Made by a program: the position numbers and the translations under genes. Positions 1-64,000 of a DNA stretch of 64,000 bases are shown here, one piece after another. Numbering within the stretch: position 1 is the stretch's first letter; each line of letters starts with the position of its first letter. The notes below the pieces were generated by a model. The model was not told the DNA's origin and did no database searches. It saw nothing but the letters and a program-made list of their open reading frames with translations. Origin of the DNA: Craspedostauros australis (taxonomy: Eukaryota > Bacillariophyta > Bacillariophyceae > Mastogloiales > Achnanthaceae); assembly GCA_026770025.1 (NCBI GenBank), contig JAMXDE010000011.1:434001-498000 (forward strand). Reading direction: 5' to 3'.

Positions 1-88
1 ATCATTGCAACTTCTGCAATGCATCACAGCAACAAGAAGCGACAATCAGAGCAACAGCAACAAACAACACAACAGACAGACAAACAAG

Positions 89-1720
89 ATGGATCCCATT
101 CAGCTCATCAAGTCGGTGTACTCCACCGGACTCCTCATCTTCTCGATCACCATCGTCTGCGGACTCATCTTCAATGAGCAGACCAAGGTCTCATCCGAGG
201 TCCACCCAGTGGTCGCCTTGCTCGTCATGATCACGGCCCTCGTCTGGCTCAACATGGTGGAGGGAGGACAGGGGTCCCTCGTCGGTCTCCCACCAGTTGA
301 CTGTGACCTCTACGTCGAATCCCACCCAACCAGCCACAAGTGCACCTCCCTCGCCCACAAGGGTGACAACCTCGACCGCTGCCTCATGGGACGTCAGTTC
401 ATGGTCCTTCTCATGGTCGTCACCATCAACCAGTTCGGTGCCCCACTCGCTGACGACGAAGTCTTCGGACTCCCAGACATCATCATTCAGATCTTCCTCG
501 GATCCGGAGCCGCCATGATCCTCATGGCCGCTCAAGCCGGACAGCTCAACTCCCAAGTCAACGCCTCCCTGTTCATGCTTGACTACATCAACATCTTCTT
601 CGCCATCTTCACCCTCTATGTCGCCCTCGCCATCGAGTTCTCCGGACTTCTGCACTCGTGCTACCTTGTCCAGATGTTCTTCGTCTGGGCCTCCGGCAAG
701 GAAATCGAATCCAAGGAACCACCACGCGACGGCGCCCAGAACCTCTTCTACTGGGGCTGCATCCTCATCTCCCTCGCCATCCTGTGCTACGCCATGGCCG
801 TCACCCTCGTCGCCCTCTTCGATGGAAAGACCACCATGTGGGCCGGAGCGCCAAATGGAGTCGCCGTCATTCTCTTCTTCCTCTTCATGTCCATCGTCGG
901 TATGCTCGAGGGTATGCAGATCGCCTTCTTCGCCGTCGCCAAGCTTCCAAAGGAGGATCGTGGAGACCACCCAATGGCCCGCAAGACCTGCGAGCTCCTC
1001 TTCCGCGGAGACGGACGCAACATCCCAGGATTCATGATCGGACGCCAGATCTGTGTGACCATGTGCTTCTTCATCATCGCTCATGTCACCACTCTCGATG
1101 TCGAGGTTGGAACTGGCGAGAACATCTTCGGAGTCTCCGACAGCACCCAGGAATTCTTCAACACCGGACTTCTCGGAGCCCTCATCACATGGCAGCTGGT
1201 CGCATCCGTCTTCCCAATCGCCTTCCTCTCCAACCCAATCGTCTACATCTTCCTCCAGTTCTGCCTGTTGTTGGAAGCCACCGGTATCTGCTCCGGAGCC
1301 TGGGTTCTCGCTTCCGTCCACAAGGCCGTCTCTGGCTTCCAGCTCGATGAGGTGTACATCGGCACCCCAGAGGAACGCGCCGCCGGCATGAAGCCAGACC
1401 ACCAGAGCAACCGCAACCTGCACCTCGGAACCAACGTCCTTGTCAACGAGGCCGGTTCCACCGCCGTCCCAAAGGAATACCTCGAGCTCCAGAAGGTCCT
1501 TGCTGTGCAGAACGAGTCTTACTCCGTCCGCTGCGAGCGCATCCTGTCCAACATCAAGACTCTGCGTGAAGAGATCAATTCGTGTAGCAACGAGGAGAAT
1601 GCTACCGTCTTCGAGTCTGCCCTCCGCATGGAGACTGCCGCCATGAACAAGTTGAACCAGGACGAGGAGCCCGAGAGCTCCGAGGCTGACGCCGATGAGG
1701 AGATGGGTGTGCAGAAATAA
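89..1720 (+). CDS. SIT: Silicon transporter (SIT), sodium-coupled silicic acid uptake
   Basis: 543-residue polytopic membrane protein that imports silicic acid for frustule building. It shows the family signature twice, as expected from its internal duplication: EGxQ at residues 58-61 (EGGQ) and 274-277 (EGMQ), and GRQ at 101-103 and 318-320, within about ten hydrophobic segments. The C-terminus (about 465-520) is a hydrophilic, probable coiled coil, as in diatom SITs, followed by an acidic tail. The CMLD motif described in many diatom SITs reads FMLD here (162-165). The reading frame is open further upstream, but the first in-frame ATG is at 89, preceded by a CA-rich leader; 543 residues is a normal SIT length. 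Codons end overwhelmingly in C (TTC, ATC, CTC, GTC), with CCA and GGA for Pro and Gly, suggesting high expression. No intron. Confidence 0.96.
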   Translation: MDPIQLIKSVYSTGLLIFSITIVCGLIFNEQTKVSSEVHPVVALLVMITALVWLNMVEGGQGSLVGLPPVDCDLYVESHPTSHKCTSLAHKGDNLDRCLMGRQFMVLLMVVTINQFGAPLADDEVFGLPDIIIQIFLGSGAAMILMAAQAGQLNSQVNASLFMLDYINIFFAIFTLYVALAIEFSGLLHSCYLVQMFFVWASGKEIESKEPPRDGAQNLFYWGCILISLAILCYAMAVTLVALFDGKTTMWAGAPNGVAVILFFLFMSIVGMLEGMQIAFFAVAKLPKEDRGDHPMARKTCELLFRGDGRNIPGFMIGRQICVTMCFFIIAHVTTLDVEVGTGENIFGVSDSTQEFFNTGLLGALITWQLVASVFPIAFLSNPIVYIFLQFCLLLEATGICSGAWVLASVHKAVSGFQLDEVYIGTPEERAAGMKPDHQSNRNLHLGTNVLVNEAGSTAVPKEYLELQKVLAVQNESYSVRCERILSNIKTLREEINSCSNEENATVFESALRMETAAMNKLNQDEEPESSEADADEEMGVQK

Positions 1721-2137
1721 GCGCGTCAATGTATGATATTACACATGATAATCCGGCGCAACCGCAGTGCGCCGCATCAACACATGGATCACGACTCCGA
1801 TGGTATGTCTGAGATGTATCATGAATCTCAGACCATGGCGCCGCTTGCATCCAATGGAGGCAAAGCGCAATCGCATGCCGTACATATACCTACCACAACA
1901 CGTCGCAACACATCACAATGCATGGGCTGGAGAGAGGTACCATGACCTTGCAACACAAAGCGACAATGAGCACACAACAACGTACCATCCTCTCATAGCA
2001 CAATAAATGTAGTCCGCTGAACATTAATAGTGACGGCTGATTTACATCAGCGATGGATGTGATGCACTTGGTAGCTGCGAAGCGAGATTCCATTGACGGG
2101 TGGGTGGTTGGTTCTTGTCCAATTTACAGCTGTGCTC
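1721..2137. other. Intergenic, between two 3' ends
   Basis: 417 bases between the stop codons of the convergent silicon transporter and ankyrin genes. AATAAA at about 2001 on the plus strand could serve as a polyadenylation signal for the transporter. I see no gene here. Confidence 0.5.
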
Positions 2138-4333
2138 TCACCAAGCAAGAGCGGTCAAGTAGTCGACAACATTAGCGTAGCCCCCAATTCTCGCAATATC
2201 CAATGGAGTATTCCCATCGATATTCTTGATGCTGATGTCTGCGTTGCACGATTCCACCAAGTACTTGACAACCGCCAAATTCCCAGTGTCACTTGCCTCC
2301 CAAAGTGGTGTACTGCCATTCTTGTTTTGAATGTCGATTTCTGCGTTGGACGATTCCACCAAATACTTCACGACCTCCAATCTACCACTGAAGCACGCTT
2401 CGTGCAATGCAGTATTGCCAGTCCTGTTGGCTTTGATGTTGACATCTACCTTGCCTTGTTCAACTAACGACTTCACAATGTCGGGACGACCAAATGTGCT
2501 TGCGCGATGGAGTATCCATTGATAATCCCTGTTTTTTACGTTCAAATCAACATTGGGTGCTGCGACCAGATACTTGATAACATCGAGGCGGTTGTGGAAA
2601 CATGCCTTGTCGAGTGGAGTCTCGTGTCGGTTATTCTCAGCGTTGATATTGGCCTTGACGGATTCAACCAACCACTCCACAACATCAAGATGCCCATGTG
2701 CGGTTGCGAGATGGAGGACGGTGTTGCCATACTGGTCTTTCACGTTCAAATCGACACTTGGTGCTGCGACCAGATACTCGACAACATTGAAGCACCTGTG
2801 GTAATATGCCTTGTGGAGTGGAGTCTCGTGTTTGTTATTCTCAGCGTTGATTTTGGCCTTGCCTTGTTCAACCAACCGCTTCACAACATCGAGATTGTCA
2901 TGCGCGGTTGCGAGATGGAGTGCAGTGTTGCCAGCCTTGTTCTTGGCGCTGACATCGATGGTCGCTTTGTGTGAATCCACCAAATGCTTCACCACATCCA
3001 GATGACCTCCAGCACTTGCGCAGTGAAGGGCAGTGTCACCATCGTTGTTCTTGGCGTTGCTATCCACCATCAGGTCGTCTGAGTCCACCAAATGCTTCAC
3101 CACATCCAGATGACCTCCAGCACTTGCGCAGTGAAGGACAGTGTTGCCATTGTTGTTCTTGGCGTTGCCATCCATCATCAGGTCGTCTGACTGCATCAAG
3201 TACTCCACCATATCCAGGTGGCCTCCAGCGCTTGCGCAGTGAAGGGCAGTGTCGCCATCGTTGTTCTTGGCGTTGCCATCCACCTTCAGGTCGTCTGACT
3301 TCAACAAGAACTCCACCAAAGCCAGATGACCTCCAGCACTTGCGCAGTGAAGCAAGGTGTCGCCATTCTCGTCTTTGGCATTGACGTCCACTTGGCCTGA
3401 CTCCACCAACCACCTCACAACATTCAAATGACTTTTGGAATATGCAGACTGAAGAGCTGTGTCACCAGTATCATTCTCAAAATGAACATCTGCCTTGCAC
3501 GACTTCACCAGGTACTCTGCAACATCCAAATGACCATATCTGTATGCAATATGAAGCGCGGTATCGCCGTCATCGTTCTGGACGTCGATAGCCACGGCAC
3601 GAGCCTCCATCACATACTTCAAGATATCAAGATGACCTTTCAGACACGCATTGTGGATCGCAGTGTTACCGAATTCATCTTGCACATTGATTTCCACTCC
3701 ACATGATCCAACAAGGTACTCCACAACATCCAAGCGTCCATGAAGACATGCGGCATGGAGGGCATTCTCACCCTTCTCATCTTGCACGAGAGCGCTTGCA
3801 GAATATGACTCGATCAGAGTCTTCACGATGGCCACGTGTCCCTCGGTACATGCGTCGTGGAGTGCCACCTTGCCGGAGTTATCCTGGAGCTTGACATCTG
3901 CAGCATGCGACCCGGCTAGGTATTCCACGATGTCGACGTTGCCCTGTGCGCATGCATAGTGTAGCGCAGTCTCTCCATCCATGGATTGGGCATTGATGTT
4001 GGCTCCGCATGACTCCGTCAACTGTTTGATCGTTTCAAGCTGGCCGTTGGAGCATGCGAGGTGGAGTACAGTCTTGTCACGGTGATCCTTGATCGTGTCG
4101 ATGGAGGTTTGTGGAAATGCTGTCTTCCATGCGGTGAGGATGTCCACATCTCCTCGTTCTGCGGCGCGTAGGAGATCCTGGTCGGTGACGGTTGGGTTGG
4201 ATGCATCATCAGGGGTCGACTTGAGCGAAAAGAGAGACGACCATTTTGCGGTTTGTGTTGACGAAGACTGGAGGTTGCGGATGCGTGTTGCAGAAGTAAG
4301 CTTGACCAAAAGTCGTGGAAGGATGATGACCAT
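2138..4333 (-). CDS. Ankyrin-repeat protein, 19 repeats
   Basis: 731 residues, single exon, starting at a true ATG. From about residue 85 to the C-terminus it is made almost wholly of ankyrin repeats (pattern DGxTALHxACxxGHLDVVxYLVES); I count 19, with a degenerate half-repeat before them (residues about 52-70). Repeats 8-11 are 36 residues long instead of 34 and nearly identical (TALHCASAGGHLD), so they look recently duplicated. Repeats 12-15 form two copies of a two-repeat unit (KINAENN..HETPL followed by VDLNVK). The N-terminal 30 residues are basic and Ser/Thr-rich and could be an organelle presequence, but this is weak. Ankyrin arrays bind protein partners; no catalytic domain is visible and I cannot name the partner. 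The last repeat ends at the stop codon. Confidence 0.9.
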   Translation of the reverse strand: MVIILPRLLVKLTSATRIRNLQSSSTQTAKWSSLFSLKSTPDDASNPTVTDQDLLRAAERGDVDILTAWKTAFPQTSIDTIKDHRDKTVLHLACSNGQLETIKQLTESCGANINAQSMDGETALHYACAQGNVDIVEYLAGSHAADVKLQDNSGKVALHDACTEGHVAIVKTLIESYSASALVQDEKGENALHAACLHGRLDVVEYLVGSCGVEINVQDEFGNTAIHNACLKGHLDILKYVMEARAVAIDVQNDDGDTALHIAYRYGHLDVAEYLVKSCKADVHFENDTGDTALQSAYSKSHLNVVRWLVESGQVDVNAKDENGDTLLHCASAGGHLALVEFLLKSDDLKVDGNAKNNDGDTALHCASAGGHLDMVEYLMQSDDLMMDGNAKNNNGNTVLHCASAGGHLDVVKHLVDSDDLMVDSNAKNNDGDTALHCASAGGHLDVVKHLVDSHKATIDVSAKNKAGNTALHLATAHDNLDVVKRLVEQGKAKINAENNKHETPLHKAYYHRCFNVVEYLVAAPSVDLNVKDQYGNTVLHLATAHGHLDVVEWLVESVKANINAENNRHETPLDKACFHNRLDVIKYLVAAPNVDLNVKNRDYQWILHRASTFGRPDIVKSLVEQGKVDVNIKANRTGNTALHEACFSGRLEVVKYLVESSNAEIDIQNKNGSTPLWEASDTGNLAVVKYLVESCNADISIKNIDGNTPLDIARIGGYANVVDYLTALAW
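2945..3376 (-). repeat. Tandem 108-bp coding repeat (four ankyrin units)
   Basis: Four consecutive units of about 108 bp (36 codons) in the ankyrin gene. Stretches such as the one at about 2977-3030 recur almost unchanged 108 bp later (about 3085-3138). Near identity at the DNA level indicates recent unequal duplication or gene conversion. Boundaries are approximate. Confidence 0.8.
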
Positions 4334-5306
4334 GATGGAGCTGTGTTTCGAGATGGGATGGCTCGTTGCTCGGATCAGGTCAATGCGACTGTTTTTTTTT
4401 TCCGATGTGATTTGGATGCTTGCTTGGGTGATCGTAGTCCCTTGATCTCATCTCTATCTGCTTTTATGAAGCGATCATGTTCTGCTTCATGGTCGTTGGT
4501 GGTGGTATCGCATGCTCCGTTCCACGCAGCGTGCATGGCATTGCGTTGATTGTTGTCCGGTGATGTTTATCCTTTCTCATTTCACGTTGTTGCTGCGATG
4601 CTGCTCTGTGATCACCCCTATCAGCTTGGGCTTGGGCATGAACATCGGCTTGAACGTAGCCGTGATCGTGGCTGTGGCCGGCTGTGGCCACACAAGGAGA
4701 AAGATGATCGTGGGCGCAGGTGTCGGAAGTCATCATTGTGTAATACCAACATTCTTGGAACGTGGAGACAACCGAGGATCCTGCGAGCGTGGAATTATGC
4801 AAAATGTCGGAGTCAACACGAGCGGGGAGGATGTGCTTGCTCATGCTGATGCTCGTGCTTGTGTCCATGCCCTTGTCTCTCTTTGGTTTGTGTCTCCCCC
4901 ATCAGAGGCCGTCGTTGCGTCTTTGCGTCCGTTGGGATTTGTGTTGTTCGCGATTCCAGACATGCGCATCTCTCTCTCTCGAAAGTTCCACGCTACGACT
5001 CATTCGATCATCATTTCTGGAGAACCGAGCCTTTCTCCCGGTTGGTTGGACAGACTGGTTGAGCCCTCAAGGTCATCCATTTCTCGTTCTCCGAAAAAAG
5101 AACAAAAGGTGACCCATCACCACCACCAACCACGATTTCTGTCGGCGTTGTTGGTGTGAACCGTGCGCTGTCACTCTTCGCCATCCTCCCCATCAACACT
5201 TTTACTTGCATGATCTGTGCTCGCGTACCTTCCACCACTGTATCTTTCCATCGCTGGAGCAAGACGGAGCCCGCGGAATTGAAGAGTGTTGCATACCGTC
5301 ATCCAC
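4334..5306. promoter_or_regulatory. Divergent intergenic region
   Basis: 973 bases between the start codons of the ankyrin gene (leftward) and the RluD-like gene (rightward), so it should hold both promoters. Short open frames on both strands are compositionally unconvincing and mostly lack an ATG. No specific promoter element can be assigned. Confidence 0.4.
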
Positions 5307-6887
5307 ATGGTCGCTTCAAGCAGGATGCTTCGATCCGTGCCTGCCGCAATTGTCGTGGCGTTGGCCCTGTTCGTACAAAATCACGAGCAACAGGCTGAAG
5401 CGTTCACTCTCATTTCTCCACGAAGCCATCAGATCGTCCCAAGATTCCGGTATGCAAATGCAGACAACGTCAGGAATCCAGTGCCAATATCTTGTCAGCA
5501 TCGGTCCGCATCGACGGCCCTGCAAGCCAAACCGCCACCAAGTGCGGCATTCGACCTGGCCAGCATCGAGGCATTGGAGAGGAAACTGGATAGAGCGGTC
5601 AGCTCCGTCCCACAGAATACCAATGCCGAGACCTCAAGCGAGACTGGGGATGCTGACGAGCAAGATTGCGACGAATCGAGTGTTGACAACGACGAAGTAC
5701 GGTACTTCACCGTGCCACCAGAGCTCCATAACAAGAGAATCGACGCAGCCATCGCCAAGGTCGATGACGGCCTATCACGTTCCGTGTGTGGAAAGATGGT
5801 GATCGACGGGAATGTGGCACTGATGAACGACGGCCAGGCAACCGTCATCGATCGCAAATCTTTCAAGGTCTCCAAAGGCGATGAGCTGCGGTTGACCATC
5901 GTGAAGACGAGAGAACTGTCAGAGATCGTGGCGCAGGAGTTGCCATTGAGTATTCTGTTCGAAGACGAGCACATGATCGTCCTGAACAAGGCAGCGGGGA
6001 TGGTGGTCCACCCTGCCGTTGGCAACTGGGATGGCACCGTGGTCAACGCATTGGCATACTACCTCCCGAGAAGCGCCTACGGGAAGGGCGATATCCTTGA
6101 AGCAGGTGAACCATCATCTTCCCTCCAAACCAGCGAGAAATTGCATGATGATACCGATGTCATCGACGAAGAAGACAGCGACAATGACGACGACGATGAT
6201 GAAGATGATGATGATGATGATGATGAAGAGCCGTCCTTCCGCCCTGGCATCGTGCATCGGTTGGACAAGGGGACGACGGGCATTTTGATCGTGGCCAAGA
6301 CAACGGAAGCGTTGGCGGCTCTTTCCGCCTCCTTTGCAGGCAGGAAGGTCCGAAAGACGTATCTCGCAATCACGGTAGGCAATCCAGGCAAGCGCGTTGT
6401 CATCGACAAGCCCATTGGTCGACACCCAGTACATCGGCAGAAGATGAGAGTGGTGCCGGATCATCATAAGTCTGGAAGTCTCCAGTCACGAGGCAGGGTG
6501 CCGATGTCCTCCCGGCCTCTTCCACCGTCGCAGGCCGGGCGAAGGGCATTGTCGTTCGTCGACATGCAGGCATTTGATAGCAAACTCGCTCTCGTTCAGG
6601 TTCGCATCGAAACCGGCAGGACGCATCAGATTCGTGTGCATCTGTCGGATCGCCGCACGCCGGTCTACGGTGACGAGGTGTACGGCCTGCCGGATTGGAA
6701 CAAGCGGTTGATGAAGACTCACAAGATCGAACGGCCCTTGCTGCACGCATGGAGGTTGGAGATTGATCATCCTATTACTGGCAAATCTTTGTCGTTTCAG
6801 GCGCCTTTGCCGGAGGACATGCGACGAATATCCAAGGCCATTTGGCCAGACGGTGAATCGGAACGTGACGATATCTTCGCAGAGTAA
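5307..6887 (+). CDS. RluD/RluA-family rRNA pseudouridine synthase, plastid-targeted
   Basis: 526 residues. Isomerises uridine to pseudouridine in large-subunit rRNA. Order: hydrophobic signal peptide (about 8-24) ending at AEA before F33, like the ASAFAP signal for plastid import; S4-like RNA-binding domain (about 133-198); catalytic domain from about 213 with the signature HRLDKGTTG and nucleophile D320, then RKTYLAI, and GRTHQIRVHL near the C-terminus. An insertion of about 55 residues (255-310), ending in a long Asp/Glu run, sits between YYLP and the catalytic motif, where bacterial enzymes have a short loop. Another, smaller insertion (about 380-410) precedes the SFVD strand. In-frame ATGs are at 5307 and 5325; both keep the signal peptide. 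Target rRNA is inferred from the presequence only. Confidence 0.9.
   Translation: MVASSRMLRSVPAAIVVALALFVQNHEQQAEAFTLISPRSHQIVPRFRYANADNVRNPVPISCQHRSASTALQAKPPPSAAFDLASIEALERKLDRAVSSVPQNTNAETSSETGDADEQDCDESSVDNDEVRYFTVPPELHNKRIDAAIAKVDDGLSRSVCGKMVIDGNVALMNDGQATVIDRKSFKVSKGDELRLTIVKTRELSEIVAQELPLSILFEDEHMIVLNKAAGMVVHPAVGNWDGTVVNALAYYLPRSAYGKGDILEAGEPSSSLQTSEKLHDDTDVIDEEDSDNDDDDDEDDDDDDDEEPSFRPGIVHRLDKGTTGILIVAKTTEALAALSASFAGRKVRKTYLAITVGNPGKRVVIDKPIGRHPVHRQKMRVVPDHHKSGSLQSRGRVPMSSRPLPPSQAGRRALSFVDMQAFDSKLALVQVRIETGRTHQIRVHLSDRRTPVYGDEVYGLPDWNKRLMKTHKIERPLLHAWRLEIDHPITGKSLSFQAPLPEDMRRISKAIWPDGESERDDIFAE
6178..6237 (+). repeat. GAT/GAC trinucleotide repeat (acidic run)
   Basis: Imperfect GAC/GAT microsatellite inside the RluD-like gene, encoding the Asp/Glu run of the catalytic-domain insertion. 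It is likely length-polymorphic. Confidence 0.85.
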
Positions 6888-7312
6888 TCGTAAAGTATGA
6901 TACTTCAAATGCTCGTCGATAGAACCATACTTATTGATACAATCAAAACATAACTATGGTGATGTTGCAGCGTATACTCTAGGCTACTTCGCTGCAGTGC
7001 ATCCTGAGTGTTCCAGTGTTGCTGCTTTCATATTCATGTTGCCGTTGCTGTCATCGTGATGGAGTGGAATGCTCGTATTCACGCAATTTCATTCTGAAGC
7101 CAACCGGTATGTATAGACGGGCTCCTTTGGCTGGCCTTCGTCACACTTGGCATCGACATCAGGCAATGGAGTGATGATCGACATGGTAAAATGCGAGTAT
7201 GGTCAAGCACCATTGATCTCCGCCAGGAGAGGGACGGAGCGGTTTCAAATGAGTCTCGAACTTGATTGCCCATGGTCTAGCTGCCGGCTCTGTAATTCCC
7301 GTGGTCATCGAC
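6888..7312. other. Intergenic, between two 3' ends
   Basis: 425 bases between the convergent RluD-like and ubiquitin-protease genes. No supported gene or RNA seen. Confidence 0.5.
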
Positions 7313-8942
7313 TCAATCGTACAGGTGTGGGATGTCCGATTCGCGTATGTATTGTAGAACGTACGCGCTGCTTTTTGCACCACCCCATCCGCTGAAGCGC
7401 TTGCCACCCACTATTCGATTGAATAATCTGCCTATCCTGGATAGGAAGCCTCCAGGGAAACGGGCAGTGCTCCATCCGGCGAGAGATACATCCGTCGCGA
7501 CCTCTATGGGAGCGACCTGTTCCACACTGTGGTCGTTGAATCGGTACCACTTGTTCACACGCACATCCGGTCGCACGTAGGCATAGTAGTGGCCGGCGCC
7601 ATATTCTCCAGCATGCACGACGATCGATTGCAGATGGTAGATGGTGCCACTCTTGTTTGATTTGTCGTCGGCGCCTTTTTCCTCCGTCGAGTCCACGGGC
7701 TTCGCGAAGACCGCCAAATCAAGGAGGAGCGGGGCCGACAGCTTGTCATGCAGTTTAGTGGTCTTGTCTGTCATCCAATCGTAGTTGAAACGTTTGAGAT
7801 GTACCTGCAGGATGGGTGGAAGACCTGCGGTGATCAAAGACCATCCTTTGTGCGCATCTACTTTGTCCGCGCCTTTTTCGGGTCTCCAGCCATTCCCCTC
7901 GGCAACGCTAAGCAATTCTGGCTTCATGAATGCTTTGGTAATGCTGTGCTCCAGGCTCGAGCTGGTGTTCGGTAAACGAATACATTTGGAATTGGGCAAA
8001 CAAGTAGGCGTAAGCCATCAAGTTTTCACCAGGGAGTGCGTAGATGAGAGATATGCTAATATGCCTTGCATTTGCGCAAAACATCACGTACATTGCTAGT
8101 ATGGTACGTCGACGTCATACGAAAACAAGACAGCAGCACACGCATACGAACACGAACAAACACAACGATGGCGCAATGCATGCTGCGCATTACTGCCTGC
8201 AAACACGGACACGAACGCAACGACATTGAATCGCAACGTACCTGCCAGCGACATCCAAGGATAAATCCAGAAAGACCTCCTGACGCCGTCTTTCCCTCCC
8301 AGAGCCATCCAACGCCGTGATGTAATCCTCAAAGCATCCCTTGTACAGATCCGTCAGATCTTCATTGTCGACGGCAGGCAACAGCAGTTTCCAAAACTCT
8401 TGTGCATCCTGCTGCACCATCACGGGGATTCCAAGCTTCTGGCTGAAAGATCGTGGTTGGATCGGTGCGCCATTTGCGATCGCCGCATTCTGCATTTCCT
8501 CGATCAATTCTCGGAACACCGTGGCCGCGACCGATTCAGCGGGTATTTGTTTGATGGTGGTGCGTTCTGTAGATTGCTCCTGTTCCTGTTCCTGTTCCTG
8601 CTGCTGTGGAAGGTCCTCGGCATTGCATTCCTGTTCCTCTGCGACAGCGTTTGCATCCGCGCTCTCTTCCTCTCCTTCGTCGTTGCTTTCATCGATCGTC
8701 AATGCAGCCTTCGCTGGTTGCGTTGCCAATCGTCGCACGGCAGGGATATGGAAGGCGCACTGAAGCTGCGCATTCATGTAGCATGTGTTGCCCAAGTTCC
8801 TGAGGCCTGTCGACACCAACGGCGGTTTTGCAGGTTTGCTGTTGGCAACGCTCGCCACGACATGGGATGCCAACGCTCCGGCTACGAACAAGATCCGGGA
8901 GTGCCGTCTCCACAGCATGGTCATCATCTTGGGAGGGTTCAT
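7313..8942 (-). CDS. Ubiquitin-specific protease (peptidase C19), membrane-anchored
   Basis: Deubiquitinase of 449 residues, complement of join(7313..7961, 8242..8942). The 280-nt intron (8241..7962) starts GTACGT and ends CCAG; removing it joins FLDLSLDVAG to SSSLEHSITKAFMKPE, the normal run of the family. Catalytic features: Cys box GLRNLGNTCYMN near residue 46-57, QQDAQEF, the IP-LQ strand PPILQVHLKRF, His box AGEYGAGHYYAY, and WYRFNDHSV with the third catalytic residue. The N-terminus has a hydrophobic segment after basic residues (LWRRHSRILFVAGALASHVVASV), so the enzyme may be membrane-bound or enter the secretory route. A Glu/Gln-rich low-complexity insert follows the Cys box. The frame is open further upstream but without ATG; the first ATG is at 8942. 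Ubiquitin chain preference cannot be read from the sequence. Confidence 0.92.
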
Positions 8943-9572
8943 TCGGTTCGTGCGGCTGCTGCTGTTGTTGTGATGCACTCGTATGCTGAAGTGTCGATGT
9001 GCGAGTGTCGGAGGGTGGTATGGTCGTTTGCTGGGGGATGTGACGCGAAGTAACGTGTGAGGCGAGGAGATGGAAAACCGCGAAGAGGTTGTGTGTTGAT
9101 GTTGATGTTTCTCACAGAGTTTCTTGAATTCCGCGATCTTGTTCTTCCACGTGTCAGCCAATCACCCAGGGTTTGGGTAACCACGACCTGAAATGACCCA
9201 ATCAGAGCGCCGCGACCAGTCGTACGGCAACATTCGGAAGTAGAGCAGAGCAGAACGATTCCATAGAGATGTGCTTGGAGGTGCAGTGTTGGTGACTCCC
9301 TGCCTTCTTCTCTTGTTCAATGTTGAAAGCCCAATCAATCGATACTTATAGAGTATAGTAGCCATCATCAGATAGTAAGAAGGTAGACATCGTGATGTCA
9401 GTACGCGAGCACGAGTGCAAGGAGGAATGAACAGGATTGAGACGGAGTGAGAAAGAAGGGGCTTCTGTTGGTGTATCTTCGCACTACGGCAAGGTCCTCG
9501 CAGGTAGAGTACTCCATGTAGCATTGCAGATGATGATATCCTCCACGAGTACGCGTGTAGACTCGGGCAACA
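8943..9572. promoter_or_regulatory. Intergenic between tandem minus-strand genes
   Basis: 630 bases between the 3' end of the STN1-like gene and the start of the protease gene. It should contain the protease promoter. No other gene supported. Confidence 0.4.
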
Positions 9573-11012
9573 TCATTTGGCTTTGCGTTGGCTCTGGTCA
9601 TTGTGCACATGCTCGGTAGCACGCGGGCCCAACCACTCCAGCCATTCCAGTCCATTAAGCGGCGTCGATGAATCCGACATGGACTCCAGCTGCTCTTCGA
9701 TCGACGACCAATGTGCTCGCTCTTCATCAAGTGATATCGGGCCGATAGTGGCATTCACATCGATGCTTGTGTTTACGGCGCAGCCAAAGATCGAATATGC
9801 GGCAGCTTCGGCGTAATTGTTGGATACGTTCGTATGCTCGATCTGGATGATGTCGATCTCCCGGATACAAACGGAAGATGGGATAGACGCGCCATGGCCG
9901 CAGTCCCAACGCGTCCAGGCATCATGATCGTCAGCCGAACCCTCGTCTGCGCCCGTTGGGATGGATTCGCTCACATCCGACATGGCGTGCTCATTGATCC
10001 TGTCCACAACGCAATGGTTCTTGATCTTGCCGAAGATCGTCACGTGATCGCCAACCGCAAATGGCAGCTTGGATTGTTGCTCGTTGCAATCTATCGGATC
10101 GGCGTCTCCTTGATCGCGCAGCAAATAGGGCAGCCGGAACTGGTGATGGCCAGCTCCCAACCAATGAAAGCAATCGATCAAGCCGGTCCCATCGTCCAGG
10201 ACATACACACGGCCAGATGGCTTGATATCCACGGCAACGATGAACCCGACCAGCGAACACTTGCTGACAGGGACGATTCGGTACGCGTACTCGAGTGGAT
10301 GTCCGTGTTCGTTCTGGCTGTTGCATTTGTCAGCGTCGCTTGTATGGGTGTCATGGCTCCCATGAAATCCGTGCTTTTCATGCTCAACCTCATTGGCCGC
10401 TTCCTCATTGCAGACGTGCTCACGGGTATACGCATGATGCAATGCCTTCGGCGGATTCCTCGCAGAAGGACTGGCGTGCATTTGTTGGGTGCTTTCTTTC
10501 ATGCCACTTCCGCCCTCGGCGATAGCTATCCGGGTGTGCTGGGGTGAACTTGCGTCACCATCTTGATCGACAGCGCTGATCCGATTCGGGAGGCCGGCGC
10601 ATACTGGCGCTCCTTTGCTCGCGTACGTGTTCGTATTCGCCACCGAAGAGCCTTTGTCGCCCACCGCCATCACCACGAACCTGTAGTTGATGCCGTCGAT
10701 GAGCTCGAGATTCAAAATATCGTGGATGTTCATCGGAACGTGAGCCCAGAAGGATGGTGAGAGGCCTGCCAGTATGCGATCTGTTGGCACGAACGAATCG
10801 CATTCCATGTTGGAGCCGGTGATCTGGTCGCTGCAATCTTTGCCGTCAACACCATCGTCGGGATTCATTTGCCGATTGTGAGTCGTAGCGCCATCGTCAA
10901 CGCCCGAATGCACTGCGCCTTTCGTGCTGTGTGTTATTGCTGTTGGTGGTACTGTTGCTGTTGATGTGGTTGCTGTTGTGACTCTCACGGAAGTATAGAG
11001 TAAGCAACGCAT
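9573..11012 (-). CDS. STN1: Probable CST-complex subunit STN1 (telomere capping)
   Basis: 479 residues, one exon. STN1 with CTC1 and TEN1 binds telomeric single-stranded DNA and guides C-strand fill-in by polymerase alpha-primase. The family's opening helix pattern is visible at 88-112 (FWAHVPMNIHDILNLELI). The OB-fold core runs from about 243 to 395: SLVGFIVAVDIK (253-264), VLDDGTGLIDCFHW (271-284), the FAVGDHVTIFGKIK strand (318-331) and the closing IREIDIIQIEHT (383-394). Between helix and barrel lies a low-complexity insertion of about 130 residues (113-242), rich in His, Ser and Asn, with no counterpart in animal or plant STN1. The usual C-terminal winged-helix domains are not obvious. 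RPA2 shares the DDGTG strand and is the main alternative, but the preceding helix and CxxW ending favour STN1. Confidence 0.6.
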   Translation of the reverse strand: MRCLLYTSVRVTTATTSTATVPPTAITHSTKGAVHSGVDDGATTHNRQMNPDDGVDGKDCSDQITGSNMECDSFVPTDRILAGLSPSFWAHVPMNIHDILNLELIDGINYRFVVMAVGDKGSSVANTNTYASKGAPVCAGLPNRISAVDQDGDASSPQHTRIAIAEGGSGMKESTQQMHASPSARNPPKALHHAYTREHVCNEEAANEVEHEKHGFHGSHDTHTSDADKCNSQNEHGHPLEYAYRIVPVSKCSLVGFIVAVDIKPSGRVYVLDDGTGLIDCFHWLGAGHHQFRLPYLLRDQGDADPIDCNEQQSKLPFAVGDHVTIFGKIKNHCVVDRINEHAMSDVSESIPTGADEGSADDHDAWTRWDCGHGASIPSSVCIREIDIIQIEHTNVSNNYAEAAAYSIFGCAVNTSIDVNATIGPISLDEERAHWSSIEEQLESMSDSSTPLNGLEWLEWLGPRATEHVHNDQSQRKAK

Positions 11013-12383
11013 TGAAAGTGATCCAGAGCCGGAGCCGTGGGGCTTTCAGAGGCTTGGTTGCTGAGGATCATTGTTCGGCGAATTTTGCGTGTCCTCGTCC
11101 AAGTGACATTTCCTCCTTCGTAGACTCCAGGATGGAGCTAGACACGGAGAATTCAGTCGCAAGAACGGAACGACGCCTTCGAGACGGAACGACAGAGCAG
11201 ACCCGACTAAACACCTGCACTAGCTCGCAGAGTGTCACTGCCCAATACTCCACCAGTACGCTACGAGCTGCTTCATCACAACCATTGCTATAGCACGAGA
11301 GGAAGCGGCCGTAGCTGCGGCTCCTGCTGCTACATGCACCACAGCAGGGACGAGCCTTTCGCTGGTGGCCCAGATTCGACAGCGTTCCGCCCCTGCTGCT
11401 GCTGTTCGCTCCAGAGCACTCTCCGCGGTGTTGTAGACTGTGCTATTATAATGTAGTCTATAATATTCTATGTACGCATATCCTTTGGTTGAGGAACAAA
11501 GAACCAGAAAAAAGGGTTCCGCCACACTGGTATAGCAATGTGCCACTTTGCAATCGCACAAGCACACTGTTAGGGGTCATCTTCTTGCTGGTATTGGGAC
11601 AGCCAAGCCGCAATAATCAGCCCAGGCTATTTGTTTCTGTTTCTTGATTCGTGTCGATGTTTTTCAGGTACCTGGTGCCAAAGAGCAGTGGAACACTTCT
11701 CTGCTGGTCTTCCAATAGCAAGGAAAAGGATTGGAAGCCGAAGCAACCGTGGACGATGAAGGCGAAGTCGGGTGGTGCCAACGTGGATAACGATGGCTGT
11801 TCTGCTCCACAATCATGAGGACATAGCACACGATAAGAAAGAGGAAGGCCACCGAAAGTGTCCCAGTTTCTCTTTGTGACATCCAACCACCATGTGAGAT
11901 CGAGACATTTTTTGGCGGGGGTTTTGTTGATTCGTTGAACGATCGCGCTCCGTGTGTGGTTCACTTGACAACCAACGCGAAACGCGCGAAGAAAGGGTGA
12001 CGCCCAACCAAGGAGAGCAAGAAGGCGCCAATCTCAAACGGAACGCAACAAATCACGAAGAATCGCTTCTCAAGACTTGCCACCAAACCACGCACCCGAC
12101 GGTTTGGGATTCTCGGCAAGAAGCAAATAGCGCAGTCCACCATGCACCCAGAAGGACATGGTCGTACCAACAGACGTAGTAGTACCCAACTTGTTTCTGT
12201 CGTGGTTCATCACCAACCACGACACGGTACAAGTGATACCAAGAGTGCGTTCTTCTGGTCATGTGCTCCCGCACGCAATCCACCAAAGCGCAATAGCAGC
12301 AGATCATACTCCACTCGGAGCCACAATCCTTGGGCGAGCACAGAACGCAGTCATCGTTCCATGAAGATCCCACAATCCCCGCC
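11013..12383. promoter_or_regulatory. Divergent intergenic region
   Basis: 1,371 bases between the starts of the STN1-like gene (leftward) and the zinc-ribbon gene (rightward). Only short, non-overlapping-in-sense open frames of biased composition; no protein family or structured RNA recognised. The right part becomes rich in CA and CAA, as in leaders of other genes here. Confidence 0.4.
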
Positions 12384-13592
12384 ATGTACGCCATCTTCGG
12401 ACATGAATCGGCACGATCCATAAGAACAACAGCAGCTGCATCACCATCATCTTCATCTTCAGCAAGAACCCATACAACGCATACAACGCAGACAGCACGG
12501 ACAGCACGGACAGCACAGACAATGGAAGCCCCAACCCCAGCAGCGCACCCTTTCTCGCACAGCTACAGCCGGCTCTTGGGCGCCAGCTACCTCTACGATG
12601 ACAGCGACGAGACCCAACGCAGCTCGGTTGGCCAGGAAGCCCTGCACGGCGGCAGCGATCGAGCATTCCCATCGCAGCCGCGATCGCGACACATGTCCGT
12701 GCAGGGACCGCACTGCCGCCGCATGTCGTACACGCAACAGCAGATGCGGGTGCACTGGTTCTCGTCGCTGCAGCTCAACACGAACAGCCTCATGGCGGAC
12801 GAGGTGGATGTCGAGGAGGACCATCACATGAGCATGCCGCGCCAATGCCTCGGCAGGGACAAGGTCGACTTCATCACGTCGTCGTGCCTGCCCTTGGACA
12901 AGCGGCACTTGCAGCACGCGCTCGCCATCCCATCGCTGCATCGGCAGGCGCAGCAGCTGCATGCCACGCAGGTGGGCGAGGCAAGAACGGCAGCGACGCA
13001 AGCCGCCACCAGTCAGCGTTCGTTGCCCATGCCAACCAACTGGCAGGGAGACAGCAAGCCTGCGGCGACGCACACGCGGGAGCTGCGACAGAAAGGCGAG
13101 ATGTACCCACGGCGCAGCCTCGAGGCATGCTTCAAGGACCACGAACACTTCGACATCCAGCGCGTCTTCGAGGACTGCAAGGTCCCCTCGCGACAATCGT
13201 GGCTCAGCAACGCATCCAGCGTCCCATCGCTGCAATGGGAGGAGTCTTGCGACAGCGGCCCTTCCGTGCAGGATCAATCGTGCGGGCATCGTCGCGCCAT
13301 GCATCAAGCGACGCACGACTGCGGACGCACACGCGCCTCGCAGGCGGCTGCAACATCGTCTTCCGCATCGCCGCATGATACTTTGTGGTCCGAGGCGATG
13401 CTCGACGCCAACCCAGTCCTGCGCGGCATAAAGATCCTCGACCAGCAAAGAGTCTTGTCCGCAGCTAACGACGGCCGCACCACGGTGCTGCGGTGCGTCG
13501 GTTGCGACAAGTTCCTCATGACGCGGACCGATACGCATCTCGTGTACTGTCCCGGCTGCGGCACGCTGTCACCTTTGGCTTTGATGCAATAG
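12384..13592 (+). CDS. Unknown protein with C-terminal zinc ribbon
   Basis: Up to 402 residues, not recognised as a whole. The body is Gln/His/Ser-rich and probably disordered. The last 35 residues hold four Cys in two CxxC pairs (RCVGCDKFLM ... YCPGCGTL), a compact zinc ribbon of the kind that binds protein or nucleic acid. Two ATGs are possible. The first in frame is at 12384; a second at 12522 follows a CA-rich stretch (ACAACGCAGACAGCACGG) that looks like the untranslated leaders of neighbouring genes, so the shorter 356-residue product may be real. A long frame on the opposite strand is a by-product of GC-rich codons. Role unknown. Confidence 0.6.
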   Translation: MYAIFGHESARSIRTTAAASPSSSSSARTHTTHTTQTARTARTAQTMEAPTPAAHPFSHSYSRLLGASYLYDDSDETQRSSVGQEALHGGSDRAFPSQPRSRHMSVQGPHCRRMSYTQQQMRVHWFSSLQLNTNSLMADEVDVEEDHHMSMPRQCLGRDKVDFITSSCLPLDKRHLQHALAIPSLHRQAQQLHATQVGEARTAATQAATSQRSLPMPTNWQGDSKPAATHTRELRQKGEMYPRRSLEACFKDHEHFDIQRVFEDCKVPSRQSWLSNASSVPSLQWEESCDSGPSVQDQSCGHRRAMHQATHDCGRTRASQAAATSSSASPHDTLWSEAMLDANPVLRGIKILDQQRVLSAANDGRTTVLRCVGCDKFLMTRTDTHLVYCPGCGTLSPLALMQ

Positions 13593-15029
13593 GGATAGCA
13601 CGCCGTCCAGGCAGGGGGCAGGAACAGCATCGCATGATGGCTTGATCTTGCAAGCCGGACGAGGGCGGAGCTATCCAACGGGGCGTTGGGGACACCTCCA
13701 AGACAAACACAAAAGAAGACCAGCTGCGATACGCAAGAACACAACGCAGTCAGCACAGCAACATCTACATCAACCTGAACATAGAATACACACAAACACA
13801 ACAACCAACAAACCAATCGTAAACATCAACCTGAACATATGTACATATCACACAGCAGCACTCTCAACGACGTTGTCAGCAAAAGTCATGGACCTTTGCT
13901 ACTGTCCCCGCATGTCCGTAGCAGGTGTTGCGCAACCTCTGAACGAGCAAAGAGCTGATGATGCCGTCATGCATCGGTGCCTTCTGCACTCCAATTCAGC
14001 ACAACTCGGCTCGTTTCTTCTCTTCCTCACAAGCCAGGCAACCCGGACAACGAGCAGCGTGCCAACATGCGCTTCACAACAAGTACTGGTGCATGGCATG
14101 CACGTGGCTACTATACGTATGATCGCCACCACCCATTCAATGGCCTCACTATGCATGATGCTCCGTCGAGGCCAATTCAAACCATCGTGTCCAACTCATT
14201 TACGAGCTTTTGGATCCACAAGGGAATACAGTGCCAACCCAGCTGGTTGAGAACGGCCTCGCGCCAGCATTGCACAACTGCAACGACGATGAGAGGACGA
14301 TGGCTGCGTTTGCAACCGCATCGAAACGCGGAATCGCCCTTCCGCCGCCTTCAAAGGCAGAGAAGGAAGTGCACTCACATGGTGCATCACTGTGGTCACA
14401 GCCCACCAACCAACTGCACTACCCCCACGCGCTGTGTGCTCGACCTGACTTCTATCTCCCACGAACAAGCATACACGTATTTCAGTGGTATTAACGTAGG
14501 TCGCTCGCGAAGCGTGCGTGACGTTTTGGTCTCTGTCCCACTACCCTGAAATAGAGCAGGCAGAAATATTACTATCGTGTGGTATGCCCAGTCGAAGCTC
14601 TAAGACGGCGCAGAGGTCCTCACCACGTGGCAGCACACCCACTTGCCTCGAAGCACCTCGTGCAGCTTGGGTTCGTTTGTCTATTCTTGCTAGTTCTAGC
14701 CTGCCAAGTTAGAATGTGAACTGTTGAATGGAATACCCGTGATTCAGACACTGAGAAAATGATAAAGTTGATTCACGAATACGACTTGTTTCGAGTCGTG
14801 GCGCCATCGACCAAAACGCGCTCGGAATTCACGATCGTGGTTCGGAAGGCACAATCGCGGTGATGTGTTGACCTCGTCTCACTCCACCTCGCCTCCTTCC
14901 ATTGTTGTTGATCATCTTCCTGAGACGGATAGCCACCACCACGACGCCGAGCATTGAGAAGCAAACATTAGATTGGATGGATGAATCCATTGGCATTTTC
15001 CTTTGGAGATCAAAGAGCACAAAAAGTCA
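13593..15029. other. Long intergenic region without supported gene
   Basis: 1,437 bases. Open frames up to about 200 codons occur but have no recognisable domain, biased composition (Thr/Ser/His from CA-rich DNA) and no splice partner. AC-rich tracts are present at about 13730-13850. Confidence 0.4.
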
Positions 15030-15434
15030 ATGGCGATGACGACTCCAACTGAGCGTGCTCCTGTTCGTACCGACGATCAGAAGGAGGATGTCTCATCATC
15101 GTCGTCTTCGTCGTCGTCGTCGCAACCGGAGCTTTGGTACGGACCATTCCATCGCCTAAAATCTCCCACGCAATCTGACGAGGTGGCGCGGCAGCAACTG
15201 GAGAGCGGAGAGATGTGGGGACGTCCGCGACAATTCAGCGAGATTCCGCAAGTTCAGGCCTACATTGGCAAGCTGGAGGATGGGAGGGAAGGGATGGAGT
15301 TCATGACGTCCGTCGCGCCTGACAAGGGAACGGCTCCCGGCCATGCGCGGTGGACAGGACCCCGCGATGGTGTGAGAGTCGAGGAGGGTTTTGCAAAGAT
15401 CCCGATCACCATCGTCAGGAATGCACAGCAATGA
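15030..15434 (+). CDS. Small unknown soluble protein
   Basis: 134 residues starting at the first in-frame ATG. An 11-residue poly-Ser (TCG/TCA repeat) separates a charged N-terminus from a folded-looking remainder with motifs ELWYGPFHRLKSP, EMWGRPRQFSEIPQVQAYI and GHARWTGPRDGVRVEEGFAKIPI. It has no signal peptide or membrane segment. The C-terminal part looks conserved in character (Gly, Trp and charged residues in a tight pattern), but I do not recognise the family and assign no function. Tail to tail with the acetyltransferase, 241 bases apart. Confidence 0.6.
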   Translation: MAMTTPTERAPVRTDDQKEDVSSSSSSSSSSQPELWYGPFHRLKSPTQSDEVARQQLESGEMWGRPRQFSEIPQVQAYIGKLEDGREGMEFMTSVAPDKGTAPGHARWTGPRDGVRVEEGFAKIPITIVRNAQQ

Positions 15435-15675
15435 TCACGACATATGGCACAGAACAAACGAGGCCAAAGGAACGAGTCGGCCTGTCTCGCCAAGACAGAG
15501 AAGGTTATTGGTCAAAAAGAGAGCGGGAGAGACGAACCATCATCTATTCTGTGACACTACCAGATGTATGGAGTGCTTTCTTAGAGCATAGTATCTATTT
15601 TATTTGTGATACTCCTGCGCATTCATGTGAACACGCGGTTGGTTCCGCTCTGCTCTGGTCTATTTTCCTTTTCCT

Positions 15676-16338
15676 TCATTCCAACTTCTTGCGCCACACC
15701 GTGAAGTCACAATCCGTTGCGAGGTATTCCGTGAGGTGCGCATAGTCCTTTTCGAATGGCTCCGTCCGCAAGGGAACATAACCCAACCGCGCGTACCATT
15801 TCTTGTTGAATTCCTTCGAGGGCTGCTCCCAATCTCTTGGCGTCAGCAACTCCAGCTGCATTTCTGTATATCCCTGCTGCAACGCCCACTGTTCCGATGC
15901 CGCGATCAGCTTGCCACCGATGCCGTGACCACGTTGGTTCGGATCCACGACGAGCATTCCAAATTCGCCAATCTTCGATTTCCCATTCTCCTCAGCAACA
16001 TGCTCGAGCTTGGCGCAACCCACAATCGCCGGGCTGCCTTCCATCGTCGCCACGAGCAGCCGCCCTTCTTGAATGAGGGACTTGATCTCGTCGGGATTCG
16101 TTCTCACTCCCTTGATCTTCCACATGCCATCTTCGGCGACGTCGTAGACATCGTTGATGAGCTGCACAAATGGTGACAGGATGTCGTCGGCGGGACACTG
16201 CGCCAATGTTTGGATGGTCACATCATGCTTGGCCATTGTGGCCGTTGTGGGCATGAATGCGCTCGAAGCTGCGGGAGCGCTCTTGTCCTGTCCTCCGATG
16301 GCCAACAGTGCAGAGATGACTGCGGAGAGGTTCCTCAT
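15676..16338 (-). CDS. GNAT-family N-acetyltransferase, probably plastid
   Basis: 220 residues. Transfers an acetyl group from acetyl-CoA to an amine. Acetyl-CoA-binding motif A is clear at about 124-142 (EFGMLVVDPNQRGHGIGGKLI, with the RGHGIG pyrophosphate loop), followed by the motif B helix and WYARLGYVP, typical of small-molecule or peptide acetyltransferases. The N-terminus has a short hydrophobic segment (SAVISALLAI, 5-14) and ASSAF at 24-28, resembling the diatom plastid presequence with F at +1. A second Met (MAKHD, residue 35) could start a cytosolic form. Substrate cannot be told from sequence. Confidence 0.85.
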   Translation of the reverse strand: MRNLSAVISALLAIGGQDKSAPAASSAFMPTTATMAKHDVTIQTLAQCPADDILSPFVQLINDVYDVAEDGMWKIKGVRTNPDEIKSLIQEGRLLVATMEGSPAIVGCAKLEHVAEENGKSKIGEFGMLVVDPNQRGHGIGGKLIAASEQWALQQGYTEMQLELLTPRDWEQPSKEFNKKWYARLGYVPLRTEPFEKDYAHLTEYLATDCDFTVWRKKLE

Positions 16339-16979
16339 TGCGTGTGCTCAGACGAGCAGATGCGTTCAGATTGCGAGTGATGTGTGCTTCTGGTATTCCA
16401 CTCTGTGCAACAAGGCCATGCCGACACCAATACGAACGTGATGATAGTGGGTTTCAGATGATGCCGATGATTCCACGAACAATACAGACGATCGCGTGAT
16501 GATGCGTGTGTCTGTTTGTCCGTTTGTTTGTTTGGTTTTCTCTGTGCGTGTGCGTCACCACCATCGTGGCGCCATTTCTGCGATTTTGTCTCGTTCGCTG
16601 ATTACGTGGACTCAACGAATCCCACAAACTGGCACAAGACACAAACAACACGCGGTGAACACACGCACGAACGAACGTCCACAACCAGTATTTCGATTGT
16701 CCACACACAAACAGCCCAAAAAGAAGGCAAAAGACAACTTTTGATGCTTGGACAATAGAGTGCGCGGCCAATTTTCTAATCAGAGCAACTCTTGACACTC
16801 TTCATTAGCACACTCTACCCACAACGACCACTCCAACCTCGTTCCCAAGCTCCATCCATTCAACCCAAGCTGCATCTCCAGCAGGAGACCAGAGTGACGA
16901 AAGAAGCGCGCGAAGAAGACAGCAAGCAAGACAAAGACGAGAAGGCCAAAGCAAAGTCACGACGAGAGAAAGGGGGACG
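16339..16979. promoter_or_regulatory. Divergent intergenic region
   Basis: 641 bases between the acetyltransferase and SAYSvFN genes, expected to hold both promoters. Rich in GTTTG/CAAAC on the left and in AC toward the right-hand gene. No other feature recognised. Confidence 0.4.
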
Positions 16980-18094
16980 ATGAAACGATCTCGAATGCTG
17001 TGGGACGATGCCCGTCGCACGGACGGGACAACGGCGGAGCGTGCCAAACGCTGGCTCAACGTCGTGCTGTATGAGCTGCAGCCATTCCGCGTCTCCAAGA
17101 AGGACGTGGCGCAGTTCCAAGCAAGCCTGAGGCGAGGGATGCAGACGACGCGATACATCGCGGAGCAGACACCTTCCTGGACAGCATCCTTCTTGGCTTT
17201 CCTGCGCACGCGGACCCAGGAAGAGTGGATGGGATTCGGTGCGGTCCTATCGTACTATTACTTCGTCAGGCTGGCGCATCAGTGAGTCGAGCGGCGGCTT
17301 TCAGCTGATTAATGATTGCGAATTCTATGGGAGTGTTGGAGTTTGCTTTTTTGAAGGAACGACTGTGGAGCCAAAGAGGCAGCGTCTCTCTATGTCCTTT
17401 TCCCGTGCTGTTCTGTGCTCATTCGCAGTTGATTTTCTCACCGTGCTCTTCGTATTTTCTCACACAACGCTCACATGCCTCTCCATTCATTTGTTTCCTC
17501 TTTCTTTCCCTCTTCTCGTTTGTCACCCGCAGCTACTTGGATGCCGGTCCGTTGGTACTCATTGTGTCAGGATTGGTTGCCATCTTCACGTTTGGTTTGG
17601 GAGATGACCAGAACAAGGAAGGTCTCAGCGCGTACTCCGTCTTCAATCGAGGCTTCCAGCGGATTCTGGGCAGTGTCGATGCAGACGCATTGCTGGCCCA
17701 GCACGTTGGGATGGGAATGGCAGCTGCGGCGATACCAAATCAGCAGGCATTTCGTCATGATGACGATGGCGACAATCACAACAACAACAACCACAATCGC
17801 GGAGGCAGACGGAGACAGCAGCAGCAAGCAGATAACGATCGCGATCGCGAACCAATTGCTGTCAATGGTGCTGATGATGGCAACAACAGGCCAGAGCAGG
17901 GAGCGCGAAAATCTGGCAAGAAGCTGCGTCGCAAGAATCAAGAACACAAGGTGGAACTGAGACGGCAACGTGAGGCGGCCATCGCCATGGGCTTCAACGG
18001 GCAAGGCAACCGCGAAGAGATGATGGCCATGCAGCAACTTCTCGAGGATCAAGTTCGTGAAAATGAACGCAACATGAATGGTGGCGCTGATTGA
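16980..18094 (+). CDS. SAYSD1: SAYSvFN-domain protein (SAYSD1 type)
   Basis: 287 residues, join(16980..17281, 17533..18094). The intron of 251 nt (GTGAGT...CGCAG) interrupts a His codon; splicing gives RLAHHYLDAGPLVLIVSG. The domain is named after its motif, present intact as SAYSVFN at 133-139, right after a hydrophobic hairpin (about 86-122: FGAVLSYYYFVRLAH and PLVLIVSGLVAIFTFGLG). In animals SAYSD1 sits at the ER translocon, binds ribosomes and UFM1 and clears stalled nascent chains; that role here is inference. After the domain come a Gln/Asn/Arg-rich linker (about 170-215) and a basic amphipathic, coiled-coil C-terminus (KKLRRKNQEHKVELRRQRE), longer than in the human protein. Confidence 0.85.
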
Positions 18095-18596
18095 TTCGCA
18101 AAAATCCACAGTGGAATGGCATGGCACGGCCGAGATGAATGAGTGAATACATTGATTGATCGTGGGTGGAAACGACTCCAGGACTCTCTATCAATCAGCG
18201 ATGGACATGCCCATACATGCGCCAAGTTGAGTTGAGTTGAGTTATGTGTCAACTTGCCATGCTCCACTCAAGGTGTGCCTGACGATCATACTACTGTACT
18301 AATACCACATACCATATGTATGTGTCACGAGAGCCCTCATCGTAGAACGAAACCAATTTGGACACATGCATCCGCCGCAGTTTGCTTCAACACTCGATTC
18401 TACAAGTACATGCTCAAGAGTACGTGCTGCTACGATATTCGTAAGACTATTAAACCTGCTGCAGGCACCACGCAGCGACTTGCGTTCCCAATGCTCTCAA
18501 CAGCTCGCGTGGAAATTATCCTCACAGTATTATACTCGTGTGATGTTCGATGCGTTGATACGACCTGCAATAACTGTGTATCTCGCTTGCGACATC
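18095..18596. other. Intergenic, between two 3' ends
   Basis: 502 bases between the convergent SAYSvFN and cycloisomerase genes. Contains a small GTTGA tandem repeat at about 18226-18243. No gene supported. Confidence 0.5.
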
Positions 18597-19788
18597 TCAT
18601 GCGCCAACCGTCAACGGAATGTCCAAATACAATCGCACGAAGTCCAACAGATTCAATATCATCATGCCGTACCCGCAGCTCGACACAATCACTTCCCAAA
18701 CCGTCATTGACGTTTGCTTCGGATCGTCCACGTTGGGGTCGAAGGCAAAGAACGCCGGAAAGCTCACGAGGAAGTAGATGCCGTAGAATGCCGACCCCAC
18801 AGTGTACGCCATATCCCGATCCTCAAAGGCGTAGTACGGATACGACGATATCGTCAGCGTCTCCATGAAGGCTGTGAAGTAGGAGAACGCCAGTATCGCA
18901 CTGCAAAACAGGACGGTGCGCATCGCGCCGGCGGCGTATGTTGTCGTGATCTTGCGCAGGATGGCATTAGAAAAGAAGTGGTAGGTGGAGAAGTAGAAGT
19001 GGGTGGCGAAGATCATGGCTATCGGGACGTTGTTCAATCGATGGCTTGGCATGGAATACGACGCCTTGAGGACTGAGTAGAAGTCTGTTCGCGTAGTACT
19101 CGTGCGATGCATTGCAGCGGGGAGCGAAGAGCAGGGGTAAAGGGTTGCAACGATCGATGAGTGAACGAAGAGAAGCTGAAAGCCAAGGAGAGAGACAAAG
19201 AGATTGAGCCTCTACGCTTCATTCGTTACAACAACCTTCCTGACACAACTCATCCATGTAACCCATCCACACAACTCATCTGCATCTCTGCATGTGTCCC
19301 CAATCCTTTCCAACCCGAACCAACATCAATCGCCTTCCTGTACTTCTTGCATGGGACTTACAATGCGTGTACCAGTAGTTCCCAATGAAGGAATACACGA
19401 GAATCCACAAGTTGGCCTTGAAGGAATAGCGTTCCAACAATGGACGTGCCTGATCAGGTGAATCGAATCCGGCCGATGGGTAGACGATCGGTTGCAACAG
19501 CAACGGCATCATCATCCCGCCGCAGAACTTGATGTACATCCACGCGTCAAAGTCCTCGTAGAGCTGAAAGACGACGACGATCCCGAACACGAAGATCCAA
19601 ATCGGCGTGTAGATCATAACGAACATCTCGTAGGCGTATCTTGATGGCTCTGTGGTGCGGTCCGGGAGGAAGCGCGATGCGGCACCCTTCGATGGGGTTT
19701 GTAGCGCAGAGATACCACCCACGACAGCCACCATCGTCGCGAGCACGATCGCCATGGTCACGGCCACATCTTGCGCTTGGGATGCCAT
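18597..19788 (-). CDS. CPI1: Cycloeucalenol cycloisomerase (sterol synthesis)
   Basis: 304-residue membrane enzyme, complement of join(18597..19084, 19362..19788). The 277-nt intron has GTAAGT and a CAG acceptor; splicing yields GNYWYTHYFYSVLKASYS, the conserved core. CPI1 opens the 9beta,19-cyclopropane ring of cycloeucalenol to give obtusifoliol, a step needed where sterols are made through cycloartenol, as in plants and diatoms. Other family landmarks are YTPIWIFVFGIVV, KANLWILVYSFIGNYW, HRLNNVPIAMIFATHF, FSYFTAFMETLTISSYPYYAF and YGIYFLVSFPAFF. About six to eight hydrophobic segments, ER membrane expected. Length is close to that of plant CPI1. Confidence 0.93.
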
Positions 19789-20441
19789 TGTATGGTATCA
19801 CACCTGATTTGCTTCCACTCGTTGCAGCTGCAGTCTGCCTTGGTCAATTGGTGGGTATCTGTACCATGTGTACTCTACTTGTAGCGGAGAGTATCCATGC
19901 AGAGTTGTGCCAGCGAAGGATTTGATGGACAACCCACGCAGGAGAAAGCAGATGCGCATTGGAGTGAGCGTGTTGGAACGGTTTCTTCAACCGATGTGGA
20001 AATAGCAGTATTGCAAATATTAAAAACACAATTTCGCTGTGGAATGTATGGTGCTTGTTTTGGATCATGTTGGACAAGGCCGATTACCAAAGTACTTTCA
20101 TATTGCCTCGATCCGTTCGACTCTATCATTGGACCGTTTGTTCTTCTTTCTCAAATCGCAACGTGTAATTAACGTTTCCAAGTTCAAACCTCACAACTTC
20201 TCAAATGTCCTCACCAACCTTGACGCCACAAACGCATCACAAAGCCCGCATCAAATCATCGTCATCGACACCAGCGACAGCGACAGCGACAGCAACACCG
20301 CCAGCGAGAGGCATCATGACACCAACAGAACAGTCCCATTGCCTCTTCCATGCAGTGAGCGCCTCCTTCTCATAAATCAAGGACAAAGCGTTAACATCGC
20401 AAGAAGCCTGCAACAGCAGAAGCAGCAACAAACAGAGCAAG
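19789..20441. promoter_or_regulatory. Divergent intergenic region
   Basis: 653 bases between CPI1 and the Tudor-like gene, expected to hold both promoters. The right third contains a GACAGC repeat (about 20272-20295) and a CAGCAG-rich leader. No further gene recognised. Confidence 0.4.
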
Positions 20442-21492
20442 ATGGGCTTCTTCGCCAATTTGAGTCCCAACCGCAAGAAGAGGAAGGGCAAGTCGAAAGG
20501 CAAAGCCAAGCACAATACAAATGACCTGGGAGATGTGGCCGGCAGCTCATCCGCAGATCAAGCACCCATCACGACTGCCTCAACATTAAGTGCAAGCGGA
20601 AGCGCAAGATCCTCGCATAAGTTATCGAAGTCATCGCGAGCGAAGGTTGCGAAACGAGGCCGCAACTCCAGCGGTCAGGCGGATGGCACCGAGAACGAAC
20701 CAACGGAATCAAGTGCGAACTTTGAAGAGGATCACAAGCACCGCAAAAGTTCCTTGCACGATACGGAAGGCGAGCATGAGCAGCAACAACAGCAACATGC
20801 AAATGAGAATCTCACTACCACCTCTGCTGCTGATTCCGCTGACGCATCGCGGGACCACGGCGTGGAGAATCATTGCGAAGCCCCTGCGAAGCCTCAGCTT
20901 TCGTGGAAGGAGTCACTGCTGGAGAATCAGAAGACTAGAGAATGCGAGGCCATGTTGGTGGGACGTTTCATCAAGAACCAGAGGGTGACATACTTTCACA
21001 AAAGGACAGAGGTGTGGTATCATGACGCCTATGTTCTCGCTGTCCATCTGGATGATGGTCCCGACAATCCATACTATGTGAGTGCCCAAATACGTTGAAT
21101 GGCTGACAAGCGATGGTTGAAACGAATGCTTGTCAGGGTTGTTGGGACAGAAGAGCTGGTTCCATCCATTGAACCGACGCAGGTTCTCTCGTGATGGTCA
21201 ATGCTGACGTCCGTAGTGTTGCTCTCTACGGTGCCATACTGTCTTGGATAGCGAGCCTCAACCCGATAGTATGGCACCACTGCTCTGACAATGGTGCAAA
21301 CTCACAATCACATTCTGTTCTCCCTCTCCCACTATCTTCAACCGTCTTGACTGCATGAATTGACAGACCATTCGATACATCAAGGAGACGCGCAGCGGGT
21401 ATTCCCAGATGATGGAGAAGCAAACCACACGGGACAGATTGCAGTATGTGCTTTGGGACGATGACAAGTCGTGGCAATTACTCAACCCGTGA
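20442..21492 (+). CDS. Unknown protein with C-terminal Tudor-like module
   Basis: 253 residues, join(20442..21077, 21367..21492). The 289-nt intron (GTGAGT...ACAG) is in phase 0 and splicing gives DDGPDNPYYTIRYIKETR. The first 150 residues are charged, Ser-rich and disordered, beginning with a Lys/Arg-rich stretch (NRKKRKGKSKGKAK) that could be a nuclear or nucleolar signal. The last 85 residues form a compact unit: VGRFIKNQRVTYFHKRTEVWYHDAYVLAVHLDDG, then PYYTIRYI and ERQT-like EKQTTRDRLQYV. Alternation of strands with Tyr/Trp resembles small Tudor or SH3-like folds that read a ligand on PYYTI-type strands; this is my inference. The intron cuts through this module, so exon 2 is essential to it. 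Confidence 0.75.
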
Positions 21493-21850
21493 AACTTGAA
21501 AGGGCTCAAAGAGCGACGAGAAACAACCGAGCTGGGCGATGCCCCATGTTGCGATGTATTATATTAATTAAGTCGAATTGTACAGAATACTCTGATCATG
21601 TCTCTGTCATGTAGCTTCTACTGCTGCCATTCGACAAGAATGAACGATGCACACGCCCTGGCGCTCTTCGACCAACATGTATGTGAATGTGACGTGCATG
21701 CTCGCCCGCACCATATAAGCAGTTCCGTTGCTCGCAAGATCTAACATCGTCGTTCGTGTTCTGATGATGCTGAGATGTGAGTAGGTACACATGTCCATTG
21801 CACAAAACAGAGCAGGAGAGAAGCGCACAAATAGCACTGCTCAACAATCA
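21493..21850. other. Intergenic, between two 3' ends
   Basis: 358 bases between the convergent Tudor-like and BRAP2-like genes. No gene supported. Confidence 0.5.
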
Positions 21851-23857
21851 TCATCGGCGCGCGAATCTCCCCTTCTTCTTTCCCCGTTTCGATGATCTTG
21901 AATTCGTGCTGGGAGTGTTCTCCACGGTACCAAAGATCTGCGCGTTGTTCAGTTCCGCGCTTTCCGAGAATTGCTGCCGCATGCGAAGGTTGGCAGTGAG
22001 ATCGGCGACCTGCTGCTCCAGCTCTTGCATCTGCATCTTGCCTCGCTCGGTTTCCGACCTTGCTTCTTCTTGCAGCTTGGACAGAACATCGTTCGTGACT
22101 TGCTGCTCGCGAAGCAACCGTTGCGACTCGGTACGAAGTTGCGCCTCCTGCGCTTGCGCATCAAGCAACGTTGTGCTCATTTGACCGATCTCGCCGCGTA
22201 GACCGCCGATATCATCCTTTAGTCGCTCAATTTCCCTGCGCTCGTCTTCCGTCATGATATCCTTGGCCGCTGCAGCCGCGGACAGGTCTGCAACCAGCTG
22301 CGCCATCTCACCTTCGTAATAGATGGCCTGATCCTCCAGCGCGCTCTGCAACAAGGCCTCGTACTCCTGCCCGATCATCACGGCCTTCTTGGGAGTTTTC
22401 TCGACATCCGCGTACGAGTACTGACCAGGATACTGCTGTTCGGCTCGCATGCGTGCAATGCCCGCATGACTCAAGGTGTCTGTGACTGCGGATGCTGCCG
22501 CCGCGGAGGATTGATCGTAGCTCGTCATCCACGGCAATGCCAGCGGCGGTGAGGAGGGACAGTCCAGGAAGTCCACGCGATGTGCGTACCCGCCGGCCTC
22601 GCCGTCTTCATAGTCCCATATCCGCAACGTGGCAAGCTCCAACGAGTACGGATGCCCGGTCTGTTGAAAGTGCGCCACCGAATGCTTGTTGGTGTACCGA
22701 CCGCATCCGACGAATCCACACGTGAGGCACACCCACAGCGTTTTGTGCATGGCGCACTCGGCGCAGAAGAGGTTGCTGTATTCGCTCTCGCGCTCCGGTT
22801 GATGCCAGTAATGCTCAATGACGCTGCAGGGCGTGCACCGCGATGGGGATGGCCATCGCTTCAGGATTCGTTGTCTCGGGCAGAAGTCCCGACAGTCCGT
22901 TGAGTGCCCGCCGTACGCTCTCTCGCCTGCGTACGATAGTCCAGGGAAGGGGCAGAATTTGGAACACAGATCTTCGTTCCTCGGTTGGGGAAGCCCCAAA
23001 CGGGCCGTGTCGATGCGATGCAAGCAGACAGGACATGTGGGAAGGCACGGTCGTTTCGTCTCGCCGAACCTCCGTTGTATCTGCTCGTTGGAGCAAAACT
23101 GCACCTGCGACAACGGCAACATCTTGATGATGAATTGAGGTTTCTCGGACATGCATTTGCCGTTGGTCGTGGTGGCGAGATGCTGAAAGGACACGTTGGA
23201 ATGCGAAATATCCACAAGGACCACTTCGGCTGTGGCACCGAACTCAGATGCGATCGTCGTGAGTATGATGCCTCGTATGGAACATGCGGCCAGACATGGA
23301 TGGATTCTGGGTAACACATCCGCGGTGACCTTGCGCGATGTATCCGCGTCCAGCCAAAACGATGAACCATGCGCATGCGATTGGGTGTCGGATGTGTGCT
23401 TTTGGAACACGCCTTCGAGGAGGCAAGGTGGAACGAAGATGGCAGCCAGCGTGACGTGCAGCGGTTTGCGATGGTATCCCATACCGGTGTTGTTGTTGCT
23501 GTTGCTGTTGCTGCTGCTGCCGGGACTTGCGACGCTGGTGTGGCCAGCACGGCCATTTCTCTGACCGCCAGTTGCGTTGATCTTTCGACCACCATTCGAA
23601 CTCTGGGGGTCGTCCACGAAGAGCAGCAGCTCGGATGCAGATGCTACAAAGAATCTCCCATCTTTGTGCTTGTTGGCCTGGCCGCTGCTGTTGCTGTTGT
23701 TCGCACCCGTGGCGTATGCGAAGATGCTGAAGTCAGCACCAAAGAATGAGGAGCGGGAATGGGTAGGCTTGGTGCACACCTTGTTGAGGGCCTTGCGAGA
23801 GTCTTCCTCGGCGCCACCGCCGATGGATGCAAGCAAAGAGAAGAGGACTGTCGCCAT
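21851..23857 (-). CDS. BRAP: BRAP2/ETP1-type RING and UBP-zinc-finger ubiquitin ligase
   Basis: 668 residues from the first ATG. Layout matches BRAP2 (human) and ETP1 (yeast): an RRM-like N-terminal domain (about 140-260), a RING, a UBP-type zinc finger and a long coiled coil. The RING begins CPVCLHRID and ends RWPSPSRCTPC, with a His in GGHSTDC, but the middle is stretched by about 35 residues. The ubiquitin-binding finger is textbook: FCAECAMHKTLWVCLTCGFVGCGRY, HFQQTGHPYSLEL, RIWDYEDGEAGGYAHR. The coiled coil covers about 510-640, and the C-terminus is basic (SSKRGKKKGRF). BRAP2 proteins are E3 ligases tied to Ras/MAPK signalling and nuclear import control; that pathway role here is inferred. 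Ser/Asn-rich insert at about 85-130. Confidence 0.87.
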   Translation of the reverse strand: MATVLFSLLASIGGGAEEDSRKALNKVCTKPTHSRSSFFGADFSIFAYATGANNSNSSGQANKHKDGRFFVASASELLLFVDDPQSSNGGRKINATGGQRNGRAGHTSVASPGSSSNSNSNNNTGMGYHRKPLHVTLAAIFVPPCLLEGVFQKHTSDTQSHAHGSSFWLDADTSRKVTADVLPRIHPCLAACSIRGIILTTIASEFGATAEVVLVDISHSNVSFQHLATTTNGKCMSEKPQFIIKMLPLSQVQFCSNEQIQRRFGETKRPCLPTCPVCLHRIDTARLGLPQPRNEDLCSKFCPFPGLSYAGERAYGGHSTDCRDFCPRQRILKRWPSPSRCTPCSVIEHYWHQPERESEYSNLFCAECAMHKTLWVCLTCGFVGCGRYTNKHSVAHFQQTGHPYSLELATLRIWDYEDGEAGGYAHRVDFLDCPSSPPLALPWMTSYDQSSAAAASAVTDTLSHAGIARMRAEQQYPGQYSYADVEKTPKKAVMIGQEYEALLQSALEDQAIYYEGEMAQLVADLSAAAAAKDIMTEDERREIERLKDDIGGLRGEIGQMSTTLLDAQAQEAQLRTESQRLLREQQVTNDVLSKLQEEARSETERGKMQMQELEQQVADLTANLRMRQQFSESAELNNAQIFGTVENTPSTNSRSSKRGKKKGRFARR

Positions 23858-24482
23858 CCTTGATGTCAACACGTCAAGTACGAGCACCCGTGGGGAGGTG
23901 ATAGATTATAATGCAATAGAATATGACGTAATCGTTTCGGAGAGTACAATAATAGTACTGTCGTTGCGATGGCTGCTTTGGCAGTCCCCTGCTGGTCACT
24001 CCGCAGGAGGGCGAGTGGGGAACCAACCAGCAGCCGGGCCTCAGGAACTCGGAAACAGTGTTTTTGGCAACTCTGTGTTTGACAGCATCGGTCGGAGGGA
24101 GAAGGAGGAGGATGATGCAGGAACCTTCGCGTTCTGCGGTTTTCGCTGAAGCAAACGCACATTTTTGTGAACAATTTCCGTAGACTATCCTACGAAAGTA
24201 GACTATGGCACGATCGTTTTTGGCGAAATGTGCGTGCTTGATACACGCGAACATGAACAAAGGAAGAGAACACGACAGCACACGCAATCTCGACTTGAAA
24301 CACAACGATGCAGTGGACCAGCACACAAACAAGAAGAGCGTTGGGATGAAGAAGGCATGATCCACAGTCGTACTCTTGCCACACAAGTACCCACATACAA
24401 CACAATACATGTATAGACACAACAAGAAGCAAGGAAGCAAGGAAGCAAGGCAAAGCAGCCAATACCACGACGACGATCAAGC
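23858..24482. promoter_or_regulatory. Divergent intergenic region
   Basis: 625 bases between the starts of the BRAP2-like and ankyrin/zinc-ribbon genes. A tandem GGAAGCAA run (about 24430-24455) lies in the right-hand leader. No additional gene supported. Confidence 0.4.
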
Positions 24483-25556
24483 ATGAAAGCGATGAGCAAA
24501 AGCCACCACCCACGCTCATGCCCCTGCAAGTACGTCACGTCGTCCCTCTCGTCGTTCACGGCCGCGGAATTCGGCGATCTGCACGCCCTCGCCGCTCGCA
24601 AAGACATTGCGAAGGCTCGCGATGCAGCAGGATACACGCCGCTGCACTACAGCGCGCAGCATGGACACGTCGCCGCGACGAGCCTCCTGCTGCAGCTGGG
24701 ATGCTCCGTCGAAGCCAGCGGCGGAGCCACGCCGTTGCACCGGGCATCGTTCGCTGGAGCCGTTGCGACGATGCGGCTGCTGTTGGGACATGGTGCCTGC
24801 GACATTCTGGCGAAGGATATGAGCTTCGGAGATGCCATGACGCCGTTGCACAAGGCCGTTGCGGGTGGACGGCATCTGGCGGTGTCGCTGCTGCTGCAAG
24901 AATTGAAGGCTCGCGATCGTTTGGCGCAGGCGCTGGATGCGCGGGATCGGGATCAACGCACGCCGCTGCAGCTGGCCAAGGAGTACTGCGAAGAAAGGAA
25001 TGCCGAAGACGAACAAGCATCCGTCGCACGATGGGACGAGGTGGCAGGCAATCGGGCTGCGGATTGGACCCTGTGCCTTGAGCTGGTGCAAGGTGCTCAC
25101 GATGGTTTGCAACAGCAACAAGAGGATGGCGAAGATGCAAAGCAGGATATCCGCATAACCTTGCCGAGCCCACCGATGTTTCTGACGCAAGGCGGCCCGT
25201 GCGCGGATTGCACGACGGGTGCGGATGGGTGCCACCTCACCCAATCATGGGAACTTGCGTTTCAGAAGGCTTTGTTGCAGACAACAAAGACTTCGAAGTC
25301 CAAGGTGCCGTCAAAGACGGAGACAGAGCTGAATCCATCTTCCGCGAAGCGAATAAACGATCCGTCTCCAAAGAATGAGGAGGTTGTGCAAGTTCCAGGA
25401 GAATCGAGTACCAAGTCAACGCCGACAGCAACGCCAGACGCTGGATGCGGCATGATGTGTTCCAACTGTGGACAGGTGAAAGCCGCGTTGCATCGCTTTT
25501 CAAACAATGCGATGGTATGCAAGCGGTGCAAACGTCAGATGCAGTTGCCAGAGTGA
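24483..25556 (+). CDS. Ankyrin-repeat protein with C-terminal zinc ribbon
   Basis: 357 residues, one exon. Four ankyrin repeats span about 30-170: AAEFGDLHALAA, GYTPLHYSAQHGHVAATSLL, GATPLHRASFAGAVATMRLL, MTPLHKAVAGGRHLAVSLLL, then a diverged RTPLQLAKEYCEE. A central CxxC..C stretch (GPCADCTTGADGC, about 238-250) and a terminal CSNCGQVKAALHRF ... VCKRCKRQM (about 323-352) are likely zinc sites; the latter resembles a GATA-like or MYND-like ribbon with Cys2-Cys2 spacing of 17 residues. Between them is a Lys/Ser/Glu-rich linker. It is probably an adaptor; the partner is unknown. Unrelated to the 19-repeat gene at 2138-4333 apart from the fold. Confidence 0.85.
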   Translation: MKAMSKSHHPRSCPCKYVTSSLSSFTAAEFGDLHALAARKDIAKARDAAGYTPLHYSAQHGHVAATSLLLQLGCSVEASGGATPLHRASFAGAVATMRLLLGHGACDILAKDMSFGDAMTPLHKAVAGGRHLAVSLLLQELKARDRLAQALDARDRDQRTPLQLAKEYCEERNAEDEQASVARWDEVAGNRAADWTLCLELVQGAHDGLQQQQEDGEDAKQDIRITLPSPPMFLTQGGPCADCTTGADGCHLTQSWELAFQKALLQTTKTSKSKVPSKTETELNPSSAKRINDPSPKNEEVVQVPGESSTKSTPTATPDAGCGMMCSNCGQVKAALHRFSNNAMVCKRCKRQMQLPE

Positions 25557-26269
25557 TAACTGCGACGCCATAGAAAGTACCGCAGTGCTGGGAATGTCAG
25601 TCGTATGCTATTATATGTATGTCTCTATAGAGTAGATATGTTGTTGATTCAGCTGTCGTTATTGCGGTCGATGCTGGTGAGTTGCTTTGCTTTCTCTGCT
25701 TCATTTTTCTACAGTTCTTCCTTGTGGGGAGTGAGTGATTATCGATGGGATATGGTACATGGCGTATGGGCTGTTGCGTTTGAACAGTCTCGTATGCTCT
25801 GGCGCAGGGACAGAGTAGTCGATTGCATTCTCTTTGGAAACCCAAACAAGATTATGGGTGTTGCATGGTGTACTTGGATAATTGTGCGACTGTGGCACAA
25901 TCCAGTCTGCTGTGTTCGGTGCCACATGCTCGTTCGTACTTTGGTCTGACGAAGTGCCAAGATGCAACCCGGCGCAACCAAAGCGTTTGCGTGTGCCCGG
26001 ATGATGATTGATGGCTGCAAGGGGAGGTATGCAGGATGTCGCAGGTATGGTATTGTCCTCCGTCTCCACGGCGAGATTGGGTTTGTTCTGCTTCGTCGTC
26101 GTATCTTTCTGTGTTTTAACTCTTCGTCGGCGCTGACAATCCAACGCCGAAATGGCCTGATCCCAATGGCCTGCATGTGGTTGTCGTACGACTGCTAGTC
26201 GCATGCACGACAACCGTCAACCAACTCCCTTGTCAGTTTTGATGCCATCCCTTCGCGCTCGCTTGGGCA
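25557..26269. other. Intergenic, between two 3' ends
   Basis: 713 bases between convergent genes. Open frames on both strands are short, with no recognised domain and no good start context. Nothing else seen. Confidence 0.45.
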
Positions 26270-26824
26270 TCATGGCGTCTCTTCGACAGCTTCGGCGACG
26301 GCCAACAGAGCGACCTTGAGGTTGGCCATCGCCTTCTTGCGGATCTTACCAGACTTGATACACGCCGTGAAGCAATTGAGCTTGCTCATTTCTTTGTGGT
26401 ACGCGACGACCGCCCGGAAGGCGTCCCTGTATCCCGCCACGGCGATGGTCTTGAAGTCGTCGTTGACGTAGGCCGCGTCGGCCAGTATCTCCTTGCCCTG
26501 TTTTGACTTTTTGGAGGCCACCGTATCCTTGGTCCGCCTGGCGCTGGCATTCTGGACGCCGAAGCATGCATCGAGGACGTTGCCTTCCGTCAGCGCGAGG
26601 AAGCTGAGGTTGATGTCGGCGGCGGGTGCTGCGTTGGCCGATGGCACGCCGCCCAGCAGCGAAACGAATCCGCCGGCGATCGACGGGTCGATCTCCAGCA
26701 TTATTTCCTGATCGTAGAGTTTCTGGATGACCTTTGTGGATCCCAGCAGGCTCTGCTGTTGCTGCTGTTGTTGGTGTTGCTGCTGCTGCTGCTCCTGCGC
26801 TTGTTCTGCTGTTGGTGATGGCAT
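26270..26824 (-). CDS. Unknown 184-residue protein with poly-Gln N-terminus
   Basis: Starts at the first in-frame ATG. Residues 8-27 are Gln-rich (CAG/CAA repeat). The remainder looks folded: LGSTKVIQKLYDQEIMLEID, a hydrophobic Gly-rich stretch (GGFVSLLGGVPSANAAPAAD), LSFLALTEGNVLDACFGVQN, then helices with Lys/Arg (FRAVVAYHKEMSKLNCFTACIKSGKIRKKAMANLK split over about 140-175). No signal peptide and no transmembrane segment of normal length. Not recognised; no function assigned. Confidence 0.6.
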   Translation of the reverse strand: MPSPTAEQAQEQQQQQHQQQQQQQSLLGSTKVIQKLYDQEIMLEIDPSIAGGFVSLLGGVPSANAAPAADINLSFLALTEGNVLDACFGVQNASARRTKDTVASKKSKQGKEILADAAYVNDDFKTIAVAGYRDAFRAVVAYHKEMSKLNCFTACIKSGKIRKKAMANLKVALLAVAEAVEETP

Positions 26825-28613
26825 CTTGGATCTGCTTATTCTATTATAATACAATGTAAAATATTATGTATTGTGTGTCGCCTCTTGTGGTGGTTGGCCT
26901 CTTGCCTTTGAGTTGTCTGGATGTGTTGTTGGTCGGCTCTGCTCTGCTTTGTGAGGATGGCTTGTTGAGCGTTTGTGTGTCAAGTTGCTGGGGCTACCTA
27001 CGTCAGTTGGTGACCTCACAACGAACCAGAATAGATCGTACTTGTGGAGTGCAGTCAAGTATTATCATGTAATGGAATGGAATGGATCGTAAGGCAGCGG
27101 AAGTCCGTCGCGATGACCCTTGCTTGATGCCAAGAACGACGAGACTGAATTGCTTCCGGGAGCAGAGTAGTTGTTTGCGGTCCGCGGATGCCGGTGGATG
27201 TGCGTTTGTGCCGCGTCAGCTTCGGAAGAAGGAAAGGAAGGAAAGGGGCTTGTTTGATTCCTCACTTGCCTTTTCACGGGAGAGTTGGGCGGAGTGCGAT
27301 TATTAGTATTATTGTGATGGGATGGATAGTGATAGTGGGAGTGGGAGTGATGGCCAGAGATGGATGGATGGATGGATCGGTGGACACGAGTACGAATAGA
27401 TAGATGCACAATTGGACAATGGCGCAAAGTGTTCCTGTCTTGTGTCGCCGAATGATGCAACTTCGTTTGGTGAAGATTGCAGAAGTATTTGGGTTTGCTG
27501 ATGTTGTGGTGCACTTCCAGTGTACGATCAACGATTACCAATACTCTCCGAGAGCGACCCTTTCCGCCGTTTCCGATGTCGTTGGCTGCTTTCGGCAACG
27601 CTGGAATGGCGTGCGACGCGTTGCCATCGCGGTTAGTTTTGTCGTTGACGATTTTTTCGTTTGTTCGTGGGTGACCTTTCGGGCAGAAGACCGTTGCTGT
27701 TCTCGTGTCTTCTTCCGCACCTCCGTGTCCGAAACCGTCGCGCGTGCTTTGGAGTCGCGCAAAAGTGTGTGTTTTCTCTTTATTGATTTGTACGGTTACA
27801 AACGGTTAACACGAGACAATTTTGGAATGAAACGGGAAACGATGTCTTGATAAGTCACGAATGTGTCAGTGGAGCTGCCCTTGTGATCGCACTAGTCAAA
27901 AATGAGGTTCGTTGTGACCGTTGGATTCAGCCGAGTCGACGAAAATGAAGTGGCGCAACACGATTGAGTGTCGTTCCGGTCACAAGAGCATTCGTGCTTC
28001 ACGCGCATTCTCGGTCACGCACAAGGTGCCTCCAACACGGAAAACCAAACGGAAGAAGTGAACGACTCGCGATGTGTTGGGCTGTTTGCGTGTGGTGTTG
28101 TGGTAGCAGCCTTGCATGTTGCTGGTGGTTGGTGGTTGGTCGTTGCCTGCGTCTCTGGGTTACCGCTGGCGATGACATTCGTGTGGAGAGTGTCGTTCGT
28201 TTCCGTCCTTTCAGCATCTCCATCAAGGAGCAAACCAAAGTGTGCTTGCCCTCGTCCGCCATACGTAGCATAGCTCATACATACTCGAACATACTTGTAC
28301 ATGCTCGTGCGAGTAAAGGGAACAAGTCATCCATCAGGACTCTCCTCGATTCGAAAGTGTGGCGGCAGTGTTGTCCAGGATTCGTATTCATTGCTCGTCC
28401 GTCCAAGGCACAAGCCTCCAAGCACCAAAGAGTACTCTGCTCTCCTCCACAACACAACACAACACAACACAACACAATCACACCAATTGATTGAGCAAGT
28501 CATCAAAGAGGCAGCATAGAAGAAGCAACCCCAGGAAGCAACAATATCGAAAGAGCAGCCACAATACTCAATACACAATACGCAACACACAACATACAAT
28601 ACTAAGTCGCACA
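26825..28613. promoter_or_regulatory. Long divergent intergenic region
   Basis: 1,789 bases between the poly-Gln protein (leftward) and the Fea1-like gene (rightward). It holds an ATGG repeat (about 27360-27376) and an ACAAC repeat just upstream of the right-hand gene. Open frames up to about 175 codons exist but have no domain and are biased by repeats. If the right-hand gene is iron-regulated, its control elements should be here. Confidence 0.4.
28449..28477 (+). repeat. ACAAC pentanucleotide repeat
   Basis: About six tandem ACAAC units, in the probable leader or proximal promoter of the Fea1-like gene, 137 bases before its ATG. Confidence 0.85.
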
Positions 28614-31018
28614 ATGAAGTTCGCACTGACGACCGCCGCGCTGCTTGCCGTGCTCATTGGGAGCGCTTCGTCGCAGGGGACGGAGTTGGGAAACGGCGTC
28701 ACCACGAGGGTCAATGTGGACTACCTGGCCGCACTCTCCCTCGACGTCCGTGACATGCGACAGTTCCTGACCAACGAGAATGGTGCCGGCGATGCCCTCG
28801 ATGTCTACAACAACGGCCGCAACTCGGAGAAGCGCAAGAGCATCAAGTACGCTCTGCGAAGCCTCAACCAGGAGCTGGCGCGCGAGGGATCGGCAGGAAC
28901 GCCCAACTACATGTTCCATCTATACGGCCTCAGCGACAGATCCACGGATCCCACCAAGCTCAACAACAACGCCTTCTACGCCGACAGCTTCATCACGCAG
29001 GCGACGCAGGCCGGCGGCACGCGAGGCCCGGACGCAGTCGTCGCCCTCATCATGTGGATTTACGGAACGCACCTACTCATGGACGGCTTCGATGTCTGCA
29101 ACAAGATGGCCATCGCCGACAACCCGGGACAGTTCCATCTCGATGGCGGAGGCATGGACGAGTTCATCGCGCTCTGGATCGGCAGCGACACAAGACACTC
29201 CCTCTACGGATTGGCGCAGACGGCCGATGCCAAATTCGCGGCCACGCCCACTGAGAGCAATGCCAACAAGAACATCAAGCTTCTCTACCAGGAGGGCGCG
29301 GCTTTGCTCAGCGTCGACACGGCCTGCACAAGGGAGACACCGGATTCGCCGCGACGTCTGTGGACCATCGCACATCAGATCATCGCGCAAATGAATATCC
29401 CCCTCATGCAAATGCTCATCGACGCTATCGCGCAGCAGGACGCGGCGGCCGTGCAGCTCTATGCGCTGGCCGTCGTGCCGCAGGTATCGCAATGTCGGCC
29501 CAGCGTCTTCAAGAAGTTGAATGAAGCATTGCTGGTCGGCAACGTCAACTTTCAGCGTTCCAAGATCATTCTCGACGATCTGCAATCCATCTATCCTTGT
29601 CTTGGATTCACGTGCCAGGATATCGGCACCTACACGCCCAGCACGACGGTCGATGTTCCCATGTGTCCCAATCCGCTGCTGCAACCGGCCATGGCGCAGT
29701 ACACGCCGACCAGCGCCGTTCATCCGGTAAGTCCTGCTTTTATCGGCGCGCATGGAATATTATTGCATTGAATATTATTGCATTGAACATTGTTGCCTTA
29801 TGTTGAATTTTATTTCATGCTCCCTTCTCATGCGTTGCCATCCACACTACGCTCACGCAATAATCCTGTTCTACTCTAACAATGCTCTACGCTACATCCT
29901 ATCCTTCGTCGATCCACCATCCGCCATCCACTCTTTCAACCATCCCGCAGGTCTCACGTATTGATTTGGACGTGCTGCAATTGCGCATCCTCACGTCGTT
30001 GGAACGCTTCCGCTTTGCCAAATATCTTTACGAATACGGACGCAACTCACCGGTGCAACGTGACAGCCCCAACGATCCCTTCGCATTCTACTCTCTCGCA
30101 GACTTTGCCGTGTCGACATCGCGAAAGAACGCCGATCCCATCTACACCAACTACGTGGAGTACTACAACAACCCCAACTACGCCGACGACGCCATCCGCA
30201 AAGCACTTGATGGACAGGATAAGTGGGCATCGTCGATCAGCCAGCGCTCAGTGGTCGTGGCTGAAACGGCAGCCTTCCACGTCCTCTACCTCCACGCCAT
30301 CGCACAGATCAACGAGGCCGTCAGCGCCTGCAGGGGAGAGGACACGAACGACGAGTACGATCTCACGCATCCCTGGGACGAGGTTGCGGCGCTGCTCATC
30401 GGGTCGTTGGAAGGACCCAGCGAAGGCGGCTCCCCGGATGTCGAGGACGGTCAGCTCGTCTGGAGCCTGGCTAACCGACGGGCCTTCCAATTCCAGACCA
30501 CCAACTCGAAGGGATATTCGCAGGTCGGTGCCAGGCTGGAGGATCTGCTGTTTGCGGGACGCGGCGAGATCGACGCGGAGAATTGTGACAACTTGGAACG
30601 CACGGGGGAGCAGATCAAGAGCACCATCATGATTCCGTTGCTGCAGAGCATCATTCGGTACGCCATCGACAACGTGGACGCACCATCGTCGTCCGGTTCG
30701 CAGTCGCTGGCTTTGGGAGAAGTGTACGCGCTGGCCGCCATCCCCATCATCCGGGCGTCCGATGAAAACGCCGCATCCGTGCTGGAAGAAAACATGATCG
30801 TCAATGACGGAATACCCCTGGTGCGGGATGGTGCGCAGACGGTCGCATCCGCGGCCGGTGCTGCGGCTGTTGCCGTCGGGATGGAATGCTCCGCCGTCGG
30901 TTCCACATCGCAGGTCGATGCCTGTTCCGGCAACTCGAGCGACGCCGCGACGTGGACGAGGGTGGTTCCCTTCGTGACATGCTGCATGAGCGCCGTTGCC
31001 GTCTTGTTTGTGCTGTAG
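28614..31018 (+). CDS. Secreted, internally duplicated Fea1-like protein (possible iron-responsive surface protein)
   Basis: 726 residues, join(28614..29726, 29951..31018), with a 224-nt phase-0 intron (GTAAGT...CGCAG). Signal peptide at 1-20 (FALTTAALLAVLIGSASSQG) and a hydrophobic C-terminal tail (VVPFVTCCMSAVAVLFVL), as in GPI-anchored or membrane-tethered surface proteins. Two related halves, one per exon: matching landmarks are YNNGRNS/YEYGRNS, DEFIALWIGS/DEVAALLIGS, YGLAQTAD/WSLANRRA, QMNIPLMQMLIDAI/TIMIPLLQSIIRYAI and YALAVVPQV/YALAAIPII. The WDEVAALLIGSLEG and IPLLQSIIRYA patterns recall the Fea1 family of low-iron-induced algal surface proteins, which includes diatom phytotransferrin relatives. 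The duplication is seen in the sequence; the family call is moderate and iron binding is inference. Confidence 0.6.
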
Positions 31019-31852
31019 CCATGAAGAGGAAGATGAATCTCATGTTCAAACTGAAAGCAACGGGTCGAAAATCTATCCTACTCTGCATTCTATAATATTA
31101 ACAACGCCATGTTTGTACCATACAGATACTTTACGTCCTCTTCAACTTCGATGTGATGATATGCTCTGCCAATCTCCTCTCTTGCGGCTTGAGTCCATTT
31201 GAATCTGCAAGCAACAAGACGATGATAGGACGGACAAATGAACTGCCCTACGCAACTATTGATCGTATTGTGGCATTGGTATGTCCGAGAGGGCCACTCT
31301 CATCGCAATACTCGTGCTAGTAGTAGTATGATTAGAGAGATGATTTGGGCTGTTCGCAGGAGGGAAATGGCGATTCGTGACTCTCTGCGCTCCTATCGCA
31401 GCCTTCATTTGCGTTTCTATTGGAGTATTTGGACATTGTTCAGTTTCCGTATTCTTAGCACATTGCAATACGGAAATAATTGAAACCGATGCTGAGTGAT
31501 GATTTCAAATCCAAACCTCCAAAACCACCAACCAACCAACCAGAGCCAAGGCAAGGCAAGGAGACAGAGCAAACCCACAATTTCAAATCCAACCACTTCG
31601 CAACCCATCAGCTCTGTCCATACTCTTCCATCACTGGCATCAGCATCTCGGTCCCGGTACAGCGATCTGGCGACAGCAACAGCTCTCTGTCTTCATCTCT
31701 GACGCATTGCGGTAGAAACTGAATCAGCGGAGGTGAAAACGACAGGCCTCACAACCTCAAGATTGCCAAGACCATTGTTGCCGCCGACCAAGCGACCAGC
31801 CAAGCGACCAACTAACCAACCAAGCCACCAACCAAACGACCCGACAGCCACG
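31019..31852. promoter_or_regulatory. Intergenic between tandem plus-strand genes
   Basis: 834 bases. The right part is a CCAA-rich leader (repeated ACCAACCAACCAAG-like units at about 31525-31550 and 31790-31835) before the SMPD4 start. No gene supported. Confidence 0.45.
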
Positions 31853-34653
31853 ATGCTCGAGGAAGCGTTGACATCCCCCACGTACTCCCCGTCGGAGGCG
31901 GCCCTCGCCATGCTGTCGTTCGTGCAGGTGGAGCTGCCCGCGGGTGGTGCATCTGCGGAGGCGCGCTTCTTCCGGCTGTTCTCCATGCTGTGCGAACGAG
32001 CCTTTGGCGCTGTCCCCAAGCAGGTGGGCAATACCAGCAACACCAGCAACACCAACAACAGCAATCGTGGTAAACACAGCGAACACCAGTACCGACATGC
32101 AGCCGGCGGATGGTTCTCAAGGGATATGCGCTGGGAGCGACCTCGCAGCCAGCAGAAGGCCGTTCGCCGATACGGCGTTCCGCAATCCGTGCATGCCGCG
32201 CAGGCAAACTCCATCAAGACGGATCCGGTCATCAAGCTGCTGGGGACGGGCGGCGACGCAGGTCGCAGAGACCCGAATCAGCAGCAGCAGCGATTGCAGA
32301 CCCTCATCGAGGCCATCTCCAAGGAAGCCGAGCACCGTCCCAACGTGCGATATCCATTCCCTTTCCATGCCCTGCCGCGTGCAACCCAGGAGGCCTGGCT
32401 GGCCCTGCTGGAGATCGCCATGGCGGGCATGACGACGGGCAACACCTTGCCGAACGAGAATGCGAGCCGTCTGCTCGGTTCCCTGCTCAAGGTCCGGCCC
32501 GTGGATCAGATGCAGCTGCGGGCGTACCATCAGCGGCTTGCCTCGAGGAAGGAGCAGCAGCGTCGTCCATTGCAGCTCAGTCCGGGCTATAGCAATATGA
32601 ACATGAACATGAACATGAACGGCTTCCCTCCCATGTCCCCGACCAACGTGTCGAAGGACAAGTTCATGGACGAGCATCCCAGTATCATGCTCAGCATGCT
32701 GGAGTACTACCTCATGATGTACATACGCTACCCGCTTGCGTCTCCTCCACCTGCCAAGCAGCCGGTTCACATGGCCCCGCAGAACTTTGGGCCAGCCCGG
32801 CGCCAGCGACGACCGGAACAATACGGACACCACGTGTATCAGCACCTGTTCTACGATTACCTGGAGTACTTCATCCCCAACAACCGCCCGCAGGGGCACT
32901 TCTCCGGATTTGACACGTTGCAGCGACCGTCAGAGCTCTTCATCCGTTTCATCATCGAGCTCTGGATGCAGGGCATGAACCGTCTGGAACCCACCGAGCT
33001 GGCATTCCAACGCTTCCAGCAACGCCGGCAGGTCGAGGTCTTCGATCTCAGCATGGCGTACGATCTGGTGCAATGCAATTACGATCCCCCGGTTGCAACC
33101 ATCCGAAGATCCATCCGGTATTTGATTGCCAGAGCCGTGACCGACGGTGCGCTTCTGGATGCTGCGAACGATTGGGCGGCCACCGGCAGCACATGGTGCC
33201 TCACTCCCACCTTGACGGTCCTGCAGCCGCATTTCTACAACTACGTCCGAGCAGCATTCCGGCGCGCGCCGATTCATGTATCTGGTTCACCATTCTACGC
33301 TGCCATGGAGGCATGGTTGGTCTGGTTGGAGCCATGGAACACCAGCCACAGTAAGTCGATCGGCCGGAGATGAAGATGAAGATTTTGATGAATGCATCAT
33401 GTCTTGCGCTGCAATCAACAGCAACAGCAAGAGCGACAGCATGAGCGACAGCATTTGTACACCTTGTTCGCAGGATCTCACGCTCTCTTTCGGCCTGCTT
33501 CGTCACACCATCCCATTCTCTTAATATTCTTGCTGCGCACCATCCTTCATTCATCAATGCAAACACCGCAGGAACCAACCGAGTGACTGCCGAAGGGATC
33601 ATCAATTCTGTGACCAGCGCCATGGACAAGCACCAGCGCAGAAAGTCGACCCTCATCTACCCCAAGGCCAACGCAGCCAGCCGATTCACTGCGGCCTGGG
33701 AACCGTACATTGCTGCCAACCTCCATCTCTACGTCGAACCGCTCGCTTTGTTTTTGCGCAGAGCCCGCGAACTTGATTTCTCTCCGCGAGAGTTCCGGCG
33801 ATCTATGAATGTTGTGAGACGTGTGTTCCGTGTCTTCACCCCAGAGGTCGTGACGGTCTTGAACGGACTGCTCGCATCGCGCCAATCGAATGCGCGATTC
33901 TCGTCGTTGGTGAAGAAGCACGAAGACAACTTGGGATGCCACTGCCCGTTGGAGGGTTGGGATCTGTCGTTGACGTCATTGCAGACGAGCATGCACAATT
34001 TGCTGGAGGAAGCACATTTGCAGCACAGAAAGAAGGTCCGGGATCTTGGCATCATCGACCGCATCGAGGCACGGCTGCAGACCTTCTTCAGCACGGGCGC
34101 CATGTCGTACGAAGAGAGGAGTCTGGCGGTCATCGTCGCACGCGCCAAGATCATCGTTGCGTTCCCGCCAGGGTACGAAGTGCTCGCAAGCGACGGCGCG
34201 GGCACTTCTGGCAGCATCTCAAGAAGCGCGACTGGGGCAGGTGATGGCAACGTCCACCGATCGAACGGTGGCGTTCTTTCTGCCGATGATCGCCTGAAGC
34301 TGTTGGGCGGCACTGCCAAGATATCTCCCTTGGATATGGATGAGGGAGATTGGTACTACGCCCCACCGCAAAGCCACGAGCTGGCCTTCCTCGTGCCGTG
34401 GGTGATCCGCGCGTCGGACGCGATCAACGAGCGTTTGGGTTTGCACGAGGAGGTCGTGGGCGGCCGCGGCGATGAGCGCGCAGATAAGGACAAGGGCGAT
34501 GCGGCGGCCGCAATTGCGATTGCACTAAAGACCATCGGCCAGTGGCTCTTGTATGCTGGAGTTTGGCGCATCAATCTGCGCTTCCTCGCCGACTACCGAT
34601 GGATCCTCGTCTTCTTCTTTCTTCGATGGCTGCGTCAATGTATCTACGGTTGA
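31853..34653 (+). CDS. SMPD4: Sphingomyelin phosphodiesterase 4 (neutral sphingomyelinase 3)
   Basis: 859 residues, join(31853..33350, 33572..34653). The 221-nt intron (GTAAGT...CGCAG) splits an Arg codon and rejoins LEPWNTSH to RTNRVTAEG. SMPD4 is an ER and nuclear-envelope protein, linked to nuclear pores in animals and reported to cleave sphingomyelin. Family landmarks in order: PFPFHALP, MLEYYLMMYIRYPL, ELFIRFIIELWMQG, the diagnostic YAAMEAWLVWLEPWN, YIAANLHLYVEPLALFLRRA, VVRRVFRVF, the AFLVPWVIRASDAINE helix, and a C-terminal NLRFLADYRW followed by a hydrophobic tail anchor (ILVFFFLRWL). Met/Asn repeats (NMNMNMNMNG) lie in a loop near residue 248. Whether diatoms use sphingomyelin or an inositol phosphoceramide is not known to me, so substrate is open. 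Confidence 0.85.
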
Positions 34654-34657
34654 GTCT

Positions 34658-34691
<34 letters not shown>

Positions 34692-35133
34692 CACGATTGA
34701 CGCGCCAAAGCAGGAGCGGTACGAATTGAGGTCCATCGAAGGATAGAATATGACTGTAGTAGTTCATCATATAATACTAGTACTATATACTGGTACGAGA
34801 ATCTCCAAACTAGTGAATCTGGCATGATCCGTGGATTGGATGATTGTGAGACGATAGCGAAGGATCACTTGTTGTTTTCGTCGCGGAAATGGAGGAGGTG
34901 TGGAGCGTGTTTGGTTTCTCTCTCATCTGTCTGCATTGTTCACGAAGATCTGTTTCGACACAGAACGAAAGGCAGCATCGCAACAAGGGAACAAGGAACA
35001 CAGAACAAAGATCAACACAACGGCTTGCCGCAGAGTGCAATCGCCCAAGAAGGAAGGCATCGGATGACAGTGCATATCCATGCGGAACGTTTACGCCCAA
35101 CGAACGTCGTCAAATGAACGCATCTGCTCGCTG
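34654..35133. other. Intergenic with GA microsatellite
   Basis: 480 bases after SMPD4. Begins with a GA repeat directly behind the stop codon and continues without a recognisable gene. Confidence 0.45.
34659..34689 (+). repeat. (GA)n microsatellite
   Basis: About 15 GA units, starting six bases after the SMPD4 stop codon, hence probably in its 3' untranslated region. Confidence 0.95.
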
Positions 35134-36062
35134 ATGTCCGCGGTGCTGCAGCGCAACATCGATGCGCGCTTCTCACGTGCCATCATGGAAAAATCGAGGC
35201 AGAGCGCGCCCACGGCATCGCATCGGGGCGGCGTTCCGACCGTCGTGTTCGTGCGGAAGGAAGGCTGCGAGAAGGAGTGCGCCCGCACGGAGGACTGCGT
35301 CTCATCAATGTGCTGCAATGAGGGCGTTGGCATGATCGCCATCCAAGTCAACGATGGCAGCCCATGGCAGGAAACGCGGTGAGTCCTGGTTTCCGGAGTG
35401 TGCAGGGAAGGGTTGACACGGTCATTCATCCTTTGGCTGTGGTGAAAGTTGCGCGCAAGCATCATTCACACGCGCGCAGATTCATCAACTCATGTTGTTG
35501 CATCGAGTGCGCGCCTTGTGTTTCCTCTGTTCGAACACTCCGCGATTCAAATAGCATTCTCACATTGCGCCGTTGTCTCCTTGCGCTGCGAGAAAACAGC
35601 CAAGCAATCCAAGAACGATGCCCTACACGATGCTTCGTGCTCTGGACCTGCTTCTCTGGATGCAACCATACAATGGAATACCTTTCGAACGCATATGCGA
35701 ATGCCAATCATCAGCAAGAACGGGAGCAATGGAAGCATCCGGTGGGAATCGTAGCTATCGGTCCTGATTTGCAGGAGATTGCACAAGAAATCTCCATGCC
35801 GATGCTCATCTTGTCGGCATCCTCTCTTGGCAGCCGTCGCTATCGCGCCTATCAATGCAACCCGTCCGTCATTCTCGTGGTCGATTACCTTCTTGGGATG
35901 GAAGGGCACAGCGATGGGCAGACCGAGGACCCGATATCCATATGGATCGCACGGACTATCATCAAGTACGCCGGTGCCATCTCGGTGGTGCAGGGGCTGC
36001 CCGGTGGCAGCGCACCAGCGCAACAATCGTCAAATGCAATCGTCATGCGATCCAGACTGTAG
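35134..36062 (+). CDS. Tentative unknown gene, two exons
   Basis: Proposed join(35134..35378, 35480..36062), 275 residues. Exon 1 looks coding (GVPTVVFVRKEGCEKECART, then GMIAIQVNDGSPWQETR) and ends at a good donor (CG followed by GTGAGT). The 3' part also looks coding: HPVGIVAIGPDLQEIAQEI, MPMLILSASSLGSRRYRAYQ, SVILVVDYLLGMEG and IWIARTIIKYAGAISVVQGL, alternating strands and helices like a small alpha/beta domain. The acceptor is uncertain: the in-frame CAG at 35477-35479 implies a 101-nt intron, but a later acceptor that drops the Cys-rich stretch before MEYLSNAY is equally possible. Family not recognised. Confidence 0.4.
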
Positions 36063-37610
36063 TGCCTGGCACTGCAAGATTGCGGCATCACACAGCATGC
36101 GACAGTGGAGCGGAGCGGAACAGGCGTTGCAAGAGCACGGAGTTTGTTCGAGATTCGACGATTCGTCATGGAGAGAACCGATGTGTTTAACAGAAACAAA
36201 ATAGGTGGTTAAGAATTGCCTTGCTTTGGGTCAGCCCCAACTCAGCGCCTTGGTGGCAAATCAAACGAGATAGAGAGAGGGAAGGCCCTTCGGATCTCTT
36301 TCATTCTCCAAGGGTGGAACAACATTGATATCCACTGAGAGGGGCAGCCATTCCGACAAAGAAATCATATCCGCAGAACAGCTCATTCCTCAAACATCCC
36401 GGAAACATAAGGGACTGTTGTCTCAACACTTCCGGCGATCAGCACAACAGGAAATCACATATCTCAGCTGCGTGCTCCTGGAGGAAATAAAATTAACCTC
36501 TTATGACCTATACATGCTTGATGTCAACTGGAGAATCCACCATCCCCATCATGCCTCCATGCCATCACGAAGATTGCATCCACGATTTTATCTCTAGCTT
36601 CAATGGTAGCCTTGCTGGCAAACAACATCAAAATGGCGCGAAAAACTCGTCTGTCCGCCTTCGGTATTCTTGTCTCCAACACAAAATTGAGAGCACAACG
36701 GTCACAAAATGTTGTCACACAACCAAACGGCCCAACGCGTTTTTTCGATTTCTCTGTCCATCGCGTTCGTCGAACACCCGACGAAAAATGAAGCGCCACG
36801 ACACGATGCGATGAGGCGTCGCATCAACACAGCAAACGAAGATGCCAAACCCAAGAGGTGGACAGATTCGGCCAACGCCCTACTTCCATGTGTCCCATGG
36901 ACGACTCGGAGCAAGACTTGCTATGGCAGCGAGTCCCTGCAGATGAATTGCAAATCACAGAGATATCGTGCGCACACACGACAGCCATGTCGCAGTCGCA
37001 CCAACGAACAAGACTTGGGCATCATACTATGCTCCGACGCATGGCAATGTGCCACCAGTCAACAAGGGGAGGGCTGTGGTTGGAAGGACGCATGCAAGAA
37101 GCATAGTCCCATCCGATGTTGGAAGCCCTCCCGCCCTCTTCACTTCTAGGTTCTCACAAAATCAACAGGTTCACAGACTACACCGCAAACAAATCCAAAG
37201 AAAGGAAAGCAAGAACGAACAATTTCGCAGTTGTTCCGACGTGATCCAATCTCCAAAGGTGTGTCGACGGCAGCTTCAAGATGACGATACCATCGCCACC
37301 ATGCTGCGCGTGTGCTGTGCTGTGCTGCCCATTCCTTCCTTCCGCTCCGAGACTTAATGCTGGATGCATGGAAACCGACGGATCGCTCCCCTTGGCTTGT
37401 GCTAACCTTGTCGCAGCACGGCACATCATTTTCCAGCTCGCTGGTCTGTCATCTCGATGACAACTCTAATCTCTGTTCATTCGCTCACGCTTGTTCGCAA
37501 TCCTACGCTCCTCGTCTCCACAACACAAAGCAGCCGCAATCGCACAACGCACACCACGCAGCCAACCAAACTTCATAGCTTATCAAGCATCGCAGACGCA
37601 GAAAGCAAAC
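36063..37610. promoter_or_regulatory. Long intergenic region upstream of the SAPT-repeat gene
   Basis: 1,548 bases with no supported gene. Frames up to about 145 codons lack any domain and have irregular composition. The last 120 bases before 37611 are CA/CAA-rich and look like the leader of the SAPT gene. Confidence 0.4.
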
Positions 37611-40600
37611 ATGTTCAGATTCAAGGCAGCCATCATCGGAGCGCTCCTCTTCGCCAACCTGGCGACGACCGACGCCGTCCTTCGCGGAAACAAGGAAATG
37701 ACCAAAGGAACCGGCAAGGCCAAAGTCGTCGTCCAGGCCACCCGAAAGCTCAAGCAGATGAAACAGTCTAGCTCGAGCGGTGCCACCGCAGCTCCCGGCG
37801 CTACCATGAAGGAGGCAAAGGAATCAAGCATGGATGACAATGTGATGGACCCTCCCACGAAGGATACCAAGGAGTCAAGCATGAGTGAAAGCAAGATGGC
37901 GAAGAGCGGCAAGATGGACGTGACCAGCATTCCGACCAGCACCCCGACTTCCGTGCCAACCGCCCCTACTGCGGCCCCTACTTCCGCCCCTACCGCAAGA
38001 CCTACCTCCTTCCCCACGTCTGCCCCGACCCGCTCCCCAACTTCCGCGCCAACCTCAGCCCCAACCTCAGCCCCGACATCCGCTCCAACTTCCGCACCAA
38101 CATCCGCACCAACCTCAGCCCCGACATCGGCCCCGACATCCGCTCCAACTTCCGCACCAACATCAGCCCCAACCAGTGCCCCAACAGCACCAACCGCTGC
38201 CCCGACCAGTGCCCCCACTGCGCCGACCGCTGCACCCACCTCAGCACCGACTTCCGCGCCGACTTCTGCACCAACCTCCGCACCCACCTCGGCACCGACT
38301 TCCGCACCAACTTCCGCACCGACCTCTGCACCCACCTCGGCACCGACCTCTGCACCAACTTCCGCACCGACCTCTGCTCCGACTTCGGCACCGACCTCTG
38401 CACCGACATCCGCACCAACTTCCGCGCCGACGGCCGCACCAACATCCGCACCAACCGCTGCCCCGGTTACCGCGCCGACGTCCGCACCAACCAGCAATCC
38501 AACCGCGCTGCCAACCTCAAATCCAACCGCACTGCCCACTAGCAACCCAACCGCCGCGCCAACCCAATTCGACTCTACCATCCTCGTTACCTGCCTCCCA
38601 GATTCTGGAACACCAGCAAATACCGACTTCAGAACCGTCTTCTGCAACGCCGAGAAGGCCTCGTGCCGAGAGACTGTCGCTGCTGTCCGCAGGGACACCG
38701 ACCTCCAGACCTTCTTCGGATGCGCCGGTGACTTGTCCGAGGGAGCTGCCCGCGTACTGTTCAACAGATACGCGAGCAATCCCATGCTTGCGGAAGAGCT
38801 CACACTTTTGGCCGACGCCGGGACAGAGCTCGTCACGGCCTTGGAGGGAGCAGATATCATGGCTGCATGCGCTGGCTCGTGCTGTGCGGCTGCCGCCGAC
38901 TGCACCACTTCGTCCACCACTCCTCAGTACATGACGATTGCTCTGAGTGCCTGCACTGGAACCACTCCGTGCGCCAACATGGGACCCAATCCTCTCATTC
39001 TCGACTCCTCCTGCACGGGCGATGACGCCTGCCTCAACGCCAACCAGAATGACGCAGTCCCAGTGATCGCAGGAGTCACATTCATCGGACAAGTGTCTTG
39101 CACCAGTGAAGATTCCTGCACGAATCTCGCTTCGTTCACCTACGGAGACTTGACGGTCCAGAATGGTGCCTGCCTTGGACCCAACGCATGCGCTGACGCC
39201 GCCTCGCGCATTCCCCAGACCACTTTCATCAGAGTCCAAAACAACGTGGACATTGGCGCCAATTCTTGTACTGGAGCCAGCGCCTGCCAATTTGCCCATG
39301 CATCAGTGGTCATGCCACCAGGGACCGGAGGAAAACAAATGGGAAGCCTGATCATCGGAGACGGATCGTGCACCGCCGGCGGCTCCTGCTTCGAGTTGGG
39401 ATTCAGTAACACCATGAACACGGACGTTGTCATTCCACCACTCACGTGTCTCATTGCCACCAGCTGCACACAGTGCGCGCAAATCGGAAACTGTGCCGGA
39501 GACGAAGTCTATGTGATCAGCGATTCAACCCTCGCCTGCCCCAAAGATTCGGGGGACAACCCAACAAGTATCATCGTGAACTCCTTCTGCGCGAACAAGA
39601 ACACCCAACCAACCGATTGCCCAACGTTCGCCCCGACTCCGCTTGCGAGTGGGGTCCCATCCGTTCTTCCATCTGAAATGCCATCCCTTGGTCCAACAAC
39701 CACTCCGAGCGCGTCGCCATCCGATATTCCAAGCGTCCTGCCTTCTATCAGCCCATCCAACTTCCCATCCAAGCTTCCATCCCAGGGTCCAACTGTCAAT
39801 CCTACCGACGCACCGACTATCAACAAGTCCAGACTGCAAGTGGGATGTCTCAATCCTCCAGGAAACATGGGAACGTTCACCACTGCCCCAACACCGGTGG
39901 AAGTTCTCTGCGACGACGATGTCGGCACATGCACGGACTTTATCAACAACATCAATTCTCTCACCGCACCACAAGCCAACATGCTCCAGAGCATCTTTGG
40001 GTGCGACTCGACGCTCGCGCCAATCGCCACAGTAGACATCCCACAGTTGCGCTTCGACGCGATCAAGAACGACCCAGAGATTACCGCCGCTCTTTTCACG
40101 GCCGTCTCGTCCGGTGGTGAGCTCTTCACAGCAAACGATTTTACCACGGCATGCACCGGCGAGGCATGTTGCGCCACCCCAGGCACGGACTGCACCACCC
40201 AGGCAGGAGAGGTCATCACCATGTCACCAGGTTCATGCGCCGGTGGATCCTCCTGCGCCAACCTCGCCCCAAATGCCATCATCCTCGGCAGCTGCCTTGA
40301 GGCCAACTCATGCGAAAACTTGGGTTCCTTCACGCCAGACCAGCCCAACATGCTCGCCTCTCTTGGACCCAAGGTTATCGGACCAGCCGCATGCACCAAC
40401 GTCAACAGTTGCATGGGCGCGGGAGTGAATATCTATGGTACCTTCCGTATCCAAAACAGCGGCTGCAATGGTATCGACGGATGCCTGATGCTTGGAGCAC
40501 GATCCAATCAACCAACCGCCGTGGTGAGCCCGCAGCAGGCTGATATTATCATTGGAGTTAACGCTTGCCAGGGAAACATGGCATGCAGAAACGCACACAG

Positions 40601-40853
40601 AGGAGACGGGAAGACGGTTGGGGACCTGCTGGTGGGAACTGGCTCGTGCATGGGAATGGGCAGCTGTGATGGTCTTGCCAACAGTGACAACGCTCGCAAC
40701 GATCTCGTCGTGGCTGATGGCATCTGTGTCGCTGCGACTCCATGTGCAATGTGCGTCGCCCAAGACATGTGCTCCATGAACTTTTTGGAGACATACACCA
40801 TCACGGACGCAAGCACGGACTGCACGGCGCCAAATGCATCGGCATGCGCATAG
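37611..40853 (+). CDS. Secreted SAPT-repeat protein with two Cx5C modules (putative wall or surface protein)
   Basis: 1,080 residues, one exon. Signal peptide 1-22 ([19 protein letters not shown]). Then a Lys/Ser/Met-rich acidic-basic segment (23-105), a Ser-Ala-Pro-Thr tetrapeptide array of about 50 units (about 107-318), Cys-rich module 1 (about 319-670), a second Pro/Ser linker ([14 protein letters not shown] type, about 673-740) and Cys-rich module 2 (about 741-1080). Each module has a helical head with CETV- or CTDF-like Cys, a CC pair ([21 protein letters not shown]) and then seven Cx5C pairs spaced by short hydrophobic strands. SAPT linkers are probably O-glycosylated stalks. No membrane anchor at the C-terminus, so the product is likely secreted. 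Frustule or extracellular matrix location is inferred from repeat style; no enzyme motif seen. Confidence 0.85.
37944..38570 (+). repeat. 12-bp coding tandem repeat (SAPT array)
   Basis: About 50 tandem 12-bp units encoding SAPT and variants (AAPT, NPTA, RPTS). Units vary mainly at third positions (TCC/TCA/TCG/TCT GCN CC ACC), so the array is old enough to have diverged but is probably still prone to slippage. It leaves a long frame open on the opposite strand, which is not a gene. Confidence 0.92.
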
Positions 40854-41168
40854 ATCCTCACATATGCGCACGAGGACCATACAGAATTCCCAAGAGGTCT
40901 GCCTGGTTGCGTGGCAATGGCAACAGACGCGAACGCACAATGGTCGATCCTCGATCGTTGACGGGGATCATTCCATCTGTGCTGTCGCGGCTTCATGGCC
41001 CACAACATTGATGTATCCCCTTTACTTCCAAACCAAACAACCAGACAGCGACGACAACAATCAACAATCAACGAATGCAAAGCACAACAACATTGAACCA
41101 AAGCAATATGCTATGGCATGGCAATCTGCCATACAACGAGCAACAAGAGAAACACCATTTGGGGCAAC

Positions 41169-41280
41169 GCATCGTGGTGTGAACTCTTGTCAAAGCACAC
41201 AGGTGGCATGATGAATGCGAATGATCCCACCGGATCATCGTCATCACCAGTGTCATTGTCAAGAGTTCACACCACGATGC
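41169..41280. repeat. Long imperfect hairpin with a perfect 21-bp terminal stem
   Basis: Bases 41169-41189 and 41260-41280 are exact reverse complements over 21 bp. Pairing continues inward with few mismatches (41191-41193 with 41256-41258; 41197-41200 with 41250-41253; 41202-41206 with 41244-41248), and the tip has another 7-bp stem (41221-41227 with 41232-41238, loop CACC). The transcript from either strand would fold into one 112-nt hairpin. No flanking target duplication is evident. Could be a foldback element, a small-RNA precursor or a 3'-UTR structure of the SAPT gene, whose stop lies about 315 bases upstream. Confidence 0.85.
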
Positions 41281-41435
41281 TCTGCGAGTTGCTCCAAACT
41301 ACCATGCTCTATATGTACAAGTAAAATCATACATAGTAAACCACACACCATTTAACCAAATATCAGCTTGATTTGGTAATCGCGCTGTTGCTTCTGTGTA
41401 CTCCCAATATGCTCTCGCAGAAGAGACGTCTCCAG

Positions 41436-41477
41436 ACACACACAGAGAGAGAGAGAGAGAGTGTGTGTGTGTGTGTG
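41436..41477 (+). repeat. Compound (AC)(AG)(TG) microsatellite
   Basis: Runs of AC, AG and GT units in succession. The AC and GT ends are complementary and could pair. Confidence 0.9.
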
Positions 41478-42291
41478 GTGCCGATCAGATGTCATTCTCC
41501 GCCGATGATGCATCATCTGTGCGCGGCAAGGACTGAAGACATCACACACGCCACTGACGAGATCACATAGATCAGGCCACTCGTCGACCCATCAACTGTG
41601 GCAGCGATGGAACTAGCAGCTGCAGCATTCATCGCCACTCAGCTTCCTCCTCTTCTTCTTCGAACTGTGTCTTGCACTCGTTGTCATCATCGTTGCCCGA
41701 CACGCCGCAAGCAATGAGCACGTACGAGCGACGTCCAAGAGAGAGAGGAACGGAGACACGCGAAATTGAGCAGAAAAATGGGACGGAGTCGCGTTGATGC
41801 GGATTCTTCAAGTCCCGATTTTATGAGTCACGTTACGTCTTGCATCGCCCGAACTGTCGTCAGTCTTCGCCAAGCAACAACACACCACATCAACGAAAGG
41901 GAACAACAACAACGCGACAGAACACCACACGCAAACACGCATCCAATGTGGACCACCCACAACGTGCGAAATGACGAAATGGGACAAAATCGTCGGCCAA
42001 AGAGTTGATGGATTGTCCCTTTCTCTTCTGACACCCACACAAACCACCTCCGTCCCATTCCCTCGATCTCTGTCTTCAACAACACCTCTGCTCATACTCT
42101 GCACCAACAGCGCCCTTACAGAATACAACCATTATACGAGTCCAAAGACACCCTCCACATCAAGCCCATCGATCCCACCAATCCCATCAAACACATCAAG
42201 TGCATCAAACACATCAAATACATCAAGGCAAGGCAATAGCATTGCAGTAGAGTAGTATCACGTACAGTACCCTCAATAAAGACAGCTAAAA

Positions 42292-42732
42292 ATGAACCGA
42301 CTGACCCTCATCTCGCTCATGTGCGCGCTGCTCGTCAGCTTGTCCAGCGCATTCACCGTGATGCCATCCACAAGAACAGCAGCCGGAGTATCAGCAGCAA
42401 CGGCGGCGGCTCCATCCACCACAGCCCTCTTCGGCAAGAAGGCCGCCCGCGCCCAGGGCAATGCTCGCAAGGGTGCTGCCACCAATGCCAACCGTGTGCG
42501 CAAGCCCAAGGACGATGTCATTGAGATCGATGCAGTCGTCATCGACAGTCTTCCCAACGCAATGTTCCGTTGCCAGATGGAAGGTGCGCCGGAGACTCAG
42601 CCACCCATTCTGGCGACGATCAGCGGAAAGATCCGCAAGAATTACGTCAAAATCCTGGTGGGAGACCGCGTCCTCATCGAGCTGAGTCCCTATGATTTGA
42701 CGCGCGGTCGTATTACTTTCCGATACCGTTAG
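42292..42732 (+). CDS. infA: Translation initiation factor IF-1, nuclear-encoded and plastid-targeted
   Basis: 146 residues. IF-1 occupies the ribosomal A site of bacterial-type ribosomes during initiation. The core is at about 76-146: [53 protein letters not shown] and TFRYR, one OB fold. The N-terminal 75 residues are a bipartite presequence: signal peptide ([17 protein letters not shown]) then F21 after SSA, matching the ASAF site, then a Ser/Ala/Thr-rich transit region with no acidic residues. A six-residue insert (GAPETQ) lies in the loop after strand 2. Service of plastid ribosomes is inferred from the presequence. Confidence 0.95.
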
Positions 42733-43578
42733 GAGGGTATTGGGATTGGGAGAGAGATGGTGGTGGTGGTGAATGATAGACTGATGCTTCTGCCATACTG
42801 CGAAGCTGCAGTGCCGCAGTGCTACGCCTTACGATACTATACTCTGTTCTATTGCGCTGCACGGAGAGCAGTCGAAGCGCGCAAGACCATTCGTAAGTGA
42901 CGGCGGAGCGAAATTCCGTGGATCTGGAGCAACCGACATGAAGAGGGCCAAACGGAGGATGAAAACAGGAAAGAAGAAACACATCCTGTAGCGCGAAGGT
43001 ACGACATCCGACGTTCTCTTTGTGTCATCGATGATGCACTGAATAGATGATGGGATGGCGAGCGAGATCTTCGCAGACTTCATTCTGGAGTTGATTGGAG
43101 ATCATGGAGCAACCGATCAGCTTACAGGAAGCAGGAGCTTGGACACCATCTTTTGTGGAATACGGTTCCTGTTTGCTGGTCTTTCGGCCTTTGTTCGCGG
43201 ATCGCTTGGTGGTTTACGCGCTGGAGTTACTTTCGTACCGCCTACGTACTTGCAGACCCAGAAGGAAGAAACGAAAAGGAGGAAGCTTGTCGAGGCATTC
43301 GCAGACCTGCGAAGAACAGAGGTTTGGTAGCCCGTCTGCAAATGATGTTACGAGTAGCTTGCAAGGAGTAATACTAGTTGTCAGGAAGCAATCAAGTTGA
43401 TACAGACACACCCCTGCCATACAAACATACACATACAACTACTCTGTGCTATAATACTACCGCTATATTATACATGATGACGTTCGTCTGCAACCGTGCT
43501 GCAGCACGATTGCATCGCTTCATGCAACTCGAGTTCTGTCCACAATGGCTGACACGCAGCTCCGGGGTTGCCAGGAGA
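42733..43578. other. Intergenic region
   Basis: 846 bases after IF-1. Several overlapping short frames at 43055-43400, none with a domain. GGTGGTGGTGG near 42760. No gene supported. Confidence 0.4.
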
Positions 43579-45640
43579 TCATTCGGAATTGCGGTGGCCT
43601 CCCTTCCCTTTGCCTGCAGGTTTGTATGGCCTCTTTGGTTTGGTGAGTTTACGAGCAGGGGCACGCGGCTTGGAGGCTTTGGATCCCGCTTTGTCATTCG
43701 GCTCGTCTGAGTTGCACGCAGCACCAGGCACCTTCGATTGTGGCTTTCGCGGTTTGCGATGCCGTCTTGGCGCATCCTCACTGTTTGCTTTGAGCAGTGT
43801 GGAGCTTTGGACTGGCTTGTGTTGATCTTCGCTCCTCTGCTTGGACCTTCTTCGGGATACGCGCACATTATTGACTGACTGATTTGATTGTCCACACTTT
43901 GCTTGTTGTCCATCTTGCTTGCGAATGTGTGTTGCTGGAGCAATGGGAGAGTGCACAGTAGCGCTTGAATCGAACGGCAGGTTGGCCAAATCCATTTTTG
44001 AACTTGTCAGTGAAAGCATTTCCGCAGCATGCAAATGCGCAATACGATGATTGAGAAGGAGACTACTGCAACTGTCACTTGCGATTTTCATGTGCAAGCG
44101 CCTGCGCATGTACATCAAGCTGATGCTCACGCTCATCACGCCACTCGATCGCAAACAACACGGCACGACGCATGGGCGATCGGTATTGCGTACCTTGCTT
44201 CTTTCCTCGATGTTTCGGACTTGCTCTTCCTTGCTGTCTTTCGTTATGTCCGGGGGATGGCGGCGTTGGTGGTGGTTGCGTTGACGGAGCCACCAGCGTA
44301 TGCTTCTGCGAAGGTTTCGATGCGAATGTGAGAGCCATTGACGATGTTGCAGAATTCTGCTTCGCCCGGCCACCCTCGTTTTTCTGTCTCGAGGTTTGGC
44401 AGGGATTGTGGGACTGTAGGATTTGGTACTTCTGATCACCAACCTTCTGGTTATTGCGCTGGCGGGCACGGCAAGGACGGGAGTTTGACTTGGCGGGTGG
44501 TTGACAGAGCTGGCGCGATTTCATGACTTGCTTCAAGATCATCTCTTGCTGCTCCTTCGCCAATGCAAGGCGGCGCCTTTGCTTCTCTTCTTCGTCGTTC
44601 GTGTCTTCGACCGGCGGTGTCGCAAATACGTATTCATCGCGTTGGTACGTTTGCGATGGCGCCGCGGAAGGAACCCTGTCGATGCTGCCGCTTGTATTGG
44701 CGTTGTTGCAGCCGACGTGGTCACAGTCTGATTTGTCCACATGGCTTGGCGAGGCCGCAGTATCAGGTTGTGCTGGGTCGTTCGAAACATCTGCCGGCGT
44801 GCAGCAGTTGTCGTCCGTTTTATCGGACCGAACCTGTCTTTCTCCAATACTGGACCGCAACGCCTTCGCAATGCCCGCCCATGCGGTGACCTGTACGGGA
44901 GCTACCATGTTGTCTGGTGCCGTTGTAGTGGGCGTTGGATCGCGACGCATGGAATGTGTGAGATGTCCCTGCTCAACCTGTGGTATTCCATCGTCGTTTG
45001 TGGCAGAGGTGCACGGTGAGAACGAAATCGACGGACTGGTTGCCGTTGCTGACAACAATGAAAATGATGACGATATCGACGGAGAGGGAGATGCTGGCTC
45101 GCTCCCTTGCGCGCACTTTGACGATGCCACATCTTCGAGCGCCTCCCAGCAAGTCTTGGATGTGAATGCAGATGTCGATGACGAGCGCGACGCGAACGAT
45201 GCGCTCGTGTTGACTTGGGGGGAATGTCCAAGTACGTTCAGCTTGCAGGCATGGGGCATCCAGCCTTTCTCTTGCTTCAAGGATAGTGTTTGTACTGGCT
45301 TTGGTGGTGCGGAGATCTGCGCATCGATATGTTCATCGTCGTATTTGCTCCCGATTGCACTTGGCCAGGTGAAGCGATCACTCCGAGAGCGGCGATAGCC
45401 GTGATGTCCACGATGGCTGTGGTTGGCTTGGTGCCACCGACTTCTGTCGGGATTGGGAACCATCTGCGGGTCTTCTGGTTGCGCACGTCGCGATCTGAGC
45501 AGCGCCTTTTTTGCAGATCTCTCTCTCTCCCTCTCTCTCTCTTTGTGTGTCTTGCCTATCTCACTTGGTGTCGTTCCATGCGAATGGATCAGGAATTGAC
45601 TGCACTGCGATAGTATGATAGCACCAGCACGAAGATCCAT
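43579..45640 (-). CDS. Tentative low-complexity protein, possibly two exons
   Basis: The frame 45640 to 44075 looks coding: Ser/Thr-rich disordered sequence with a clear charged helix (DEEEKQRRRLALAKEQQEMI) and a basic C-terminal part rich in Gln and Pro. A second frame, 44002 to 43579, continues in the same style (PRRHRKPRKPQSK, then KPRAPARKLTKPKRPYKPAG before the stop). One way to join them is complement of join(43579..44002, 44079..45640), a 76-nt intron with weak sites, giving 661 residues. Start is uncertain: ATG at 45640 is first, but the ERERERER run that follows comes from a CT microsatellite, so translation may begin later, for instance at 45463. No family recognised; disordered and basic. 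Confidence 0.35.
45515..45541 (+). repeat. CT-rich microsatellite
   Basis: Imperfect (CT)n, read on the minus strand as GA units; it would encode Arg-Glu repeats if the tentative minus-strand gene starts upstream of it. Confidence 0.85.
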
Positions 45641-45781
45641 CGACAAGGAATGTAATGAGACACAGCGACCTTTGAACTCGCGAATATCTCCTTTGTCAAC
45701 GTCGAAGTCGGTTGCTGCGATGATGGCAAGAGCAAGCGAATGGGCGGTCTCACTCCAGAACGCTTCCAAACACGTGGCCAC

Positions 45782-47234
45782 GAAGTAGAGTGTGGCGCAC
45801 GTATGGGATGGTCTGCTGTTCTATTTGTTCTGCACCGAATGACTGGACTGGTACTTGTCGCAGGCTTGGCTTGTGTTTGGACTTGGCTTGTGGGCAGATA
45901 CAAAGGAATTGGAGAGCATGTCATGTTTGGGAACCTCCTCCGGATACCCCTCATGCATTGCCCTCGTCTCTCGCCTCTCTTCTCTTCTGCCGTACGCATG
46001 CCTGTTGGGGAGGTCTGCACTTGCCATTCTGTTGTCGTGCCCTTGAGGTCTATCTTGGCACAACACAGGTGAAGAGATGAGATGAGAAGTGGTTGGAACT
46101 TCTTGCGTTTTTGTGACACGAATTGTGTCAGTTTTCTCTTCCGGGATTCAATTCAATTGTGTGAGAGGGTTTGATTGGTTCAGACACGTATTCTTGGACA
46201 TTCCTGGGAGTTCGCAGTGGACTCATACGATTTACGGAATTCAATCACCCACGAAATTGGTCTAGCGAGTCGATTTTAACACATCAACAATATCCGAAAG
46301 GTCGAATAAAGTGTCATAAATCAGCTGATACTTCAAAAAGAAAGGAAATTGATCATTTTCTGCTTACATCGAGAAGACGAAACACAAATGACGCAACAAC
46401 AAGTTGAAAATGACACGGCGAACAACGGCTGCGCGCAACACTGGCACACGCAGAGCGGAAGCCACACAATCACGAGGTGGACCTCACATCGACTGCACAG
46501 GAGGGACAAGTCGCGTCGTCACAGAGAGAGAGAAGACTGAGGGCATTCAAAAAATCAATCGACCAACCAACCAACTGGTTGCAACAAACGCACGCACACG
46601 CAAATACATAAATACATACTCGACACTCATCTGAGAGTTGAGCAAGGCGCATTGTTGGAAAGGAAGAAGGGCGATAGGGACATCGCACTCGAAGCAGCTT
46701 GTTCTGGACATCCCTTGACGGCGGCTGTCGACTTGGCCTGGGTGTCATTGGCACGACGAAACACCGGTCATTGCCACCCATCTTGGCGTCGGCACGGAAT
46801 ACTTGCTGTCAATACGAGCCCTCTCTCTACTTGCAGGGTCATTCGTCGACAGCACGGAGTATTGCTATCACCGCCACGGCAACTTCAACGGCAACGTTCA
46901 CCATCGACTCCCGCCTCTGCGTTGGGCTCGCTGGCTGACTTTCCGAGCAGCTTCACAGACGAGCGTCCGTTGGAACCGCATCTGCGGCGTCCATCTCATC
47001 CTCCGCAGCCATTCGATCTTCACGAGCGGGCAGCAGCACCAGTGAGCATCAATCAAGGCGTCGCGCCCCCATCAGCTCAGCTCAGTTTTACTCATCTGGC
47101 CTTGTTGGCGGCTCCATCCGCCTTGGCACAGAAAATCAACGTCGAATTGCGACCAGCCATCTGAGCCTTGCACCTGCCAAGGTCTTTCCTCATAAACTCG
47201 AATACTCCGCTTGGTTGCGATTGCCTGACGAACC
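45782..47234. promoter_or_regulatory. Region upstream of the giant FGDF gene, possible extra exon
   Basis: 1,453 bases. Mostly featureless, but a good polypyrimidine tract and acceptor (CCCTCTCTCTACTTGCAG) ends at about 46840, followed by an open frame to 47164 with coding-like composition (residues such as ALGSLADFPSSFTDE). It has no ATG. It could be the last exon of an unrecognised gene, or 46840-47234 could be the spliced 5' leader of the FGDF gene. I cannot decide. Confidence 0.35.
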
Positions 47235-50200
47235 ATGGAAGATCTCTTCGCTAATGTGGCGACCGCCAATGATGAGGAGGAGTTTGGATCGTTCTCTGCT
47301 GCTGCAAATCCAACACCCTCGACCGGCCTTGCAAGTCAAAACGCGAATGGCATCACTTCACGTGCCGACACCATATCCGACCTCTTTGCTCCAGGCAATC
47401 TGGCCAACACGACCGCAGGAATGAAGGTCGAAGACGAAGAGGACGACGACGACGACGACGATGAAGAAGAGGAGGGGAGCGGAACGGGCTTTTTTGCGGA
47501 ACAAATGAAGCAACGTCGCAAGCAGGTCTTGCAATCCGGCGGCTTCTCCAAGCAACTGCAAAAGCACCGAGACGTCCTCAAGAATAATTGGGAGGCACCA
47601 GAGGAGGAAGGAACTGGAGGCAGTGACTTGGGTTCCAGCTCCACCTTTGGTGCTGGTGTCAATGGCCATGTCAATGGAATGGCGAATGGTTACGGCATGG
47701 GGAACTCCACAAACGCGAACATGAATGCAAATATCATTGCCAACGGCAGTAGCAGCTCCTTCGCGACGCCGCAGTCCAAATCGAACAACGCACCCGCGTT
47801 GACCCCAATGAGCAACTTTGCTTCACAAATCGCAATGGCGGCAACGCCTCTTCGCGACAACAAAACTTCATCAATTGGCATGGGCGCCACCAGCAACATG
47901 AATTCCAACATGGGTATGGACATGAACGGCATGATCGCAAGCAACAGCATGAATGGAATGGTGAATAACGCGGCTGACCCCAATCAATTCGATCCGAACA
48001 TGATGATTATGATGATGAATGCAATGCAACAGGTGCAGCAGCAGCAACGACAACAACAGCAACAAACGACGTCAACTCCATTCTCCCCCGATGCAAACAT
48101 GGCCATGAATATGACTATGGCCATGCAACAGATGGCCTCACCGATGATGAACAACGCACCGGCACTCTCAACACTGACTGCTGCCAATGTCAGCAGCAAT
48201 CAGGACGACGGTTTCGGAAGCTTCGACTCGGCACCGCAAACGCAAGCGCAAACTCCAAGCATTCCAATCGCCAGCCAGCTTCCCGCTGCAGTGGAAAATG
48301 ATTTCGGGGACTTTGACTCCGCACATACACAGGAAGCCACACCAGCTGCAGCCACCGGCACTCCGGCAGTCGTCGAAGATGATGATTTCGGCAGCTTCGA
48401 TTCGGCACCACAAACGACATCGGCAGCAGAGATCGGACCGACCATGGTGGAGTTACCAATTGACGCCGCGTCCGCCTTGCCAATGCCAACGTCGTTGAAT
48501 ACCATGTCTGTGTCTGATGCCTTCGCAAGCTTGGAGCCCGCGATGCCCGAAACGACAACGCAGGCAGTGGACACGCCATCTGAAGACGAACCTGCCAACA
48601 GCAACGCCAATGAAGTGGCGGAGAGCGCAGCTGAAGTTCCCATGGACGCTGCTGTCGGCACAAACATGAACATGGGTGGCGATGCGACGATGATGCAGCA
48701 GCCAATGGATACCGAGAACATGTCTGAAGAAACGCGCAACATGATGATGGCGGCTGTTCAGATGGCAATGCAGATGAGCAATAATCCATCCATAGGGTCC
48801 ATGGACATTGCCACATCTGGTGCACAGATGCCATTTTCACCACAACCAACTCCATTCGCAGACTCAACCAAGAAGAGCACGAGCAGCAACGACGAAGACG
48901 ATGAGGATTTTGGCACCTTCGAAGACGCGGTGCAATCGACTCACACATCGACACCCAGTGAAGCCATATCATCCATGTTTGCTCCCGAGCCAACCGATGC
49001 CATGGACGCAGATGATACCGATGAATTCGGCGACTTCGAAGACGCCACGCAAACACTCAACGGTCCCTCCGCCGAATCGCAACCAACTGGCGACACTGAT
49101 GAGGATGCGTTTGGCGCTTTCGACGATCTTCAGCCACCATCTGCACTCTCTACTCTCACCGGTCCCACAATTGTGGCCATTCCAAGCCTTGACGCAACTG
49201 CGCAGGGTGCCGACGATGATGCATTTGGTGCCTTCGAAGATGCCCCCGGCACTGCATCACGAAGCGAGGCCGCCAGCAAAGACGAAGAAGGCGATTCGGA
49301 TGGATTTGGGGCTTTTGAAGACGCTGCAAATGATGGCGAGAGCACCGACGATTTCGGTGCCTTTGAGGATGCAAATGCTACAACGCCAGATGCAACCAAC
49401 GCCCTATCAAGGTCAACATCGGGTAGCGCAGAATTTGATGATCCATTTGCAGGACTTCCTGTCCCAAACAATGATGTATCGGCGTTGGCTGAGCCCGCTC
49501 TGTCTGGCGCGGCAGAACCTGCTGCAATGACGACAGCAAACATAAACTCCTCCACAATGCAACCAATGAAAGTGGACAACACCCAACCGCAAGGAACTGG
49601 TAATGATGACGACGACGACGATGACTTCGGCGACTTCGATGAGGCCATGCCATCGGGCGACTTGACACAACAACCTGGGCCAACCACGATGGTTGCCAAC
49701 ATCCCTCAAGCCACCAATGAGAACGGCGGCGGCGAAGAGGCGGAGGAGGAGGAGGAAGATGACCCCTTCGCTGGAATTGGCCCCGACAGCTCCGCGACAC
49801 CATTGCCAGCAACCATGGGCTTGTCGAGCGCAATGCAAGTGCCCGCTCCACCCGCCATCGACATGGCAACGATCATGGAACCATCCTCCCTCATGATGAC
49901 AACAGCAGATGAACTGCTTGCATCAGGAAATCCTATCGCCGATCATACGGCAAATGGAATGAACGCCAATGATGAGGATGGCGACTTCGGCGACTTCGAT
50001 TCTGCCCCACCATCCATGGAAATGAATTCTGGCCAGGAAACAGCACAAGAAGCAGCGCCCGATGACGACGCCTTCGGCGATTTTGAAGACGTAACCCCAG
50101 CAAATGCAACAGACACGTTCGGGTCGAACGATCAAGCTGCGGTTCCTGCGGCACAGTCATCGACATTTGAATTGCCGTCACCGACTGCATTTAAACCTGC

Positions 50201-53200
50201 CTCGGTCGGTCCAGCTTTATCGAACGCAGTCGCCAATCCAGCCGATGCAATCAGCAGCATGATGTTCGGATCTGCTGCAGATCAGCCCATGGCGCCGGTG
50301 GATGCGCAGCTGAACGGTGGATCCATACTATCGATGACCAACGCACAAACTACGTCGATGGAAATCGCACCGACAAATCGAAATGGGAGTGACGCAAACA
50401 ACAATGGGCAAGAAGATGACGATGACTTCGGTGACTTCGAGGCGGCCACGGCAGACGCGAAGGCGTCCGGCGACGTTCCAATTGACCAGAAGCCTCAAAC
50501 GTTTGGAGTTGCTGCAGTCGCGGACGGCACGATGCCAACCAGCGATGCTGCAACCGACGCCTTCAGTGCGTTCGATGCGATCGCTCCCCCGGTAAAGACA
50601 GTCATGAGCGTCGGCGCGAACATCGACCAAAGTCCGCCAATAGACGACGACGACGGCTTTGGAGACTTTGAAGACGCCATGCAAGACACCACGCCCACAC
50701 CTGAGCAAGAGACCGCTCAGTCTTCCATCATTCGGAATGGCGGAGCAAGCGACGACGACGACGAGGAATTTGGCGACTTTGAGGACACACAGCAGCAGCA
50801 GCAGCAAGAGCCTCCGAGCGCTATGGAAATGACCACCAATATGAATGCAGGTGCCGACGCCGACGAAGATGCGGATGCATTTGGCGCATTCGATGATGGT
50901 GCGGCTCCCGAAATGCAATCGGGACCTTCCACCGCCGCCGCAACGCAGCCTTCTGAGTCGCAAGACTTCGATGACCCATTTTCTGGTCTCCCACAAGCAC
51001 CCGCTCCGACACTCATGCCAGATGCACCGACGGAAACAACATCGAATGATCTCTTCGCAGACTCATCATCCCCAGACGAAGCAAATGCTGAAGGTGATGG
51101 AATAGCCGCTGGCACTTCAGCACCACCAAATCCACGGTCAGAGGTCAGCGCGAACGTGTCACAAGCACCAGAAAATGAGACGACAGCTGAGCAAGACGCA
51201 AGCGACCCGTTCAGCCATTTCGATTCTCTGGCACCTCCGGCACCAGTTCTGGGGGAGACGTTGGAGTCCATGATGAATGGCGCCGAGGATCTGGCCACAC
51301 CTGTAGCAGCTGCGACGCTTCCTGTCGGCGGCGACGTGGATGGAGGTGAAGACGAAGAATTTGGCGACTTCTCGGATCCCGCGGGAGTCGTGGCGCCAAC
51401 CGAAACACCGATTTCCACGATTTCAGACACAACCGTGATACAACCAGTCGGCCACAACAACGAAGGCGAAAACGACGATGACGAAGATTTCGGGGACTTC
51501 AGCGGCGTTGCTCCAACCACAGATACAACTACAGCTGCAGGTGCAACCGCAAACGCAGATACAAACACAAACATGAGCGGCGGCGAGATGGATCTGACAC
51601 CGACTGCACTGAACGGACTCGTTGGTGACGCAGCTGTCACAGCGGACGTGAACCCGAATGTCCCAACCACGGACGATGTCGATCTGTTCAACGCAGCTTC
51701 CCTGTCTCGATCGGATCCAGCGCAAGGCATGACGCCGCCACAGCAGCCGAGCACAGATCTCTTTGGTTTTTCAGACACCCCAGTCGTGACATCGACCTCA
51801 GACGCAGCTGGAGGCGCGCTGGGTGTTGCGCACACGCAAGTCATTTTGCCGGAGCCAGTGGCAACTACAGCAGCAGCTGATGAAGATGATCCATTTGGTG
51901 CGTTCGATGCAATTTCGCAGGATCCCGCCGGGTTGGCGCAGCCTTCACAAGAACCGACGCTGACGATGAAATCCACAGAGACCGAGGCAACAGATGATTT
52001 CGGTGACTTTGGAGCCGCACCATCGGCGGAATCCAATATCAATAGCACAGCTCTTGCAAGCGGCGACATCGCGCAGGCCAAGGCGGTTCCAGAATCGGCA
52101 GCAGACAACGGAAACGACATGAGGTTTGGAGACTTCGGATCAGCAGAGGCCGAGGAACGCACCACGCAACCACCAGGTGCAGATACCACAGGAAACGATG
52201 TTTTCGATGCATTTGCGGGTGCTGTAGCCGTTCAAGCACACGATGCTGACGCAGCTCTCGCATCCAAAGACAATGCCGACGACGATGACTTTGGCAACTT
52301 CGATGGGCCAACAACGACAGAATCTCAGCCTGCGGAGGATTCGGGCGCGGACTTTGGCGATTTTGGAGGTGCCTCACAAGCTGAAAACGCAAAGGGCGAA
52401 GAAATGGAAGCAACCCCGGATGCATTCGGTGCCTTTGACGTCATCGCTCCAGCGCCTCCGTCCGTCGAAACGCAGCCAGTCGCAGCAGGGAGCAGCGAAG
52501 ACTTTGATGCCTTTGGTGCATTTGATAGCGTGGCTCCTGTCCCGTCCTCAGAAGGACCAGCAATAACAATCGACGTGCTAGAACCAGCATCAGACAATGA
52601 TGCATTTGGTGCCTTCGATAGCATCCCATCCTCTGATGTCCCTCAGCCCAACGAGAGTGAAGCTGTTCCAAAAGCTGACGGTGACAACAACAATGATGGC
52701 GCTCCAAATACAGCAGCTCCACCGACGGAAGATATCGATGATTCATTTGGTGACTTCGGTACGACCGCTGTTCCTGCAGATGCTCCGGACAGCAAAGTGG
52801 GAGAAGCAGCTGTGTCCACCTCTCCAGATGCAGAGCAGCAGCAAAGCCCCGAACAGCAGGATCTATTCGGTGCGTTCGAATCAAACAACACTGCGACACC
52901 CAGTCCGTCGTCCGCCGACGGCAACACAGCTACATTGATTCCAAATGATGACTTTGGCGACTTTGAGGATGCCGAGAAGAACAACAACGGATCCACCGCC
53001 GCTGGACAAGATGATGCTAATCCCTCCATGGCAACCGACGATGATACCTTCGGTGACTTTACTGCAAACAACAGCGCCATAGCGACGACCGGCGAATCCA
53101 AAGAAGTTGCTGCCATGGATACACCCAAGCCGAACGAAGATGGCGATAAAGAAGCCGACTTTGGAGATTTTGGAGGATTTGAAGCGGCCAACGCAGGCGC

Positions 53201-54647
53201 AGATACCCCAGAGACGTTCCATCAAGAAACGGTCGAGGAAGCAGCACCAAAGAAAGATACTGCGAACGATCATGACGTTGGCGACGACTTCGGTAATTTC
53301 GACACGCCCGAGATGAATGGTCATGCGGCACCAAAGGATACCGATCAGGCCAATGTCTCCGCAGACTGCGACGACTTTGGTGACTTTGGTGGATTCGAAT
53401 CGGCACAGGATGACCAATCAGGGTCAGCCGCTGCACAGGCAGCAGATTCCGTTAACGAACCGAAGGAAGAGGATGATGGTGCAGACTTTGGCGACTTCGG
53501 TACAGCAGCAGCCTCAGCTGAGGTCGCAGACGAACCGAAAACGGAAGCTCTTGCGATGGATGCCACGAACGCCGAGAATGACGACGACGACGATTTTGGT
53601 GACTTTGGTGACTTCGACTCAGCACCAGCATCCCAAGCAGCAGAAAACACTCAAGCTTCAGCTGCAGCTGCTGCTACTTCAGATGGGACAGCTCCCATCC
53701 CTTCCGCACCTGCAGATTTATCCGACGACTTTGGCGCTTTTGATGATGACTTTGGCGATTTCGATAGTGCTGACCCTGACGCTGGTGCCGCCGCGCACAC
53801 GAACACACAAGGCGACGATGCAGGTGCTGCTCCGACTTCTGGACAAGCATCGGCCGACGTCGAGGACGGCGACGACCATGACTTCGGCGACTTTGGAGAC
53901 TTCGATGCCGCCCCAACCGCTGCTGAAGCACAACCACCGGCAGAACAACAGAAGATCGTGTCTGCGAGCCCGGCGGATGACGGTGATGATGACGGATTTG
54001 GGGACTTTGACTCAGCGGCAAATGCTACGAAGCCGCCAGCAGCTGCCGAGGCAACGCCTCAGCAAGCATCTGCTACTTCCGTGGCCGCCGCCGTCACATC
54101 ATCTGATGGTAACGACGACGACGATGACGGATTCGGCGATTTCTCCTCCAATGATGCGAATGCGTTCGAGACAGAGATTCAACAACCGCAGGCGACGCAA
54201 TACTTCCTCAAGGATGATGCTCACTACGGACGTGCCGCAGCATTTCTGTCGCGCCTGGCCGAGCTTCCGCCGACCAAAATCAGCAGCAGTGCTGATGCCG
54301 ATGCCGACGTCACAGTAAATGCGAAGCCTCTATCGTCGTTCGTGGCACCACCCGACGCCGGCGCCAACACCAACACCAACAGTACAACGAAAAGCAACCA
54401 AGGCGAAAGCTCCATACTGGACATCATCTCGAGTCTGCACAAATCCAAGCAGAAGAAGACCTCGAAGAGCTTTTACAACAAGGCGTCTGGAGGTTACTCT
54501 CACTTTTCGTCTCCGCTGCCAGCACAAGCGGAAGGCGCCCCACTTCCCAACAAGAAGCTCTCACGGCGACGGTCATCTGCGCAGATGAGAATGCCGAACG
54601 TCCCCGATGTGTTGCCGATCGAATTGCCGGCCAGCACAGCACGGTGA
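47235..54647 (+). CDS. Giant acidic FGDF-motif protein (putative clathrin-adaptor accessory scaffold)
   Basis: 2,470 residues in one uninterrupted 7.4-kb exon. Nearly all is disordered, rich in Asp, Ala, Thr and Pro, with about 45 FGxF motifs set in acidic clusters (DDDFGDFDSA, DAFGAFDD). By hand I count 26 FGDF, 11 FGAF and single figures of FGSF, FGNF, FGTF and FGGF, plus five DPF and several DLF motifs. FGDF fits the aromatic-Gly-(P/D/E)-aromatic peptide bound by AP-1 gamma-ear and GGA ear domains, as found in gamma-synergin, aftiphilin and epsinR; DPF binds the AP-2 alpha appendage. N-terminal features: EDLFANV, a basic helix (about 92-118) and a Met/Asn/Gln-rich segment (about 145-300). 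The C-terminal 150 residues look more conserved (YFLKDDAHYGRAAAFLSRL; SSILDIISSLHKSKQKK; basic RRR). Function is inference from motifs. Confidence 0.85.
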   Translation: MEDLFANVATANDEEEFGSFSAAANPTPSTGLASQNANGITSRADTISDLFAPGNLANTTAGMKVEDEEDDDDDDDEEEEGSGTGFFAEQMKQRRKQVLQSGGFSKQLQKHRDVLKNNWEAPEEEGTGGSDLGSSSTFGAGVNGHVNGMANGYGMGNSTNANMNANIIANGSSSSFATPQSKSNNAPALTPMSNFASQIAMAATPLRDNKTSSIGMGATSNMNSNMGMDMNGMIASNSMNGMVNNAADPNQFDPNMMIMMMNAMQQVQQQQRQQQQQTTSTPFSPDANMAMNMTMAMQQMASPMMNNAPALSTLTAANVSSNQDDGFGSFDSAPQTQAQTPSIPIASQLPAAVENDFGDFDSAHTQEATPAAATGTPAVVEDDDFGSFDSAPQTTSAAEIGPTMVELPIDAASALPMPTSLNTMSVSDAFASLEPAMPETTTQAVDTPSEDEPANSNANEVAESAAEVPMDAAVGTNMNMGGDATMMQQPMDTENMSEETRNMMMAAVQMAMQMSNNPSIGSMDIATSGAQMPFSPQPTPFADSTKKSTSSNDEDDEDFGTFEDAVQSTHTSTPSEAISSMFAPEPTDAMDADDTDEFGDFEDATQTLNGPSAESQPTGDTDEDAFGAFDDLQPPSALSTLTGPTIVAIPSLDATAQGADDDAFGAFEDAPGTASRSEAASKDEEGDSDGFGAFEDAANDGESTDDFGAFEDANATTPDATNALSRSTSGSAEFDDPFAGLPVPNNDVSALAEPALSGAAEPAAMTTANINSSTMQPMKVDNTQPQGTGNDDDDDDDFGDFDEAMPSGDLTQQPGPTTMVANIPQATNENGGGEEAEEEEEDDPFAGIGPDSSATPLPATMGLSSAMQVPAPPAIDMATIMEPSSLMMTTADELLASGNPIADHTANGMNANDEDGDFGDFDSAPPSMEMNSGQETAQEAAPDDDAFGDFEDVTPANATDTFGSNDQAAVPAAQSSTFELPSPTAFKPASVGPALSNAVANPADAISSMMFGSAADQPMAPVDAQLNGGSILSMTNAQTTSMEIAPTNRNGSDANNNGQEDDDDFGDFEAATADAKASGDVPIDQKPQTFGVAAVADGTMPTSDAATDAFSAFDAIAPPVKTVMSVGANIDQSPPIDDDDGFGDFEDAMQDTTPTPEQETAQSSIIRNGGASDDDDEEFGDFEDTQQQQQQEPPSAMEMTTNMNAGADADEDADAFGAFDDGAAPEMQSGPSTAAATQPSESQDFDDPFSGLPQAPAPTLMPDAPTETTSNDLFADSSSPDEANAEGDGIAAGTSAPPNPRSEVSANVSQAPENETTAEQDASDPFSHFDSLAPPAPVLGETLESMMNGAEDLATPVAAATLPVGGDVDGGEDEEFGDFSDPAGVVAPTETPISTISDTTVIQPVGHNNEGENDDDEDFGDFSGVAPTTDTTTAAGATANADTNTNMSGGEMDLTPTALNGLVGDAAVTADVNPNVPTTDDVDLFNAASLSRSDPAQGMTPPQQPSTDLFGFSDTPVVTSTSDAAGGALGVAHTQVILPEPVATTAAADEDDPFGAFDAISQDPAGLAQPSQEPTLTMKSTETEATDDFGDFGAAPSAESNINSTALASGDIAQAKAVPESAADNGNDMRFGDFGSAEAEERTTQPPGADTTGNDVFDAFAGAVAVQAHDADAALASKDNADDDDFGNFDGPTTTESQPAEDSGADFGDFGGASQAENAKGEEMEATPDAFGAFDVIAPAPPSVETQPVAAGSSEDFDAFGAFDSVAPVPSSEGPAITIDVLEPASDNDAFGAFDSIPSSDVPQPNESEAVPKADGDNNNDGAPNTAAPPTEDIDDSFGDFGTTAVPADAPDSKVGEAAVSTSPDAEQQQSPEQQDLFGAFESNNTATPSPSSADGNTATLIPNDDFGDFEDAEKNNNGSTAAGQDDANPSMATDDDTFGDFTANNSAIATTGESKEVAAMDTPKPNEDGDKEADFGDFGGFEAANAGADTPETFHQETVEEAAPKKDTANDHDVGDDFGNFDTPEMNGHAAPKDTDQANVSADCDDFGDFGGFESAQDDQSGSAAAQAADSVNEPKEEDDGADFGDFGTAAASAEVADEPKTEALAMDATNAENDDDDDFGDFGDFDSAPASQAAENTQASAAAAATSDGTAPIPSAPADLSDDFGAFDDDFGDFDSADPDAGAAAHTNTQGDDAGAAPTSGQASADVEDGDDHDFGDFGDFDAAPTAAEAQPPAEQQKIVSASPADDGDDDGFGDFDSAANATKPPAAAEATPQQASATSVAAAVTSSDGNDDDDDGFGDFSSNDANAFETEIQQPQATQYFLKDDAHYGRAAAFLSRLAELPPTKISSSADADADVTVNAKPLSSFVAPPDAGANTNTNSTTKSNQGESSILDIISSLHKSKQKKTSKSFYNKASGGYSHFSSPLPAQAEGAPLPNKKLSRRRSSAQMRMPNVPDVLPIELPASTAR

Positions 54648-55002
54648 GCGTTACAATGCGGATAAGCCTGCAGACTACTGTTGTACGCACTAGTAGAGCA
54701 CTCCGCTCTATTGGCACTATGCAAACCGTTGCCATCAAGAAGTTTCAGTTCCCGAATGTGAAATAGAAGAAATCTAGCAATACGGAGAATGGACACCCAT
54801 ACAATTGCCTTGCTCCTGCCGTGTGCACAAGTATAGTACACGCCAGTCCAACTTTCGTACTCGACTCTCCGACTGACCCGTACATACTCTACAATGGCTG
54901 CTGATGCCACTGCCACTGCAATCACGATTGTGTATGTAGATTGCTCGTTGATTATTGTGCGAATTTCAGCTATCGGTCATGAGAATGGTACGGATGGACC
55001 GA
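54648..55002. other. Intergenic, between two 3' ends
   Basis: 355 bases between the FGDF gene and the convergent CIA30 gene. Nothing supported. Confidence 0.5.
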
Positions 55003-56010
55003 TCAGTGCTCTCCGTGAATGCCGGTTTCATTGAAGTTGACAGCCCGTATTCTGACCAAATCGAACTGAAAGTCGCCGGACATGCCATCCATGAGCGTGA
55101 GGCCGACGTTCTGAATGCGGATGGTCGTGTCAAGCTCGCGCTGTCTCGCTCTCATCTTTCCGCCGGCTGTGACGAAGAAGTGCCGAAAGAGAAAGACGCT
55201 GGAATCGAATCGTCCGGGATGGAGGGATTCGTCGAAGTTCTCATCCGGCTGGATGGTCGGCGGGATGCTCAGCGAGCACTGGAAGATATCGCCAGGGATC
55301 ATGGTCTCCACCTGCAAGCGCAAGGCGTAATGGCGACCGTCGGAACGGCATGTGACCTCCAATCCGTTATACCGCCCGTCCAGATCCACCCCTCTGAAGG
55401 CAAAATCGGGGCTGCGGATGGCACAGAAACCAGAGCGATTGACCTTGCTGTTCTCTGGCACCGTCGTATCGATGTGCCCGTGCCACCGCACGAAGGGTGT
55501 GAATTCATCCACCTCTGCCGAAACGTGGTCTTTGCGGTTGTCGTCGCTGTCATCATTGTCGCTGGCGTCCTCTTCGTCTTTCTGCTGCTGCTGCTGCGTT
55601 TGAGGTTGACTGTTCTTGCGTGATTGCGCAGCCAGAAGAATTTCCTCCAGCTCCTTCAGATCGTACTGCAGGCCTTTGTGACCATCCTCAGAAACACCCA
55701 GATGCTTGTTCTGCTCCAACCGAAAGTACTTGCGATAATCCTCCAGCGTGGCGATGAGCTGCAAGTTGGCCTTGGAGGCACCTCCAATCACGGAGTCATC
55801 CGATATCCTCCACCCGCCCTTCTTCGCGGTTTCATCCACCAGGACCGCATCCATTGCATCCATGGGGTTGGAAAAGTCGAACAGTGTGATGGGTCCGTTG
55901 GGATCGCGATCTGGTTCCAACCAACGTTTGCGGGTCAGATCGCCCTGGAACTTCATCCATCGCCGCAGGCGCCGGGCTGTTGAGGAGACCAGCGCGTTAC
56001 GGAAAAGCAT
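55003..56010 (-). CDS. NDUFAF1: Complex I assembly factor CIA30 (NDUFAF1)
   Basis: 335 residues. CIA30 helps assemble the membrane arm of mitochondrial complex I. Basic, Ser/Arg-rich N-terminus (FRNALVSSTARRLRRWMKF) suits a mitochondrial presequence. The family pattern is clear: FDFSNPMDA, WRISDDSVIGGASKANL, then RSGFCAIRSPDFAFRGVDL, YNGLEVTCRSDGRHYALRL, VFLFRHFFVTAGGKMRA and the end IRIQNVGLTLMDGMSGDFQF. An insertion of about 80 residues, with poly-Gln and Asp/Glu runs (about 125-165), separates the GG-S motif from the rest and is absent from animal and fungal proteins. Related CIA30-domain proteins occur in plastids, but this presequence lacks a signal peptide. Confidence 0.87.
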   Translation of the reverse strand: MLFRNALVSSTARRLRRWMKFQGDLTRKRWLEPDRDPNGPITLFDFSNPMDAMDAVLVDETAKKGGWRISDDSVIGGASKANLQLIATLEDYRKYFRLEQNKHLGVSEDGHKGLQYDLKELEEILLAAQSRKNSQPQTQQQQQKDEEDASDNDDSDDNRKDHVSAEVDEFTPFVRWHGHIDTTVPENSKVNRSGFCAIRSPDFAFRGVDLDGRYNGLEVTCRSDGRHYALRLQVETMIPGDIFQCSLSIPPTIQPDENFDESLHPGRFDSSVFLFRHFFVTAGGKMRARQRELDTTIRIQNVGLTLMDGMSGDFQFDLVRIRAVNFNETGIHGEH

Positions 56011-56864
56011 GGCGTCGCTATCTTGTTGTACTCGAGATTATTGTAGCCGCCTGAGGATTGATTAGACTCTCTGCTTGATACCTATGATTCTCTTGTGCGA
56101 GTATGCTTCGAACAGACGGGTGGGTGGTGGACGACCACAAGAGTGGAGTGAGGAAGTGCCGACAGCGAATCTCTGGTGTCGAAGATCGCAATTGTCTTTT
56201 TCAGTGTCGTTGGCGCATTCTCGACTAGATCGATTGAAAACAAACATCAAACCTCGGAATGGCGCGAACGAATAACGCCCATTAACGTCCCGAACAGTTT
56301 TGGGCGACATATATACCGTCTGCACATAACACAAACACAGAATGAAACGAACAGAGCGGAGAAGTCGGACAGCTTGTTCAAAGGAAACGGACTTCGGGAA
56401 TAAGTCGTGAACGAAACGATGTTGTCGACACGTGGAAGTCAGTGAATGGCCAGAAAGACCAGATTCAGTCCAGACAGTTTCAGTCCCGCAATATGCTCGT
56501 CGAACATTTTGTGTTTGGTTGTGTTTGTTTCATGAGAAAGCACATCACCCCAACCCAACGCACGAAGTTTGTTGGGGTCATTCATGGGCGAACAACATCG
56601 CCATCTCGTTCCAGCGAAGAAAACACGCGTGGACGAGGCACCACGACCAAGAACGACACCCGCTATGACCAGCCTTGATTCTCGCCACTCTGCAGTTGCA
56701 TGAGTTGGAGTGCCCCGCAGAGTACTCATCCCCCCTACTTGCGAGTACCATTGCTGCATCCAAGCAAGAGCTGATCCGGAAGAACGAGAGTCGAAGCATC
56801 ATCCATTCCACGTACTCCCACCTTTAGTTGAACGAATGCGATCTGCATCATACTCGTACGCACG
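56011..56864. promoter_or_regulatory. Divergent intergenic region
   Basis: 854 bases between the CIA30 and Nudix genes. Expected to hold both promoters. Only short frames without domains. Confidence 0.4.
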
Positions 56865-57812
56865 ATGAGGAACAGGTTGAATCTTGGGATGCCGCAAAGC
56901 ACAGCAAGCGCCGCCAACATTGCCAACAACAATGGCAGTAGCAGTCAACAGGATGCCACGACGGCCTCTTTCAATGGCAGATCAAACCACAAGGACACGT
57001 TGCAAATCCAGAGGGATTTCTTCGCCATCCTGTCGCTGTGTCTAGCGGGAGTTGTGATCTTCTCGCAAATGGGATTTCATACTGCTGTGGACAATACGAG
57101 TATTCCTGCAGGCTCCGGCAGTGGCAGCCGCCTGGCAACTTCCGAAGGCGACTGCGCGTTGTTCTTTGGCAAATACAACGGAGAGCAGTACTACAGCCCG
57201 GAGAGCGGCAGCGTCGGGAAGCCCAAATGCTTGCTGGAATCCAAATGGATGAAGGTGTCGCAACATTCGGTGAAGTTTCCAGGCACCGACGGGGTCATCG
57301 ACGACTGGCTGTGGGTCGATTACCACGATCGCATCAACGTGCTGGTCGAGATGGAGACGCAACCTGGCGACGAGCGCCAATTCTTCGTGTTCCAGCAGAC
57401 CAAGTACGCGCTGGAGGGTCGGCAATCCTTGGCCATCATCGGTGGCATCATCGAACCGGGAGAGTCCGCGGAGGCGGCGGCACGGCGCGAAGTCGACGAG
57501 GAGATGGATGGGATCCAATGCACGGACTTTCATTTCTTGGGACGGTATCGCACCGACGTGAATCGTGGCGTGGGATGGCTGAATTCGTTCCTGGCGTCGG
57601 GGTGCAAGAAGAATCCGAAGCACGGGAAGCATCAGTTCTTGGAGGACGAAGTGGGAGCCGCCGATACCGAGAAGCAGACGATGAAGACGATCTCGTTATC
57701 TCGAATTCAACGGGCGACGCTCGATGGCGAATTCATCGAGGCGCAGTGGACAGCGACAGTGGCATTGGCATTGATGCATCCAACATCACGTATCGCGGAC
57801 CAATCGACGTGA
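56865..57812 (+). CDS. Membrane-anchored Nudix hydrolase
   Basis: 315 residues. Nudix enzymes cleave nucleoside diphosphates linked to another moiety, using metal bound by the Nudix box. Here the box is GIIEPGESAEAAARREVDEEMDGI (written in pieces: G-IIEPG-E at about 196-202, REVDEE at about 210-215). The Gly of the usual EExGU ending is displaced by one residue. The preceding strand (FFVFQQTKYALEGRQSLAIIGG) resembles ADP-sugar or ADP-ribose pyrophosphatases. A single hydrophobic segment (51-70, FFAILSLCLAGVVIFSQMGF) after a hydrophilic, Asn/Ser-rich N-terminus predicts a type II membrane protein with the enzyme in the lumen or outside. No intron. Substrate not determined. Confidence 0.87.
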   Translation: MRNRLNLGMPQSTASAANIANNNGSSSQQDATTASFNGRSNHKDTLQIQRDFFAILSLCLAGVVIFSQMGFHTAVDNTSIPAGSGSGSRLATSEGDCALFFGKYNGEQYYSPESGSVGKPKCLLESKWMKVSQHSVKFPGTDGVIDDWLWVDYHDRINVLVEMETQPGDERQFFVFQQTKYALEGRQSLAIIGGIIEPGESAEAAARREVDEEMDGIQCTDFHFLGRYRTDVNRGVGWLNSFLASGCKKNPKHGKHQFLEDEVGAADTEKQTMKTISLSRIQRATLDGEFIEAQWTATVALALMHPTSRIADQST

Positions 57813-58253
57813 TGTTGCACATAACAGTGGACTGCAGATAATTGTATCAGTACATATGACATCGCCCATCCACTCAATGGTATTGGTGCTGGCCGATGTA
57901 GGTGTAGAAGTGGATGCGCTAATTTGTACTCTAGATCGTACGAGCAGTCCATGGTGCTCTGGCGCCCTTGGTGTGTCTTGTGTTGGTTGCTTGGAAACTC
58001 AAGTCCTGTCTGTGACGCATCTCCAACCCAGTCACGAAACAACTCGTTCACACCCACCCTACCAGGAAAGATCATGCCACTGCGTCTGTAGATCGCGTGG
58101 GTCCGGATACTGGAGCACTCATGCTCCAACAAGAGCGCAAACAGGCGACCATGATCGTCAATAAAGGAGATCGCACCATACTGGAAACAACACCCATCCA
58201 ACTCCTAGTACTCTACCAACATCCACGCACACGCACGCACTCACACAGCAACT
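57813..58253. promoter_or_regulatory. Intergenic between tandem plus-strand genes
   Basis: 441 bases between the Nudix and methyltransferase genes. The right end is ACGCAC-rich leader. No gene supported. Confidence 0.45.
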
Positions 58254-59464
58254 ATGGAGGAAGATCCGTTCAGCTGCTTCGACGATGACAATGACAGCGC
58301 CGACGATTGCGCTCAGGACGCAACCAACGATGATGCCGAGCAACCTTCTATCAGCGCTGTCGCAAACAAATCCGCAACAACAGTGCGTGACGATGATTGC
58401 GGCATCCTCGCGTTTCATGCAGGCACCGAACAGGCCTTGTTGCAGCATGTCACGACGCAGGTTGCAGCCAACCATCCATCGGCAGCGGCCAAGCCCAAGT
58501 TTGTCTTGGATAGCATCGATGAATTCTGCGCTCATCGACATTGGATGATGCATGTTGGTGCCGAAAAGGGAACGATCCTGCAACGGTTCCTGATGCAAAG
58601 TCGCAAGCACCGCCAATCCACGAAGCCTGCCGCAACGGCAACATTCACCGTTGTGGAGCTGGGAACGTACTGCGGATACGCCGCGATCATGATGGCCGCG
58701 ACGTTGGAAGAGCCGAACGATGGGCCCGCGTACAAGATATTCTCGGTCGAAGCCGTGGAACAGCATGCTCGGGTGGCACGCTCCATGATTGAACTTGCAG
58801 GGTTGCAGGATAAGATCCAGGTGTTGCTGCTGGACCTTGCAGTGGGGTCCATGACGGTGTCGCAGCTGCTGAGGGGGGCAATGGAAGACGATGGCAAAGA
58901 TTGCAAGGACGGCAGCGCATCTCGAGCAGACTTCGTGTTCATCGATCATGACAAGTCGCTCTACTTGCCCGACCTTCGAGAGTTGGAAGCGAACAGGTTG
59001 ATTGGCAAGGCGACGCACGTGGCTGCGGACAATGTCATCTTTGCGGGAATCGATGATTACAGAGACTACGTCAAGACCTTGGCAAACGATGGCGTTGTCG
59101 AAACCACGTTGGAGACTTCATACGTGGAGTATTCGCAGGCGGAGAGGCAGTCCAATTCAGTCCAGACGGATGTGCTGCGCGATGGGATAGGTCAGTGCTG
59201 TTGTGTACTTTCCATGATGCACACGCATCTGTTGCATGTATGGCATTCGTGCGGTTCTCATGGTTCACAACTTGTTCGGCGAGGATGTCCACAACAGATT
59301 GTCCAAGAATCTACCGCCGCTCTCGTCATGAAAGAAGGATAGTACTCTGCTCTGAACTCACTCGTATCCCTTTGTTATGTTGTTGTTGTTGCTACTGTTC
59401 TTCTTCTTTGCCTACTTGTCCGGCAGAACTGACTGTGTACCTGAAAGATCCACCGCTGAAGTGA
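58254..59464 (+). CDS. Catechol-O-methyltransferase-like SAM methyltransferase
   Basis: 324 residues, join(58254..59190, 59427..59464). The 236-nt intron (GTCAGT...GGCAG) leaves a tiny last exon of 12 codons; splicing gives VLRDGIELTVYLKD, matching the C-terminal strand of COMT. The SAM site is VVELGTYCGYAA (133-144) with acidic E166 at the end of the next strand. Metal and catalytic residues of COMT are conserved: D231 and K234 in FIDHDKSLY, D259 and N260 in AADNVIFAG. The family methylates catechol-type hydroxyls with Mg2+. The first 90 residues are an acidic, disordered extension (DPFSCFDDDNDS) absent in animal COMT. No signal peptide, so probably cytosolic. Natural substrate in diatoms unknown. 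Confidence 0.92.
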
Positions 59465-59756
59465 CATCAAGAGGAACGGATAAGCTCTCGCTCCGCTTGT
59501 GTTGCGCCGGTGACAACAGCAGCGACATCGAGAAATCTATCTGCTTACGTGGGTTTTATGCGATTGAGAGCGAGCAGCTCCCGGCAAACGATGCAGCACT
59601 GCGCTCCACAAGTACTCGGGGCAAGCATAATAAGCTACAGATGGTACAAAGAAATAAGAATCAGTGTTGGATTGTGTTTGTGCAAAAACGCATCGTGGAA
59701 ATCTAAAGGAAGATATTCAGATTGTGCATATCGTACGCATGTCGGATTGGAAGGGA
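59465..59756. other. Intergenic, between two 3' ends
   Basis: 292 bases between the convergent methyltransferase and kinase genes. Nothing supported. Confidence 0.5.
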
Positions 59757-62608
59757 TCAAAATATACCTTTACTGAGCCGTGATGCCGCTGTCGTCTCTC
59801 GGACGATGACGAGGTCGATGAATTTGAGGAAGTAGTCTCGGAACTGTTCGCCGTCCCTGTGCATTGGAAGCCTGGACTTCGCCTGGGATGTCGACAGTGA
59901 CAGCATTCCTCTGTTGCTATCGTCTTGCGCCGACGGTGTTGTTGACGAAGACGATGACGAGGACAGCGCCGAAAAGCTCTTGCTGCGTATCATGCCCTGT
60001 TGCGATGAGAGAGACGACAATGCTGCCGTTGCTGGAGCTGCCGGTAGTGATGGCGACTGCTGCTGCTCGTCAGCTCTCGGCAAAGATGGAGAAAGGAATG
60101 ATTTTGGCGGCAAGCCGAAGGAGACGACTTTTGGTTGTGGCGATTTGCCTTCATCTGCAGCAGCTTCTGTCGCAGGTTTCGCGAAAGGCTTATCATCATC
60201 GCTCCGAGCTGTTGCGATTGTGCTACCCGAGAACGATACCCTGGGGATGCTCGGGGGGATGAGCAAACCAGGTCGGAACGATCCATCGTCAAGCCTCATC
60301 GGCAGCGGTGGGCTGCCCTTGAGTGAATGCATTTGAAGTTTGTGACTGTCGCTGTACAGCAGTGGCTTGTGCAACCTGCTTGACACTGGCGAAGTGCTGG
60401 GCGACCACGAAACGGAATCGTCGTCACCTTCGACAGATGTTGCGTCGTCATCGTCACTGCCTGGTGCTCTGTGCCAGAAACCCCCAGCGCCGCTCGATTG
60501 CCCGGAGTCCACCGACCCCTCAGATTCGATTGAGATGGATCGTTGCTTTCGTTGCATGATTCGTCTGCTCTTTTCCAGGCTGACGTCGGCGATGAGCGCT
60601 GCTGCCCATTCGCCGCATCCAATCTGGTACTCGTTGTTGCAACAGGGAGCATCGGCATCCACGATCGCTCCGCCTTCTCGTCTGCTTTCCGCAACAACAC
60701 CATCGTGTTGGTGACGGTCATCGGTGTTCTGTTCACTGTCATCAAGACTGGTACCAACATCGTCGTCAGTGTCGTCGCCGTCGTCGCCAGCGTCGTCAGC
60801 TGAATCGTAACTGCTGGAGTCTGACAGTGACGACTTGATCATGTCGGGCATATCCTTCTGGGCATTGTTGTCAATGGCGAGATTCTCCTCTTGGGTTGGG
60901 TAGTTGAAGGTGGATATTTGGAATGATGAGAGGCTCTTCCGCATGGCGGATTGCTTGTGATGTGTGGACAGGAGGCTGCCGCCCATTGGTGACAGCTGGT
61001 CCGTGAGTGCTCTGGATGCGGTTTCGTGGTTCCACCGCCCGTTCTTGATCGCAGACGATGCGAGTTCGGATGCCATGGAAAAGAGCACCTCGAGTTTGGA
61101 TGGGATTTCTCCCATGTTGTCGTTGCGACAGCACATAACGGCAATCTCGTACAGCGTGAGTCCGGCTTTGACGCCGGCTTGGAGGATGCTTGTCGATGCG
61201 CGGAAGATGTCCAACGCCTCCTGCCCGATGTGCAGCTGCTCTTTCATCATGCGGATGTCGGCTTCCACATCGAGATTCATGATGTACTTCTTGTTGCGTT
61301 CGCTCATCGGCTGCGGTAGTAGTAGTAATAGTTTGGGGAGAGGCAGGAAGACGGTGAGATACAAAATGAATCAATCTGATGGAAGCAACAGCGTGCTCCA
61401 GATGAGGCGCATTGAAAGCAAACGAAACGACTTACCTGTTTGAGTTGAGGCCAGTCCAACCAGCACCAATCCATCCAGGAAACGTCCGCCACAGAGCGAA
61501 GGCAAAAGCCGTGATCGATCGGCACCAGCTCGATGGTGTTGTCCGGTCGTCTCTTGCAGAGCAGGTTGGCGGAGTTGCGATCGGCATTCATGATGCGGAT
61601 GTCGAGGATGGCGATCTTGTGCACCTCGTCGACCGATATCTTGCTGGGGCTGAGATCGTCCATGCTGCATTCGGCTCTGACGAATTCTTGAAAGGAGCCG
61701 ACCTTCTTCGTCAGTTTCGACGCGCGCGAAAAGGGCGAGTACTGAGGCGAGGCTCCAAACGGCGAAGCCGCGATGTTCGTTGGGGATTGCAGCGCCGATA
61801 TGGAGTGCGAGCCGATGGATGCACCGCCCTCTGCGACGGTCAACCGCGATCCGTTGGTGTTGAACGCTGGGTGACGCGCTTCGACCAGAGTCGTCATGGG
61901 AACGCCGCTGAATCCAGCATGATCAAGCATGAAAGCCGCGACTTCTCGCAGACAGGCTTCACCAGGGACGATGCCTTCTCGCAGTGCCATGGGCTGCCCC
62001 GGCTGCTTGAGGTATCCGCGTGGATTGTTCTCCGCGTAGGGCTCCTCGTCGGCTGGCTTGTACACGGCAAGCTTGACCTTGCGAGCATCATGTAGGAAGT
62101 AGCTGCCGCCGGAACCATCCAGGATGAACTCAGGTTTGAGACCGAGCGCGAAGCCTCGTCGCGCCTGCTGGATGAGATGACGTAGCGGCCTTGGTGCGAA
62201 GTCGATGACGGAGGGTGATGGGCAGAGATCATGCGTGAACTCCAGCTTCGTCTTGAAGGATGCTGACACCGTGAGAGTGTCGAACAGAGAAGCTGAGGCA
62301 CCACGGATGTCCATGAGCAGCGTCTCTCCGGATTTGTAGATGCCGACATCGTGCAGGGAGCGGTGGTTGGGAAGCTGCTTGCCAGAAGTGAGGAGCGGTC
62401 CGAAGTAGAGCCGCTGCGCGTTGGAAGGGATGTGCGTCGCATGCTGAATCGCATCCTTCACGTCTTTGATTGTGGACCACGATCGGACGAGGATGCGGCG
62501 CCTCCGCGCTTGCCGATCGCGCACATCACGGACGTAGAGCTCAAGGTCTGGCGTCCGATAGTTCGCTTTATTCAATTCAATAGCTTTCTCCGCAGACACA
62601 AATAACAT
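59757..62608 (-). CDS. PI4KG: Ubiquitin-like domain PI4K gamma kinase
   Basis: 908 residues, complement of join(59757..61310, 61436..62608); 125-nt phase-0 intron (GTAAGT...CGCAG), joining DWPQLKQ to [10 protein letters not shown]. The order is that of plant type II PI4K gamma proteins: ubiquitin-like domain (about 22-101, [20 protein letters not shown]), then the kinase with [13 protein letters not shown] (165-177), ATP lysine K184 in [26 protein letters not shown] (336-350, catalytic D343) and VPIDHGFCL (metal D365). The C-lobe continues in exon 2 to about residue 475. Plant members often phosphorylate proteins rather than lipid, so substrate is open. The remaining 430 residues are an acidic, Ser-rich tail with Asp runs, poly-Ser, and a hydrophobic end ([11 protein letters not shown]). 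A 41-residue insert (252-292) interrupts the kinase after HPAFN. Confidence 0.92.
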
Positions 62609-64000
62609 GACTTCCGCCGGGGGGTTGTTGTCTGCTTTGTTTTGTGCTGCGATTGTGTGTTGCTTGTTGCGTGTTGATGCGTGATGTGGTGTGCGTTGGT
62701 TGGGCTTGCAGTGTTGACTTGTGAGTGCGGGGTGAGGAGGATTGGATTGGCCGGAATGTCACGAAACTTGTTGCTGACTGGTTGGCGTGAAGTGGAAGAG
62801 AAGAGCGAACAAGCCGGAACGACGCGGGGCCTTCGGAGTCTTTGTTCTTTGTATGTTTGTTTGATTGGTGAGTATGAATGTTTGTTTGGTTGTTGATTGG
62901 TGTGGTATTTTCAATGATGTTGGTGTTGGTTTGTTGATGTGTTGTTGTTGTTGGTTTGGTGCTACCGGATGGGCCACCCGAAGGAGGGCGGAGACGAGGA
63001 CTTCCGCAAGTACACCGGAGCAGTCGTCACCTTGCAACGATGTGTCTGTGTGCTGTGTGTTGCTATTGTGTCTGCTGTTTGCTGTTGGGTGTGTTGGTTG
63101 TTGTAGATTGCTGGTGTTGTGAGTGGAATGAGACAGAGTCCTTCTGTGCTTAGTTGCTGATGCGGGTGTGGCAGAGCGTTGCTTGGTGGTCGGTGTTTGG
63201 TTGTGCGGTGATGGGGGATGTCACTGGAAGGGTTGGAATTTTGTGTCTCGAAGTTCTGTTCTTCGTGAGTATTGTTTTGTTCCACGAAGGATGTCTTTTG
63301 CTATGGTTGTTGTGGTTGTTTGTGGTGGTTTTGAGTTTTTTGTTTGATTGTTGGAGGTTAAGTGCAGCGTGGGGGTTCCTGTCACCGATCCTGTTGTTTT
63401 CCGGTCGCGGGTTTGTTGGCGGAATGGAGATGCGAGATGCGCCGGCGGGATACGCTCAGGAGGCTGCTGCTGCTAATGGCGATGATGGGAACGTCGTTGT
63501 TGGTGTTGGGATGTGTCATGCAGGTGTGAATGTTGGTGTCTTGTAGGTAGACTATTGGTGCTGGTAGATCGTAGTGGAGTATGAATGTGGATGTGTGGAT
63601 GAATGCGTGTATGAATGCAGCAAGGAGTGTGACACCAGAGGCAGTCGCAATCGCAAGTGCACACACTGGAGCAAGCGTCGGTATGGATGCCAGATGTCAA
63701 AGGTGTGGTACAAAGCGTGTTTGGTAATGAAGCTTGTGCGAGGTGGGTGGTGTGTCGGAATGAGGTCTGCTTATTGGTTGTGGGTAGTGGTTTGGTTGGA
63801 TTGGGTGTTTGGATCGTCAAGGTTTGTTGGGTGTTTGGATCGTTTGGGTTTGTAGAGGCGTGACAGTTGCGATTCCGCCAACGCACGAATGGCAACAAAC
63901 AACAACGATCATTGAGGAATGGATCATCGACGAAACAGGCAAGGAGGTGAGCTGGATAGTACGGTGAGTCAACAAATTCCGCCTCTCCCTCAGTCTCTCT
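62609..64000. promoter_or_regulatory. G/T-rich region upstream of the PI4K gamma gene
   Basis: 1,392 bases to the window edge. The plus strand is strikingly rich in G and T (GTTGTTGTTGGTTTGG style), so the minus strand, sense for the kinase, is CA-rich like other leaders here but far longer. Open frames are repeat-driven and carry no domain. It may hold a long leader, a promoter or the start of a gene beyond the window. Confidence 0.4.

Follow-up and report, generated by a model that had tools for sequence, protein, structure and literature searches.

Ligands of the gamma-adaptin ear conform to a short consensus, aromatic-G-[PDE]-[aromatic/L/M], with a glycine after the first Phe as a gamma-ear feature, and the ear ligands of well-studied cells carry few such sites each. 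Gamma-synergin (SYNRG/AP1GBP1) binds the ear through acidic Phe motifs, of which it has only a few, and aftiphilin, p56/CCDC91 and epsinR also possess acidic FGxF-type sites, again few in each protein. Mammalian gamma-synergin is described as binding the gamma-adaptin ear and working with AP-1 (PMC3444471, PMC9988951), and as having an EH domain (PMC8927860). No reports of FGxF arrays in diatoms, of the kind described below, were found among the matches listed from the open-licence literature.

The window analysed here is a stretch of 64,000 nucleotides from the diatom Craspedostauros australis (assembly GCA_026770025.1, contig JAMXDE010000011.1, positions 434,001 to 498,000). Translation of bases 47235-54647 (+) gave a frame of 2,470 amino acids with a terminal stop only, bearing out the length claimed in an initial annotation of this DNA made from its letters alone, while the other two plus-strand frames across the same bases contain 66 and 129 stops. 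The features of the locus, in window coordinates, are:

47235..54647, + strand: FGxF-array protein of 2,470 aa in a single open frame (stop included; from translation)
47481..47597, + strand: basic stretch, aa 83-121, net charge +5, part of it amphipathic (by hydrophobic moment)
47637..48212, + strand: Met/Asn/Gln-rich low-complexity linker, about aa 135-326, without FGxF
48213..54143, + strand: main FGxF array, aa 327-2303, with 44 of the 45 motifs
48507..48524, + strand: SVSDAF, aa 425-430, one copy
53160..53180, + strand: overlapping double motif FGDFGGF, aa 1976-1982
54342..54644, + strand: C-terminal tail, aa 2370-2470, net charge +8
55003-56010, - strand: CIA30 (complex I assembly factor) gene, convergent with the array gene

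The start codon lies in the context ACCATGG, with an in-frame TGA three codons 5' of it. Only 355 bases separate the stop of the array frame from the 3' end of CIA30, which leaves scant space for an extra 3' exon, and no adjoining exons for an EH domain or a synergin-type C-terminal domain were seen by eye in the three plus-strand frames of 45500-47300 and 54500-57900. A 467-aa open frame runs antisense to the array (window 50717-52120, - strand) and is probably a codon-bias shadow.

When recounted on the translation, the chain contains 45 FGxF motifs (26 FGDF, 11 FGAF, 3 FGSF, 2 FGNF, 2 FGGF and 1 FGTF), so that the earlier hand count was right for every class, and also five DPF and six DLF, where five and "several" had been given. 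Composition shuffles of the chain contained a mean of 0.49 and a maximum of 4 FGxF (n = 2,000), and the array is not a product of chance. The motifs account for 86 of the 128 Phe residues of the chain and are spaced by a median of 36.5 aa (successive motifs, all 45). The single motif outside the main array is at aa 17, and three further overlapping doubles were found in addition to the one listed above (FGDFGGF at aa 2048, FGDFGDF at aa 2121 and 2217). The whole chain is low-complexity, Ala/Asp rich and probably disordered, with a net charge of -399, and is basic only in short stretches near its ends; the one at aa 83-121 is a candidate membrane or partner contact. No Pfam or NCBIfam domain matched the chain, no signal-peptide-like start was evident by eye, and the C-terminal tail (the last 101 residues) had no relatives in a large protein database (0 of 1,472 candidates).

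The motifs have strongly acidic surroundings: a mean of 3.18 of the five residues that precede an FGxF are acidic, compared to 0.90 for other Phe residues. Position -2 is D or E in 34 of 45 motifs and hydrophobic in one (M), and 44 of the 45 have D/E at one or both of -1 and -2, giving the chain the several acidic Phe sites typical of gamma-synergin. The 26 FGDF sites are written in 18 different DNA spellings, with TTT, TTC and all four Gly codons in use, and Tandem Repeats Finder found no tandem DNA repeats in the array; together these rule out recent tandem duplication as its origin. Such diversity of spelling argues for upkeep at the protein level and not for recent copying, and suggests that the motif may have been kept by selection on the protein while the DNA drifted.

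Measured against the gamma-ear consensus, 26 of the 45 FGxF fit, compared to a mean of 0.32 and at most 3 fitting sites in shuffles (n = 200). The other 19 lack P/D/E at position 3; the exact fit stated in the initial annotation was claimed for FGDF. A stricter GAE pattern matches only 14 stretches of the chain. The glycine after the first Phe is present in all 45 sites. The FGAF sites had previously been suggested to be weaker versions of FGDF, which is not simply so, as their flanks partly differ, with Ala at -1 in 6/11 FGAF vs 1/26 FGDF (Fisher p = 0.0012) and I/L/V at +6 in 5/11 vs 2/26. Either possibility, a weaker FGDF variant or a second type of site, would accommodate these flanks.

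Potential partners were sought in the genome of the same organism (74.8 Mb in 90 contigs), where an adaptin ear model had three matches, belonging to a gamma (L001), an alpha (L002) and a beta (L003) subunit. The gamma-adaptin has Adaptin_N and the ear, with no second subdomain within the 617-aa piece scanned; the AP-2 alpha subunit combines the ear with Alpha_adaptin_C, and the beta subunit combines it with B2-adapt-app_C. PDB matches of the L001 ear were the AP-1 gamma-1 and GGA1 ears, and it is 28% identical to the human gamma-1 ear in 3zy7, which we take to be an engineered chain. At the human positions that we take to form the gamma-ear ligand pocket (A753, K756, L762, R793, R795 and E812), the diatom ear retains A753 and K756, has M for L762 and K for R795, and differs at R793 (M) and E812 (T). 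A GGA ear, one of the ear domains named in the initial annotation, gained no support as a target, as only gamma, alpha and beta ear-type domains were found; no VHS domain was found in the genome, but the VHS search was equally blank in controls and so does not indicate absence. A Laa1/Sip1/HEATR5 homologue is also encoded. The L001 hinge (residues about 245-470) has a run of DLFG/DMFG/DLYG/DVFG sites of its own, such as NPLDLFGAP and NPMDLFGAS, which may be clathrin or ear contacts inside AP-1 itself, and it gave a weak FG-nucleoporin match under the Pfam cut-off. As regards the host, the light-harvesting family PF00504 had 61 matches in the genome, and one of these proteins was closest to FCPI-7 (PDB) and the fucoxanthin chlorophyll a/c-binding protein Lhcr11 (6ly5 and 6l4u, which we take to be Chaetoceros gracilis entries), with 324 and 318 bits respectively compared to 231 bits for the next entry, 8zeh, so that by these matches the genome is very probably that of a diatom.

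A protein search with the window chain, in which the 7,997 candidates having most words in common were scored, gave one match, P0001 (1,510 aa; E 1.2e-4; 25% identity over 28%). This match passes through motif-rich sequence, and convergence could account for it. In P0001 there are 28 FGxF and also a folded-looking C-terminal part, the latter missing from the window chain, and residues 1190-1480 of P0001 used as a query yielded 23 proteins including itself (P0001-P0023), two of them Nitzschia inconspicua IV203_019424 and IV203_022277. Only one FGxF of P0001 (residue 1198) falls within the query region, and as members of the set were picked by this C-terminal region, the arrays that they carry played little part in the choice and are largely independent evidence. 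They have from 1 to 32 FGxF per protein (median 17; at least 10 in 18 of 23), and position -2 is D/E in 283 of their 374 motifs and hydrophobic in 6, some members being near-copies. An EH domain was precomputed for 10 of the 23 and was above cut-off in all five members re-scanned, and the EH stretch of P0014 as a query recovered 16 of 23 at E 1e-3 or better, while PF25999 (which we take to be the synergin C-terminal domain) was precomputed for nine. Gamma-synergin itself is described as having an EH domain and as a ligand of the gamma-adaptin ear (PMC3444471), and we therefore call these proteins gamma-synergin-like.

Their relationship to the window chain is less direct than their resemblance to it. 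P0001 had no match in the C. australis genome at E 1e-3, the window frame included; four segments of the window chain compared with the 23 relatives gave a best E of 0.005, on motif letters, and neither the C-terminal tail nor the aa 80-330 segment matched any of the same 23. A SxSDAF module occurs in 17 of the 23, and the one SVSDAF of the window chain is matched by chance in 32 of 2,000 shuffles of it. SVSDAF is also present in the genome's own Eps15-like gene, so that the module is no proof of descent from the gamma-synergin-like set. This two-EH gene (L042; G000:C9:653-654 kb, about 156 kb past the window end) contains MSVSDAF and LFDFGG. The set has a second module, S[ILV][STD]DAFGD[ML] followed by DAPLPSL, in one to five copies in 17 of the 23 proteins. 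Homology of the window chain to the set is likely but unproven, with no match outside the motifs. The initial reading of the array as an ear ligand nevertheless has sequence support, from the gamma-ear encoded in the genome, the acidic flanks and the link to gamma-synergin-like proteins via P0001; the array is thus supported as a putative gamma-ear ligand, its binding being predicted.

The folded domains of the gamma-synergin-like set were not found in the window chain. An EH domain was absent from the window chain by Pfam, and by eye from the three plus-strand frames just upstream, and the three EH matches of the genome fall in two other genes, an EHD-like one and the two-EH Eps15-like one, both named by eye. 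The Pfam scan had no PF25999 model and the C-terminal domain was instead sought by single-protein queries: tblastn of the P0001 C-terminus gave a best E of 0.97 in the window, and no copy was found across the genome with P0001, or with the P0022 and P0023 domains alone (searched to E 10, with a single candidate scored per domain). In a control that was a genome-scaled BLASTP and not the genome search itself, the P0022/P0023 domain queries recovered 23/23 members at E 1e-3 or better, and therefore an unbroken copy of like divergence should have shown up.

DNA coding for DFGDF matched at 37 places genome-wide, 16 of them within the window frame (the reversed pattern matched 6 times), and inspection of all 20 regions containing the other 21 places found no second array. 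The highest FGxF count there was 5, in a repetitive frame (L019) that looked non-coding by eye, and otherwise 1 or 2. With 16 of 37 in the one frame and the rest scattered, the window chain is the sole FGDF array found and hence appears to be the only candidate for a synergin role, allowing for possible gaps in the assembly, domains split by introns and arrays spelled otherwise beyond contig C13. A scan for [DE][DE]FGxF gave 198 matches in the genome, and 18 of the 100 listed (contigs C1 to C13) lay within the window frame. Another 27 of those 100, scattered over contigs, were an 18-base word, GACGAATTCGGTGACTTC (e.g. G000:C1:319229), which is part of a dispersed repeat that by chance encodes DEFGDF in one frame. 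In the L030 frame, presumably NOM1/SGD1-like, a unit GFGDDFGDFL is duplicated, the copies being 118 residues apart.

Judged from its sequence, and with a probability that we put at roughly 60%, the window chain is an accessory protein of AP-1 that works in the manner of gamma-synergin. Its repeated acidic FGxF sites would bind the gamma-adaptin ear weakly and many at once, with one chain holding several AP-1 complexes together on what would be trans-Golgi/endosomal membranes, and it would probably work alongside the Laa1/HEATR5-type protein of the same genome. Its attachment to membranes or partners may depend on the short basic stretches near the chain ends. Clustering of this kind would need the ears as cross-linkers, and self-condensation is made less likely by how negatively charged the chain is; with basic residues confined to short end stretches, the idea of the initial annotation that the chain could condense adaptors is unsupported. 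Most likely this is the synergin-like protein of its host diatom, in which the EH and C-terminal domains were lost or never had and the array has grown. We put forward only tentatively, as possible rather than probable, that a "bare array" took over the gamma-synergin role, having shed both folded domains and grown its ear sites to 45, so that the number of motifs would by itself cluster AP-1. Different ears would then be served by two kinds of site, the acidic DDFGDF and a DAFGAFD after which come a hydrophobic residue and AP.

Should the likeness to ear ligands instead be convergence, the chain would be an independent acidic-Phe repeat protein with some other partner (in nuclear transport, as a chaperone, in silica formation or in storage). 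This is unlikely in our view, even though the lack of proven homology outside the repeats, of any Pfam match and of relatives for the C-terminal tail would all suit it, since the EH-bearing set has a like array, the chain has no signal-peptide-like start by eye, and FxFG and GLFG are absent, 45 of the 55 FG dipeptides lying inside FGxF. An FG-nucleoporin, which would have FxFG/GLFG repeats and few acidic residues, was considered and ruled out on the same FG counts together with the net charge.

A reading of the array as mainly a ligand of the AP-2 alpha appendage in endocytosis, or of AP-1 and AP-2 together, is quite improbable. The DPF and D[AP]FxAFD sites would then be alpha-appendage sites; the genome has an alpha-adaptin with both appendage subdomains as well as a beta appendage, and the chain has its five DPF and six DLF sites and also twelve D[APV]Fx[AHG][FLM] sites, four of which continue as FD(A/S/V)(I/L/V)AP. 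The five DPF, however, only equal the maximum of 200 shuffles (mean 1.27, maximum 5), the three FxDxF are under theirs (mean 0.90, maximum 4) and the WxxF[DE] pattern is absent from the chain, while the glycine after the first Phe, found in 45 of 45 sites, is a gamma-ear feature.

FGDF is also a published ligand of G3BP, a rival that the initial annotation did not name, and the array might act on stress granules and bind a G3BP-type protein at its NTF2-like domain. A possible partner exists in the genome, namely a protein (L016/L040; G000:C5:1390375) that combines an NTF2 domain with a weak RRM match and that matched G3BP1/2 and Rasputin in the PDB; its cleft is largely kept (human V11/F15/R32/F33/F124 are I/F/R/Y/F), but K5 and K123 of the human cleft are lost. 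A G3BP short pattern matches the chain once. FGDF is described as binding G3BP in animals and viruses (PMC4450067), and crystallography of a viral ligand is described as showing three sub-sites, of which one takes a hydrophobic residue at -2 of FGDF (PMC4967826). Alphavirus nsP3 and USP10 ligands have the core FGDF letters in common with the window array, but the nsP3 ligands are hydrophobic at -2, where the array is mostly acidic (hydrophobic in just the one site of 45), and the gamma-synergin-like set, which has the same flanks, has many EH-domain members. The flanks therefore speak against the G3BP-like protein as the partner, and we regard this reading as very unlikely. Ligands of adaptors and of G3BP are not told apart by the letters FGDF alone, but may be by what stands at -2. 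Finally, repeat-driven sequence with no selected binding function would suit the low-complexity, Ala/Asp-rich chain, but is extremely improbable given the missing DNA tandem repeats, the synonymous diversity within the motif and the excess of acidic residues before motif Phe over other Phe.

To return to the AP-1 accessory protein that we favour, comparison with known ligands places it as follows. Gamma-synergin has an EH domain and the window chain has none, the two being likened by features and not by direct alignment. Aftiphilin and epsinR have Clathrin_bdg or ENTH domains, neither of which is found in the window chain (no Pfam match), and neither a clathrin-binding domain nor clathrin boxes, as in aftiphilin, were found in it by Pfam or a simple box pattern; a FGDFGGFEAA stretch, we presume, resembles the p56 peptide. 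The gamma-synergin-like proteins P0001-P0023 are, like the window chain, acidic, and most have many FGxF at a similar density (up to 20.3 per 1,000 aa vs 18.2), and they differ from it in having a common C-terminal domain of about 250 aa and, in the 10 of 23 precomputed, an EH domain. The initial annotation had put the ear-binding copies an order of magnitude above familiar cases, yet 45 sites top this set by a factor of 1.4 and not 10 (the proteins searched being of limited length), and the density is not exceptional when one relative reaches 20.3, so that the claim holds only against familiar animal proteins. With so few sites per ligand in well-studied cells, the effect of site number has been hard to judge. 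There seems to exist a natural series of 1 to 45 sites on chains that are broadly alike, including one in which no folded domain was detected. This makes it testable, in organisms whose Golgi traffic has had little study, whether motif number alone recruits and clusters AP-1. Accessory chains that bind ears are a known kind, and what sets this one apart is its missing domains and its size, the window chain being longer than the gamma-synergin-like proteins (2,470 vs 912-1,739 aa) and richer in FGxF (45 vs 1-32).
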